The translations under genes and the position numbers were made by a program. A stretch of DNA of 64,000 bases, taken from positions 99,750 to 163,749 of the forward strand of contig MCFE01000117.1 in assembly GCA_002104905.1 (NCBI GenBank), in the 5' to 3' direction. This DNA is from Basidiobolus meristosporus CBS 931.73 (taxonomy: Eukaryota; Basidiobolomycota; Basidiobolomycetes; Basidiobolales; Basidiobolaceae). Positions 1 through 64,000 of this stretch are shown here, in pieces (the stretch's first letter is position 1; every line of letters starts with the position of its first letter). A model generated the notes under the pieces. The model ran no database searches and was not told the origin of the DNA. It saw only the letters and a list, made by a program, of their open reading frames with translations.

Positions 1-113
1 ACATTCACAGAGGTGCAATATTTCATGGGCAAGGCTTGAATTCTTGTACGTAATGATGAAAAGTGATGTAGTTGCACTGCATTGTTGGGTGTCAAGCTGT
101 TTGCCCTATAGGC
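1..113. other. unassigned left edge
   Basis: Short AT-rich stretch upstream of the first Copia LTR. I see no open frame, repeat or RNA gene in it. Confidence 0.4.
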
Positions 114-461
114 TGTTGTGAAAATTTGTAATTCCACCTAAATATTCACCTAACTTATTCACTTAGATCATTACCTTTAAGTCCTGGAGAATACTGACCT
201 AACTCCTTGTTGAAATTTACTTTGAATATTATCATCAAAATACCAGGTACTCTGAAAATGAAAATTCTCAAGGTTGTCCAAACAGCCCCAAACTTTGCAA
301 ACATGCTCTTGGAACCTTGCTTAGCATATTCTTTGAGTATGTTATGCAAAGACCATGTAAAAGTATAAATACTACTTTTATATTCAATAAATCATAAAAT
401 GAAAACCACTTATTTACTTGTTTTTCCAATCACTTCCAATATCTCCAAGACTCTTACAACA
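114..461 (+). repeat. Copia-type 5' LTR (copy 1)
   Basis: The 348-bp repeat begins TGTTGT and ends ACAACA, giving a perfect short terminal inverted repeat. Clearly related sequences occur at 8751-9175, 9413-9680, 9686-9953 (inverted), 53158-53282 (partial) and 53342-53674. It is followed directly by a primer-binding-like site and the gag start, so it is the 5' LTR of an element whose interior is largely lost. A run resembling an AATAAA-type signal (attcaataaat) lies in its 3' third. Confidence 0.9.
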
Positions 462-476
462 GGTTATGTGCCCCAA
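462..476 (+). other. Copia primer-binding site, half-tRNA iMet type
   Basis: GGTTATGTGCCCC immediately follows the LTR. It resembles the complement of the anticodon stem of initiator Met tRNA, which Drosophila copia uses as an internal-fragment primer. The second copy has GGCTATGAGCCCC at 53675. The ATG inside this site (466) is in frame with gag, so primer site and gag start overlap. Confidence 0.55.
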
Positions 477-756
477 GCTCTCACTCTCTGCAGTGTCAAC
501 TACTGCTGTTACTGGAATCTTTCCCTCTGCCAAAAAGTTTGAAGGATCTAACAACCAAGTGTGGAAGATGAAGATAAAGATGCTGCTGCAAGAAAGAGGC
601 CTTTGGGATATTGTCATGGGAGAAGAATATCCTCCTCAAAATGTGGGAGAGGAAGCCTTAAAGTACCAGAGAAAGGAGCTAAGGGCCTTTAACTGCATTT
701 GCCTTAATGTCAAATACAAATGCTAATGCTGCTCCAGAGCAAAACCTGCACTACTT
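466..756 (+). pseudogene. Copia gag, 5' stub
   Basis: This encodes the N-terminal part of a Copia-type Gag, with the typical Gag motifs VWKMKIKMLLQERGLWDIV and a following acidic segment. It matches the longer copy at 53679-54690 almost residue for residue until about residue 85. Small indels near 718-745 then break the frame, and the homology ends near 756, where unrelated sequence follows. The rest of the element (zinc knuckle, protease, pol, 3' LTR) is absent here. It is a truncated, non-functional remnant. Confidence 0.85.
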
Positions 757-779
757 TGATTAAACACTCCAAGAGAAGA

Positions 780-990
780 GAAAAAAGATCATGTTGACAT
801 GGTAGCAAGCCTTTCCACAATAAGTGCACAGACAGCATAGAAGGCATCATAAGGGTCACACCCAATATTTTGCAACTAAAGTCATATTTATGGACTTATC
901 AGCCGCAATTGTACCAAAAGTTTTCTGCCAGCCACTTGGTACCTCTATAATTGCACCTAACTGCACTGGTCTCTTGCGCATGTTACAACT
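780..990 (+). pseudogene. tnp2-like transposase N-terminal fragment
   Basis: The plus-strand reading from about 820 contains HRQHRRHHKGHTQYFATKVIF, followed by a divergent tail. The same region of the larger transposase remnant at 6460-6203 (minus) reads EAHRQHREYYKECGQCFATQ and continues VIF, and the nucleotide similarity continues to the shared TTGCGCA near 974. It is therefore a second, isolated fragment of the same CACTA/tnp2-like family, wedged between the Copia stub and the gypsy remnant. Confidence 0.6.
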
Positions 991-1001
991 TAAGAAGTGT
1001 C

Positions 1002-4000
1002 TTAGATATAAGGATATCCGTGCCGGCAGATGAGGTGTTCTAGAATGAATTGGGCGGTTGTCTTCTGGTCTTTATTTTGGATGGCTTGGGCTTCTACCCA
1101 CTTTGAGAAATAATTGGTAGCAATTATTATGTATTGTTCTCCTTTCTTTGTTTTCATAAAGGGCCCAACAAAGTCAATCCCTGTCTGATAGAAGGGTAGG
1201 TCAAGCGGTATTGGTGCAGTTGTTCCTATCTTTTGACTTTGGTTAAATCTTTTGCAGGTGGAGCATCTTTGTAGTGTATTCACAATGTTGGTTGTCATTT
1301 TTTTCCAATAAAATGTCTTTCTTAACATCTTGTATGTTGTTAGAAGGTTAGCATGTCCTAATGACATATGTCTTTCTTGTATAATTTCTTTGCGGGCAGT
1401 TATTGGGGGTACCTCAACTCTTAACTGTCCTTGGAGGAACCATAATTGGTTTTCTTGTACTTTGTACTGACACCATTTCTTTTGAAAGTCCCTCTTCTGC
1501 TTGTTTGTAACAACATGTTTGGGATACTTCCCTCCTCTTTTAAAGCAGATTACATCTTTGTAGTCATTGCTGACGCATACTTGGCAAACGGGATAGCGAC
1601 TGAGGAAGTCTGCATCTTGGTGTTTCTTGCCAGCGCAATGAATTATTTTGAAGTTGTATTCTTGTAGTTGGAGGGCCCAACATGCTAGTCAACCGGTAAA
1701 GTCTTTAGTTTTCATCAGCCAGACCAGTGCGCTGTGGTCCGTTACTCTTGTGAATCAGCAACCATGTATGTATGTGTGGAGTTGTTTAATTGAATAAACA
1801 ACAGCCAGACATTCTATCTTGGTAACAGGGTAGTGACGTTTGTGTTTGTTTAACAAATGGCTCGCGTAACCAATTGGGTGGAATTTGCCGGGTTGGTGGT
1901 ATTGTCCCAGTATGGCGCCTATACCGGTGAGACTTCCATCACAGTTAATAAAAAATCTCGCATCCCAATTGGGAAAACATAACACTGGCGGTGACGTCAG
2001 GGAATGTTTCAGCTGATTGAATGCTCTCTTTTGAGGCTCCAACCATACAAAACACTGGCCTTTTTGCGTCAATTTGTATAGGGGGGCTGCTATTGTTGCA
2101 AAGTTTTTGACAAAGCGGCAATAGTAGCCGGCTAATCCTAGGAATCCCAACACTGCATTAATATCCTTTGGTGTGGGTGTATCTTGAACGGCTTTCGGGA
2201 GTGAAATAGATGGGTATATTCCATCTGCCAAGATCTTGTGGCCCAGGAACAACAATTTTGTATACAGGAAATGGCACTTCTTGAGATGTAGTTTGAGTTG
2301 GTTCTTGAGGAGGGCTGTCAGTATATGTTGCACGTTGTGTATATGTTCTTCTACATTGGGGGAATATATTGTGATGTTGTCCAGATACACAAGAGTGCAT
2401 TCCCATTGTAGATTTCCTAGCACCTTGTCAATCATCCTTTGGAATGTAGCAGGGGCATTGCACAAGCCAAAAGGTAGTCAGTTCCATTTGTATAATCCAA
2501 ACAATGTTATAAAAGCGGTTTTGGGTCAATCTTCCGGGGCTACTTCTACTTGCCAATACCCGGAGATTAAGTCAAGAGAGCTAAAATATTTAACTCCGAT
2601 TAATCTGTCCAACAGGTTGCCTATTTGCGGTAGTGGATACACGTCCTTCTGGGTGACAGCGCTCAATTTTTGGTAGTCAATGCAAAAGCGTCACTTTCCG
2701 TCTTTCTTTGGGACTATCACTACGGGGGAGGCCCATGGTGACTGGCTCTCTGTAATGATATTGTCTTTCAATAAAGTTTCAATTGTCTCTTTGATATAGT
2801 CCGTGTCAATTTTTGAGTTCCGATAGGCTTTTTGCTTGATGGGGTATTTGCCAGTGAGGTGGATTTGGTGATGTACCCCAGGTATATGACCAATTACTTG
2901 GTTCTTAGAGAATACTTGGGCAAGCGGGTGTATTCCTTCTAGGAACTTGTCTTGTAACGCAGGCGGTAGACTGGGGTCCACATCTAGTTTGGGGAGTTCT
3001 TCTTCTGGTTCCTTGTTTGTAGGTGGTCCTTGGTTGTTTCTGTTGACTTCCTCTAGGTTCAACAATGGTACTCCTCTAGGCAATGTCACCGTGTGTTGCC
3101 CGTTGTTGACCACTAAGCACTTCAGACTTTGCGTTTCAAATTTTGGTGGTATCCATACTTTAGGGATTGAGATTCCTTCTAGTTGCTTGGATGCCTTTGC
3201 TGCGGTTATCATTCTTCCGCTTGTCAAATAAGCTATTGGTGTCTCTAATGAGATCACTATCTCACTGGCGGGTGGTATTTTTATCACCTTTTGTGTGATG
3301 ATTGGAGACTGCAACGGTTTCACTTCTTCAATTGTCACACTGTTGCTACGCGCCTTGCTCTCATTGGTGATATGAATCAGTGGGATACTCTCAGTATCCC
3401 ACCTGAGTTCAGATGCACTGTAAAGTATATCCATCTTATGTTGGATAAACCAACTCTTGCCAATGAGTAAGTTGTTGGCAGCAACGGGTAGAACCACAAC
3501 ATCTTGGTGTATTATCAGGTTGCCTAGCCGGATGGGGCAATTAGGCTCCACGCCTACCATTGTGTCCAGTTGGCCATTTGCTAGCCGTACTCAAATGGTG
3601 TTGTTGGGGACTATGTCTAATTTTAGACGTTTTGCTAATGACTCTGACATGATCAACATAGAGGATCCTGTGTTGATAAGGGCAAGAATCTCTTTATTCA
3701 CTATACATACCTTTATGTATGTACCTTTATTTGGTTTTTGCAGGACCGTCTGGTTGACATGAAGGGTTGTTATCTCCTTCAATCCCTCTATCAGTTCCTT
3801 GACTAGAGCCAGGGCAAGTCCCAGTAAATTGGTTATTGGGAGGGTTGCCTTGGTTTGCTCTAGTACCTTCATTATGGGAAATAGGCCATGGGAAGATGTG
3901 CTAGCGTTCTTTGTTTGTTTTAACACTTCTTCCCAAGGCTCATTCCGCACTTCTTCACCTAATTCCACGTTCTTTCCTTTTGACGGAACCTCTACTACAG

Positions 4001-4085
4001 GTTCCTTTGCCTCCTCTCTAGAAGCATCATGTCAACGCTTCTTCTTCCGCACTTTGACTGTCCTGACCGGAGGGCTTAGATTGAC
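1002..4085 (-). pseudogene. gypsy pol remnant (PR-RT-RH-IN)
   Basis: A single frame can be followed from about 4085 to 1002, broken by seven TGA codons (near 4033, 3590, 2690, 2534, 2477, 1754 and 1690). In order it shows the aspartic protease motif, here ALINTGSS instead of ALIDTGSS; the RT palm with PFGLCNAPATFQRM and YLDN in place of YxDD; RNase H; and the integrase zinc-binding H-H-C-C region followed by GIDFVGPF. The catalytic Asp of protease and one of the two palm Asp residues are replaced by Asn, so the enzyme activities would be lost even without the stops. The integrase core is cut off after RHGYPYI. Confidence 0.9.
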
Positions 4086-4948
4086 TGAGTCCTGTTGGCC
4101 TCCTGGCAAGGGACTCTGTCTTTTGATGCCTTCTTCTCTTTGGTGTCTGGTGCAGCTTCTTGTCCATACTGTTTTTCACATTTGTGAGCCTGGTGACCTT
4201 TTTCTCCACACACATAACACGGATACTGTTGTTGCCGTTGTTCCATCTGTTGGGTCAGGGCTTGTACCTGGGTCTTTAGATCTACAACAGCTTCCCAGAG
4301 TTTATCACTTTCTTTGGGGACTTCTTGGACATTGTTGATCAAGAGTTCTTGGACCTTTTGCCGTAATTCTTCTAACTCACGGTCTTTCAGGGAGGCAATT
4401 TTTCCTTTCTTACGGGGGATCCCTGTCCTTTGATCATTTGTATCACTATAGGGTAGCCCCCATAGCAAGATGACCCATTGCACTTGTTTGACCAGCTCTT
4501 GCAGCGTTTTACATCCCTGTTGTTCTTTGGATGCCCTACGTCTTATTTTGTTGTCTAAGCCCATGATGTAATACCTCATGAGCTGTTGTTTGGCAATTTC
4601 ATCCTTTGGGAGACATCAAACTTGTTGGAGGAACAGCTCAGTGTAGGCTTCATAGCTCTCACTGCTTTTCTTCCATGAGGACAGTAGAAGGGCTTTGTAG
4701 TGGTACCCTTTGGCATATAGAAAGCGTGTCTTGTAGGCTTCTTCTAGTGCATCCCAGTTGTCTTTAACTGCATCTTCCAACCCATAATGCCATCACCATG
4801 CTGACCCTTCCATATGTCATGCAAACTCCCTTACTTTCTTATTGTTGTCCCATCCTGCATCAACTGCAACTCTCTCAAACTTATTGAACCATTCAAGGGC
4901 TTTCTCTCTCTTTCCTTTGTATGTTTTTAGTTTGATTGTAGTAGTCAT
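4076..4948 (-). pseudogene. gypsy gag remnant
   Basis: One frame runs from an ATG at 4948 (MTTTIKLKTYKGKERKAL) through a capsid-like region (EWFNKFERVAVDAGWDNN) to a CCHC zinc knuckle, CYVCGEKGHQAHKC, near residues 250-265. It carries three TGA stops (near 4840, 4795 and 4616), each at a position where Arg (CGA) would fit. Capsid-like and knuckle regions and a Gln-rich coiled segment before the knuckle are all recognisable. It is not translatable as it stands. Confidence 0.85.
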
Positions 4949-5160
4949 TACCTCACTTGTGCTTATTTCCGCAGAGATGGCACCAAATATGTGGGTTATT
5001 ACTGACTGTACTTGGTGAGTGGGAGAGCTTGTAGGTCAAGTCAGTACCACTTGGTTCAGAATAGCTTCCAATAGGAGGTAGTAAGGAAATAAATAATTTT
5101 GTCCCAAATCTCCTTGTTCTCTTGCTTGGTTCAATTGGGTAGATATATATCACTTGGGGG

Positions 5161-5342
5161 CTTAGATAATAGACAATCTGTTATAAAATAGGGGTGTGAA
5201 CACCTTCCTATTATGGTAAGTGTTCTAACTAGATAAGGGCAGGGATAGGAGGGAGGGTGTGTGGGGGAATCATAGGGAGGATACTGGGGGACTTTGGGTA
5301 GGACTCTGGGGAGAACTCTTGGGCAAAGAGTGGGTACTGCAT
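5161..5342. other. possible gypsy 5' LTR region
   Basis: G-rich plus-strand stretch upstream of the gypsy gag. The minus strand has a TATA-like CTATTTTATAA near 5180-5190, which would suit an LTR promoter, but with no second LTR in the window the boundaries cannot be set. Confidence 0.3.
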
Positions 5343-6460
5343 TTAGTACTCACAGTAGCTATCCATGTTTGACAGTGATTTAGGCCCAGATACCAGTGAG
5401 ACTACCATCAGATTATTGCTCTGATATTGTAAGATGGGTGGCAGATTCAGATTGATGAGAATTAGTGGCCAGCAGGATTTGTTGACAGAGTACTTGTTTA
5501 ATGAGATCCCATCAAGTGCTAAGGCAAAGGCATGGTCATACATACCTTCAAAGTAGCCTCTGCTTCTTAGCTGTTTATAATGTTTGCCATTGAATATATT
5601 GGATATGTTTGCACTTGATTGATACTGAGGGCGGTGCTGTATAGCTACGCAATATTTGTTGGACTGCATCAGCTTCCTCAGTCAGGGTATTACCAGAATA
5701 TGTCCAGAGTGTGAACAATGTTTTCCCTCAATGGTGGTGGATTCCTGACAACTTGGACACCTTGCAATGGTGGCATTGATGGATGTGAATGCCATGCAAC
5801 TGTTAACACATGCTGGAATCAGGACAGTCTCTGGATCATATGTTGCTAACCACATGATGGTTGTCCACTTGTACCAAGTACATGGTAAGTTACATCCCAG
5901 AATGATTTTGGCAAGAAGCAGTAATAAATCCTCAAAGCACCCATTACTGATATTAGTGGAAACATGCCACTTCTCTAGCCACAGTATTATATCATTCACT
6001 GGTAGATGGATTACTAGGCTCACTTGGCTCCATAAAGTATCCTTGGCATTTGTTTCAACAGGTGTTGTCTCATTGCATATTGGGATTTGACCAGGCTCAT
6101 ACATGGTTCTGTTGTTAGGGGAGATAGGCTTGCAATCCATCAGTGAACCTTCTTTGTCAGAGCTATCACTCTGCATGCCATATTCAGAAGGCTGAGGTGA
6201 GCCTAAAGGCATGACAAACTCACCTGACTCAGTTTGCGCAAGGTGACAAAGACAGCCAGGTGCAATACTGATGTATTAACTGGCCAGCCAGATAATGTTG
6301 GTACAGTAGTCACCAATGAATGGTGAAATATGACTTGGGTGGCAAAACATTGGCCACATTCCTTGTAGTACTCTCTATGCTGTCTGTGTGCTTCATGGCT
6401 GAGCCACTTGCTACAATAGCCACATGGTCTTTTTTCTCTTTGCTTACAGCATTGAGTCAA
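5343..6460 (-). pseudogene. CACTA/tnp2-like transposase remnant
   Basis: Three minus-strand open pieces (6460-6203, 6212-5682, 5669-5343) belong to one fungal tnp2-type (CACTA superfamily) transposase. The middle piece carries LIPACVNSCMAFTS followed by ARCPSCQES, matching the family pattern of a Cys-rich segment with a CPxC pair. The last piece carries the family block LALDGISLNKYSVNKSCWPL, then a NLPP and a VSGPKS motif. The pieces are in different frames, so at least two frameshifts have occurred, and the C-terminal part is missing. No terminal inverted repeat beginning CACTA was found. Confidence 0.65.
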
Positions 6461-6721
6461 AGTAGTCTTGTCTGTGGGGCAAACAGTTTGACACTCAACA
6501 ATGTAATGCTATTATATCACTTTTTGGTCAATACTCATGTGAATTTATGACAGTCTTTTATTTGAGACATTGCACCTACATGAATGCAAGATTCAATGAT
6601 GACCCACCATAGTGAGCATTTTAAATACAGTTGTGGCACCACATACACACATATATGTAACACTATTTCCCCTTTGGTTTGACTCACTTCTATATATATG
6701 CTGTTAGAGAATTAAGCAAAG
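6461..6721. other. spacer between divergent remnants
   Basis: AT-rich spacer between the minus-strand transposase remnant and the plus-strand ORF remnant. It has several TATA-like runs (for example tctatatatatg near 6692) but no identifiable element ends. Confidence 0.3.
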
Positions 6722-7779
6722 TTGTCTGGTTCCCAACCAATCCCCACCGCTGACTGCAACAGAAGAGTGGTTAGTCAACTGCTTGCTTTGACATTCAGTG
6801 CAACAAGCCGGGCTATATCCAAAAAAGGCCATGTTGGCAGTGTGCCCACTGAAGGTAATAATGCAGGCTCCTCAGGCTCTCAATCAAGTAGGCAATTGAG
6901 AACCTCTCTGGAGCCACAAGCTGACTGTTATGCTCAGGCAGATGAGTATGTAGCAAACACAGTACCCTTAGTTGAAGACCAGCAAGTGGCCATCATGACA
7001 TCACCACCACCTATATTAGAAAGTATGTTGTCAGCTCATACCAATGCATAAATGAAGCAATTGAGTGCAGTGGCTGATAGGATAGATGCTATGGCCCAGG
7101 GAAATCAGGCAATAGTCCCAAAACAGAATGAGCAGATAATACATGTAGAGCAATCAATATCCCAGGTAGAGAAAGCAGTATCTTTGCTGCAAAGAAGTAG
7201 CTCAGGTAGCTCAATGTCACAGCCAAGAATTGAGCCATTTCCCAGTGTAACAGCATAGGAACACTGTACAGTGTTTGAAGCACAACAACAGTGCACAAAG
7301 ATAAAGCCCACAGAAAAGCCTATCACAGCATGGGAGGGAGACAATGTGGTGTTTATGCCAAAGCCCAAAAATCAAAAGACATTGAAGATCTATGAAGCCT
7401 TTCAATGCAATATTGAAGAGTGGGCAAATATTCAAGAGGCCATCAGAAGTCTAACACACCATTGCCTTTAGTCCAGCATACCATGGGCCATCAGGGACTT
7501 GAGACCAAGCAGAATGCACTTGACTTATTCCATGAGCATTATCCTGAATTCAAACAGGCAAACCAGTTTTGGGCCAGCATTGGTATGCTAAGAAAGTATC
7601 TTAAGAATAGCAGAAGCTATCAAAGGCAGCAGAACAAGGGTGCCATGGCTAAAAGCCAGCAGTTTCCTCAAGAGCCTGTTACAAGCAGGGCCAAAAGCTC
7701 CAGACAAGTGTCAAAGATATACCTCTTAGTCACAGGACTTAGTACTTGTGACAGCCTTTGGATGGGATCATCACAATAA
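6722..7779 (+). pseudogene. decayed ORF of unknown family, Gag- or accessory-like
   Basis: Four adjoining plus-strand open pieces (6722-7051, 7052-7258, 7271-7471, 7420-7779) look like one broken reading frame. The first is Ser/Gln-rich and low complexity; the second (KQNEQIIHVEQSISQVEKAV) would form a short coiled coil; the third and fourth are charged (KPKNQKTLKIYEAFQCNIEE, ending in a basic tail). Low complexity plus coiled coil and a basic C-terminus recalls retroelement Gag or the accessory protein of DNA transposons. I cannot name the family. It is head-to-head with the tnp2-like remnant. Confidence 0.35.
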
Positions 7780-8750
7780 CTTTTCATAGGGTTACCCCCA
7801 TTGTGGGATCTAGATGGCTATTTCAGATTGGATCCACCTGCAGGATCAATATATTTTTTAGGGACTTAGGCACTTTGAAACCCTCTCAAGAGCAGCTATA
7901 TTAGACCAAATAGGTACTTTCATTATTGACTATGTAATCCAACAGCATTGGCAATATTAGGATGTATGGTTATTGAAATATAGATAAAGCATTAAATGAC
8001 TGACTTTCACATAAGGGTTTGATCAAAATCCCAGCCAATATTCTGCTAGTCACAATGATTTTGTACTGAGTTCCTTTGGGATCCATTGGAGTAACAGATG
8101 ATTGCACTTTTCCATATCATGGTATCTAACAACTTTGGTGAGATATATATATTTATTTAGCATAGACTTATTCTTAGGTTGATCAAACCTTAACTCAGCT
8201 TCAATGATATAATAATATCACCAAAAGCAAAATGTCAGGCTTCCTTCCTACTTGGAGTATATAAGATGTAGCCTTTGTTGAATAGATCTGCTCAAGAGTA
8301 ATTCAGACTTTTGCAGCTCTCTCTTGAATATAATCCCTCCCTAGAATTGAAGCTTGGATATGCAAGCATGGAAGACTCTTGGTCTCCTCTGCTTGAGCTT
8401 CAAAATTAGCTATTCATGAACAGAAGGATCCCCCACTTCATCAGAAACATTGCTCCAAGAGTTTCTCACGCAGACTTCTTGTCTATATCTTCCAAAGCTG
8501 GTAGTAAATTTCAGCAAGATTTGCAATAGAAGGAAGCATCCTGGATGGAGGGCTGATTGCAATCTAAATTGACTTGTTGTGGCACTCATAATCTGCCAGA
8601 AAGTCAAATGGAGGTTCTGAAAGTGTGAATAGAGATACTCCAAAAGGACTACATTCACATGGAGCTTATAATATAATCCAACTGTATCTAAAAATTTTTG
8701 ATTATAGTAGAGCACAGGGCTATCATAAAGTAATGCTAGAATGCTTTATA
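7780..8750. other. decayed repeat DNA, probably Copia interior
   Basis: No readable gene. Its right end (about 8700-8750) joins, across the inserted solo LTR, to the Copia RNase H tail that resumes at 9181, so at least the right part is old Copia pol. The minus-strand 101-codon open frame at 8410-8715 matches nothing I know and is probably chance. Confidence 0.4.
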
Positions 8751-9175
8751 TTTTGTGAAAATTTGCAATTTCACCTAAATGTTCATCTAACTTAGTCACT
8801 TAGATTATTACCCACAAATATTAGAGAATACTGACCAAATTCCTTGTTGGGATTTACTTGGGATATTTCTCACCAAAAGATCATTCCCTTCAAATACTAG
8901 AGAATACTGACCAAATTCCTTGTTGGGATTTACTTAGAATATTCTCACCAAAATACCAGGTACCCAGAACATGAAAATTCTGAAAGTATTCCAAACAGCC
9001 CCAAACTTTGCACACATGTTCTTGGGACCTTTCTAATCCTATTCTTTGTGCTTGCTATGCCAAGGCCGTGTAAAAGTATAAACATTCCTTATATATGCAA
9101 TAAATGATTAAGCAAAAGCCACATAATTTACTTGTTCTCCAAATCACTTCCAATATCTCTAAGACTCTTACAACA
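8751..9175 (+). repeat. Copia solo LTR with 5-bp target-site duplication
   Basis: LTR related to that at 114-461 and ending ACAACA. It is flanked by TTATA on both sides (8746-8750 and 9176-9180), the 5-bp duplication expected for Copia insertion. It is longer than the others because about 60 bp are tandemly duplicated: the segment around 8818-8878 recurs at 8898-8957. It sits inside an older Copia RNase H sequence, making a nested insertion that later recombined to a solo LTR. Confidence 0.85.
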
Positions 9176-9180
9176 TTATA

Positions 9181-9399
9181 GATACTATGAGTAATTAGAT
9201 TCAAATCCAACTTTTCATGCTAGAACTAAGCACATAGATATTAGACACCATTTCATACATGTAGCTATACAGAATAACTTAGCAAAGTTGGTTTACTGCT
9301 CTATAGATGAAATGATTGCAGCCACATTTACCAAACCATTGGTGAGTGACAAATTTGATCATCTTAGGTCACAGTTAGGACTAGTCAGTATGAACATTT
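9181..9399 (+). pseudogene. Copia pol C-terminus (RNase H tail)
   Basis: The frame reads NPTFHARTKHIDIRHHFIHV, then ATFTKPLVSDKFDHLRSQLG and ends LVSMNI with TAG at 9397-9399. RTKHIDIRxHF and TKPL are hallmark motifs of the Copia RNase H end. Upstream, a stop at about 9196 and the solo-LTR insertion interrupt it. A purine-rich tract (agtgggag) lies directly before the next LTR, as expected for the polypurine primer. Confidence 0.85.
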
Positions 9400-9984
9400 A
9401 GTTTAGTGGGAGTGTTGCAAACATTTGTAATTCCACCTAAATATTCACCTAACTTGGTCACTTAGATCATTACCTACAAATATTAGAGAATACTGACCAA
9501 ATTCCTTGTTGGGATTTACTTGGGATATTTTCACCAAAACATCAGGTACCCAGAGCATAAAAATTCTCAAAGCGGTCCAAACAGCCCCAAACTTTGCAAA
9601 CATGTTCTTGGGCCCTTTCTAAACAGATTTCATTTGTTCTTCATGCCAAGGCCATGTAAAAGTATAAACACTACTTTGACATCATGTAATAGCGGTATTT
9701 ATACTTTTTACTTGGTCTTGGCAAAACAAAATGTGGAATGTGTTTAGGAAGGTCCCGAGAACATGCGTTCAAGGTTTAGGACTGTTTGGACAACTTGGAA
9801 TATTTTCACCAAAACATCAGATACCCAAAACATGAAAATTCCCAAAGTGCATCCCAACAAGGAAGCTTGGCAGTATTCTCTAAGATTTGTAGGCAATGAT
9901 CTAAGTGACCAAGTTTGGTGAATATTTAGGTGGAATTACGAATTTTTACAACACTCCCACTCAGCTAAATGTTCATACTGACTA
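9381..9984. repeat. head-to-head Copia 3' ends forming a ~600-bp palindrome
   Basis: The left arm (9381-9680) contains the last pol codons (VSMNI), the polypurine tract and an LTR fragment starting at 9413. The right arm (9686-9984) contains the same order on the minus strand, with the LTR start at 9953. The arms meet at about 9681-9685. Both LTR fragments break at the same internal place. Within the right arm, about 9796-9859 (aatattttcaccaaaacatc and beyond) is again in plus orientation, a small inversion nested in the inverted arm. Confidence 0.8.
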
Positions 9985-10216
9985 TATATATATATATGTA
10001 TATACATTGCCCTCCCACTCACAATATCTGCGCAACAAGTATGAGCTGAGGTGCTCTAGGCCGGATGAGCATGGCACCACGGCTTCGTGGGTGCACTCTG
10101 CATATTTGATGAATGCTGGACTTCATTGCGGTGTGTACATACATAGTTTGGTAAGATTACAGTGGGGAAGTGTATAGGGGGATGATCTGAAACCCGGTAT
10201 GGTGATGGTCGAACCT
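9985..10216. other. spacer, transposon-to-gene transition
   Basis: A short (TA)n run near 9983-10004 is followed by unremarkable sequence leading to the 3' end of the first gene. CpG frequency rises from here on. Confidence 0.4.
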
Positions 10217-11756
10217 TCAACTCACTGAATACAAGCACGTTGGTTGCATGCTGGGCGTGGTTGAAAATGCAGGAATGGCAATGCGGGATCTCCTTAGAGC
10301 TTTGTCTTTTCTATTAGATCTGCCAATCAAGGGATAGAGAATGGTTAGCATATGGCGAGCTTGATGCCATTGGCTTTGAGCTAGGATACCTTTGAACGTA
10401 CGAGAGTGACCTTCCCCTCCTCCTCCGCTACCACTGCTCCCAGGACTGGGCCGAGTTCGAGCAGAAAAACTTGATCGGGGTGCAGCGATACGACTACTCT
10501 TTTCGGCCAGTAGAAACTGCAATTGCCGGGCCAAGCTTTGGTACATGTTTCGAAGGCTCTGTATCTCCTCCTTTGTCTTGAGGCTTTCGGTCATGAAATT
10601 GTAGTTCTGCTTCAACTCCAAAGAAGCGATATTGCCGCTGAGGGTTCCGAGCTCGTCTCTGATCTTCTCATTGTCCATGAGGATATGGTCCTGCGTGGGG
10701 ATGATTTGCTCTTCCAGCTGTTGAATGTACGATTCGATTTGGTAGAAAGATGGGGGAGTCGGCGGTGGATATTGCTCATTAAAAGCCTCTGGATGGCGAT
10801 AAGGTTGGTTTGCGTTGGAGATCTCCATCTCCTCCCTTGTGGATGCAAGCTCGTATTGAATGTCATCCAACTCCTTGCGCAGCTTCTGATTTTCAAGCTC
10901 CAACAAATTGTACCGATTCTCTTGGAACCTGATAAAACCACTGATCGCTGAATATGTGCAATGCTTGAGATGCTGATCATACTCCCGCAAGAATCCACTC
11001 CACTCGCATCCGTATCGGACGAACTCACATCTAACCGGCCTCTGTGGGCATACGGTGATGTGTTCGACGAGGTCGGACCTTTTGAAATCCTCGGTGCAAA
11101 ATTCGCACTTCATTTCCTCCTCTGGACAAGCGTCTTGGTGATCCTACGCTGAGGTTTAGAAAGCGAATCAGCTAATTCGCCACGGACAAGATAAGTTTAC
11201 CTTGAACGCGTCGTTCTGGAAGAATTTTCCGCATGTCTGGCACTTCACCACTCTGTACCTACAGTCAAGCTTATGCTTCTCCAGATCCTTCTTTAGGACT
11301 TTCTCCCGACACTCCTCATGTTGGCACGGCACCGGAATAAAGCTGCAGTCGTTTTCCAGATGATGCTGGAGGTTCTGCCTCTGAAAAGACTCTTTGCAAC
11401 CTAGCACTCGATAAGGGCAGAACACTTTAAGCTCATTCACTAGATTCACTATGATCTGAACGGCAGGCTGGAGCGCATCAGCAGTCAAATCAGAACGGTC
11501 CACCGGACACCAAGACCTGACCGCTAACGCCTGGTCAATGCACGCCCGACAGAAAGTATGGCTATCAATAAAGTAACATGAGTACGCTACTTGAGAGCGG
11601 AAACCCAATCTCGGCGAAAGCAGCGCTCACTTACCCGCATGGAGACGAGGTGGGGTCGATAAACGGTGAATGGCAGATGCAGCAGACCAGATTCTCGTTG
11701 GGCTCCTCTGCGTAGGTCAGATTTAGTAGAAAACTCTCCATTTGAGTGTCAATCAT
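10217..11756 (-). CDS. RING/TRAF-type zinc-finger protein
   Basis: Three exons are visible on the minus strand: 11756-11635, 11561-11201 and 11143-10217, with GTAAGT/AG and GTAAAC/AG introns. Exon 1 ends in the RING start (VCCICHSPF, then SPCG) and exon 2 continues HTFCRACID...WCPVDR, completing a C3HC4 RING. Two or more TRAF-type zinc fingers follow (CPYRVLGC, CSFIPVPCQHEECREKV, CEFVRYGCEWSG). The second half has a coiled coil (ENQKLRKELDDIQYELAS) and a Ser/Gly-rich tail; no MATH domain is visible. The family acts as E3 ubiquitin ligases or scaffolds; the substrate is unknown. An upstream ATG or extra 5' exon is possible because the frame stays open before 11756. Confidence 0.85.
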
Positions 11757-12396
11757 GTTGAAGCCGAAGGTATAACAGACCTGGAATGAATTGTAGGGTT
11801 GGATCCGCCGCCCATATATCCCGTGAAATATTTGCTATGAAACAGCGGTCATATGTGAATGCTAATCATCTTGAATGCAATTTAACGCTTGACGATCATT
11901 GTTGGAATAATCATCCAATTGCTCCTCCGAAATCCGGTGAAATTGGCCAAAAGCACTGGATTGAACTCACTCCACACCCATGCAGCCTGATTATCATAGG
12001 AAATCGTTCAAGCGCACTGAAACATTTGACTTGGGAATCATCTCGGGTTTGGGCAGGGATTAGATGTGGCATCGGGATTGGGTGGGCGCTTTGATAGGGC
12101 GACGGCACTTGTCCACAGGCGTGTCCAGATCGTGAAATGGGATCCCACTAGAGAGCTTCGACAATCAGTGTACAAGCCCGATGGAATGTTCGAGTCATGT
12201 TTGCTAAACCAATTCCAAGCTCTTTATTAGTTGTATTTAAGGTGTCCACAGATCTCTCACGCGTTTCTATATATACACAAAGATGTAGTTCAAAAAAGAA
12301 ACAGAAATGATCCTGTTGAGAAAGCTATGTCAAAAAGCAAGTACAAAAAGTGTCAACGCTTGTGTTGCTGCGAACGTGGCGATCAGGAGTGTCAGG
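11757..12396. other. intergenic, no gene seen
   Basis: Region between the TRAF-type gene start and the Elf1 stop. Open frames here are short and on both strands. It should hold the TRAF-type promoter and the Elf1 terminator, but no convincing motif stands out. Confidence 0.5.
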
Positions 12397-12786
12397 CTAC
12401 TCTTCCTCCTCATCATAATATTTACGAGCCTGTCGACCATCGGGAGAAGCCGAACGTTCACGGTCGCCATTGTCCTGATTGATCTTGTCACAAGCATCAA
12501 TCCACTCGCTGTACACATCTATGGGTTCACTGAGATAGTTGATCATGCATTGGAAACTAGCCGAGCAAATGCGACAGCTGAGGTGACCGATCTTGCTTTC
12601 CTTTTCGCTGAAAGGGAATGGGGATCAGAACTCGTGGTTACCTCAAACGCAGAAACGAGTGGTTTTGTTTACTTACAGTCGGCAGGAAATGGATTTCTCG
12701 TGGTTGCAAAAAAGGCAGTCGAATGTGGTATCTAGGACGACTTTTCTCTTGACGGGTGCCTTACGAGTGGATTTGCGCTTACCCAT
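12397..12786 (-). CDS. ELF1: transcription elongation factor Elf1 (ELOF1)
   Basis: Two exons, 12786-12677 and 12607-12397, joined by a GTAAGT...CAG intron. The protein begins [20 protein letters not shown] and keeps the full zinc-binding signature: [12 protein letters not shown], then CRICSASFQ, then the conserved [18 protein letters not shown]. Its about 100 residues with a basic N-terminal tail and an acidic C-terminus (YYDEEEE) match the family. Elf1 binds RNA polymerase II at the downstream DNA channel, helping passage through nucleosomes and transcription-coupled repair. The start is unambiguous because the basic tail begins at this ATG. Confidence 0.95.
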
Positions 12787-14067
12787 AGTATGGTGACTCG
12801 CGAAGTGACGGCGAGAGAAATAGCAAGTAGAGTTATTTTTGTTCCCGTCGCTGAGTCTTTCCTTTTATACTCTACATCTGAGAGGTTCAAAGGTTTTTCG
12901 CGTGAACAACCGTTGGTGAACATATTTGTATGTCGACACGTGACTTCGGAAGGAATTTTTTACATCACTGTTGTATTTGGGAATTGGTGGAAAAGAATGA
13001 ATAACTGAACTCGTATTGACAGGCTGCCTTGGACCTATCAAGAGCAGGGATAAGGTCAATGGCTCCGAGAATAGGCGCAGGCAGCTGGCAACCTCTGAGG
13101 CTAAGAATATATGCCAAATATCAGGGATGGGCTTTAAGGTAGAAAGGACGAAAAGACAGGCTTTCAGTTTACCTTACGCCCACGTATACGCTTTCAATTC
13201 AGCAGATCAGGACATTGCATATCGGTCACCAGGGCCTTGCCACTCAATAGTCAGCAATGCAAATTGTACAAATCTGCTACCTTTGGCGGCAGGCATGTGT
13301 GCACAAACGGGCGCGTATGTGATAAAGAGGTTGGTAGTGCTGGAATACTGGTCTCTCTCACTATGGTTGTGGTGGTGGGGAGGACTGTAAGCTCGCCATA
13401 GAGAATACAGTAACTAAGGATCCTTACGATCACATTGAAGGTTGAAGCTCAAAAGCATTCCAAACCAAGCCGTGAAATAGCTGGCATCCCTACATTTTAT
13501 CCCTTATATTGTCTAGTAGAGTGATTCGTCTAGGCACCCCAATTACCATTGTCCATCATTGAATTTATTGTGTACTCTCTGGAATTGATTACAATGGAAT
13601 GGAAATCATCTGCATAATGGCTAATGGTCATTTTGGTAGATGACGGGGCTGTAATTATGGAGATTCTATAGCCAATGCCGTCCAATGGGATACCACATGA
13701 TGTACATCACATATCATCCATCTAGGAGCAACTGGCGATGCTTGTGTAAATTTGGCTTTAGTTGTGACCAAAAACGGCGATAGGAACAAATTGCCAGCAG
13801 ACCCAGGGGTGACGGCAACCTTAATACACGGACACCTCCCCCAATTTCCCCCAGTAATTGCTTCTTCACCTTGGTTTGCTCTATTCTCTAACTATCTTAA
13901 ACCAGAGTTGACAAATTAACTTCTCCGTTGTTTCGCCCAAATCACAAGAAACCCATATATTTCTTAAGCCGCTTTACTCCTCTAACTGTTGGAAAGCGAC
14001 CTCTCAGTGATCTGCTAAATTCAAATCTTAATCCTCATTATCTTGCCCTTACTGATACTTCGAAAAC
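12787..14067. other. 1.3-kb intergenic, no gene seen
   Basis: Lies between Elf1 (leftward) and the Rac copy (rightward), so any promoters here are divergent. Short open frames at 13016-13390 and elsewhere have no recognisable domain. Confidence 0.5.
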
Positions 14068-14743
14068 ATGCAAGCAATTAAATGTGTAGTTGTGGGTGAT
14101 GGGTAAGTACTACCTCACTTTGGGCTCTGAAAAAGCCCCTTGGATATCTTATTGACTACTGGTTTTCTCTTGTTTAGTGCTGTCGGTAAAACATGTCTTC
14201 TGATTAGTTACACAACCAATGCCTTCCCCGGAGAATATATTCCTACTGTGTATGTCGAATATTCTTAGAGCCCCTCCATATTACAGAAATACTTAGACGA
14301 ATTTGCTTTCCTCTAGCTTTGACAACTACTCTGCCAACGTGATGGTGGATGGTAAGCCTATCAATTTGGGGCTTTGGGATACCGCTGGCCAGGAGGATTA
14401 TGACCGCCTGCGTCCGCTATCTTACCCACAAACAGATGTGTTTTTGATTTGCTTCTCGTTAGTTAGCCCACCCTCCTTTGAAAATGTAAAGACAAAGGTA
14501 TCCGCTCTAATACACTTACTCTCCCACTTGTATTCAATGTGTACTCAATAGCTAAGTAATGCTGTTTGCATATAGTGGTATCCTGAAGTTAGCCACCATG
14601 CACCAAGTGTTCCTTTAATACTCGTAGGCACGAAGCTTGACCTCCGTGAAGACCGGGAGACCATAGAAAAACTTCGAGAAAAACGAATGGCACCCATCAC
14701 ATACCCTCACCATGATGCCTGCATCTTAGTTTTGTCAATTTGA
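14068..14743 (+). pseudogene. Rac-type small GTPase, 3'-truncated copy
   Basis: Four exons (14068-14102, 14178-14249, 14317-14497, 14576-14743) with proper splice sites encode a Rac/Rho GTPase: P-loop GDGAVGKT, effector region [29 protein letters not shown], and the TKLD motif of G4. The sequence is near-canonical up to APITYP, then turns into [11 protein letters not shown] and stops. The G5 (SA-L) motif, the Rho C-terminal helix, the polybasic stretch and the CaaX box are all missing, and nothing resembling them follows in the next 400 bp. A normal Rac is about 190 residues; this has about 150. Without G5 and prenylation it should not work as a membrane switch. It may be a duplicate that lost its last exon. 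Confidence 0.8.
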
Positions 14744-15031
14744 AGACCGAAAAAAAAAGATCGTACAGGGGTCTCATCAGGGCGATTTGGGCCCTATATG
14801 CGAACATGGGTGATTTGGGGATTTTTTTCTGGCAGTTAAATATAGTTGATTGATTGCCGAGTCATCTCTCCCTCTGGTTAGACAGAAGTAACAGTGCATC
14901 ATGGCACCTCCCAGAAACTGTATTTAGCATGGACAGGGAGAATCGTTTTTTGCGGATTTATTTTTACTCAACATGGTTATGTATTGAGTTAATTCACTAA
15001 ACATTGGATGTTTCAAAGGCAACCTGTTCTT

Positions 15032-15666
15032 ATGACGAGGCGTAGCATATTCTCTGGACATGAACGAATAGGACGGAAAATTGGGGTTAAAGCCACCTTT
15101 CAATTTTACCGGGTTTTGTTAATTATCTAGATTCGAAGACATATAAAGTTCCTAGACGCCCTTTCGAGAAAGAGTCATCGACCAAGAGTTGAGGATAATC
15201 GGTCAATACGGTTTGCGTAACAAGTGTGAAGTTTGGAGAATCGGCTACACTCTCCAATATCCGTCGTGCTGCTGGTGGGCTTTTAACCTTGGATCCCAAG
15301 GATACCAGTCGTTTGTTCGAGGGTAATGCGCTGATCCGTCGTCTTATCCGTATTGGTGTTTTGGATGAATCCAAAGCCAAGCTCGATTATGTATTGGGTT
15401 TGAAGGTCGAGGATATCTTGGAGCGCCGTCTTCAAACCCAGGTTTTCGGACTTGGCTTGGCCAAGTCAATTCATCACGCTCGTATTCTGATCAAGCAAAG
15501 ACATACTCGGGTCGGAAAGCAAGTTGCTGATATTCCTTCCCTCGTTGTACGTTTGGAATCACAGAAACATATCGATTCTGCCTTGACTTCTCCACATGGT
15601 GGTGGCCGTGTCAAGAGAAAGAGAATGGCCTCTGCTAGTGAGGATGATGCTGAAGTTGATAATTAG
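15032..15666 (+). pseudogene. 40S ribosomal protein S9 (uS4), damaged copy
   Basis: From 15133 the frame reads [14 protein letters not shown], the conserved uS4 N-terminus, then a 1-bp deletion near 15175 shifts the frame; the rest ([15 protein letters not shown]..., [20 protein letters not shown], the S4 RNA-binding region, [19 protein letters not shown]) continues in the new frame to TAG at 15664-15666. A possible first exon, ATGACGAGGC at 15032-15041, would splice to 15131 with correct phase. Usually invariant residues differ (RRAARELL became RRAAGGLL) and the PG of GGGRPGRVKRK is deleted. For a near-invariant essential protein this indicates a degenerating paralogue. A sequencing slip cannot explain the substitutions. 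Confidence 0.75.
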
Positions 15667-16020
15667 GACGATTAACGATATTCCATTTATTCCTCAGGTT
15701 TAATTGTATGATGTTTATCTTGGTTGTTTAATAAATGTTCAACTTAACACAAAATAATCAATTATTATATAATAGTAAGCAACATTGGAAGACGGCTCTG
15801 TTTATAAGATCTGGGCAACATGATTCTTCAGCATTCAATGCAATAACTACAGGAAATGCTTAGTCTCCCACTTGAGGCAAGTCAGAATGTCGATCACCAT
15901 ATTTACAATTTCATATCATGAGAACCAGCATCACCTGCTTTTATGCCTGGGGCAGTCATAGTTCATATTCGTCATTTCGCTCCTTTGATTCTTGTTTGCA
16001 CTCTTCCCCTTCTCTTGGCT
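15667..16020. other. intergenic with upstream extension of the next frame
   Basis: Includes the RPS9-copy 3' flank and the possible promoter of the small SPT subunit gene. The frame of that gene is open back to an ATG at 15943. Confidence 0.4.
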
Positions 16021-16218
16021 ATGTCCTTGACCGAAAAACTCTATCTCAAATATTATCAGTATGAATTGACTACCGCACTTTACATGTTGGAGCCCTGGGA
16101 GAAGGCCTGTTTTAATTCTATTGTCTTGATCGGGTTCTCGTTAGCACTCTATACAGCGGTAATCTACATACCGGAGTACGCTACTTCTACGTTCACCAAA
16201 TTGTCGGCATTTTACTAG
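16021..16218 (+). CDS. serine palmitoyltransferase small subunit (ssSPT/SPTSS-like)
   Basis: The 65-codon frame MSLTEKLYLKYYQYELTTAL continues YMLEPWEKACFN and a hydrophobic membrane segment. YYQYELTTALYMLEPWEK is the hallmark of the small activating subunit of serine palmitoyltransferase, the first enzyme of sphingolipid synthesis in the ER. The length fits the family (about 55-90 residues). An in-frame ATG at 15943 would add 26 mostly hydrophobic residues; I prefer 16021 because family members start just before the conserved block. Single exon. Confidence 0.88.
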   Translation: MSLTEKLYLKYYQYELTTALYMLEPWEKACFNSIVLIGFSLALYTAVIYIPEYATSTFTKLSAFY

Positions 16219-16849
16219 AAGCTTCCTTGTAGATACTTCTGTCTCTTTAGAGACTTCGGCCAATCTTGCTGTTTTTTACATCAAGTATCGATATCTTTGA
16301 GCCAAGCAGCTCGCAACACGAAATTCGTATCTCAGTAAACTTTTGGTGGCCCATTGAGGGTTCAGCTTGAAGATCATATTTGAATCCCCTGAAACATGGA
16401 ACATTTTGCATTAGGAGCCCACTGAGTGTATGATGTGGTACGTGTTTGGGTTGATTACCCAGTCATATGTTGTATATTGGTGTACAGGGGGTGAGTTAAA
16501 ACCTGTAGCTAAAGGCTGTCTAAGCGAGTTCAGAATGACTCGAAAGACGGGCTAGTGCTTTGTTGGCTTGTTCTTGTTCTATATCTGACTGAATGCCCAG
16601 TTGGCTTCTACGGATTGCGCCACTGCATCCACTCTCCATGCAATATATTCATCCAGACTACCTGAGGGATTGATTTTCAATCCAATGAGATGGACTGTAA
16701 ATAATATAGATGTTGACAAAAAGCCGAGTTTCCTGGTAAATATGGATTCTTATTCTTCCTATCCACTTGCACGAGCTGTGATTGGTTCTGAGGAATAAAT
16801 CAACAGATCAAAAAGCCTAGCACACACCAGCTTGTTGACTTACATCAGC
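16219..16849. other. intergenic, no supported gene
   Basis: A 65-codon open frame at 16601-16798 has no domain and is probably chance. This stretch should contain the Ku70 promoter. Confidence 0.45.
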
Positions 16850-19781
16850 ATGTTTGAGATAGAAGAGGATTGGGATTTGGTGGACGAATTTCAAAACGGC
16901 GATGAGGTTCCAGAAGAAAGTGCAAAGAAGGTATAGGAATTGTAGGCGTGAAGTTTTGCTTTTTGGCGACTAATACTTCTGTTTAGACAAAATGGAACAG
17001 CAAAGACTGCACTTTATTTGTCATTGATTGCTCTCCTTCCATGTTAGAACCCAACGAAAATAAAGAAATACCGGTACATTCCGCCTTGAAATGTATTAAT
17101 TCCATCCTTCTGGATAAAATAATTACGAGCAATTCCGATCTAATCGGAATCATGTTATATGGCACAGTAACTATCGTTCCTCATATTCTTGGACGTTTTT
17201 GATTCCTGTACTTACTACATCTTATACGGGTAGGAGGAAACAAAAAATCCTGGGAACCTCGACAACATATATGTCCTCCAGAATCTGGAAAGCCCCGATG
17301 CGACCAATATCAAGCTGATCGAAAACCTTGTAAATAGTGAGTGCTATGTGACTAGAGATGTGCACACCGTCAATAATATTCTAACTTGATGTCAAACCGC
17401 CCAGACTTCGATAAACTCAGGAGTACTGTTACCCCGAGTAAGACTGAGCTGCCCTTGGGGAACGTGTTTTGGGCTTGCTCCAGTGTTCTTTCTTCATGGT
17501 CAGGAATCGTACGACTGCCACCGTGTTATTCATGTCTACCAATCTGACTCTTTTTTAGCCAGAATGTTTCGTCTAAGAAAATCATGCTTATCACCAATGA
17601 AGACAACCCCAATCGTGGTAATGGTGTGCTGCAGAAAGCTGCGAAAACTCGAGCGAAGGTAGTTTACAACACCAAGTGTGCTTATGACGACGAACTAACG
17701 GGCTTCTAGGATCTGTACGATGCCCAAGTGGAGATTGAGCTTATCAACCTAGACAAGCAAGGGGGAAAGTTCAACTCTAGTTTGTTCTACAAAGTAATTG
17801 CGAAATAACGTAGTGTTTGCATCTTGAGTATTAATCCATTGGTATCTTGATCTCAAACTACTCAGGACATCTTACCTGACCTTGAGGAAAATTGCGACAT
17901 CTCACAAACCTCAAACCATTTCGAGAAGCTCTTGACCAGAATCAAGCGCAAAGAGGCAAGGTGTCGCTCAGTATTCACCACTCTTCTAAAGATCACCAAC
18001 GGGCTGGAGATTGGGATTCGAGGGTAGAAATGTCAGTTGCTGGCTTACTATGGTTGACGTAACTAATACTGTATGTTCAGTTATGCTCTGGTTGGAAATC
18101 AGCAAAAGGGCTCCTATCGATTAGTGTACATGAAATCGGAAACCCCGCAGCAGGTCAAAGCTATTACACACTGGTTATGTGCAGTAAGTTAGAGTCTAGT
18201 AAATCGTGTTGCTAGTGCGATCTTTGATCAGGCTTTCAAACTTCCCTCAAGGATACGACTCAGATACTGCAACAGTCAGATTTGAAATTTTATTATGAAT
18301 ATGGTGGAGATAAAGTAAGATACGGAACACTCGTTAGTCGATAGGAGTTGCTGCTCATATCCTCCTGCGATGCTAGGTTGTTTTCACCAAAGAGGAAATA
18401 GTGAACATGAAGAAGTTTGGTGAGCCAGGTATGGTAAAGTGTTGCGGGTATAGCCAACGCTCGTGCTCACACAGCTCTAGGACTCCAGATATTAGGATTC
18501 AAGCCTCGCGATAGATTGAAGTTTCACCAGAACATGACACATTCATTATTTATATATCCAGATGAGACGGTAGGGTTGCTCAACTTGGCGTTTCTCCAGC
18601 CCTGTATGTTAACCGTGTTCGATTATAAGCAATACACCGGAAGCACGTCTGTATTTACTGCGTTTCTGCTGAAGATGTGCGAGATGGACCAGGTTGCCAT
18701 ATGTAGCTTTATCCCACGCAAAAATACCGCACCTAGGCTTGTAGCAATGCTCCCGCAGGTAGAGGATATTTTCGTATATGTAAGGGAATGGGAAACCAAC
18801 AATCTCTATTAGTTGGAGTTCAAAGATGAATTGGGTCAGAAAGCTCCGCCCGGATTTCATCTAATTCCTCTGCCGTTCGCGGACGATCTCAGGCCAGTCA
18901 GCGTCAAATCCGAGGAAAGAGGTAATGTAATGATGGCCAGTAATTTCTTGTTCACATCTTAACGCTTCTCTGTAGCATCTGAGTCTGATATCGATGCAGC
19001 CAAACAAATCGTCTCAAAGCTGCTTATCAAGCAAGGGTTCCATCCGAAGAATTACTCAAATCCAGGTATCTAAGGCATGCTCTAAACGATCGTCTAGGCA
19101 CACCAGCAATTGACACAAAGCTTCAGCATTACAAAGGCATTATATGAGTCTCCAGGCTATAGCACTCGAAAGAGATATTGAAGAAGCACCCATCGATTGC
19201 ACGCTCCCTGATGTGCATATGATCCATGAGGTATGAAAATAGCACACCATCACTTCCTCTAGCTCAGACCCCTGAACCGGCACAAATTTCCAGGAAGCAG
19301 GAGATGCTGTACAAATGTTCAAACAAGCTCTGGGCGTGGACGATTTCAATGAACCTCCTCAATCGTTGCCACCCAAGCGGCGGGTAATTTTTAAGGGCTT
19401 AGTAAGTGGACTTCTAGACATTTTTATTCACATTTATTTAGGCGCCTAACAACAGTGAAAAACAAAACAAAAGAGCTAAAACAGATGGTGGAGATTCACA
19501 ATCAGTCGAATCACTATATCAGCAAGGCAAGGTAAGGCTCTATGTTTCATTTTGAAGCCAACGTAAACTAAGCCTCTTCCCCACCGGGTGCGTGTTAGTT
19601 AAACAAGGTTAGTACTTGATTCACTTAATGGTGGTGGAAAGCCTAGACATCCTCATCCTATTCTGTGCAGCTTCTAAAGACCGATTTACTGGAGTACCTA
19701 GAGTCTATCGGGATTCACGGCAAAGGCACCAAGCCACAATTAATCGAGCAAATTGAGAATTACTTTAAGTTACTTGAATAA
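16850..19781 (+). CDS. KU70: Ku70 (XRCC6/YKU70), DNA double-strand-break and telomere factor
   Basis: About fourteen exons with small introns. The N-terminal vWA-like domain is CTLFVIDCSPSML..., followed by the beta-barrel core (KEEIVNMKKFGEPG, LQILGFKPRDRLKFH, SLFIYPDE, CSFIPRKNTAPRLVAMLPQ, PPGFHLIPLPFADD) and a C-terminal SAP domain (LLKTDLLEYLESIG...). Stop TAA at 19779-19781. With Ku80 it forms the ring that binds DNA ends for non-homologous joining, and in yeasts it protects telomeres. Splicing at about 18252 (after the TGT GCA exon end) is my best phase-consistent choice but is less certain than the rest. No break or missing domain was seen. Confidence 0.92.
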
Positions 19782-20279
19782 ACATGAGATAATACATCGC
19801 GATCGCTTCACCCATCTAGAATACAACTACCCAACTCAAGCCTCTCTTAGCCTTGGCATCGCCATACAAACGTAATCTTTTGATGGTTTTATCTTGGCGG
19901 AAGGGCCGGGGACTACGCAGGACCGAAACGCAGAGCCCCGTTTATTGTACATGTCTACCGCGTTCACTGCAAGCTGAGGAGCCCTTTCGAGGATATGCGT
20001 TGGAGTTCTCAGGGTCCCCTCATCTACATTACCATGGCCAGTACAGTGGTTAATTATTTACTGGATTCGTTTATTCAATGGTAAATTTAATATACTAAAC
20101 TGATGCGATGGCTAGCCCATTCATATACTAGAGAATGTAGAGGTTACGCGATACGTATGTTCTTGCAATACGATACTATCCTGGCTAGATAACTAAGGCC
20201 ATATTAAACACAACGGTGGAAATGATGCGGGCAAAAGTACATCGCGTTTGTACATGAGACAGAGGGTCGTAAGAAGTAT
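19782..20279. other. convergent intergenic region
   Basis: Between the Ku70 stop and the stop of the opposing SAM-RA gene. It holds only a short unsupported open frame at 19853-20053. Confidence 0.5.
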
Positions 20280-21991
20280 CTATTCTCCACTTAACCGAAG
20301 GTTCTCCAAGCTCAAGGAGGCAGTCTCATCAGGCTTTATACCGAAGTGCTTCACTTGCTTAACATGCTTCAGGACAAAGCTAACAGGCGAGTCGGTGGTC
20401 TCCTTTAACTGCTGATAGAGTTGCAATGGCTTCTCCTCGGGGGTAAGCACTCTCTCTGTTGCCGATAAACAAGCTTGTTAACAAACAGATCCAACAACCT
20501 CGCCAACAGAAGCTTACCAGTATTTCCAAAACATACTACAAGGCAATAATTCTTCCAATCATCATGAATTTTGTACTTCTTGAGCGCCCCTGCAATGACT
20601 TTCCGGCACGGGTCGTCAAGAGAGATCCGGAAGCTTTTGTAAGCCTCATTGGCTCGGTCCAGCATCTTATCACTGTATACCCGAATGGCCCCCTCACCAG
20701 CGCTCTCTAGATTATGAGGGCTATACCCGGGTGGATGCATATTATACTAGATTCGAGCAAGGGCACGTAAGTCTCAGCATTGTTCGAGATGAGGACTTCC
20801 AAAACATCACTTACCACTGATCCGTTGTCGCTATAGGATGGCCGAGGTTGAGCGTACCCTAAATGGCTACCGGAGGAATGACTCTCACAAGGGGACGAGG
20901 GCGACGGTGGGGTGTGCGAGGATTCGAAGTGAGATCTCGAATTTGCGTGTTTGGAAGCAGGTAGCCCCGGAGATGTGTTTCCCGCGGGTTTGCTGTGACT
21001 TGAGCTGCCCAAGAATTTTGTGATTATAGGTGCTGGCCGTTTTTGCGACGTGCTTTGCTCCTTCTTCTAAACATTGAGGAGATTTAGCAAGCGAAGGTGC
21101 ATAGAAAACCAGAAAACCCGCTACTTTGTCGGACTGAACCAATTTCCACACGGGCCTTAGCTCTTCCCTCAAGGTCGCCAGGTCACTTGTAAGTCGTCCA
21201 ATCTCTTGTTGTAAACTCTGGATCAACGCATCTATATGGGTGCTGGTTTAACTACGCTCCTACTCTACGGTATACACCTTGCCTCTACCTCGATCTTTCA
21301 ATGCGGCATGGAATCGACGGTACTCTTCAGAATAATTGCCGCTTTCGTCGTCATGCTTTTTTAATGGGAAGGGGTGGATTAATATCTGAGATTGAACAAA
21401 GCACCGCCAAGGAATGAAAGGGATATGCTTGTTTGCAGCCAAATATTGGCAAGAACACTATATACCCCCTGTCAGAAACCTACCAAGTCGTATTCCACGG
21501 CTTTTTGATACGTACGTATAATCAAGGAGAAGAAACAAGTGTTGTTGGACAAAAAGGGTAAAGAGTTAGTGAATGAACACGCGCGTAAGAGAACCCATCC
21601 AACTACTATGAAGCTGGGTTTACTCGTCTTGTAATAAACTGGAAATTCATAACTTACAAGGAGGTATATAATCATCAGGCTCGAGAGGTATTTGATGTTC
21701 CGTTTTTAGTAGATAGATGGCTTTTAACAATCGCAAACGCTTTCCAACCGAGCGGATCGTCAATTCTTTCAAGGCAACATGATCAAGGTGTAGCAGTACA
21801 GAGCCAGTGATTACATTATCTGTGTGCAGAGAACAAAAAATGGGGTTCAAAAACAGCATGGTTAAATTACAGCAGAAAACGAATCGGATGACTTGAAGTT
21901 CACCTCGAAATGGTTTCTCATAGGCCTCGTAGCCTATGGTACACAGCCACTCGCACACTTCCTTTACTCCCCAGTTTGTCACGTAATCCAT
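20280..21991 (-). CDS. SAM and Ras-association adaptor (Ste50-like)
   Basis: Starts at an ATG at 21991 (MDYVTNWGVKEVCEWLCTIG), a SAM domain interrupted by one intron and ending in RLRLLKAIYLLK. A coiled segment follows (IQSLQQEIGRLTSDLATLRE), then a Ser/Pro-rich linker, and a C-terminal Ras-association domain (AIRVYSD..., SFRISLDDPCRKVIAGALKK, then ERVLTPEEKPLQLYQQLK) ending at TAG 20280-20282. SAM plus RA is the architecture of Ste50, the adaptor that couples Cdc42/Ras-type GTPases to the Ste11 MAPKKK in pheromone, osmostress and filamentation pathways. Introns in the linker are approximate. Confidence 0.82.
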
Positions 21992-22993
21992 GCCTTTTGA
22001 TCAGAAACTGGTAGTACGAAAATCTCCAGTGTACACTTGGTCCTGGCAACTTGATCGATTCTACGAAAACGAGAGGGTGGATGTACCGTATGAGTTGATT
22101 CTTTACTGAAGAAACGTCGTCACTAATTTGAAAAACGTGGGAAGAATAACCACCCGGACAGTGAATTTTCTAAGCTATCGAAGCAAGGCTAGACCTGGGA
22201 ATCATTACTTATGTGATGGTTCTCAACGCCAACCGGGAAGCAAACCCGTGATAATCAGTGATAAATTTAGTAACAAAAAACAAATCCCAAGCATTTGACA
22301 TGAATATCCGAGTTCTATAAAAAACCTTATCAATCCCTTAATCGAAATAAGAAACACTTAGAGACAGATGGTAATGATCATATTAGGGGGATCATCAGCG
22401 CTACTGACATTTGGTTCGGACCATCAGTAACCTTGATCTACATGTCACCAGCACCTGTTGAGAGACTCCGGCTTTAATGTATCTGCGAAGGAACACATAG
22501 CCCCCTACTCTCGGAACTTGTATAAAAAGTGCTCCCTTGGCTGTTGCTTTTGTCGTTCTCCGCCATCATGGTTGGCTGGTCCTTTTTCAATGGTTGTACA
22601 CTTCTTGACCGTTATGCTTGTAGCAGGAAACACCAGGTGTAGAGCAACGACAGGGCCGTCAACAATTGCTACCAAAACGCTGCTTCACAATACTTAAGGG
22701 TAGAGCTTCCATGTGATCTCATGGACAATGGCTCTGGGTCGAAGCAATCACATGTGCCCCATGAGCCCGAGCAACTCATCAGAGCCTGCACCTCCAGTCA
22801 GCAGGCCAATCCTCACCCAACACATTCCGTTGCCCCATTGCTGTTTGTCTACCGAGCATCACAAATCTACATTGCATAGTATCCGAGTTCAGATATTGAT
22901 GGTGGTATACAGGCTTTACTCAGTATGAAGGTGGACGTGGCTGGCAACGCGTATGAATATGAAGTGGATGCCTAGGTCCAAACCTAATGTCTA
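21992..22993. other. 1-kb intergenic, no gene seen
   Basis: Upstream of the SAM-RA gene and downstream of the Sel1-repeat gene. Plus-strand open frames at 22458-22697 and 22713-22928 show no domain. Confidence 0.45.
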
Positions 22994-24746
22994 CTACATT
23001 ATCAGGCAGCCTTTCCCAGAACCCTTTCGCAAGGATTCGTCATCGACTTTGCTTAGCTGCTCCAGGGCATCGGACGCTAACGATCCACCCAGTTTTGAAA
23101 CCTCAATCAAGTGCTCTCTAGCCAAGTCCAAATCTTGGCCAACCCCGTTACCCTCAAGGTACATCACACCAAGATTATACTAGATAGAGTGATGTGAGTC
23201 ACCAAGCAACGTTGAAGTGATGTTCGACCATTGACCAAGCGGAGTCTTACCAATGCCAGTGGGAATTTCTGTGCAGCAGCCATTTTCCAATACTCTGCGG
23301 CAAGGATGAGATTCTTCTCCACACCTACACCCCCAAAGTAGTATTGGCCTACGTTGTATTGAGCCTCAGCAATACCTGATGGAAGTAAGTCAAATGGCTC
23401 TCGTGCTCGATAAGGGAAGACGAAAAATACCTTTGACGGCTGCCTTTTCATAATGTTCGAAAGCCTTCTCGTAGTTAGGCTGGTTATCGGTTGTCAGAGG
23501 GTCTTGTCCAATAGAGTAATAGTACCCAAGGTAAAAGTTCGATTGGGCACTGCCTAATCACCCATGGATTAATAGTAAGCCAATCTATGCCAGAAAGAGA
23601 CGGGCTACGGTATTACCTTTCTCTGCAGCCTTTCGGAAATATTCTATTGCTTTAGGGATGTCTTGCTCCACGTGTTGCCCCAACCTATACATATCCGCTG
23701 TCGATGGTGATCGGGGAAAACTTCAATATTTGCTGGAGCCTAGAAGCGGGAGACTTCAGGAATTACCAATTTTCGCGTAAGCAACGTCCAGGTTGTTTTT
23801 TCCCGCGAGCTCTAGTAGCTCCATGGCCGATTTCACGTCTCTCCCAGTCTGAATAAGGATAGAGGCGTAATTGAACTGAGCATGGGGGTGACCTTTGATT
23901 GCAAGACGCTCAAAGATAGTGGTAGCACGTTGCACATCACGTTGCAAGCCAGTGATCCCTGATACACAATTAATTTGTCAACACCAGTATGTGGAAAGAC
24001 ATCGGGAGCCAAGCATGTAATAGAGATATCGACCTTTCAATAATAGACTGGCATAAGTATAGGCTGCGTTATCATCACCAAGCTCCATTGCCAGTTCGTA
24101 CAGTTTCGAGGCAACGCCACTGGCGCCTTTCGAAAACAGGGCTTAGATATCACCTGGATTGTCATAGAACATTGTTGCATTTACCCCGGGAGTGCTGCAA
24201 AACAGCGCTGGCTAAGTTGGTGAGCTCTGAAATATCATCCTTCTTGACAACTACAAGAGGGGAGTGTTTGAGTTCGACTGCATTTCATTCTCAGTACCAA
24301 AACAACCGACTTTCTTGCACTTTAGATTTCACTTGGTCGACAGATGCCTCTTCTAAAACAGCATTCAACACCTTACGCTGCTCCACTTCGGGAAGATTCA
24401 ATTTGTTGTTCTCCTTCAACATCCTGAGAACTTCGGGAGGTGGTAGAATCTCTTCAACCGTCAAAGGATTTGCCTTCTTCTCTATGGCTTCTTCGGGAGC
24501 CTCACTCTCATTGATTGAGTCCTGTCTTGAACACCCATCAATAATTGTCTTGGTTACGAAAACAGGTGAATCCAAAGGTGTGCTGTACTTCTCAATGGAG
24601 GCAAAAATCCCGCCCATGGCCTGATCTCTCTTATTCCAAGCTGGGTTAGCATGATGAAAATATTTCTTGGGACTTGGCTTGTTGACGTTGACGATGGCCG
24701 GGAGAGACCGCCCTACCACTTTCGTGCTATGTAAAAGTCGAGACAT
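22994..24746 (-). CDS. Sel1-repeat protein with C-terminal CaaX-like box
   Basis: Multi-exon gene. From the ATG at 24746 the N-terminus is MSRLLHSTKVVGRSLPAIVN, basic and Ser-rich like a mitochondrial presequence; an in-frame ATG at 24821 adds 25 residues. After a linker come Sel1 repeats (ATTIFERLAIKGHPHAQFNY, KAIEYFRKAAEKG, AFEHYEKAAVKGIAEAQYNV, YNLGVMYLEGNGVGQDL). The protein ends GKGCLIM and a TAG at 22994-22996; CLIM fits a farnesylation CaaX box. Sel1 repeats with a CaaX end occur in Chs4/Skt5 chitin-synthase activators, but this protein is shorter and I do not claim that identity. Exon borders near 24290 and 24120 are approximate. Confidence 0.75.
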
Positions 24747-24821
24747 ATGTATCTTTACACAAGCCTTATGCGATGTATAGTCAGTATCTTGAATTTTTCG
24801 AGGTCGCCTATTTTGGGGCAT

Positions 24822-25931
24822 AGTGGGTCAAAACCCTGGATTTTCCAGGTCCGATGCCTTGACCTTGAAAGTGGTAGTTTATACTACGTTGCTTTAGTCT
24901 AATATTGATCGACTGAAAAATGCTACAGTGCTTGCAGCTCACGATGGTGGCCTTGAATAGTCGTTCCGTTACCACGCCCAAGTTTTCATGTTGACGGCGA
25001 CATGGCGTGTCAAACATAGAAAGCAATTTCTTACCTTTACTCTTGTTGTTAGAAACACAACGGTGATTGGTGGATTGAAGTCTGACATTGTTAACAAAAG
25101 AAGCAATCTTAGAACAATCTCGATGTTGAGCGAAAAAGGACCATTCTTCACTACATCAACGTTGCTTAGCTGCTTTCCACTTTCTATCAATCAAGTCTTA
25201 CTTTCCTCAGGAAAACCTAAATCAATTCCGTGAGCCTTCCTAGGTCTATGTTTCTATAGTATATCGGCGCTCTACGTAATGTATGTAGAACCAACAATAT
25301 GGCTCAATTCGCAACAACAGTCAGCTTGAAGAGCCAGGAGTTGATTACCGATTTACGTTCAATTGTGTGGCGTTCATTTCATTGTTCAAAGGAAGTGTAA
25401 AAATAAGTTGTATAAACGACGAGTATCAAGGATCCAACTAGTAGTATCAGATTAAATGAAATCGTGATTCAGAATACGGAACACAAATTCGAAGAACTGG
25501 TTCGAAATCTGTCAAATAACGAAACTATGATATGTGATTGACGATGCGACTCCCATGCAAAACGACGCAAATTAGATGCAGCCTTAAAACTCAATCTCAT
25601 ATTTTCACGGTAGGTCAGCGGCTTTCGAGGTTAAGGGAAGCTTTATTTTATTGTTTATCAGGCTAATTTCAATCGGAGTATGTACTTCGCTAACGCCAAA
25701 TTTACTCATGCTTGATAGGCTTACAACTTTAGAAAAATGACCTTTCTACACAACTTGTTGTCAATAATCAGGAGACTGCACTTGACGTCCGTGTTGTTTT
25801 TCAATGAGTTGTTACTGTTGAATGCCATGTAGCAATACACTGATATCTCTCAATCTGTGCTGTTCTAGTTGTGTGTGTTGGCGCACTTGTTTAGCACCTG
25901 TGACATGTGATACTATGCCTACATGCGGACG
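24822..25931. other. 1.1-kb intergenic, no gene seen
   Basis: AT-rich. Overlapping open frames on both strands at 24808-25233 have no recognisable motif. Confidence 0.45.
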
Positions 25932-26636
25932 CTATAGGCATACATTCGCCGCAACGCGGTCGACAACCTCTATCCCACTTTGTCCGACACCTTCATAAAG
26001 CATCGCCGTTCGAAGACTCTGCACTACATGTAGACATTCCGTAGATGTTACACCTTCATGGGACCACTGCCTTTGACATGCACCTTTATTGTACAGCGGT
26101 AGACCATAGGCCAACATGAAGTGCGCACCGACAGTGCGGTGCATAGATGCATTCAGCGTATCACAGCACCGGTTTGGTACCATTGAGCCACTACACGTCA
26201 GGATCAACACATTCACAACAGACACCATCGCTTGGCTCAGTCGCTGGTTGTCTGCCCAGATATTATGCACCTGTTTCTCACCGTCACGCATACACTTGTA
26301 GCTATAGTATAGCAAACTCAGTCACGCGCAGTTTATCTTGTGAGCAACACTGATTCCCGCATATGCTTTTGAAAGCTCCGTACCTATACGCTCTAAAGAT
26401 GCGTTGCGCCAAGTCGTTGTGCTCCACTGCTATTGCGCCAGAGTCGTCCCATAATGGATCTTGCTTGCATCCCAACAAGCCCTTGACTCCTTCTTTCCAG
26501 GACTCATTGCCATTATACATAAGCTCAAGTTGCCTACATTGATCCGCATAGTCATCAACAGCGTCATATGTTCGCGTTCAACGCTCGTACATGTCGTACA
26601 CTGTCTCGTTCTCGTCTAGCAGCCACTCGGCCATGT
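25932..26636 (-). pseudogene. degenerate coding region, family unknown
   Basis: On the minus strand an ATG at 26636 opens MAEWLLDENETVYDMYER, meets one TGA near 26580, then continues in frame to EFAIL at 26302. A second frame picks up immediately (26315-25932, 127 codons: KCMRDGEKQVHNIWADNQRL, Cys-rich after). One stop plus one frame change would connect both into a protein of about 230 residues. The base composition is richer in G+C than the flanks, which supports a coding past. I do not recognise the family. Confidence 0.35.
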
Positions 26637-26662
26637 TACTCCGTAGCTCTCCGTTACAGGTT

Positions 26663-26690
26663 CACACACACACACACACACTCACTCACT
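26663..26690 (+). repeat. (CA)n microsatellite
   Basis: About nine and a half CA units followed by two CTCA units, just upstream (on the minus strand) of the unknown degenerate ORF. Confidence 0.9.
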
Positions 26691-27237
26691 AAAGTCAACA
26701 TACATATCGGCAGTAACCGGGCTATCCTTCAGCCATGGCCTGTGGAGCTCTGCATCTTGGTAGTCGTGGCTACATTTATCATAGCAGCACGTCGATCGTC
26801 AACTAGATGAAAAAATAAGGATACGCAAATCCATTGGGCAGGATCTCTTTTAAAGTGAGGAAAGCGACTTTCATCTACTAATAGTATTACACGGACATGG
26901 CCACAAGGAAGAATTCCGAACCAGAATCGGTCAGGCGAAGAACTGTGGGGAAACGGTCACGTAGACTCGGGATGAGCCTGAGATATATCCATATTTCATG
27001 GTATTGATTGACGCATATACCCACAGAATGTTGGCACGTATTTCCTACTACATATTGTTATGCAGTCTAGCAATCATGGCAGACCTTCTTACACAAAATA
27101 GTTAATTCAAGTAGCGAGTTTGTGAGCGACTGATCCATTTAAAATTCTTCGCTTTCGTCATCGGCCAAGTCAAATGAGATGGGCATTTATTTTGAATCTA
27201 ATCCATAAATATAATTACGTGCGAACAACTTCTGCAA
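26691..27237. other. SKI3 upstream region
   Basis: About 550 bp without an open frame of note, upstream of the SKI3 start. It presumably contains the promoter; no clear core motif was identified. Confidence 0.4.
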
Positions 27238-30200
27238 ATGACTTCACTCAAAGCCAACTTGAAATTGGCCAAGGAGGCCATAACAAAAAAAGATTTTGAA
27301 AATGCTCTAGTTTATTCGGAGCGCGCGTTGGAGTGGGACCAAGAGAATTACAATGCGTAGGTATTTGCGCATACGCATGCATTGAACGTTGCGAGCTAAC
27401 TCTACTCTTTGACAATACATAGCTGGATCTTTCTTGGCCTTGCGAATCAAAATTTGGATAAACATGGCGAGAGTGAGAAGGCCTACAAAACCGCCATCGA
27501 GTTGAATCATTCACAGTTACTTGGTTGGCAGGTAAACCAGATCTATTTACAAGGCAACAACCATCTTGACTCTCGCTAAAAACGTTTACCCCATATACCA
27601 AAAGGGTCTGTCAAGCCTGTATGAGAAAATGGAGAACTGGGAGGTCTTGATTCCTGTTTTGGAAGAGACGCGGATCCTCTGCTTGGAAAGGTTTGTGCCA
27701 TTGAGCGAGCCTTCGCTTCGTATATAATCACTTAACACCTATCTCATCAACAGCAACCCTGTTAAAGCCTTGGAAATTACTCGGAAAATCATTGAATTGT
27801 GTAAAAAAACTGGCAAACCTTCTCAAGTAGGTTGCGTGGTACTATTCAGTAGGAGTTCACCTACTTATACCTTTGGTTGTATGTAGATGGCAGATACCTG
27901 GAAGTCATTTATTCCAGGAAGCCCGTACTACGAGCAATTCAAGTCTTTGGAGGACGTCCCAACGCCAAAGCAAGCTTTATTGGAAATAATCAAGATCCAG
28001 GAAGAAGATGATGCCAGCACAATCAAACGGGAAGTCGAGGTCCGTAGACGAAGATTGGGCGCTGACAGTTTGTCGGTTATTATCGAAAAAGTCCATAGCG
28101 AAGTGCTATCGAAATCTGAGGTTTGAGCTTTAGGATCAGTTGTTAGTGTGCACTCTTGCTCATCTCCGATGTGTAGCTAGCGAGTGCTTATGAGCAGCTT
28201 CTTCAACTCCTGGAAGCTGATTCTGCTGACACTGAGGAAATTCGGATCAAATACTTGAAGCATCTACACCAGAAGCTCCAATTCACGCTGGAGAATAAGA
28301 ATAGAGTAATGCCCTATTATCAATGTGAATTTGTTATATCCATTATATTTAATGAGCAATATGGTCTACAGTTGCGTGAACAACTGGTGCAGCAAGCACG
28401 TCTTTTGATTAACCAAGGAACTAACGACGAATTGCCGTACCAAATTCTGATAGAGTCATTTGACGTTGGCAGCCCTGGTAATTGTCCATTAGCCTTTTCA
28501 CTCATAGGGTTTTTACTAATATAGTTAATATTTGTATAGATGATTACGATATTAGTTTCTTGACCACTTATGTCGAGAAATTCCAGGACTCTGAGCTAGC
28601 TAACCTGGTGCAAGGTCACCTGAAATGGAAGGTTGAAGGTGATCAAAAGGAGGCCCTATATTACTACAGTGTAAGTACTATGATGACTAACAAGATGGCG
28701 AAAAGCTAACATTATGGGCTCCAATTTGCCACATTGCAATGATTAGATCGGGTTCGAAACTCAATCGTCAAGTATCTTTGGTCACCATTCTTTGAGCTGG
28801 TTCCAATATACCTCGAGAGAATTTGATTCGGCCTTAGACTATGCTGTGCAAGGCAAGCGTTTAGTACAGGACTACATGGCCAAAACCGGCGCCGTTCTAA
28901 ATAGGTATTGCCGCCATACTTTGGAAGATTTAATTTTTTGCTGACATCTATAATCTAGCGTCTTGACTTCTCTTGAGCTTTGTGAAGCTCGATGCTATCT
29001 CAACATGGGATTGAAGAACGTTCCTGCTGCCTATGGAATTTTAAGCCGTGTCCTGGAAAGCCATCCCGGAAATATTGTAGCCTTGGAAGTATGTTCACAA
29101 TCCACCTTTATCAACGCTATAGTTTTTTTTATCAATTTCACCGAAATCTAGGGAATGAGCATTGCGTTATGTATGCAGAAAAAGTACGAGAAAGCTCTTC
29201 AGCTGATGCAACAGGTCATTGAGTCGGACCCTGAAAATCATTTTGCACTTTCCGAGATTGGATGGATCTATTACAATATGAATGAATATGCGCAAGCCAT
29301 TGAGAACCTGCGTAACGCAGTTGCCCTGGCCTCGAATGTGGCTCTGTACTATTATCGTTTGGCAGTTACCTATTGGAGCATGGATGGTAATTCCTGTAAC
29401 GTTTATGTACTGCTTGGTGGTCGTTAATCTCGTTATTTGGCATTACCTAGGTGAATACCGGTCAAACAGAGAGTTTTGCTATGCAAATTTGATCCAGGCT
29501 GCGAAAATCAGCCCTGAATTTGCTCAAGTTTTTGTTTATCTCGGGCATTACTATCGCTTGGTCGAGCACGACGATCTTCGCGCAAAAAAGTGCTATCAAA
29601 AGGCATTCTCTCTCGACAGTGCTGAGGCTGAAGCTGCATTGCATCTTAGCACTTATTACATAAACAATAATGAAAAAGACAAGGCAGAAAGTGTATTCCG
29701 TGCACTTTCGGAGACTAACACCAGATGTGGTTGGGCTTGGAAGAAGCTTGGATTTGTAGAAATGGTATGCCTTTACTTCACACGCTCAGATTACCCCGAC
29801 TAATCACGAGTTTTTAAAGTCGAAAGAAAACTACATCGATGCAATTGGGTGTTTCCAAATTGCTCTACGTACTGATGTCAAAAACTATGCTTGTTGGGAA
29901 GGCTTAGCCGAGTCATATGTGTTGGAGGGTCGTTACATGGCTGCATTGAAAGCTTTCAAACGTGCCAGCGAGCTTGATCCCACCGCCACGTATCCATACC
30001 TTCAAATAGCGTTCATCAACCAGAAAATCGGGTTGTACAGCGAAGCTATTACTCAATACGAGAAAACTCTTGGTGAGATTTTACAATCCGATGACGCGTC
30101 AAACAAGAAGCACTTCGAGTTACCCTTCTTGAAAGGCTTGGCGGACTGCTATCTAGCTCAAGCCAAGGAGTACTTCCAAAACGGCCTGTATGGGCGAGTT

Positions 30201-33200
30201 GCCGAATCTTGCCAGAATGGGTTGTTGCGAGCAAAGGACGGACTCCTCATATTGCCCAACTCTGTATCACTCTGGAAAATCATTGGCGATATATGTGTAT
30301 TGCTGAAGAGTGTTCCCACATATCTTGGACTTTGTCCACCCGACAACCTCTTAGAGATCACTAGAGCTGGTCTTAGTTCACCTGATAACTCGCCCCAATT
30401 GATTCACGAAGTCCTTAAGAATATTCAACATCAATTGGATATTTACCAGGGACACCAGGAATTTACGACACAGGAGCATCTAAGAGTCCTCTTGCTCTGT
30501 GCTAGTGTTGCTTACAGAGCCACCATTATTTATCAGAACTATAGCCATGCAAGCTCATGGTATGATCTTGGCTTAGTTTATTACTTCAGCTCACAAAGTC
30601 TGCGCCAGGACAGCTTACTTACGGATGCTGATGCCTCTCTTGGAATATCTATCAATTGTTTCAAGACGTCTTTGCACATTGAGCCTTCTCATCATCAGTC
30701 ATGGAATGCTTTGGGTATCTGTACCCTGAAATTGAACCCAAAAATCAGTCAGCACTCGTTTATCAAGGCTATGGAATACGATACCAAGGTATGTTAAGTT
30801 CTACTTTTCCGGTGAGAATCATAGTTTAACTTTTAATGGCAAATTTAGAGCGCTCTCCCTTGGTCTAATCTAGGCTACTTGTATTTGCTGCAGTCCGACT
30901 TGGAGCTTGCCAACCAAGCTTTCTTGGCCGCACAGTCCCTTGATCCAGATTGGATCAATGCCTGGCTTGGGCAAGCATTCATCGCTGAAAGCAACAGCCA
31001 GGAAAGCTTTAATTTGTTCCAGCATGCTTTTGACATCAGTTTAGCTTCTGCAGTAAGTTCTTGCGGGTGATTCTATCAGCAAACAGCAATCTGACTTGTG
31101 GCAATTCCTATTACAGCCTGACGCCAACTACTGCTTTGCGGTGTCTGCTTTCAAAAAGATAGCGGATTTCGCTTCCCAACCTCAATCTGTACTAGATAAC
31201 GCAGCATTTGCGCTTCAGAAGTACACTGAGCAGTGCAATACGGATCCCTCTGCATACAATTTACTTGGACTTCTTCTAGAGCGACAGCAAAGATATGAAC
31301 AGGCGGCATTGGCATTCGATAAATCCTATCATATTTTAAAATCAATCCATGATTCGAAGACCACCTCACAGGATCTACCTACGCTGAACAACCAAATCTC
31401 CATCGCACTCACCAACAAAGCACGAGTGTTGTGCCCATTGGGATTATTCGAAGAGTCCACTTTGTGCTATCTAACTGCTCAAACTATCGATCACTCGAAC
31501 AAGAACAGAACTGTTTACAATTATATTGGCCTGGGTATTGCCTACTACTTCAATGGCCAACTCGAAGATAGTTTGAAGTCTTTTGAGGTCGCGTTAGTCG
31601 AGGCTCAAGACGATCCCGAACTGGCGCAGGATGTAACCCTGTTTTTGAGCCATGTTTTGTGGGCTCTTGGCACTGAACAGCATCAATTACTTGCTAAAGA
31701 TCTGCTCTTCAAATGGTACGTTCTATTGATACTCTTGAGAAATGTATGTATGATTGAACTTTTTCATTTGTAGTCACGAGGAGCATCCTCAGTTCATGCC
31801 AGTTTTGTATTCCTTGTGTGCCATGGGGTTGGTCCAAGGGGACGGGCAATTATCTGAAGCTGCTCTCAACGAGATGGTGAAATGTGATATCGAAACGGAT
31901 GGTACACCAAACACCGTATCGCTTTCTCTACAATCCGGCGCTAACTATGTTTCTCACATCATTTAGACAAGCAAGAAGCTTTAAGTAACATCGAATTCTT
32001 GTTTAGCAGGGCCGCTTACTTGCAGGTACCTTCTTCATTCTAGCATTCTAGATGTGATCCAGCCCCACTCATTGGTCCGTCTTTTCTCTAGGGTGATCTC
32101 ACGAAAGCACGGCAATTCTTGGCGAAGTCCATTCATCAATACCCATACCGTCCTGAGCTTTGGTCGAGACTCTCTGCGCAACTCATTTATGTTGATCCTG
32201 GGCAATCCGCCGCCGCTCAAGCCTCTGCAAATGCTGCCATCGCCGTGGAAAGCGTATATTCCAGTTTATCCACCGAAGCAATGGCATCATGCTATGATCT
32301 TTGTTCGTTATCGACCTTGGGAAGCGGCTCGGGCACCACAAAAGCGGCGTACACCGCGGCCCAAAAGGCAGTTATGTTAGCCCCATGGGTTTGGAAGAGT
32401 TGGAGCACTCTGGAGAGTTCTATGCTGGCTTCAATGATACATCGCTACGAGGAGCAATCTTGCCTGGAAATGGCCGAGTATGAATTCATCATTCTAGAAG
32501 AGATCCTTGTTTTCTTGAGGCAGACGTATAGCATCTCGTCAGCCAATTACATCCGTACTCCAACCCAGCAAATTGCACCTACTGAAGAGGTGTTCCAGAC
32601 CTGGATAGAGTTATTGCGAGCTTATCTCTATCTTTTCAGAGCCCATGTGTCCGGATCAGATAACCCAGAACTAAAGTCTCAATGCCTTGCCATTGCCTAT
32701 CAAATTCCTGAGGGAATGTTGGAGTACCTAACTGCAGATGATACAGCCACGAGTGTGTTGCAAACCTTAGTTTATCAACAGTTGGGCCGTTGCCTTCTTG
32801 AAAACGATGATTTGGCCAACGCCATCACTGCATTCAAGAATTGCCTACAGATCGATGCGAACTCGGTGGAAGCAATCAAGGTAAGCTGAGGGTCGAAGTA
32901 GCCTCCCCTTCACATGTTTTTAAACAAGCAACATTTCGTTTAGGAATTAGCGAATCTCTTTGCCAAACGGTCCTATACGGATGCGACAGAGCTCTGTTAT
33001 CGGTACATTTTGTCCCACCATTCGGAGTCGCTCACTCCCGAGCAAATAATCGGGGATTGCCTAAGACTGGGCCACTACGCCCTTGAGCATGATTTGAATC
33101 AAGTCGCATTCGAGGCGCTGAACGAAGCGAATCGCCAGGACCCCAGCCACGATTTAGTCAAACTCTTACAGGCTATAGTGTTCTGGCGGAGTGGCAATCT

Positions 33201-33384
33201 CAATCGGGCTATACGGGTCTTGTCCGGCGTGACCGAGAAGTGGTTGGCCGCGGAGATGAATGAAACCCTGAGGGAGCAGATCCCACCATATCTAAACTAT
33301 TACATGTCCCTGATGTATAAGGAGAAGGGAAATGCCGAAATGGCCGACAGATACATGGCGCTTGAAGAGGCGGTGCGTCAGTAG
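27238..33384 (+). CDS. SKI3: Ski3/TTC37, TPR scaffold of the Ski complex
   Basis: Long multi-exon TPR gene starting MTSLKANLKLAKEAITKKDF at 27238 and ending at TAG 33382-33384. TPR units run throughout: NAWIFLGLANQNLDKHGESE, ASAYEQLLQLLEADS, AIENLRNAVALASNVALYYY, MAALKAFKRASELDPTATYP, LLGLLLERQQRYEQAALAFD, ANAITAFKNCLQIDANSVEA. The N-terminal paired TPRs, the GxYxEAITQYEKTL block and the total size (about 1,500-1,700 residues) match Ski3/TTC37. Ski3 scaffolds the Ski2 helicase and Ski8 in the cytosolic complex that feeds mRNAs to the exosome for 3'-5' decay. Exons join cleanly at GT/AG sites where checked; I saw no stop or frameshift inside exons. Confidence 0.88.
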
Positions 33385-33573
33385 AGCCAACGCGCCCTGA
33401 TCGATGGCCAAAGCCTCACCCATCGAAAAAAGGATCGGCTGCCTTGGTTAATTGAGATACATACATCCACACATCCACATGAAACGTGGTTTATTTATAT
33501 CCATCAGGAATAAACTCTAGAAAGATCGCTCGAGCTTTCACTATATCAGCACTGAACCCTATTCACATTCCGT
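33385..33573. other. convergent 3' region between SKI3 and PMT4
   Basis: Only about 190 bp separate two converging genes. It contains AATAA-type sequences on the plus strand near 33510 that could serve as poly(A) signals. Confidence 0.45.
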
Positions 33574-36405
33574 TCATTTCGCATGGTGTAGATTCCACGA
33601 TGGGAACCACTGCCTAGCCCTTACCTGCTCCACCTGCAGCGCTTGGTGTCCATAAGTGATTGGGGCAAAATAGATGAACACGTAGAGCTGGATCAGAACG
33701 ATCGCTGCGCCCACCAGTATGCCGACCAGTCGATATTTAGTGGCATACTGATGCGCCTGGCTTGTGGGCTCTACCCCGCGAACAAAAAGAACCTGGAATA
33801 AGAGGGCGGTAATCAGGTAGGAGAATAGCAAGGCTGGCAGGTAGTGGTGCAGGTAGAGGGAGCGCCCCATCAGGAAAAACGGGGCGTAGTGGAATGCCCA
33901 ACACAGCAGTAGGAACTGTCCGACATGCACGATACGGGTACGGGCCACTAGGTTGACGAGGATTCCAGTTGAGCGAACGAAGAAATATCAGCGATTGATC
34001 TAGGGAACGCTTACCAGGAGGGAACATCTGGACGCCGCGTAGGCCTGCGTACGCTTCCACCAACAGAAGCGCGGCAACCGTCACGACCGAAGAGATGGCA
34101 ACCATCCATCCAAAGGCGTTGGGCACTAGGAAGATCTGTGACCGAATGTCTCGCTTGGACCAGAACGCAATGATCTTATGCATGAATGGCCACCATGTCG
34201 GTCCTGACATGAATGGGTGTTGCTTTGTTAGTTTGGAGTTGTGATGAATCATGGCTTTCTGCAACTCCCAGAATTTGGTGAAGAATCCTAGCTTTCTGGG
34301 GGATTGGTCCTGGAGATCCTCGCTGACTAATCCCATGGAAGAAGGTTAATAGACGAATGGTGAGAAAGCTATTCATGAGTGCATACAGTCCCGATCCACA
34401 ATGTCCCTAACGACCCACTCAGTACCAGGTCGGTCGTGCTTTCGATCCCCGTTGACCTCTTGTTGTTTCAGCGCCCAGTCAGGGAGAGTTGATTTGAAAG
34501 AATGCAACGCCACCTCGGCCTCCTTGTTCACCAGTCTGAAGTGCGTCGAGTTGGTTTTCCAGATCGAACCTTCGATATCTTTGGCGGTGAATTCAACCCG
34601 AAATATGGTCTTGGAGTGCTTTTGCGTGTCATTGATTTGGGCAGTAGTAAACTCCATATTGGTGGTGGTCAACGGTGAGGCAACATCGTGGGTCATCAAC
34701 AAGGTGTTTGTGGTTTTGTGCTCCAACTGGATTAAGTCCCCGTCTTTGACGTGTGCGATCGCGCCATCGGATTCTACCGAGGTATCGGAGTCGGCCGATC
34801 TTACTACCCACTGGGAGCCTGCGTCTTTGGCGTGCACTGCAACGACCTGTTGACCTGTGAACCCGCACACGTTAGAAATGGCTCCACGGTACCCTGCAGA
34901 TGACACTTGCCTCCACTACTGATTCGTCCATTGTCGTATTTCTTCGGATAATTGAGGGAATTTGAATGAAGGAAGCCCTTGGTGTCGACATGCGAAATGG
35001 TTATGACATCTCCATATCGGATCGCTAAAGACGAATTAGTTAACATCGATCTAGCAGAGTCGATACTGGAGAGATGGAGTACGTACGGTAACTACCAGTA
35101 AGAATATGGTTTCCTTCCAACGTCATTTGGAAGGCGGGGCTCATACTCTTGTCACCCGGGCCGGTTTTATAGAGCAAGCTGAAGTGGATATAGAAGAAAG
35201 AAAGATAGAGTATCGAAGGAACCAGAATCAGGCACAAGGCCCTGGCGACGAAGTGTTGGCCGATACGTTTCTGTGGCAACGATGGCGGTTAGATTCACTG
35301 AATTCCGTTGAATGCCCTATTCTGGTTAACTATCACCCACCATGCTGAGCCCACGTCTGATATCGGAGAGACGCCACAGGTCAGCAACAACCAAGACTCC
35401 AATAAGTCCGATGACGAACAACCCAACCATTTTGACACTGGAGACTTGATCGGTTAGTATGTTCTCGGACACAACACACACAAATGAGCCCACCTCGTAG
35501 TCAACCCGAGGAAGACGCCAGTGGAAAGCAGCCACTTCCACCACTGTCGCGAGAATGCCTCATATCTCAGGTTGTAAAATTTGATGTGTGAATATACGGC
35601 CATCAGCATGAAGAAGAGAAGAAAACTATCGAGTAGAATCAATCGCGATTGGGTGACTAGAGAATTATCTGAAGGATGGAGGAAGTCAGTCGAAACCCTT
35701 TGGATGGTGTTGCGGTCGCCTCTTTACCAAACAGTATCAGCGAAGCAGCTATAACGGCACTTATTGGTGAGAGGCCCAATTCACGTATGATCAGATAGCT
35801 GAGAGGGACCAGCATAGAGCCGAAGATTGCTGGGAATGCTCGAAGAGGAACATAGGATACGTTGTTGTCGTTGTAGTTCAGGCCGATTTTCGTGAACAAG
35901 AAGTGGCCATCATAGCCGGTGAACCAACCAGCCAGAGCAAGCAGTAACTTTCCCAGCGGTGGGTGAACGTCGAAGTAGTACTCCCCTCTAAGGTAAAAGC
36001 TGGCAAATTTACCGAAGTGAACCTCATCAAAACTTCCAAACACAACGGAGATGACTTAGTTAGCGTGTCAGCTGAAGTAGCTACTAAACCCACTCACACC
36101 ACTTCGTTCGGAGTCGCAATGACAAAGAACCGGGTCAGCATGCCGAGAACACCAAATGTGATGACGGCAAACCGGTCAAACTTTGAGAGCGCAAGTGTGG
36201 AGGATGTCTGCACAGAATGGTTATTGCGGGAGTAAGGTCCGCGGTGACGGTCGAAATGGGTTACCTTGGCCTCGTCCGGCTGGAGCTTGCTGTCGTAGAG
36301 GTCTGGGGGAGGTTTTTTCCCGGTTCGTTGTCGAAGCTGGTGTGCAGTCTCAGTTGCCATTAAGGAGTAGGTATTGTCTGCTCGAACAGGCGGATCAACT
36401 GCCAT
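33574..36405 (-). CDS. PMT4: protein O-mannosyltransferase, Pmt4/POMT1 type
   Basis: Multi-exon minus-strand gene from MAVDPPVRADNTYSLMATET at 36405 to HHAK and stop at 33574. Exon 1 ends at 36265 and exon 2 starts at 36207. The catalytic acidic pair lies in FDEVHFGKFASFYLRGEYYF, followed by DVHPPLGKLLLALAGW and many membrane segments. The lumenal MIR region contains IRYGDVITISHVDTKGFLHS and NYPKKYDNGRISS, a pattern I associate with the Pmt4/POMT1 branch rather than Pmt1/2. The C-terminus keeps FFLMGRSLYLHHYLPALLFS. It transfers mannose from dolichyl-phosphate mannose to Ser/Thr in the ER lumen. Internal exon borders are approximate. Confidence 0.88.
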
Positions 36406-37222
36406 CTTGATATAATTGGCGAAGAAAATCCACGGAGTGAATGTTGTGAATGTCGCTTAAAAGGCTAACCCCACATTGAGATCTGCTTTTATTGACTGCT
36501 CTATGTTTTGGTGTGGAATTGAAAGTGGTTATTTTTGGATCGCAAATGAGACAACCAAGTCCTATATTTGTTGATGACGATTCGGGAAATTACCCAGATG
36601 TCGGGAATTATTCATAACAAGCCAACAAAACAGTGTTGTAACAGCGATGGACGCCAGCATTGGCCAACCCAATCTCCACTCCCAGAGATGTCGTTTTGTT
36701 TGGCTCTGCTTTGAACTTACACTCCCCTCCGACGGGATGTTTAAACAATCAGTTCTCATTAGGTCGTTTTGTTAGAGGACTGCTGCTAATCATCCAGCTG
36801 GTAGCTACTAGAGGCGTACATGATCCACGGAATCCTCGGTTTCATGTGGACTTCCCTTTCTGGCTACTCCCACCATCCACGTCCCAAGTGGCCATCAGCC
36901 CAGACTAGTACGATTCGGCTACAGACGGCCCAGTGTTGTATCTACGTTGCTGATGTGGCCCGGAGTGCGCCTAATTGTGGATTGGGATATAGATTCAATT
37001 GAGGCACATGGCCGAAATAGGCGACAGGAACGAACAGTTGATGTTATGCAGATGACGTGCCCTGGCGGACAGATCAATTCGCTGGTCAGCAGATACAAAT
37101 CATGTGTTTCTAGGTGTGCGAAGGGCAGGTGCGTGAGGTAATAGTCGTATTTTAAGGCATTGGATCAATCATCTAACGTATATATAGGAAGTGCTCTCAA
37201 TTGTCCAACTAAGCATGATGGG
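36406..37222. other. 0.8-kb intergenic, no gene seen
   Basis: Upstream of PMT4 and downstream of the NVJ2/TEX2 gene. The open frames are short and without a domain. Confidence 0.5.
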
Positions 37223-39235
37223 TTAGAGTGACCTGGTATCCGAGCCATCCGCACCTCTGAACAAGGGTGTCGATGACGGCTCGAGAGAGAAGCTTTTTAT
37301 CGACAGATTTTCGACATCTAGGCTGCCATTGGGTCCGTTGGCCTTGAGGATGGGCGAGTTGCCTGCAGATAAACTCGTATCAGCCGGAGATCGATCACCC
37401 GACTGAGAACTGTTGAAGATGTTTGCTAGGAGGTTCTTTTTGCGTGCTTTGTCGGAGGCAGCTTCGGCTTTGTCGGCTGGGATGAGCTTTGGGCTAGAGA
37501 TCTCGGATTTCTTCTTTTTCAACTTCCCCCGCTTCAACTCGCCGCTCTTGGGGAGTGCATCGAGCTTGTCGGGCACGCACTTTCCTCTCCTGTCCCGAAG
37601 ATTCGAGAGGGAGCTGGTTCGGGGAAGATAGTGCTCTCTTTCCTTCTCTTTGTCTGGATGGATCTGGGGGACCAGCAGGTAATCCCCGCTCTTCGACGAA
37701 AGGTTGATATAATTAGATGCTGTTTCTGTCGGCTCGCTGTCGTTTGAGGATGCAACGCTCTTTGCATCATCCCGATCTTCCAACAATTCAGCAGAGAAAG
37801 TCAGGTCCTCACGAGAAGTGGAAGTGTCCTCCACACCCTGGACCGAATCGGCATCATTACCCAATGAATCCACGCTCGGCCCATGGGACTGTTGCTGGAA
37901 GGGCTCCTTTGTTTCGGTACTGTTGTCGAATATACCCCCAGTGCCGTGTGATGGGAAAAACGGGTAGTCATCCATGTTGGGCAACACTAGAGCCTCGTGT
38001 ACCATATCATGAATCCGGCGCTCTATTGCCTGAATCACCATAGCAAACTTCAATTGCTTATCAGACACTATAGGTTCGATGTTTAGCGACATCACTGGAT
38101 CTTCACAGAACCCTAGCCAAAAACGGTTAGTTGGTGGAGGTTTGATTTTCAAATGCATTCTTCCAGAGAGCTTCTTCAATGTAACCGCCAGCACCAGGTT
38201 CACCTTGAGCGGCTTCAGTCGGGCAGTCATGGAAATAGTGGCCTCTGTCTCCACTTCAACACTGAAACCTCCACTGTAGTCGATGCAGAACTCAGCAGTC
38301 ATCTCCCCGTTCGGCTGCAGATCGATCAGCTTGGGATTCGTCACAGTTGGCATACTGTTGCCGACATGAAGATCGCGCACGGTAATGTCACCCAGGAACG
38401 ACGGCTTCTTGACCTTGGAGCTTTTCAGGACTATCTTGCGTATGAAGTAGTCCTTTATGACCTGGGTTTTGTAGATGCCCAAAAACACTCTGCCAAGAAA
38501 TGCGTTTAGCCACTGAGTCTGCAGATGGTGCTCGTCTGAATGGATGGTACGAATTAGCTGGTAAATCGCGGCATGGTCGAAGTCCGTAGCGTTTCTCTCG
38601 ACCTCCACTCCACTTCGGCCTTTCTTGGTACGCGCCGCTTTGAGAAACGCCAAAAACCAATCCTCCTTCTCCACCGGAGTTTTTGCAAAGATGAAGTATT
38701 CCGATCTAGTAGGCAGCACCTCGCTTTCCTTGGTGAGGCCACGTCTTCTCGTCCGGATGGGCAGCTCCTTGTGGAATATTTCGTTGTCGGGTAAGGAGTT
38801 TGGATGGATAGAGACGTGGTACTTGGTGAAATCGATGATGCCTAGGCACCTCGATAGCTTCTCATCTGGATACACCCACATGGTCTCTCCACTTAGTATA
38901 ACGTAGTATAGATCTTTGTTAACCCCTCGTCGTCCTTCCAGCAGGCTGTTCACTCCCAGAGCTACTATGGTGGAGAAATCAATGGGAGAGTTTCTCGGTG
39001 TATGGGTGTACGAGGTGGTGATCCGTAGCCAGCCGACACGGCTGTCCTGAAGAACATCTTTATCCACCAGCAAAGGTTTTTCGGTTACTTCGAACTCGGC
39101 AGCTGCCGGGGGTTTGGGAAATTGAGGCAGGCGCTTTAGCCATAGAAAAAGGCCCAAAAGAAAGCCCAGAACCACCAAGGGGGCTAAGAAGACCCCGCCT
39201 AACAAAAATACAAGGAGATGCGATAGGAAGGCCAT
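37223..39235 (-). CDS. NVJ2: SMP-domain lipid-transfer protein (Nvj2/TEX2-like)
   Basis: Single-exon gene of 670 codons. Residues 5-33 form a membrane anchor (VFLLGGVFLAPLVVLGFLLG). About residues 65-200 look like a PH-type domain (DLYYVILSGETMWVYPDEKL ... EDWFLAFLKAA). Residues about 225-410 are an SMP domain (LQTQWLNAFLGRVFLGIYKT, KVNLVLAVTLKKLSGRMHLK, RFWLGFCEDPVMSLNIEP). The C-terminal third is disordered with a Lys-rich patch (KRGKLKKKKSEIS). Anchor plus PH plus SMP is the Nvj2/TEX2 arrangement: an ER protein that moves lipids (ceramide in yeast) at contacts with vacuole or Golgi. The start fits because the anchor follows directly. Confidence 0.9.
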   Translation of the reverse strand: MAFLSHLLVFLLGGVFLAPLVVLGFLLGLFLWLKRLPQFPKPPAAAEFEVTEKPLLVDKDVLQDSRVGWLRITTSYTHTPRNSPIDFSTIVALGVNSLLEGRRGVNKDLYYVILSGETMWVYPDEKLSRCLGIIDFTKYHVSIHPNSLPDNEIFHKELPIRTRRRGLTKESEVLPTRSEYFIFAKTPVEKEDWFLAFLKAARTKKGRSGVEVERNATDFDHAAIYQLIRTIHSDEHHLQTQWLNAFLGRVFLGIYKTQVIKDYFIRKIVLKSSKVKKPSFLGDITVRDLHVGNSMPTVTNPKLIDLQPNGEMTAEFCIDYSGGFSVEVETEATISMTARLKPLKVNLVLAVTLKKLSGRMHLKIKPPPTNRFWLGFCEDPVMSLNIEPIVSDKQLKFAMVIQAIERRIHDMVHEALVLPNMDDYPFFPSHGTGGIFDNSTETKEPFQQQSHGPSVDSLGNDADSVQGVEDTSTSREDLTFSAELLEDRDDAKSVASSNDSEPTETASNYINLSSKSGDYLLVPQIHPDKEKEREHYLPRTSSLSNLRDRRGKCVPDKLDALPKSGELKRGKLKKKKSEISSPKLIPADKAEAASDKARKKNLLANIFNSSQSGDRSPADTSLSAGNSPILKANGPNGSLDVENLSIKSFSLEPSSTPLFRGADGSDTRSL

Positions 39236-40676
39236 CTTGAAGTTCTGGAGGGGCTTTAGGCGTCCTTCTCAGTTTCGGTGTTAGCTGGGAATAAGCTCGA
39301 TAGTCAGGAAAAGAAAGGAAGTCTCGTTGTGGAAGGAGGTTCTTCGAACGACTGCAATCAGAAGTCGAAGTATCAAGTCCCGACAGGCAGAGTGCCAAGC
39401 GGGTATATGAGGTTGGAGAGAGTCGATGAATTCAGGTATAGGGAGGCTTGGGATATATCAAGAATATATATATATATAGCCGCAAATATAGACAAATAAT
39501 GATACGGCGAGTGTTCGGATGTAAAAATTCAAACCACAGGGAGACTGCTCCAGTAGCTGACAGCCACTTATAAAAGGAATGAAAACTCCTGGACAATTTA
39601 CCAGGAAGCACACCAGTCGAGGGGGATGGAAGAAATCAGCAGGTCCCCAGGATGGAAATGTCGGACTTGGGCGGCAATAGCCATCAAAAAAATCAATGCG
39701 ATAATTGATGTTGATTACTAGGTGACGGGATGTTTTCCCTTGAATCGCCATCAAATCAAGTCCGGAAGCATCAATCCGAACCTCCGTTGATCAGGATGTC
39801 AGCGCCACAGCTGGGATACCAATGCCATTTTAGTTCACCATTGGGGAAGGCAACATCCCAGTAAACCCTACATCACATTACATGCACGTTTATTAGGTCG
39901 GCCAAGCAGTTCACATGTTACATCAAAACGTGAGTACGCCACGTTCCAAGATGCTGCTAACTGCAAGTCATTTCTGATGGGTATGAAACTTGCTAGAGAG
40001 GGCCATGAGAAGTCGACTATTCTTCTCGGATCCATGGGTTTCATGATCCTCTGCTCTCTATCAGCCAACCATGATTCACGGATCATCCGCACACTAGTGC
40101 GAACTCGGTTCTGTAGCCCTTGGTAATAGAAAGCACCCCCCCCACTGAGCTGATACTCTACCCTGAATGCCTTACAGGAAACACATGTATCTAGGCCGCA
40201 TCAACCCCAGTCTCTAGTTATCTACTAGGATCAACCGTCAGAATCCGAACCCAGGACAACTCTGAAGATAAAGGGATACCAGTGTCAGCATCAGGCGAAT
40301 GGTACATCGCGTATTAAACACACTTATCCACCATATGCTCTGCCCACACCATCCATTACTTTGCCCGAGACAATTTCTATGAAGCTACGAAAACTCCGTC
40401 GGTTCGGTTCGACTTCCGGATTTTAGGTATCGTCGCAGAGTGTCGCATAGGGGCTCCAGAAGATACGCCCTATGGTGGGATCAACCACTTCCACATCTTG
40501 ACATGCCAAAACCTACGAACCACCTCGGTCAAGCCTACTCCACACAAGGTTTGCTGGGCAAGACGATGTAGCTTGGGATTAGGCACTAAACCCTTGTAAT
40601 ACATTGCCAGGCACATAGGTTGCTGAATCCGTCAGAGGTGCGTCGTATATAGCTACTGAACCATGATGACCCGGAG
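39236..40676. other. 1.4-kb intergenic, no gene seen
   Basis: Includes a short (TA)n run near 39466-39477. The reading around 40330-40600 is open in places but I see no domain. Confidence 0.45.
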
Positions 40677-41036
40677 ATGAGGTGGTACAGATTCTCTCCG
40701 CAAATGCGGGGTGGTCAGCATAGACAACGTAGCAATTTGCCGATTGGATCGTGCTTTGGTCATCTGATGCAACACCCTTGGCTAATCCACAATGCCACCA
40801 TGGATGTGGATGTGGATGATAACGATGTATATCAATGTAGACGCCAGCTGATTGAATCCCAAGGCCAAAGTATTAAACGTTCCTCAGAAATGGAATACTT
40901 TGGCCAGTATCCACCAGCGCGCAGCAAACGACTCGGGGATATTGACGAGCATCCTCCTCGTTCCTACTATGGGATGGGTCACATTCGCATTTGCTTGGCG
41001 ATAGCCTCAATGGAGCAGCATTACCCCGGATGATCC
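40677..41036 (+). CDS. hypothetical short ORF
   Basis: 118-codon open frame with an acidic stretch (MDVDVDDNDVYQCRRQLIES) and a Pro/Arg-rich patch (EYFGQYPPARSKRLGD). I know no family for it, and no intron signals or clear promoter support it. Its composition is more protein-like than the neighbouring frames, but it may be chance or a gene relic. Confidence 0.25.
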
Positions 41037-41339
41037 ATCCCCTGGTGGTGATGACTGAGATCCACTACTCGGATGAATCTGGTGAAGACGGCTATTTATT
41101 GGCAGTGCCTTGGTAGCTTTGGTCAAGGCCACAAACATCGGGGATATTAGAACCCAAGGGGTGATGAAACTTTATGATAATCTAATGGAGAACGATGTGG
41201 AGCAGAGATGCATGGAGGCCAGAACCCCCTCCCCTCTACAGGTACTAATCTTTCGCTCCTGAAGAGATGTGCAATTTTGGGCTGCTGCAACCATATTCGT
41301 TGGCATGCATGAGAATGAGAATGGTAATGGTACTGAAGT

Positions 41340-42466
41340 CTATTGCTTGAGAAAATTGATGGTGAGGTCCAGGAATTCCTTTGGCTTCTCGGCGTGCACT
41401 ACAGGGCAGCAGGCATGGTGAGTATACGGCCACAAACCACTGGCTCGATTGACTTACCCCAATGGCCGGTATCCAGCTCGCTGAACTCCACGTTAGGGAA
41501 GAAGTTCTTGATGGTGGGGTGGTAGTCTTTCTTGATGTAGTCCGATCTGCTGCCGGCCACGAACAAGGTAGGCTTCTCCAGCTTTTTGGACCCAACCGCT
41601 ACTGGGAAATCCCCAAGATCCTCCAAGTGATTCTTGATAATATCTAGCGGCACGCGCCAGCGATAGATTCCATCGCTATCTCTTTTGAGGTTGGTCATCA
41701 GGAACAAACGGATCCCCGCGTCCTATAAAGTTGAAAATACTCAGACCGTGGTCGCTTCGTAAGTGAAGATGGGCTCAACGTACCGGAATATACTGCTCCA
41801 AATCCGCATCGGCCGCGCTCTGCTTCGTGTGCTTGGCCTCTTCGATCTTCTTCATACAACTGATGTAGTAGTCGAAGTCGTTGGAAAGCTTCGCGGCGAC
41901 TGGCGACATATCCGCCACGATTAACTTCTCCAGCTGCCCTGGCTCGTTCAGGCCAAGAGTCATGGCCACCTTCCCACCCCTACGCAGGACAACAGGTTAG
42001 CTCAGCGGAACCGCGGCTGCATGGGAAAGCGCCAAGAAGGAAGGCTGGGTTCTACTTACATTGAATGTCCAATCACGTTGACCTTGGAAAGGCCCTTGGT
42101 TTTTAGGAACTCAGAAACGTCCCGAGCCAAGGCATCGTAGTTCAAAGGCACCATGTGTGGGCTTTCACCATGGTTTCTCAAGTCGAGGGCATATACATCA
42201 GTGTTGAGGCCGCTGACGTATCTCTTGGCAAGTGTCTTCCAGTTTTTCTTGGAGCCAAAAAGCCCGTGGAGGATCAACAAGGGGGTACTCGAGCCGCCAG
42301 CGACCCGCTCGGTAGGCTCGTAGTGGTCGTATTCCAACCTGGCCCGAGGCTCGTCGCGTGCAAAGCTGGAGTGGAAACCCCGATTCAGCAGAAGACCGGA
42401 AACGCCGTGCCTGATATTCCCCAGGCTGCGTGAAGAAACGAAGTTGCCTCTTTGAAGAATGCTCAT
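41340..42466 (-). CDS. mitochondrial alpha/beta hydrolase (ABHD11/Imo32-like)
   Basis: Four exons on the minus strand. The start chosen is the ATG at 42466 (MSILQRGNFVSSRSLGNIRH), which gives a basic, Ser/Arg-rich mitochondrial presequence; another ATG lies 12 codons upstream. The fold motifs are LLILHGLFGSKKNWKTLA (oxyanion region), VNVIGHSM joined across an intron to GGKVAMTLGLNEPG (the GxSxG nucleophile elbow), and DTGHWG near the end (catalytic His), before VHAEKPKEFLDLTINFLKQ and TAG at 41340-41342. Family members hydrolyse esters in mitochondria; ABHD11 is linked to lipoylation of 2-oxoacid dehydrogenases. Confidence 0.88.
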
Positions 42467-42920
42467 GGTTCCAGAAGCCGACCAATTTTGTGGGATCCCC
42501 AAATCTCTCTACTTATATAGACGACGGCTCGGCTCCGAAACCAATCGCCTGATGATGGGAGTTTCCAAGATGAGTGGGGATTTCGGCCGATTCGGTTGAT
42601 TATCAGGATGAATATGGCATTGCCCAAGATCTGTTCACGTGGGAGAACGGCCATCCATACGGGGCCGGCAACCCCGAGGATGGCCCACATCACATCATCA
42701 TCAGCGCACGCACGCACATACACGGCAACTCAGAATCAATTCCGCGCCAGTTACTTGAATAGGCCTCTTTACTGTACTAAAAGATTTCAGATTTTACACA
42801 TCTTGTTGATCTATCTATAACTTGCAATGGTTCGTAGCTGGCGATTAAACTCAAGTTGGAAGCAAAAATGAAAAGGGTTTACACACAATTGAAAAGATAT
42901 AATGAGGTGGGGGAGGGGCA
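42467..42920. other. ABHD11-like upstream / NOC4 downstream region
   Basis: About 450 bp between two same-strand genes. Nothing beyond short unsupported open frames. Confidence 0.5.
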
Positions 42921-44633
42921 TCATGCCAAGGTCCACAACGAAGAATATACATCGTCCTCGTTGAAGAGCTGCTGGCTGCCCTCGATGGCCAGCGCAGGGG
43001 TCTTCTTCACCTTCCTTCCAAGCTCGGCGGAAATCAGAGTTGTGTAGGTGTGGTCGAGGAAATCCTCCAGGTTGTACGAGGGCTTGTTGAACTTCTCGGA
43101 GAAGATCTTGGCCAGAGACGAGACATTGGGGAAATAATGGTCCTTCAAGGTCTCGATCTCCCACAACGAGCTCTGCATGGCGTTCGACTCCAAGGGGTCG
43201 GCCTCCGAGAAGCAATAAGGGTCAGCCTCGGCGGTCTCCACTTGGTCATCGGGTCCACGGTGAATAAGCACCATGGTGGAGGGGTGGCGCTTGAGTAGAT
43301 TGTAGATGATGGGGATGATGATGATAATACCAGCAGGCGGAGCCGAAAGCGAGAGACGCGCGAGGCGCTTGACGAATGCAGCCACAAGGCTGGACGAGAG
43401 ATGGGTGGAGCTCAAGAACAAATCAAGAAGGCGGAAGAAGCGGGATCTGTACTTCACATGCAACACGTTGCGGTCCAGCAAAGCGTACAGCTTCTTGTAG
43501 AAATCCGGATAGTCGAGATTGTGCTCGTGGATGAGAGTAAACAGCCCGTTCAAAGCGAGGAGACTGATGGCACCGCCGGCGTTGTAAGAGTCGGTCAGGA
43601 AATCCATCAGGAGAGTGGGCTGTGGCAGGTGAACAATGATCTTCTTGTGCATCATGACCAAGACCTTTTTGTAGATGTCGGTGGTCAGGGGGAGTCGGAG
43701 AAAAGCAATCCAGCAGTCGCTAAACACTTTGCGATGTGCCTGGAGTTGCAGAAGCAATGGCTTCTTCTCAGCGTCGCTCTCGTCCACCTTGGGCTCATCG
43801 GTCCAAAACTCATCAATCTCGCTTTCATCCGTGGGCATTGTTCTTAGCTGTTCCAGGATGGCGAATCCGTTGGCCACAAGCTTCGATTTGTCGGTCGATC
43901 TGGTAAGCTCGGTACTGAACACCTTGGCCAGATCCTTCAAAAAGTAGTATCTCAAATCATCGTAGTAGTTGAGGTATTTTTCCATTAATGATGACTGAAG
44001 ACCGCCGTTGAAATTCTCATTGTTGGCTAGGGTTTCAACGATCTTGTAGTACAAAAAGTTGGGGAACACACCAGTAACCGTTGTCTCCTTGGCGGTGAAG
44101 TCCAAAAGCAGGTTGAGTGCGGTTACCTAAGAGGTTGACTAGGCGTTAATTTCGGTTTCTAACGGAGAAAACACATTTGACTGTACCTGCAGGGTAGGCT
44201 CTTTGTGCGAGAGGAGCTTCAGGAGATGGTTATAGTATTGGATGTAGTGATCACGCAACCAGGTGGATACTACGAACTTGGCCTTTTCGGCTCCATCGGC
44301 GTTGGGGTTTTCCTTGACCTTTTGAAGCTGCCCCTTCTTCAAGAAATCAACGAAGATTCTCTGTAGAGAATTGATTGCGGCGTAAATGACCTCAGGATGC
44401 TCGTTCTAGGGGGAGAGGGAAAATCAGGTTGAGTAACTCCGCAGCTGGTGGCCTAGGGTCTTTTACAAGTGTACCTCACAGAAAGCGACAATTTTAACAA
44501 TGTCGTTCAGATTCTTCTTGCTTTCTTGGACTTCCTTCTCGAGAGATCTAATCTGCGCGGTGGCTTCCTCAATCTCCTTCTTGGCCGCCTTGGGCTTAGA
44601 ATCGGTTCTTTTCTTCTTGCGGACTGGGGCCAT
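42921..44633 (-). CDS. NOC4: nucleolar complex protein 4 (Noc4/NOC4L)
   Basis: Three exons: 44633-44475, 44405-44187 and 44126-42921, all with good GT/AG borders. The N-terminus MAPVRKKKRTDSKPKAAKKE is basic and nucleolar-like. The long third exon carries the CBF/Mak21-family core, including ALNGLFTLIHEHNLDYPDFY, KLYALLDRNVLHVKYRSRFF and AGIIIIIPIIYNLLKRHPST, and ends DDVYSSLWTLA. Noc4 with Nop14 is needed for maturation and export of the 40S subunit. The start is the first ATG and directly precedes the basic tail. The length (about 525 residues) fits the family. Confidence 0.93.
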
Positions 44634-47110
44634 TGTGTGTCAGTGTCGGTTGAACGTATAGTGTTGCCAGCAGGAGAATAAATAATTCTCTTTTGGAACT
44701 AAAAAAAAAGAAAAAAAATCTCGGGCAACTAGGCTGCCAAAACCACTACATGCCATTCAAATCAAGAAACCTCCAATCTTGATTAAATCCAATAATGGGT
44801 GTTGGCTCAGTGGATCTACTGCCACAGGTCTAGCGATTCGAAAAAATTTCCCACCATTTTCTGAGCCTCACTGTTATACCAGAAGTGATCCTCGCATAAT
44901 GGATTATACAATCGCCTCTCCAATCCATACGATAACCAATTATGTTGCTAGCTAGCCGGCGCCAGTCTTGCTGATTGGTGTGTACCTGCACTTTTAAGTG
45001 ATGTAAAAACTCGAATCCAAATCGTGGTTATTCATGCGATGTATGAAAAGTATTTCAAGGTGGTTATACAATATGCAATATTTGGAATCACAGGATTCGT
45101 AGAGTCTGGTTCACTCTCAATCCTTGTTGAAAATACGTGTTCTATATATGTAGCATTTGGATATGCAACAGCAGGTTGTGGAGTGTACACCCGAGGGTGC
45201 AAACCTAACTCTGCTTCTTTTTGTGCTATTATGAAGCCACACTTGGTATCATTCAACTAGGTTTATGATGCCCAGGGTTACACAAAGTATTGCTCAATAT
45301 ACAGAGGTTGCCAAGAGGGCTGGCCTGCTGAAGGTCACCAAATTTCGTGTAGAGAGGACTTGCGGAAAAAAAACAAAAAGGCTTCGCCCTTAACCGAAAT
45401 CACTTTTTGGAAAAGCCGGTGATGGCACGTTTTCTCAACGGTTTATCTTTTGAGAGGATTGTTTCCAATGAGCTGTCAGGATGGATCCCAGATGAAGATA
45501 ATTCCAAGTCATATGTTTGGAGACCCCCTGGCCCTTAGACTTCCTGTTTATATTAGGGCCCTCGGTTGCTCATGGTTGATTTTATGCTCCAACTAGAACT
45601 GAGGTAAAGAATTGAATCTATGTTGCCTTTGTTGGAACAAAGGGTATTATTATGATTCTACCAAGGGTCAAGTTTAACGAACAATATGAGTTCCAAGTGT
45701 TCAGGTGACTTGCCAGTCTCTGCCACCAGAATGCACGAGTTCGGGTTCCCCTTAGAGCAAGGGGTATTCAACCAGACTATGTGCTTTGAAGCATGAAGGA
45801 TACGCTTGTTTGACCTGGTTACATATAGTGTGAGGTCCTACTCTTTAAACAAGGCGGTAGTTTAGAGGATTCAACACTCGAATCTTATATTTTAACCAAG
45901 CAGCCAGGTGGTGTGTGCAGTATGTTGCATTGCCGACGATGACCACCACTTTCTTCCATATCAAATGGTAGATACTACACGTTAGGAGCCAAAGGATGGC
46001 GGATCTCTAGGTCCGTCGCGGGTTTCATTAGAGTAAATATCGGGGAGAGATTGGCCGAGGTTTGAAGAATGAAGTAAGTGAGCCCTGAGCACATAATGAT
46101 CCTTTCAAAGTAAGGAGGTTTATCAACAACAAATTGTTTATGGCCGAACTCTAGCTGAGATCACCATGAAGTTGCTTGAATAAATGTACGAAGGCCGCGA
46201 GCGGACATAGCTATGTTGTTGGAACACCTGGTGCCCGAAGTATTGGTGAGCCAAGTGGACCGATAACACCCAGCTTGCAAGTATTGCATTAGTGTAAACC
46301 TTGATGAGCCTTGTACTAACGGAACCATCAATAAACAACTCTAGCTAGCTAGAGGTTGTCATCGTACCCATTTCGTAAAAGATTGTGTTCAGGAGAACTT
46401 GCAAAAGTTCACCAGATGGGTATCATACTGTATGAAGGTGTCTTTGAATGATACCCGTGATTTACGCGTCCACGTGCTGTCAAGGATGCCTAAATTTCGT
46501 TCCTGGACTGTCCTGACTTACAATTGCCCAAGGCCTCGTAGAAGTAAAGTGTCCAATTGAATACTGCGGCCACCTGAAGTCGAGTTATTGAATAATCCCT
46601 CATCAGCTCCATGAACTTGTCAAGGTATACGATACGATTCATCCTGAGTTATGTACGCATCAGGATATGGTTTAGACAAGGAGTAGGCGGCGGCTGAGGT
46701 TTGCAACATTCCTCGACCAAGGCCCCATATCCTTATACAGTCCTACCGGGTGTATAGCCTCCAATGCCAAATCATGGTCAAAGGGGTAGTGTATTCAGCA
46801 GAATGTTTATTTCATCGATTAATCAATGCTTAGATCCAAAGTAGAACAACGTGGATTTTGGTGGTGCTAGAAGTGGTAGTGACATACCAAGGTGAGGGTA
46901 CATAGTATTGTTGGCAGGTGAGCAGATAGCAGTGGGCAGTTGCACTACCTGGCCAGTACTTTAAAGATGATTACGTGTAGGTTTACATGAGATGGGATGG
47001 AGGATTGATAAAGTATATTACGAATATTATGGTCGGTTCGGCTTAAACTCAGTTGGAGTTGATATGTAGGCTTTCGTACTAGGCGCACAAGGTTGTGTCG
47101 GCATTGAGGT
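44634..47110. other. 2.5-kb gene-poor interval
   Basis: No conserved frame was found on either strand. Two overlapping open frames at 45024-45260 mirror each other and have no domain. Composition is mixed, with CpG present, so it does not look like the CpG-poor transposon DNA. Confidence 0.5.
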
Positions 47111-50100
47111 TCACACAGAGGATTCCTGGTCCTCAGTTAACTGCACCATCTTGTTTACTTTGTTATCTATATTGCCAAGCAATTTTCCTACGTACTGAAG
47201 CTGCATCCCGATATCTCGCAAAGTGGGCTGCTCCGCATCTTGCGATACCTCAACATCCGACACCAATTCAGCCTCCGCTCTTACAGGTTCATCTAATACC
47301 ACTTTCGGTATCTCGGGATTCTGATAGTCGGAAAGCCCAGCAGAGCGAATCTGTTTGCTTATGGTATGAATCTGATACCAGCTAATAATATTAGAGACAA
47401 GTAGAATGCCCATGATAGCTAGTAGAATCAAGGTTGACGATGAGGCAAGGTTCTTAAGGTCAAACATGGACCTCGCAGTGGATTGCGATGCAATGGCTGC
47501 TTGGCCACCCTTCTCGTTAGCGTCCCCATGCTTTTTTTCGTGCTTATTTGCCCTGTGCTGGTTCTTTTTTGGCTTCTTTCTTTTCTTTGTCTCACTCGTC
47601 TTGTTTGGAGAGATGTTGGAAGGATTATCTACAAGGTGGCGTTTGACTGCGCTCTCAATGTCTTTGGCTGCTTCCAAACTTCCATCTAAGGTGCTACGCT
47701 CAATTTGGCCTGATGATGGTATTTTAGCGTGAAGGTCAAACATATCCGAAAAATGGAGTGTCAACAGCTACCTTTGAACCAAGAGCTTTTGTGCCAGACA
47801 ATACCACAAGAAACAATCATGCGGGTTTTACCATCTCCGGCATGCATCAAGCATGTGCGAGTTTTGGGATTGAAATATGTGCCATTGGGAACATCTGGCG
47901 TAGAGACGGTAGCTACCACAGACACGTATCTGAGTTGAGGAAGTGGTTAGCTGACACTCATAAAGTTGGATATTGCAGCGAATAGACGCACTTATCAAAG
48001 TCTTTGTGCTCGATTTCCTCAGTCACAGTGCATTTTGTCTGCTTTGGCCCTGATTCAACCAATTAGTCAAGAGCTATATTTACTTGGGAACAATATTCGT
48101 ACCTATTGGTGCATTGATTGGCTTGATGTAAACTAATGTTCTTTTGTTCTCTTTCCAAGCGCTAACCTCAACATCTGGATAACGGCAAAATTAGGTTGGA
48201 CTGGATAGTGCAAAGGGTAAATAAAAAGATTACCTTTGTTTTTTGACTCGGTCAGCAGGTTTTCAACCCAGCGCGTGTCGTCCCCATAGAGCAGCTCGTA
48301 CACCTTGGCGAGGGGCATCGGGAGTAGCGTGTCTAAAACTGGGTTTTCGAGGTGATCTTTCCCATAGCATTCACATACGGTCTGCTTTGTGTTGCCAGGG
48401 GATACCTCGGTTTCTGGGGCCGTGGTGGGTGTGCTTCCAACACCTCCGGGACTTGGGCTAGGCGCATTTTGTCTTTCTCTAGAGGTCTCCTTGGACAATG
48501 GAGCTGTGCCAGACCGAGAAGGCGCAGCAAGTAGGTTGGATGTCAAACTACGGCCTAAGATCAAGAAACGAGTTACGGGTGAGATTCGATAGAAGGAATA
48601 AACACTGCTACCCACCTCTCTGAATTTCACTCTGGTCTACATCTTCGGTGTCTACCTCTTCGTCGTGTGATCCAACGCTAACCTCATCGGAATACTCGTC
48701 AGAGCTAGAATCTCCAGAATCGGTACCAGAAGCAGAGTCAGGCTGAGAGCTCACGTTGTAAGGAGACTCAAGATTGCTTTCGGAGTTCGAGTAGGCGAGA
48801 TTCTCTATAAGAGCTGGGTGGTTTTTTCTCCAAAGATCAACGAGGCAGTTGAAGGCAGCTTCCCTCGTCAAGAATGAAGCAAAAAGATACTGCGGGGAGT
48901 GGGATTAATGGGAAGTTCCTACGATGTGCGGTCAGCAACACTGAGCAAGTAGATACCTTGTTGTGCAGCGTGGATATAAGGATTGCATTAGGGACAAAAA
49001 ACGCCATATTTCTTCTCTCGATGGCAACCACCTCCTTGAATTCTACTACGATCTATAATACAGAAATCGTGAGTAATGCTGAGCAAGAAAGGTGATATAT
49101 TACTGTTCGTACGTTGGTTACGAATCCAAAGATGTTGGCATAAAAGCAAACATAGTCTTCAGTGATATACATGCGTCCATGAACGAGAATATCTTTCTGA
49201 ATTGCACAGGAGTAATCTGGAAAACATTTTAGCTACTATACCATATACCCTTATTAAAAATGGTTACCTTCAATCAATATTTCGTTGAGGGGTACATTTT
49301 TGAAGAGATTATGGAAGTCTGCATTTCGTTTTTTGGCAGCGGCATTTAGGTTGGCAGCATCGGTGCTTGCCGTGTCCTCGAAATCAGTAGTGGCATCACT
49401 CTTGCTCCTAGAGCGGTTGGACTTTCGAAGACTGCCGGACCTGCTCATATTTGACAAATCGTCCGCCTGCTCCGAGGAAGCCCCATCGGAATCTGACGGA
49501 ATTTTTTCTGAAGCAGTTGAAGAATTGTTGACTTGGCTATTCTGCGAACTACAATTGATCTGCTCCAGTTGCTCTAATGTCAGAGCTGGCGGATTGGTAG
49601 TTATTGCCGAGGCAGTCGATAAATCAGTAGCTGCGGTAGCCATTGCTGGCTGATTGACTTGCGGAAAACGCGGTGTGGAATTTTGCCGACGCTCATCATC
49701 AACCTTGACAGAGCCTGGGCTGGAGGAGAGAGACTTTGTCTCAGCATTCTCCGCTTTAGCTGCCTTCAATGAAGTCAAATTCGAGGCAGCGGTCGTTGCA
49801 GCATTGAGCATGGACGCAAAGAAGTCCTTGGTTGTGTTACTGGAAGAAATGGGAGTTCCTGCTGATTGGGGTACAATCTGGTCATTGGAGGCCAAAGCTC
49901 GCTCAGGTGTAGTATGTGCTGGGAAAGGTTGTGAAGGTGTGGTAGGCTCCTCAGGTAATATATCTGTTGATTGTGGAATACGTTGAGAACTGTCAGGAGT
50001 AACAAAGACAGACTCGGAGGGGGTTATAGAGCCTGGTTGGATCTGTGGGGAGTTGGAGACCGACCTAGTGGTTTCTTTGGTGTTGGCTTTGCGAGGGGTT

Positions 50101-50132
50101 TGTGGAGGAGCGTAGATGAGTGGATCTTCCAT
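47111..50132 (-). CDS. GRAM-VASt sterol transporter (LAM/Ltc family)
   Basis: Multi-exon minus-strand gene starting MEDPLIYAPPQTPRKANTKE at 50132. A roughly 290-residue disordered Ser/Thr-rich N-terminus precedes a GRAM domain (DILVHGRMYITEDYVCFYAN ... VVAIERRNMAFFVPNAILIS ... FASFLTREAAFNCLVDLWRK), an acidic linker, a single VASt/StART-like domain (LPMPLAKVYELLYGDDTRWV ... GIVWHKSSWFKGQIERST), and near the C-terminus a membrane anchor (SSTLILLAIMGILLVSNIIS). This is the architecture of yeast Lam5/Lam6 and animal Asters, ER proteins that move sterol at plasma-membrane, mitochondrial or vacuolar contacts. Single VASt, so Lam5/6-like rather than Lam2/4-like. Confidence 0.88.
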
Positions 50133-53100
50133 TTTGTGGAGGAAAGAGCTGTACTATGTGGATGATAAGGTGAAGCAACCTGAGATAAACGGTAAGAACA
50201 ATTCTACAGCTGCAAGTTTCTCAAGATAAAAGCTTTTGACTCTGGAAAATAGGGGGAGGGGTATATAGACACGGACAAGTAGGTTTCCAGGGAAGTTTAA
50301 AAGAGCCAAGTCACATTAATAAGTTATTTACAAGCTGTTTCATTTATGAGTTAATTGCACTGAACACTGGGGTAGCATCGAAATTGCCATGATTTAACGG
50401 GTGATTGAGGTGATAATTGGCAGAATGACTGTGCAGGATGTATAAATTAGTATATATATGTCAGCATATCATAATGCTACTACAAAATTGACGAGCCTTG
50501 ATCAATAAGCTTTGTCAACGCAAATTCCCTAGCCTGTATGACTCAGCCTGGTTGGGTGGAATGTGGATTTCGGAGGAAAACGCTGCCGCTATTTCGAATC
50601 ATTTGGAATTATCAGTCACAGCATCACCCTTAGCCTCATGCCACCCCACCTTGCCTAGAAGGTTAACAAGAGCCCATGCAATATAATCATACTGATTGCA
50701 CGTCCATATTAGACTTGCCAGCTTCCCAAAACGACCGCCGTCCACCCTGATAGGCCCATCAGCACACATATACCCCTATTTGTGAATATGAAACGGACAC
50801 AAATCAATTCGGCCGCGCGGTTAAATAATCTCCAAGCGATCCAAGTGCTCACGAGGCACATGATCCCGCGCTTGACGCAATCTTATAAATAGGATGTGAT
50901 TATCCAATCATGGTCAATTATCTGAAAGCAAGCTTGAATGTGTTTGACGACCATCGTTGTGATGAGAGCCAACGCTTCACAGTGGCTAGTGACAAGGTCA
51001 GTGTATGCCACAGGAGTAGTAGGTTATTGAGCATGTCAAGAAATGTCGCACCAATTACCTCGTATGACATAGCAGCCTGCGGCTTGTCCTGCCCAGAGAG
51101 GACCAACGTCTAGCATTGTGATCAGTAGTGCAATCCTCGATGATACTCTTGATGGTGACGCACCGTTGAGATGAGAAGTGATGTGGTGTCGCAATACTTA
51201 TATCTAGGTTGCGGCCATGCGAGTGGGAAATGTAAACACCACACTGATCAATCGAATTCCCTCATCAGGCTGCCCGATCAAGGATTGAATCTGCCCGGCC
51301 AATCCAGCTGACTGCGCTCAGAGCCTAGTGGGCATAGCCAAGGGGCGACGCAATTAGCCCTGGTTAACGATTCCTGGGTGATCCTAGGATCATGGTCTCA
51401 ACCGCTCTCTACATCTTGCATGAATGTGAATGATGCTGCCGTATCCATGATGTCAATGTTCGATCGAATTCATCTAAAGCCGGACTTGGCACATTAGTTA
51501 GCAATAAGCCTGCTTAAAAGCCTATAGCAGTAGCAAGTCAATGGCACGTGAGAGATCAGGCTGGCGAAGGAAACACGAGCAGCTAGGTGCCCCGATGATG
51601 GTGAATTTTTCTCTGGATATTTCCAATTTCGGTGATTTGCATGTGGCTAGACTAGGCGTTTTAATTTTGACTTGTGTGGTAGGGATTGCCAGGGAGTTAG
51701 CTTTAACTCTGGTTAACCACCCAGTTCTGATTCAGATATGCGCTGAGAGGTAGTGGGTGCTGAGTGTAAGGACACAGTCATGCAGTGGAGCGCTATTCCT
51801 GTTGACGCTCTCATAGCCACTCCCAATCTCAACACCTGGCTCACCAATGGATGTGAGTAGACCGTATGGATGGTGAATTGCTTGTCCCAAGAAACCGCAT
51901 CGGAAGCGAAAAACCAAGCGATAGTACACAACGAGAACAATCTGGTTTTGGCAAGTAGAATTTAAATGTGTTTCTCGTAGTGTAAAGCTTGGGTTATCAA
52001 GCAATTACTGGATTTTTCCATCCATCGGAATATTTAATTCCAGGCGTATTGCCAACATGCCGGGATTGGTTAGTGTGCGAATTTGTGGCAGAAGCCTGTT
52101 TGATAATTCGGGTTAAAAATTCCAATTTATATAAATGAACTGATACCGAGTTTTATGTACAAATCCAAAATTGTATTATGTATAACTACAGAATACAGTC
52201 TCCAATACAAATGGATGTGGGCTTAGAGTGGCTGGCTGCTATGTGCTACACAAAAATTGAACAGAGCGGTTAACGGTTGGCGCTTACTCGCTTTACATGT
52301 CTGCTCAGCTTAAAGCATATTGGGATTGGTAAAATATCACTAGTTGTCTACATGACCTTATGACGACTGGGAGAATGTATTGTAATACTATATAAATATA
52401 TTTGCTACATGCAGAGTAATACAAATTAAGTTTATTTACACATGGTTCTGATATAACTTCACTGGAGCTTACGATTCCCTTGACTCCCGAATCTATTTAT
52501 TACGGTGGTGCTATTAGATTGAGAAAAAAGATAGTACGACCATCATTTTGCAAATAGAATAAGTTCTATATTATAGAATATCATACCAGCGTTAGTGGTG
52601 GCTATTCAACTACGGGAGTTACTTCTGCCTTCAAGGTACATTGATCAATCTGATATGAGTCCAAAATCTTAATATTATAGGCAATACTGATGCATAAAAT
52701 TAGTGCAGCACCTGACACTTTGGGCATTCTGACTTCACACATAATATATATTCTTGGAATTATTTTGATGATTTATCATATATACTTGACCTTTTCTTGG
52801 GACTACAAAATGCCCCATACTGGCAAACATCTTGATGTAAATGTATGAGTATTACAGATAAGGAAGGATAGGTTAAGTTGTGGCAATGTGAATCATGATA
52901 TCATCTTTGACTGAGATATACTGCAAACACTTGTGTGAAAGAATTATTAAAGCCAACATTGTCAATAGCTTGGGAAGCATAGAGCTCTTAGCTGTTACTA
53001 TTACCAGAAGCATTCCCCCTGAAAAAATAAGCAAAGGCCAGCAGAATTCCAAGTTTCTCAAATTTGACTACTGTCATGGTTAGGGCTAGGGCTCTAGTGC

Positions 53101-53157
53101 TCTATTGGGAAATTTGCACATAGAGTGCAATCTTGAACTATGACAAAGTCATGTGAG
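50133..53157. other. 3-kb gene-free transition to the subtelomere-like array
   Basis: The first part contains the LAM-gene promoter. After about 52000 the sequence becomes more AT-rich and CpG-poor. Short open frames (50498, 50910, 51541) carry no domains. Confidence 0.5.
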
Positions 53158-53340
53158 TGTTGTAAGTAATAAGCTGTTACCTAAATATTCATGCTAACTC
53201 AGTCACATAGATCTTTTTCTGTGATTAATATTTTGTCCTGACCAAATTTATTATCAGGATTTACTTATAATATCTTCACCCAATTATTCTTGTAAGAGTC
53301 TTGGAGATATTGGAAGCTATTGGGAGAACTGGTAGATATT
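53158..53340. repeat. rearranged Copia LTR fragments
   Basis: 53158-53282 is a diverged 5' part of the Copia LTR, starting TGTTGT. It is followed at about 53290-53315 by an LTR 3' end in inverted orientation (TTGTAAGAGTCTTGGAGAT), immediately left of the better-preserved LTR at 53342. This echoes the palindromic LTR arrangement at 9.4-10.0 kb. Confidence 0.7.
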
Positions 53341-53341
53341 G

Positions 53342-53674
53342 TGTTGTAAAAAATTTGTATTTCCACCTAAATATTCACCTAACTTAGTCACTTAGATCAT
53401 TACCTTCATATCCCAGAGAATACTGACCAAATTCCTTGTTGGGATTTACTTGGAATATTTACCCAGAACATGAAAATTAGATAGGTTGTCCAAACAGCCC
53501 CAAACTTTGCACACATGCTCTTGCAACCTTCCTTAATCTATTCTACATGCTTGTAATGCCAAGATCAGGTAAAAGTATAAACACTACTTTTACATTCAAT
53601 AAATCATTAAGTGAAAACCACCTAATCTGCATGTTCTCCTAATCACTTCCAATATCTCCAAGACTCTTACAACA
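53342..53674 (+). repeat. Copia-type 5' LTR (copy 2)
   Basis: 333 bp, TGTTGT...ACAACA, closely similar to 114-461 with small deletions. It is the 5' LTR of the gag-carrying element that follows. Confidence 0.9.
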
Positions 53675-53687
53675 GGCTATGAGCCCC
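53675..53687 (+). other. Copia primer-binding site (copy 2)
   Basis: GGCTATGAGCCCC right after the LTR, matching the half-tRNA iMet pattern of copy 1. Its internal ATG (53679) is the likely gag start codon. Confidence 0.5.
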
Positions 53688-54690
53688 AAGATGTTACTCT
53701 CTGCAATGTCTACTACTGCTATTACTGGAATTTTTCCTCTGCTGAAAAGTTGGATGGATCTAACTACCAAGTGTGGAAGGTCAAGATGAAGATGCTGCTA
53801 CAAGAAAGAGGCCTTTGGGATATTGTCATGGGAGAAGAATGCCCTCCTAAAAATGTGGGAGAGGAAGCCATAAAGTACCAGAAGAAAGAACAAAGTGCCT
53901 TTAACTGCATTTGCCTTAATGTCAAGGACAAATTGCTAATTCAATGCTCAAGAGCAAAAATGGCAAAGAATGCCTGGAGAGCATTAGAAGACACCTACCA
54001 GTCATGTTCAGCTGCCAAGAAAATGTATCTGAGACAAAAATTCTTTACTACAAAGATGCTGCCAGGAGAAGAAATGAAATATCTAATTAACAGAATTACC
54101 CTGCTGGTAGATGAGATGGAATCTGTGAGCGTACCAACTACTGATGAGGATGTGATAGTTACCGTCCTGAATAGCCTGACAGACAAGTTTCAGGGCCTTG
54201 TATCAGCCCTAGAGTCCAGAACTGAAGATTTGACCTTAAATTATGTACATGGAAGGCTCCTGGATGAAGAATTAAGAAAATCAAGTGCCAATAAGAAGGA
54301 AGAAGAGAATGCTTTAATAAGCAATGATAACCAGCAAAGGAGATACCCAAGACCCTACATAGGCAACAGTAACCTGTTTTGCAACAACTGCAAAAGGAAA
54401 GGACACACACCAGACCGGTGTCTCAAAAAGAAAGATAATCAGCAAAAGAAGCCTGAATATGGAAATGCTGCAACAACTGAAGATAGACTATTCATATCTG
54501 CACTAAATATGACCACAAACAAGGATTCTCAGACATGGTATATTGACTCTAGAGCATCTCATCACTTTACATGCCAAAAAGAACTTTTTACCCAATATCA
54601 AGAAATTCCAATTAAGAAGGTTTTTATGGGTGACAATAGAACACTTGATGCAGTTGGAGAAGGAACTATCCAAGTAAACCTTAGAAGCAG
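53679..54690 (+). pseudogene. Copia gag-protease, frameshifted and truncated
   Basis: ATG at 53679 reads MSPKMLLSAMSTTAITGIFP, then a 1-bp deletion (compared with copy 1) between about 53733 and 53745 shifts the frame; the remaining Gag runs open to the end. It includes the UBN2-type Gag core, the CCHC knuckle CNNCKRKGHTPDRC, and the protease start TWYIDSRASHHF, where the usual DSG is DSR. The element breaks off inside the protease at 54690, exactly where TTAGGG begins. Integrase, RT and the 3' LTR are missing. Confidence 0.88.
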
Positions 54691-54707
54691 TTAGGGGGGG
54701 ATGATAA

Positions 54708-54721
54708 TCACCACATGGTGA
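54708..54721 (-). other. LINE-type 3' UTR hairpin, copy 1
   Basis: TCACCA-CA-TGGTGA, a perfect 6-bp stem just inside the 3' terminus. A second inverted pair, CTTTATTT...AAATAAAG, lies beside it at 54725-54748. Confidence 0.8.
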
Positions 54722-54786
54722 AATCTTTATTTAAATCATAAATAAAGAAGCCAAATTTGAATATGAATAGTTGAGATGCAGAAAGC

Positions 54787-55587
54787 CTACAAAATAAACT
54801 TGGACTTTGCTGCATCCCAAATATCCTCAATATTGAAGTCTAGAGGAGAATGTAGCAAAACTGCTTGTTCACTGTAGTATTTCTTGAGGAAGTTTGTGAC
54901 TTGAAGGGAAGGAGAGTTTTTCAACAAGCTGGTAAACCTTTTGAGGAGTTCTTTTTCCAGAGAGAATGGTACAAAGAGTGGAATGTCCAAATGATGTCTG
55001 AATATATGCTCTGAGAGCTCCCAATCCAGCATACTTTTGACTTCTTCTGTAAAATCTTCAACATTATCTTTGTCAAGAATAACTTCCAAGAGATCCCTGG
55101 CAATGTACTGAATGTTAATAATCTTAGGCATATGAATACCTAGGTCCTTGAGGTAGTTTCTTTGTTATGAAATTGGGAGATAGCCAGCATTTCTGAAATA
55201 GCAAACAGCCCAATTGGCAGTGGGAGGAGTATCAGGGCTGACAGGGAATCTTCTTCTGGCTCTAGGGTGCACTGGCTTAGGTGACTGTCTTGTTGAAAGG
55301 GCAGCTGGCTTTGGATGGGCTTGAAGTGCTTGGGAGTATGTCTGAGTATGAATGGCAGGAGTTGCTGGTTGCTGACAGTGTTCAGATTGACTGGAAGAAG
55401 AGCTGGTTGAGGGGTTGCAAGGTAAGGAAGAAGCTGAAAGAGAAGTAGAGTGTGCTGGGTGAAGTTCAGAGAGAGTTTTGAAAAGAACCTGGATCTGGGA
55501 TTTCAACATAGAGTTTTCAGCCTCAAGAAGTGAAACTCTTTGTTCAAAGTAAGAAGTCTGTAAAGAGTGAAAGTTGGGTAAAGACAT
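54787..55587 (-). pseudogene. ORF1-like protein with one in-frame TAA
   Basis: From ATG 55587 (MSLPNFHSLQTSYFEQRVSL) a coiled coil is followed by a Ser/Pro-rich stretch and then by the C-terminal domain that resembles the end of LINE-B ORF1: LLEVILDKDNVEDF versus ILEVILDQNIADPF, and FNIEDIWDAAK versus FEELWDSAG. A single TAA (55165-55167) interrupts it after the conserved PIS; the frame is otherwise intact to the stop at 54787. The N-terminal Cys-rich ribbon of LINE-B ORF1 is absent. The TAA could be a recent null mutation or a leaky stop. Confidence 0.7.
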
Positions 55588-55688
55588 GGAAAAGTAGATA
55601 ATAAGAAGAAAGGAGTAGTTGGGGTGGTAGGGTGGAAAATAGTTAAGAAGAAAAGAGAGGAAAGATCTGAAATTGAAAATCTCAGAAT

Positions 55689-55700
55689 TTAGGGTTAGGG
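55689..55700 (+). repeat. two telomere-type TTAGGG units
   Basis: TTAGGGTTAGGG lies between the 5' end of the ORF1-only element and the 3' end of the SINE, with further G residues following. Confidence 0.8.
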
Positions 55701-55709
55701 GGAGGAAAG

Positions 55710-55723
55710 TCACCAAGTGGTGA
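55710..55723 (-). other. 3' UTR hairpin, copy 2 (SINE tail)
   Basis: TCACCA-AG-TGGTGA, same position relative to the end as in the LINE copies. Confidence 0.8.
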
Positions 55724-55779
55724 AATCTTTATTTACTTATGACAAGTATCTAAAGAAGGCAAGTTAATCTGAAGTTATT

Positions 55780-55898
55780 CCTAGAAAGCTAGGTCTGAGA
55801 GATATCTTCCTGGTAAGCCAGGTCTGAGAGTTGACAAGCAGAATGGTACTATATTTCCTAGTTAGCTAGGTCTGAGAGTTGTTTCCTGGAAAGCCAGG
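55780..55898 (-). repeat. four tandem hairpin units in the SINE body
   Basis: Units at 55780-55793, 55809-55822, 55857-55870 and 55885-55898 have stems CCTAG/CTAGG, CCTGG/CCAGG, CCTAG/CTAGG and CCTGG/CCAGG, each with a 4-nt loop ending AG and followed by a CTGAGA box. The alternation A-T to G-C occurs on both sides of the stem, so pairing is kept. Confidence 0.75.
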
Positions 55899-56154
55899 CC
55901 TGAGAAGTGAGAATCAGAATATATCTGAGCCAAGTTATACTGGTTTGCGGTAGCTGAATTGTGGCCGGAATGGCCAGTAGACTGGGGGAACTGAGAGGAA
56001 TTTCTGGGTGATCACTGGCCAAGTTTACTAGGCAAATCTGGCCAATTAGCATTTCAAGGATTTCAGCCAATCAGATCCTTTACTTTGCCCAATGGTTGAT
56101 CAAGCCATCTCCCAATGAGCACACATCAATTTATTGATCAAATTGTTGGATCCA

Positions 56155-56208
56155 GGATTTGAACCCACAACCATGGGTATGGAAGGGTTAGGGATAACCA
56201 CAAGGCTA
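56155..56208 (-). promoter_or_regulatory. internal Pol III promoter-like A and B boxes
   Basis: A-box-like 56208-56198 and B-box-like 56165-56155 within the SINE head. The B box has CAAA where tRNA genes usually have CGAN, a CpG loss. Confidence 0.65.
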
Positions 56209-56235
56209 AGTGTTCTTGGTTAGGGGGGGAGACAG

Positions 56236-56249
56236 TCACCAACAGGTGA
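56236..56249 (-). other. 3' UTR hairpin, copy 3 (LINE-B)
   Basis: TCACC-AACA-GGTGA, 5-bp stem at the same place as in the other copies. Confidence 0.75.
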
Positions 56250-56316
56250 AATCTTTATTTCAGTAGAAACAAAGAAGCCAGCGCTACTGTTGTAGCTTTG
56301 ATACAAGAGTGTGTAG

Positions 56317-59052
56317 CTAAGGGGAATTTGTAGGTAAGTTAATAAGAAGTGATGATAGTTCTTCAGTGCTCAAGACACTGTTCAGTGGGAAGGGAGGTAG
56401 CAAGAGAGGTAAGAATGACTTGTGAACAACATTAATGAGGGGAATGTGATAAGGATTGATATTCATCATAAAGGGAGTGTGCTGCTGCAGATATTGCTGC
56501 CAAAGGTCTGTCAAGTACTTCAGGTAGGCCAGCTTGGGTTTTTCTGACTGCAGAATATAGTGAGCACACTTCTTGACTTCAGGATCTCCAAGTATAGTTC
56601 TCCAGCAGGAGCCAGGTGTTGTGTGGTGTGTTCTCTTCCAGGCCTTAATCAGTGGGTTGTTGCAGTTGTGAAGTCTGAGGTATAATCTGGTTCTAAGGTA
56701 GAGAAGTCTGATCCTATAGGGCATAAACCCAAAAGCACCAAGAATGGCATGTCTGTAGGGGCATTCAGGCAAATGAGGCACCAAGGAGGTAATGCACCAT
56801 ACTGCAAACTTGTCAAGCTTAGTGCAGTCTCTAGAAGTAAGAGAGAGAAGTGGTAAGCCAAATTCCAGGACAGGGAAGACAAACTGCTTGAGTAGAAGGA
56901 GGCAGCTGGGAGCTGAAGTTGTAGGAGGAGTAACAGCCAGTAGCTTGTGGAGTGCCTGTCTTGCCAGGATAATTCTCTTCTTCAGGTGTGCTCCAGAGTC
57001 TAGTCCAGTAGGAAGGAAAGGAAAGCCAAGATATGTAGCAGAAACCTGAGCAGGTAGAGTGGAGTTCTCCAAGTTGATGGGAGAGCCCAAAGGTACTGTC
57101 TTTGCAATGGAAAGCTGGAGATTATTCTTCTGCAGATACTGGTGGATGGTCTGGGAGTCTTGTTGCACATTGGAGGAGGATATTCTGATGTCATCAGCAA
57201 AGAGAGTAACCAGGCAGTCAGCTGAGAGTCTTGGGAAATCATTCAGGAAGATGGCAAACAGTATAGGACCAAGCACAGAGCCTTGAACCACTCCATTAGG
57301 AACTGAGAACACAGCTGATTGCTCACTTGGGTGCAGAATTCTTGCTTGTGGATCCAGAAACAGAGACCTGACAAGGAGGGTGAGAGAGGTACTGGAGAAG
57401 CATTGCAACTTGGACCAAAGCAGATTTCTGTCAACTGAATCAAAGGCCTTAGTAATATCAAACAGAACAGAGGGATACTTGCACTGGAGAGAGTGATCTT
57501 GGCTAAGTATGACTGCATATTCCAAGGAGAGGCCAGGAACAAAGCCAAACTGTGCAGGATGAAACTTGAGGGAGTCAGAGTAGAGCTCCTGAGCAAGCAG
57601 AAGCTCAAACACCTTTCTGCAGGTGGGCAGCAGAGATATTGGCCTGTAGGAGCTAGGATCCAGGTGCTTTCCTTTACCCTTGTACAGTGGCAGAACATTT
57701 GCAAAGGACCATTCCTCAGGAGTAGAAAGCTGGGCTGAGCATTGCTGAAACAGTGGAAGCAGAAGTGCAGACATGGCCTTGGTACTAGTCTTCAGAAGCT
57801 CATAGGAGATTGTGTCCACACCTGGAGCAGTAGAGTTGGGAAGCCTCTTGAGCACATTATGGATTCTCCTTTGATCAAGTGCAAGTGGGATGGGCAGAGT
57901 CTTGAAGTCAGGATGAAAGCCAGGAGTTGAGTACTGCTTTGTAGAGAAGAAGATGTTAGCCAGCTGTTCTGTTGAAGGTAACTTCCTGGAAGAGGGCCTC
58001 ATTGCCCTGTAGAGTCTTGATACTGTTCTTGTTATAGAGTTGGAAGATTGCAGAGGCAAAGAACTCATAATATGATCCCAGAGCTGAGTATGCAGAGTGT
58101 GGTGAATTGCCTTGGAGTGGTGTATTGCTGTCAGGAGGAGTTTCTCTGTTTTTGGGTTAGGGAAACTCAGGTAGCTTTGTTGCAGGGCTGAAACAATGGA
58201 TTCCCATTTTCTTGAGGTAACAGCAGTAGTCTTGCATGGCAGTGAGAGGGAGGCAGACACCAGAATCAGATGCTTCACAAAGAGCCAGGCATAGTTGAGA
58301 TCATCTGGCAGAGAAAGTAGCAAACTGGCAAGCTTCAAGTAGTTCCCAAAGTCTTTCTTCTGATTCTTGGTAGCTTTGTGGGTGAGCACAGTAAGTTTTG
58401 GCAGCTTCTTCTTCACAACTGGTTGCATAGAAAGGGACCAGGCTGGGTGGTCAGAGGCTCTCAAGGATCCTAGCTCAGCTCCAGAGAATTGCTTAACTTC
58501 ATTCACAAAGTAGAGGGCAGCAGCAGAAGGGCAGATCCAGTCAACACATCTTTTCTCAGATTGAGCACCTAGTGCTAGCAGGTGGCTTTCTCTCAGGAAG
58601 TTCAGTAGGAATGTAGACCTTGGCTTCATTCTTGCAGTCAGAGTAGTCTTGTTCTCAGGATGGGGAATGTTGAGATCTCCAAGCAAGATAACAGGTGTTG
58701 ATATAGATTGTTGGTATTGCTGAACCTTCTGGCATATAACTTGCACTTCCTGAAGGGCAAGACTTGGAGGCAGATAGCAGAGCACCAGACTGATAGTTGG
58801 CAACTGGAGAGCAGCACAGTAAGGGGAGTAAAGAGGAACACAGAGCTGAGGAGTATTGATGGTAGAAGAGATGAAGCAGATAGAGGAGGTATTCTTTGTT
58901 CTAGGAGTAGAAAAGCAATATAGATTAGTCAAAAGTATAGAGGGTAGCTGGACATCAATCAAACACAGGAGGGAAAATCTTGAAAGAAGTCTCTCTAGAG
59001 TTGGTCTTGATGGCTGTATGCTGTTGCAGTTAAGCAACAGAACTTCAGGTAG
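56317..59052 (-). CDS. LINE-B ORF2: endonuclease-reverse transcriptase
   Basis: 911 codons read without interruption from directly after the ORF1 TGA to TAG at 56317-56319. APE-type endonuclease motifs: LNCNSI, LIDVQLP (Asp where APE nucleases have the catalytic Glu), GDLNIPH, CVDWI, and RASDH. RT motifs: NVLPLYKGKGKHLDPSSYRP, FDITKAFDSVDR (catalytic Asp), GVVQGSVLGPILFAIFLNDF and the palm FADD. No RNase H and no CCHC knuckle are seen at the C-terminus. There is no ATG in the first roughly 135 codons, so it is probably made only as an ORF1-ORF2 fusion. The RT clade is uncertain (Jockey/CR1-like in its QGSVLGP block). Confidence 0.9.
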   Translation of the reverse strand, partial: LPEVLLLNCNSIQPSRPTLERLLSRFSLLCLIDVQLPSILLTNLYCFSTPRTKNTSSICFISSTINTPQLCVPLYSPYCAALQLPTISLVLCYLPPSLALQEVQVICQKVQQYQQSISTPVILLGDLNIPHPENKTTLTARMKPRSTFLLNFLRESHLLALGAQSEKRCVDWICPSAAALYFVNEVKQFSGAELGSLRASDHPAWSLSMQPVVKKKLPKLTVLTHKATKNQKKDFGNYLKLASLLLSLPDDLNYAWLFVKHLILVSASLSLPCKTTAVTSRKWESIVSALQQSYLSFPNPKTEKLLLTAIHHSKAIHHTLHTQLWDHIMSSLPLQSSNSITRTVSRLYRAMRPSSRKLPSTEQLANIFFSTKQYSTPGFHPDFKTLPIPLALDQRRIHNVLKRLPNSTAPGVDTISYELLKTSTKAMSALLLPLFQQCSAQLSTPEEWSFANVLPLYKGKGKHLDPSSYRPISLLPTCRKVFELLLAQELYSDSLKFHPAQFGFVPGLSLEYAVILSQDHSLQCKYPSVLFDITKAFDSVDRNLLWSKLQCFSSTSLTLLVRSLFLDPQARILHPSEQSAVFSVPNGVVQGSVLGPILFAIFLNDFPRLSADCLVTLFADDIRISSSNVQQDSQTIHQYLQKNNLQLSIAKTVPLGSPINLENSTLPAQVSATYLGFPFLPTGLDSGAHLKKRIILARQALHKLLAVTPPTTSAPSCLLLLKQFVFPVLEFGLPLLSLTSRDCTKLDKFAVWCITSLVPHLPECPYRHAILGAFGFMPYRIRLLYLRTRLYLRLHNCNNPLIKAWKRTHHTTPGSCWRTILGDPEVKKCAHYILQSEKPKLAYLKYLTDLWQQYLQQHTPFMMNINPYHIPLINVVHKSFLPLLLPPFPLNSVLSTEELSSLLINLPTNSP

Positions 59053-59058
59053 TCAGGC
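59050..59058 (-). promoter_or_regulatory. candidate stop-codon readthrough site (GCC TGA CTA)
   Basis: ORF1 ends in TGA at 59055-59053, followed in the same frame by CTA and ORF2. UGA CUA is a known leaky stop context. The identical nine bases occur at the same place in LINE-A (63846-63838). Confidence 0.65.
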
Positions 59059-60561
59059 AGAGGTTGTAGCTTCTTCAGAGGCAGCATTGACAATGTGACC
59101 TGCAGAGTCCCAGAGCTCTTCAAATGGTGCATCACTTAAGTCAGCAAGGAGGGAAATGGCATGATTCTTGAGGAAGTATGCCACATCATAGGAGGGGGCT
59201 TGTCTCTTGATGGCAGCAAAGAAAGACAGAATGGCAACATGGGCTGGAGGCTTGTTGAACAGTAGAGAGTCAGAGGATTCAGATTCTTCAGGCACTATCT
59301 TGAAGTCAGTTTTCAGCCAGTTAAGGTTCTTCTCCACAAAGGCAACAAATGGGTCAGCAATGTTTTGGTCTAGGATAACCTCCAGAATCTTCCCTTTTCT
59401 CCAGGCCAGGTTGACAATTCTTGAGAGCTGAATATTGCATGCCTTGAGTGCTTTCCTGATGTTGGAAATGGGAGTCCAGGGAACTTGCTTCAAGTACACC
59501 ACAGTCCAGGTAGAAGCTGGTGGTAGGTTTGCTGGGGGCTTGTAAGTCCTTCTGTGTTGCAATGGAGCTGCAGTAGTCAGATTGGAGTCCACATTCTCAG
59601 TAGAAGGTTTTCTTGATGTGTCTTGCTGAATAGTACTGGAGCTGGATGTGCTGATAATTCTTGCTAGAACCTTGCCTGCATAAGTCTGAGGTATAGCTGA
59701 GGTGACTGTAGAGGTGGTGGCAGCTGGTGCAGGTGGAGAGGCAGAGACTGAAGCAGGAACTGAGGTCACCTGGGAGAAGGCAGTAGAAGCAGGTTTTCTG
59801 GGAGGAACAGAGTTCACTATCCAGTTGTTCTGTAAAACACTGGAGTAGCTTTTCTGTGGAACAGGATCTTGCTCTTGAACAGGAACAGAAGCAGGAGGCT
59901 GGGGCTGAGCAGTAGTGGTAAGGCAGTGGCACTCCAAGGAAGCTTTTTGCAAGGCATCTCTGGCAGTTTTCAGGGCAGTATTGGCTTCATTCTTGAGCTT
60001 CTTGCATTGGGCATCCAGTCTCTTGTTTTCAATAGCCAGGGCAGTATTGGCAGCCTCTAAATCAGCAATTCTCTTCTCAATTGCAAGGAATCTCTGAAGA
60101 AATGCATCAGTAGAAGTGCTGGCATCTGGGAGAGCAGTGGCAGGAATAGAGTCCATTGACAGTGGGCTTCTTGGAGGCAAGGAAAGTGGACTGGCAGATT
60201 CAGGCACAAAAGGAGATATCCTGGCAGGAGGAGAAGGAGTATCCAAGGCAGTAACAGAGGCAATTCTTGTTGGTGAAGCAGCAGCAGGGGAGGCAAGCCT
60301 GTTCAGAAACTGGGCAGGAGAGAGTGCTTGAGGAGAGGGAGTCTTCAGCTTGCCAAGCATGTCTTCCATCAGAGTGATACCAATATTCCTGGTGCATTTG
60401 CAGAGAAAAGTAAGCTTCCTGAGTCTGCCAGCTCTTCCATTCCTTCTGATAGTTCCTTTGTTTCCACAGTTGGGGCAAGAAATCTTCTTGACAGACTTGT
60501 CAAAGCAATCAAGAACCTTCCTTTCAGGTGTAGTGGGCTCCTGTTGAGGTTTTGGTGGCAT
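59053..60561 (-). CDS. LINE-B ORF1 nucleic-acid-binding protein
   Basis: 502 codons from ATG 60561 (MPPKPQQEPTTPERKVLDCF). Near residues 29-56 is a Cys-rich ribbon, CPNCGNKGTIRRNGRAGR ending CKC, reminiscent of transposase zinc ribbons. Next come a Pro/Ser-rich linker, a coiled coil (EKRIADLEAANTALAIENKR), another long Ser/Thr/Pro-rich region, and a conserved C-terminal domain (ILEVILDQNIADPFVAF ... YDVAYFLKNHAISLLADLSD) shared with LINE-A ORF1 and the ORF1-only element. It likely packages the element RNA. An upstream open extension to 60588 lacks an ATG. Confidence 0.85.
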   Translation of the reverse strand: MPPKPQQEPTTPERKVLDCFDKSVKKISCPNCGNKGTIRRNGRAGRLRKLTFLCKCTRNIGITLMEDMLGKLKTPSPQALSPAQFLNRLASPAAASPTRIASVTALDTPSPPARISPFVPESASPLSLPPRSPLSMDSIPATALPDASTSTDAFLQRFLAIEKRIADLEAANTALAIENKRLDAQCKKLKNEANTALKTARDALQKASLECHCLTTTAQPQPPASVPVQEQDPVPQKSYSSVLQNNWIVNSVPPRKPASTAFSQVTSVPASVSASPPAPAATTSTVTSAIPQTYAGKVLARIISTSSSSTIQQDTSRKPSTENVDSNLTTAAPLQHRRTYKPPANLPPASTWTVVYLKQVPWTPISNIRKALKACNIQLSRIVNLAWRKGKILEVILDQNIADPFVAFVEKNLNWLKTDFKIVPEESESSDSLLFNKPPAHVAILSFFAAIKRQAPSYDVAYFLKNHAISLLADLSDAPFEELWDSAGHIVNAASEEATTSA

Positions 60562-60630
60562 ATCCAGAGTTTCAGCTTCAAATTTCAATTTTTGAGATTT
60601 TTGGGTGATTTTTGATGGGCGGGATCAAAA

Positions 60631-60644
60631 TTAGGGTTAGGGTT
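60631..60644 (+). repeat. telomere-type repeat at LINE-B 5' side
   Basis: TTAGGGTTAGGGTT directly to the right of the LINE-B 5' end. Confidence 0.85.
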
Positions 60645-60796
60645 GCGCGCTGTGACTGCTTTTTACGATCGCAAGGTCAGATCCTAGGAAAAAATAAAAA
60701 TAGTTAGTAAAGGTGATTTAATGGATGGATGGATGGATTCGGAGTCAGATTCAATCAAAAAATCAAATCGTTGACTAATTTAAAGAGGATAGATAG
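60645..60796. other. CpG-containing spacer, possible LINE 5' UTR
   Basis: About 150 bp with several CpG (gcgcgc, acgatcgc, attcgg, aatcgt), in contrast with the CpG-free DNA to its left, and a short (ATGG)n run at 60720-60737. It is either the 5' UTR/promoter of LINE-B beyond an internal TTAGGG pair, or a separate small piece. Confidence 0.4.
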
Positions 60797-60902
60797 TTAG
60801 GAGAAGGTGAGAAGTCATCAATGTGATGAATCTATTACTTATGATCAAGTATCTAAAGAAGCATGTTAATCTGAAGTAATTTAGAAAGTAGGTTGAGAGA
60901 TC
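60797..60902 (-). mobile_element. 5'-truncated SINE 3' fragment
   Basis: Matches the SINE tail at 55689-55798: the same order of hairpin, atcaagtatctaaagaag-like box, ttaatctgaagt box and one unit of the tandem hairpin (ttagaaagtaggttgagag). It lies head-to-tail with LINE-A. Its left end reads TTAGGAG. Confidence 0.75.
60815..60829 (-). other. 3' UTR hairpin, copy 4 with compensatory changes
   Basis: TCATCA-ATG-TGATGA. Both sides of the stem differ from TCACCA/TGGTGA at the paired position, so pairing is kept. Confidence 0.8.
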
Positions 60903-60917
60903 TTAGGGGAGGGAAAG

Positions 60918-60932
60918 TCACCAAGTTGGTGA
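60918..60932 (-). other. 3' UTR hairpin, copy 5 (LINE-A)
   Basis: TCACCAA-G-TTGGTGA, a perfect 7-bp stem. Confidence 0.8.
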
Positions 60933-60990
60933 AATCTTTATTTGGGTTAAGAACTAATCTAAGTACAAATAAAGAAGCCAATTAAGAGGT

Positions 60991-63840
60991 CTAGAACCTC
61001 TCTAATAAGTAATCTAATTTATGTTTTGTTTCATCTCTAATGTTTGTTTCAATAAAGTAAAGCTCATCAGGGGTAAATATAAAATTCAGGGGTTTTGGGG
61101 GAAGTACAAATTGTAGATGTTTCTGATCAATATAATCCAAGACTGGAACCCAGCCTGGGATTAGGTGTAGTAGGAAAGGTGTGTGGACTTGTAAGTAGCT
61201 CTGCCACATAGATCTTAGATGGTCCTGAGCCAGTAGTCTTGGTTTCTCAGCTTTTTGAAGTTTTGAAGCAAGCTCTGTTACTACAGCAGAGCCAACCAGG
61301 GTGTGCCAGCAAGAAGATTTCAGGGAGGAGTTAGATTGAAGCCATAGTTTGATGGAGGGGTTATGTGATTTCTGAAGTTTGACTAGGAAGGAAGCCCGGA
61401 GATAGATCATTCGGATTTGGTATGGGTAGAACCCAAAGGCTCCATTAGTTGCATGGATATAGGGAGATACTGGAAGATAAGGTACCAAGGATCTGATACA
61501 CTGATGGAGAAATTTATCCAGGCGGTGAAGTTCTCTGGAGGTTAGGGGTATAATGTGGAGACCAAATTCAAGTACTGGCAGCACATACTGCTTCAGAAGT
61601 ATAGGGATCTTTTGAATTGGAGTGTCTGGAGTGACTACTACCAGAAGCTTTTTGAGAGCCTGTTGGGCAAGACGGATCCTATTATTCAGGTGGAGCTTTG
61701 AGTCAATCCCATGTTGACAAAATGGCAGACCTAGATATATTGCAGTTTGTTGTGGCAGAATGCTAGTGTTCTGTATAGTTGTAGTGCATCCAATTGGGAC
61801 TGTCTTGGAAATTGAGAGTGAGAGGTTGTTGGCAGCCAAGTACTTCTCAATGATGGCAGTGTCTGCTATGGGATTAGGAGTAGCAATCTTGATATCATCC
61901 GCATAGAGAGTTAGTAGTGGATAGGGAGAGTCTGGTGAGGGGCCTTTTGGAAATAAAGGAAAGTCATGTAGGAATATCACAAATAGTAAGGGACCTAGTA
62001 CAGATCCTTGGACTACTCCATTTGGAACCTCATAAGTCTCTGATGTGCAACTTGGATGCAAAATTTTGGCTGAGTTCTCACAAAATAGAGAACGTACAAG
62101 AAGGGTCATTGGTAGTGTGGTAACTGCTAATAGCTTTCTCCAAAGCAGAGCTCTGTCCACAGAGTCAAAGGCTTTAGTAATGTCAAACAGAATGGTTGGC
62201 AATGAGAATTGAAGTGAATGATCATGGCTTAGCACTACAGCCATATCCAAGGAGAGTTTGGGCAAGAAGCCAAACTGAGAAGGATGGAATGGATATAGTT
62301 GAGATTGCAAGGATCTTGCTATCATAAGCTCAAAGATTTTCCGGCAGGTTGGTAGGAGTGAAACTGGCCGGTAAGAACCTGGGAGTGAGTGTTTCCCCTT
62401 CCCTTTGTATAAGGGTATTACATTTGCCTGTGACCAGGCCTTTGGGGTAGTCAATTGTTGGGCACAGATAGAGTAGAATGGGAGAAGTAAGTGACTCATT
62501 TTGGAGTAGCACACCCGGAGTAGATCGTAGGTAATCAAGTCATGTCCAGGTGCAGTATTTGCAGGAAGCTTCTTTAAAATTTTCTCCAGAAGCTTTGCTG
62601 AAACCACAATTGGAGATGTTGGACTGGTGGATATGTTACCAGTATGGTAGAAAGGAGGAGTGGGATGCATGGTTGAATCAAAGAATATAGGGGCCAGTTT
62701 GTCTGGTGATGGTATACTCCTTGCTTGGGGTCTCATGGCTTTGTATACTCTTGATATGGACCTTGTGGTGGCATTCATATTTACTAAGGGCAAGGTATCC
62801 ATGATATGAGCCCATAATCTAGTATGCTCAGTGATCTGTAGTGACTTGGAGTAGGAGATTGCGCTTTCCAGGAGGTTCTGTGTTTTTGGGTTAGGGAAAC
62901 ATAGGTAGCTGGAATTTAAGGCAGAAATGATGGATTTCCATTTAAGTTGGTTTGCAGATGGCTTTTGGTAGGACTTGGTGGGCAGGGCCAGACAGCCAGT
63001 GATTATGATGAAATGCTGGTAAAATAGCCATAATGCATTTATATCATCACAAATCCATGCAGGTAAGCTGGGAAATGCATATTCTGTAAGCAAGGATAGG
63101 TAGTTGGCAAAGTCCTGTGTCTGTGATACTGAAGCTTTGGCTGGCAGGATTGTAAACGGCTGAAGAAGGGTGCCAATTGGTAGGGTTTTTCTGGCAGAAA
63201 TGATAATATGTATTGGCTTGTGATCAGATTTCTCTAGTGAACCACAGCTGATATCCTCTGGAATGCTTGTAACCTGGTGGATGTACTGTAAGGCAGCTGG
63301 AGTAGCTGTTACCCAGTCAACACAACGTTGAGCTTGCTGAGTGTTTACAGTGACCAGATGATTTTGTCGGAGGAACTTTTTAAAGTGCTCCTCTCGGGTT
63401 CTAAGTCTGGATGAAATAGTGGTGATATTTTCAGGGTGGGGGATATTTATATCTCCCACTACCATACAAGGGATTGATGAGCTGTTGATGAATTCTGATG
63501 TGGCCAAGAAAATTGCCAGTGTTATGGAGTTAGACAGAGATGGAGGGAGATAGATAATAATGGCTACTATAGTTGGAAGTGTTAGAGCATAGCAGTAATA
63601 CTCATAGATGATGGATACATTTGCTGAGGGTGCAAGCTTAGAAGATGAAAGAGCAACAAGTGCCATTGAGTGAGCTGGAAATTTTGGGTGAGCAGATGAA
63701 TATGCATTCAGTCTAGAGGGAAGTTTTGGCAACTTAACATCAATTAGTAGGAGCAAGGAATATTCCTTTTTCAGTAAGTTTTCTAATTCAGCTACAGTTG
63801 GAGTGATGGAGTTGCAATTGAGTAAGAGTATGTTCTGTAG
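60991..63840 (-). CDS. LINE-A ORF2: endonuclease-reverse transcriptase
   Basis: 949 codons open from the codon after TGA (LQNILLLNCNSI) to the stop at 60991. Endonuclease motifs: LNCNSI, LIDVKLP (Asp in place of Glu, as in LINE-B), GDINIPH, CVDWV, SDHKPI. RT motifs: VIPLYKGKGKHSLPGSYRPV, FDITKAFDSVDR, GVVQGSVLGPLLFVIFLHDF and YADD. The first ATG lies about 57 codons in, inside the endonuclease domain and after its catalytic LIDV motif, so independent initiation would give a dead nuclease. It is a little longer than LINE-B ORF2. Confidence 0.9.
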   Translation of the reverse strand, partial: LQNILLLNCNSITPTVAELENLLKKEYSLLLLIDVKLPKLPSRLNAYSSAHPKFPAHSMALVALSSSKLAPSANVSIIYEYYCYALTLPTIVAIIIYLPPSLSNSITLAIFLATSEFINSSSIPCMVVGDINIPHPENITTISSRLRTREEHFKKFLRQNHLVTVNTQQAQRCVDWVTATPAALQYIHQVTSIPEDISCGSLEKSDHKPIHIIISARKTLPIGTLLQPFTILPAKASVSQTQDFANYLSLLTEYAFPSLPAWICDDINALWLFYQHFIIITGCLALPTKSYQKPSANQLKWKSIISALNSSYLCFPNPKTQNLLESAISYSKSLQITEHTRLWAHIMDTLPLVNMNATTRSISRVYKAMRPQARSIPSPDKLAPIFFDSTMHPTPPFYHTGNISTSPTSPIVVSAKLLEKILKKLPANTAPGHDLITYDLLRVCYSKMSHLLLPFYSICAQQLTTPKAWSQANVIPLYKGKGKHSLPGSYRPVSLLPTCRKIFELMIARSLQSQLYPFHPSQFGFLPKLSLDMAVVLSHDHSLQFSLPTILFDITKAFDSVDRALLWRKLLAVTTLPMTLLVRSLFCENSAKILHPSCTSETYEVPNGVVQGSVLGPLLFVIFLHDFPLFPKGPSPDSPYPLLTLYADDIKIATPNPIADTAIIEKYLAANNLSLSISKTVPIGCTTTIQNTSILPQQTAIYLGLPFCQHGIDSKLHLNNRIRLAQQALKKLLVVVTPDTPIQKIPILLKQYVLPVLEFGLHIIPLTSRELHRLDKFLHQCIRSLVPYLPVSPYIHATNGAFGFYPYQIRMIYLRASFLVKLQKSHNPSIKLWLQSNSSLKSSCWHTLVGSAVVTELASKLQKAEKPRLLAQDHLRSMWQSYLQVHTPFLLHLIPGWVPVLDYIDQKHLQFVLPPKPLNFIFTPDELYFIETNIRDETKHKLDYLLERF

Positions 63841-64000
63841 TCAGGCAGACTCTGAGGTTGCCTGTTCCTGCTGAAACTCTTGCACTGCCCTTTGTAAATT
63901 TCCAGAATTATTCCACAACTCTTCAAATGGAGCTTGCGTAATGTCTTTCAGGATTCTAATTGCTTCCTCTTTCAAGAAGTAGGCCCACATCATAGGTTGG
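63841..64000 (-). pseudogene. LINE-A ORF1, C-terminal end with a 1-bp insertion
   Basis: The last 50 or so codons of ORF1 (EEAIRILKDITQAPFEELWN, ending ATSESA and TGA 63843-63841). Compared with LINE-B (PSYDVAYFL), the sequence PTYDV is followed by an extra G in a run at 63984-63986, which throws PTYDV and AYFL into different frames. Most of ORF1 lies outside the window. Confidence 0.7.

Follow-up and report, generated by a model that had tools for sequence, protein, structure and literature searches.

TTAGGG junctions and telomere caps in head-to-tail arrays of LINE, SINE and gag-only elements of Basidiobolus meristosporus

Introduction

Retroelements that lie head to tail at a contig end, each starting with a telomere-type motif, raise the question of whether they are ordinary dispersed repeats or elements that attach themselves to chromosome ends. 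Such an array fills positions 54691-64000 of a 64,000-nt stretch of DNA (the window) from Basidiobolus meristosporus CBS 931.73, a source indicated by a protein match of 100%. The window forms the right end of contig C191 (163,749 nt) in the 89.0-Mb assembly; its last base is the contig end and lies inside an element. Basidiobolus, a gut fungus, is reported to have numerous small chromosomes, from about 60 to many hundreds (PMC3281927), and therefore many ends.

Results

Layout of the array

The array consists of four retroelements and one old fragment, all on the minus strand.

53460..54690, plus strand: gag/pol start of a copia-type retrotransposon (start approximate), truncated at 54690 and abutting the array directly; Retrotran_gag_2 3e-39, Pol_BBD 1.5e-13
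54691..55688, minus strand: gag-only element, also termed ORF1-only, with an ORF1-like frame; its 3' end lies at 54691
55689..55694, plus strand: single TTAGGG telomere unit that separates the gag-only element from the SINE
55695..56219, minus strand: SINE of 525 nt, tRNA-like by the box-B-like GGTTCAAATCC at 56155-56165
56220..60796, minus strand: LINE-A, 3' end at 56220, with ORF2, ORF1 and a 5' UTR to ~60789; RVT_1 2.6e-25
56220..56290, minus strand: LINE-A 3' terminal RNA element, hairpins followed by a C-run and a CCCTAA tail
56317..59052, minus strand: LINE-A ORF2, a 911-aa stop-to-stop frame in which APE-type endonuclease motifs precede the reverse transcriptase (FADD)
59053..60561, minus strand: LINE-A ORF1 (P0177), 502 aa; the motifs CPNC and CKC lie close to the start
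60631..60642, minus strand: (CCCTAA)2 within the LINE-A 5' UTR, inside a stretch aligned in 40 long matches
60686..60789, minus strand: unit of 104 nt at the 5' terminus of LINE-A, present in tandem in many copies; C370, for example, repeats query 287-390
60797..60902, minus strand: old truncated SINE 3' end of 106 nt
60903..64000, minus strand: LINE-B, running to the contig end, with ORF2 at 60991-63840; RVT_1 1.6e-20
54691-54760, 55689-55760 and 60903-60975, minus strand: equivalents of the LINE-A 3' terminal RNA element

A sequence-only reading had named seven positions with telomere-type sequence, and it is present at all seven: TTAGGGGGGG at 54691 and 56220, TTAGGGTTAGGG at 55689 and 60631, TTAGGGGG at 55695, TTAGGAG at 60797 and TTAGGGG at 60903. 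Its five consecutive minus-strand segments were likewise borne out, as gag-only element, SINE, LINE-A, old SINE fragment and LINE-B. It had also placed the units at 55689 and 60631 at the 5' ends of two elements, and here the sequence stands but the placement does not. At 55689 two neighbouring elements are separated by a second telomere unit, at a boundary that recurs in L014, and the unit at 60631 is inside a LINE-A 5' UTR that continues to ~60789, ending in the 104-nt unit. As a bare hexamer TTAGGG shows no enrichment (22 observed in the window against 28.9 expected), so the case rests on its placement at element 3' ends. The G-skew is 0.19-0.34 inside the elements and 0.025 across the remaining window. 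Copia copies elsewhere are truncated at other points, where they are joined to a SINE (L004, L030) or capped by telomere repeats (L097).

The LINE proteins

The RVT_1 reverse transcriptase and the occurrence of 5'-truncated copies identify the LINEs as non-LTR elements, and the best solved-structure match is LINE-1 ORF2p (5.9e-13). The endonuclease match of LINE-A to Exo_endo_phos_2 is weak (3.5e-4; 20.9 bits, under the 27.4 cut-off); among eight proteins, five match this domain and four match Exo_endo_phos. In the aligned proteins that cover them, GDxN and SDH are kept in 7/7 and CVDW in 6/7. Motif II, where the residue is usually Glu, has Asp in the four proteins covering that position. A motif search of both ORF2s found no signs of a restriction-like endonuclease, neither its CCHC-like motif nor RHD/RHN. 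The ORF2s of LINE-A and LINE-B share 48% amino acid identity, and over the whole ORF they differ at 0.64 of third and 0.30 of second codon positions; dN/dS is saturated, and the value obtained, 0.28, is for the linker only. LINE-A ORF1 weakly matches DivIC (E 0.0014, below cut-off), perhaps through a coiled coil. Seven relatives of this ORF1 were found, one of them from Basidiobolus ranarum, and a search of viral contigs gave no relatives of ORF2.

The SINE and gag-only elements

The SINE carries a 76-nt internal duplication (55778-55920) and a single box-B-like motif where 0.04 is expected. Neither ARAGORN nor Rfam called a tRNA in its head, and a tRNA origin is therefore only likely. The gag-only element holds no frame of reverse transcriptase size among the open reading frames of 54691-55688, and in the window copy a TAA at 55165-55167 interrupts the ORF1-like frame. 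Both open pieces resemble LINE-A ORF1, one over residues 279-366 (E 7e-6) and the other over 369-487 (E 6e-11). The 5' boundary of the element is identical in L014; it is thus an ORF1-bearing telomeric element without reverse transcriptase, as HeT-A is. A second gag-only family, seen in L003, is open across at least 206 aa.

A common 3' end

The window elements end alike, in hairpins, a C-run and CCTAA/CCCTAA, and the part of the interpretation by which the SINE and the ORF1-only element carry the 3' tail of the LINE is supported. The four families fold alike at this end, with z-scores of -4.0 (LINE-A), -2.4 (gag-only), -4.1 (SINE) and -4.9 (LINE-B); that of the old SINE fragment is just -0.4. 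In the old fragment one hairpin pair is preserved through a C-G to U-A change. Pairing holds in 25/25 cells of the alignment, although covariation is weak, as four of the five pairs are invariant and the sole compensatory change was reached by 115 of 500 shuffles. The LINEs and the SINE thus have the common 3' stem-loop of a stringent-type pair, which a LINE protein would recognise; the SINE and gag-only elements presumably use LINE proteins, and the element RNAs would end in CCCUAA.

Placement and orientation in the genome

A pattern for the hairpin 3' end matched 1224 times forward and 107 times in reverse, and the reversed-pattern control gave none on either strand. With TTAGG 2-16 nt upstream there were 1181 forward and 80 reverse matches, tandem units being counted twice. 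Among the first 100 3' ends listed, taken in contig order from 30 contigs, TTAGG stands at this distance in 87, where ~0.012 per start (~1%) is expected, and 13 lack it by the pattern used. All 100 are within 20 kb of a contig end, but 68 are in contigs that themselves measure 17-20 kb, where the figure says nothing about terminal location, and only the other 32 were used. These lie in 11 contigs of >100 kb, and 32/32 are within 18.4 kb of the end toward which the element's 5' side points; for 29 of them the distance is under 10 kb. The expectation of head-to-tail elements at chromosome ends with the 5' side telomere-ward is supported for this set, and copies deep inside, many of which would have spoken against it, number 0/32. 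In contig C726 one copy points away from the nearer contig end.

The bias in strand follows that of the telomeres, as (TTAGGG)4 occurs 7428 times forward and 81 times in reverse. The 5' region of LINE-A is on the plus strand in 40/40 scored long matches, and the SINE/LINE-A boundary is 39 plus to 1 minus, unlike the 40 best-scored copia matches, which divide 22 plus to 18 minus and include interior copies (e.g. C91:50150 of 168834). This boundary is present in 30/30 loci, the window being one of them and all chosen by a query that spans it. Two loci, L089 and L094, have 478 nt in common at 98%.

Telomere caps and junctions

TTAGGG arrays terminate 13 of the 18 right ends fetched, nine of them directly on elements or copia. 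The caps sit on intact SINE 5' ends (C21, C52, C77; the 5' boundary is that of the window SINE), on cut LINE-A (C36, C40, C47, C62), on a cut SINE (C65) and on cut copia (C58). The other four arrays (C22, C23, C25, C45), and likewise that of C114, are on sequence that, up to the array, is not labelled as window elements; in C22 and C25 the flanking sequence is the second gag-only family. Five of the 18 ends have no telomere, and three of these stop inside LINE-A. We estimate that the assembly contains ~290 telomere arrays, of which some may represent the same end. A telomerase RNA-binding domain is encoded at C880.

Nineteen of 20 terminal arrays measure 137-243 nt, mostly 25-40 units, lengths that may be limited by the assembly. 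Between elements the tracts are short: 72 of 74 junctions carry one to five telomere units (one in 51, two in 12, three in 6, four in 1, five in 2) and two carry none, and G-runs range from 2 to 10. At L025 a 3'-end piece of ~35 nt is flanked by two telomere arrays. The elements therefore live as telomeric retrotransposons of the MoTeR/FoTeR kind do, at telomeres, with the 5' end facing the chromosome end and TTAGGG at their junctions.

Discussion

How the elements reach the ends

We consider it very probable that the array is subtelomeric and belongs to a LINE clan specific to telomeres, comprising LINE-A, LINE-B, gag-only elements and a tRNA-like SINE with a common 3' structure. Most likely its members attach by priming from the chromosome terminus. 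LINE proteins would bind the hairpins common to all the element RNAs, while the telomeric G-strand (...TTAGGG) would pair with the C-run/CCCUAA tail and its 3'-OH would prime reverse transcription toward the chromosome end. Every event would add one element with its 5' side end-ward, telomerase would re-cap this with TTAGGG repeats by the tens, and cap loss followed by a further event would leave one to five units between elements. Speaking against this account are the 13 of 100 listed 3' ends without TTAGG, the two junctions without a unit, the arrays on sequence not labelled as window elements, and the copy in C726. The shortness of these tracts against the 25-40 units usual at live ends favours attachment at nearly bare ends.

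The primer may instead be supplied by a nick, since most endonuclease motifs are kept in the LINE and a cut in the telomere repeats, as made by SART/TRAS elements, fits too. Endonuclease-nicked insertion within duplex repeats, in the manner of SART1/TRAS1, with short tracts arising because the innermost repeats are preferred or because tracts contract later, is possible, if not what we would expect; it agrees with terminus priming on telomere targeting and differs in the primer only. The motif and domain matches above speak for it, as do reports that SART1Bm cleaves inside (TTAGG)n (PMC7265360) and that MoTeR tracts tend to break once they exceed three repeats (PMC7367193). SART1Bm, however, requires a minimum of three repeats and left the first and second unused (PMC7265360). 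Random nicking would leave long tracts, so the short junctions count against it: 0/74 exceed five units, though the terminal arrays are long. The Asp at motif II, in place of the usual Glu, also counts against it. Recombination or break-induced replication between ends, with transposition rare, as in much of the change seen in MoTeR arrays, would account for the SINE to LINE-A boundary in all the query-selected loci and for the sequence common to L089 and L094, and arrays may multiply in this way. As the main source of the arrays it is unlikely, as element orders and truncation points are diverse, the next element starts at TAGGG/TTAGGG in 72/74 junctions, G-runs vary, and the identical 3' tail of the families is left unexplained.

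We regard as improbable that arrays form in one go by template jumping, the reverse transcriptase running off the 5' end of one RNA onto the 3' end of another and copying TTAGG from the tail. Intact SINE 5' ends do meet the next element through about one unit at several loci (e.g. TTCTTGG-TTAGGGGGG), but a telomere-capped SINE shows the same first unit, so telomere addition explains it too, and tracts of two to five units also occur. That dispersed repeats merely gather at contig ends by breaking the assembly is very hard to credit. The five ends without a telomere, three of them within LINE-A, would fit, but the 5' side faces the nearby end in 32/32 listed copies in contigs of >100 kb, 13/18 right ends have telomere arrays, and copia has no strand bias; an assembly artefact was rejected on the caps and the copia control.

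A bolder reading, less likely than not, is that two LINEs, two gag-only families and a SINE, with one common RNA tail that pairs with the telomere, form a retroelement ecosystem that is reverse-transcribed directly onto eroded or broken ends, a second end-healing system in a fungus that keeps telomerase. If so, the points at which copia and other elements are cut and joined to a new element by one or a partial repeat would be scars of healing.

Significance

The Basidiobolus clan is a new case of mobile DNA helping to build chromosome ends; we found no prior report of these elements in the open-licence PMC literature. The telomere-located elements mentioned in one paper are assigned there to four LINE clades, CRE, L1-like, R1 and Jockey (PMC10088271), and the term SINE is absent from its main text. 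A SINE and gag-only elements sharing the LINEs' telomere-repeat tail would show a complete guild specialising on ends, far from insects and ascomycetes, and Basidiobolus would be a system in which to examine whether a nick or the terminus provides the primer, and how far the elements cooperate with telomerase.

Comparison with known systems

MoTeR elements of Magnaporthe oryzae have their 5' ends nearest the chromosome end and stand head to tail with (TTAGGG)n spacers of half a unit to >20; they also have telomere-like 5' tracts, a non-autonomous partner (MoTeR2) and truncated copies on the telomere (PMC7367193, PMC12857005). FoTeR of Fusarium oxysporum has upstream tandem repeats, and both belong to the CRE group with a C-terminal restriction-like endonuclease (PMC12857005). 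The Basidiobolus elements resemble them in their fungal telomeres, end-ward 5' sides, head-to-tail arrays, TTAGGG junctions, telomere-like 5' tracts, putative non-autonomous partners, truncated copies joined to telomere and, as in FoTeR, upstream tandem repeats, but have N-terminal APE-type motifs, a separate ORF1, and several families and a SINE under one 3' tail. Because of these endonuclease motifs and the ORF1 the LINE falls outside the MoTeR/FoTeR (CRE) lineage, a placement made on sequence features.

SART1 and TRAS1 have two ORFs and an APE endonuclease. These R1 elements of Bombyx mori are LINEs specific to telomere repeats, and the 3' junction of SART1 is poly(A) (PMC7265360). Telomere targeting is thus shared, whereas the Basidiobolus elements end in hairpins and C-run/CCCTAA. 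HeT-A, TART and TAHRE form head-to-tail arrays at chromosome ends, with a gag-only element beside those bearing reverse transcriptase, and the Basidiobolus ends are alike in both respects. Drosophila, however, has neither telomere repeats nor telomerase activity (PMC7265360), whereas Basidiobolus has TTAGGG caps and a telomerase RNA-binding domain, so that its elements do not stand in for an absent telomerase. In UnaL2 and ZfL2 the 3' tails of the LINE and its partner SINE are alike, and a stem-loop in them mediates recognition (PMC4176376). The Basidiobolus LINEs and SINE likewise have a common 3' stem-loop. The UnaL2 and ZfL2 tails end in another short repeat and are not telomere-specific, whereas in Basidiobolus the tail is the telomere repeat.

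Organisation of the array

The genome of Basidiobolus meristosporus CBS 931.73 was obtained by PacBio sequencing, as stated in a portion of PMC7466969, and the assembly comprises 89.0 Mb in 1311 contigs. A protein listed by NCBI under this strain (P0134) agrees with the assembly at 100% along its full 590 residues. The window is the terminal 64 kb of contig C191 (163,749 bases). A copia-type element ends at 54690 and is followed by five segments.

Segments following the copia-type element, in order
1st, minus strand: gag-only element
2nd, minus strand: SINE, 525 nt
3rd, minus strand: LINE-A, with ORF1 and ORF2
4th, minus strand: old SINE end, 106 nt
5th, minus strand: LINE-B, extending past the contig end

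The sequence-only reading had described successive minus-strand elements each opening with TTAGG on the plus strand, and the sequence bears this out for all five. TTAGGG motifs also lie within the SINE head (56188-56193) and the LINE-A 5' UTR (60631-60642), close to the respective 5' ends. Elsewhere, 114-462, 8753-9984 and 53290-53674 carry direct and inverted repeats common to distant parts of the window, which overlap the start of the copia element.

After TTAGG on the plus strand, the four main elements carry a TCACC-loop-GGTGA hairpin; the old SINE fragment has TCATC-loop-GATGA instead, in the same position, and its one pair-preserving change was equalled in 115 of 500 shuffles. The 3' 70 nt of the main elements form hairpins and then a C-rich tail that stays unpaired and closes with CCUAA or CCCUAA, with fold z-scores of -2.4 to -4.9 (-0.4 for the old fragment).

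Encoded proteins

LINE-A ORF2 matched reverse transcriptase in a profile search (2.6e-25), and also an endonuclease, under the curated cut-off. Among eight aligned proteins Exo_endo_phos_2 was found in five and Exo_endo_phos in four; GDxN and SDH were present in all seven proteins covering them and CVDW in six of seven. Glu is usual in motif II of such endonucleases, and the four proteins covering it have Asp there. No restriction-like CCHC or RHD/RHN motifs were found in ORF2 of LINE-A or LINE-B, which share 48% identity overall (60% in the reverse transcriptase, 40% in the endonuclease part). Seven relatives of ORF1 were found, one of them from Basidiobolus ranarum, and three of the seven are in records equal in length to records with ORF2 relatives. 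In the gag-only element, matches to LINE-A ORF1 flank an in-frame stop. Seven loci (L003, L015, L016, L028, L088, L090 and L127) carry a second family of gag-only elements, whose 3' end and hairpin are LINE-B-like.

Delimited copies of the second gag-only family
L003:2111-2862, open over 206 aa
L015:418-1040
L127:365-730, 5' part immediately inside a left-hand telomere

Placement in the genome

The 3' hairpin pattern matched the whole assembly 1224 times forward and 107 times in reverse (reversed-pattern control, 0). Among the first 100 places listed, which follow contig order and span 30 contigs (96 matches forward and 4 in reverse), TTAGG lay 2-16 nt upstream in 87 and was absent in 13; the expectation from the TTAGG density of the window itself is about 1%. 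A subtelomeric location was supported in the 11 contigs longer than 100 kb, where all 32 copies lay within 18.4 kb of the contig end faced by the element's 5' side (29 within 10 kb) and none deep inside; the other 68 places are in contigs of 17-20 kb, which are uninformative on distance. Copies in the same array are not independent, yet all 11 long contigs agree. The best 40 copia matches, used as a control, were 22 forward and 18 reverse, some plainly interior (C91:50150 of 168834; C80:130358 of 169371).

Beyond these 100 places, contig C726 has a SINE/LINE-A copy (L008, L033; C726:50000-60858) that points away from the nearer contig end, possibly an internalised or fused chromosome end. It lies near copia and an oppositely oriented SINE-like 3' end.

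The strand bias of the elements tracks that of the telomeres, since (TTAGGG)4 itself matched 7428 times forward and 81 in reverse (reversed controls, 0 and 13). Array starts without a preceding G numbered 108 forward and 3 reverse. The telomere matches lay at the right end of most contigs inspected; such a one-strand excess is unexpected under random contig orientation and is probably an assembler effect.

Caps and junctions

The final 700 nt were inspected in 18 of the contigs bearing forward copies in the 100-place list. TTAGGG arrays terminate 13 of these right ends, nine directly on SINE, LINE-A or copia.

Sequence on which the terminal array sits
Intact SINE 5' end: C21, C52, C77
LINE-A, cut at differing points: C36, C40, C47, C62
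Cut SINE: C65
Cut copia: C58
Second gag-only family: C22, C25
Unlabelled repeat: C23, C45

At nine caps that sit on copia or on cut elements, the cap overlaps by 0 to 4 nt with the way the element itself would continue. Of the five ends lacking an array, three break off within LINE-A (C3, C13, C69); the other two stop in sequence that carries no label. Seven more ends were added, five of which were chosen for holding arrays; arrays were then present at 20 of 25 ends, 19 measuring 137-243 nt and the remaining one 49 nt. A rough estimate gives about 290 arrays (7428 matches at a mean of 25.75 per array in these 20); small chromosomes in Basidiobolus number from about 60 to many hundreds, according to microscopy cited in an excerpt of PMC3281927.

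The capped repeat at the right ends of C23 and C45 (L089, L094) is unlike the window elements and internally directly repeated, the two copies being 98% alike over 478 nt; it is another subtelomeric family. An interstitial (CCCTAA)5 of 30 nt occurs in C35 (L124:742-771), with no window elements in the 2621 nt examined.

The loci examined, most of which were chosen with a query spanning the boundary of SINE and LINE-A, gave 74 distinct 3' junctions: 51 had one TTAGG-type unit, 12 two, six three, one four, two five and two none. The G-run behind TTA was 2 to 10 long, and 4 to 7 in 59 of 65. Across the assembly, at least two full TTAGGG units were matched 232 times forward and 21 in reverse, against 1331 3' ends, by a pattern that overlooks the longest G-runs. 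Telomere arrays flank an element end of some 35 nt in L025.

Proposed mechanism

As a whole, these observations are very probably best explained by a telomere-specific LINE clan, a judgement for which the placement evidence is the 32 places and not the 100. Given the orientation of the elements, the first cDNA strand would be the outward continuation of the telomeric G-strand; in the simplest reading, TTAGGG-3' would pair with the C-run/CCCUAA tail of the RNA and prime reverse transcription. Because caps are mostly 137-243 nt and buried tracts only 1-5 units, new elements would join at or near the telomere base.

The primer could instead come from an endonuclease nick within the telomere repeats, as in SART1, whose behaviour, in the section of PMC7265360 that treats it, provides a precedent; the endonuclease motifs kept in the ORF2 proteins fit such nicking, but the short buried tracts against the longer caps favour nearly bare ends, and we consider nicking rather less than an even prospect. 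Those tracts were possibly shortened afterwards by breakage-driven contraction, which is known for MoTeR from part of PMC7367193. Attachment to nearly bare ends is the reading favoured here. It does not look as if the elements replace telomerase, since a telomerase RNA-binding domain is encoded in the assembly (G000:C880:173109-173423), in two pieces, one with an internal TAG, perhaps owing to an intron.

Comparison with known elements

Pairs of LINEs and SINEs with a common 3' tail are already known, as one portion of PMC4176376 records. In the open-licence PMC literature searched, no report was found that combines a telomere-repeat tail, SINE-like partners and gag-only partners in an early-diverging fungus. 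MoTeR and FoTeR are similar in behaviour to the Basidiobolus elements but, according to the relevant parts of PMC7367193 and PMC12857005, group with CRE elements and have a restriction-like endonuclease.
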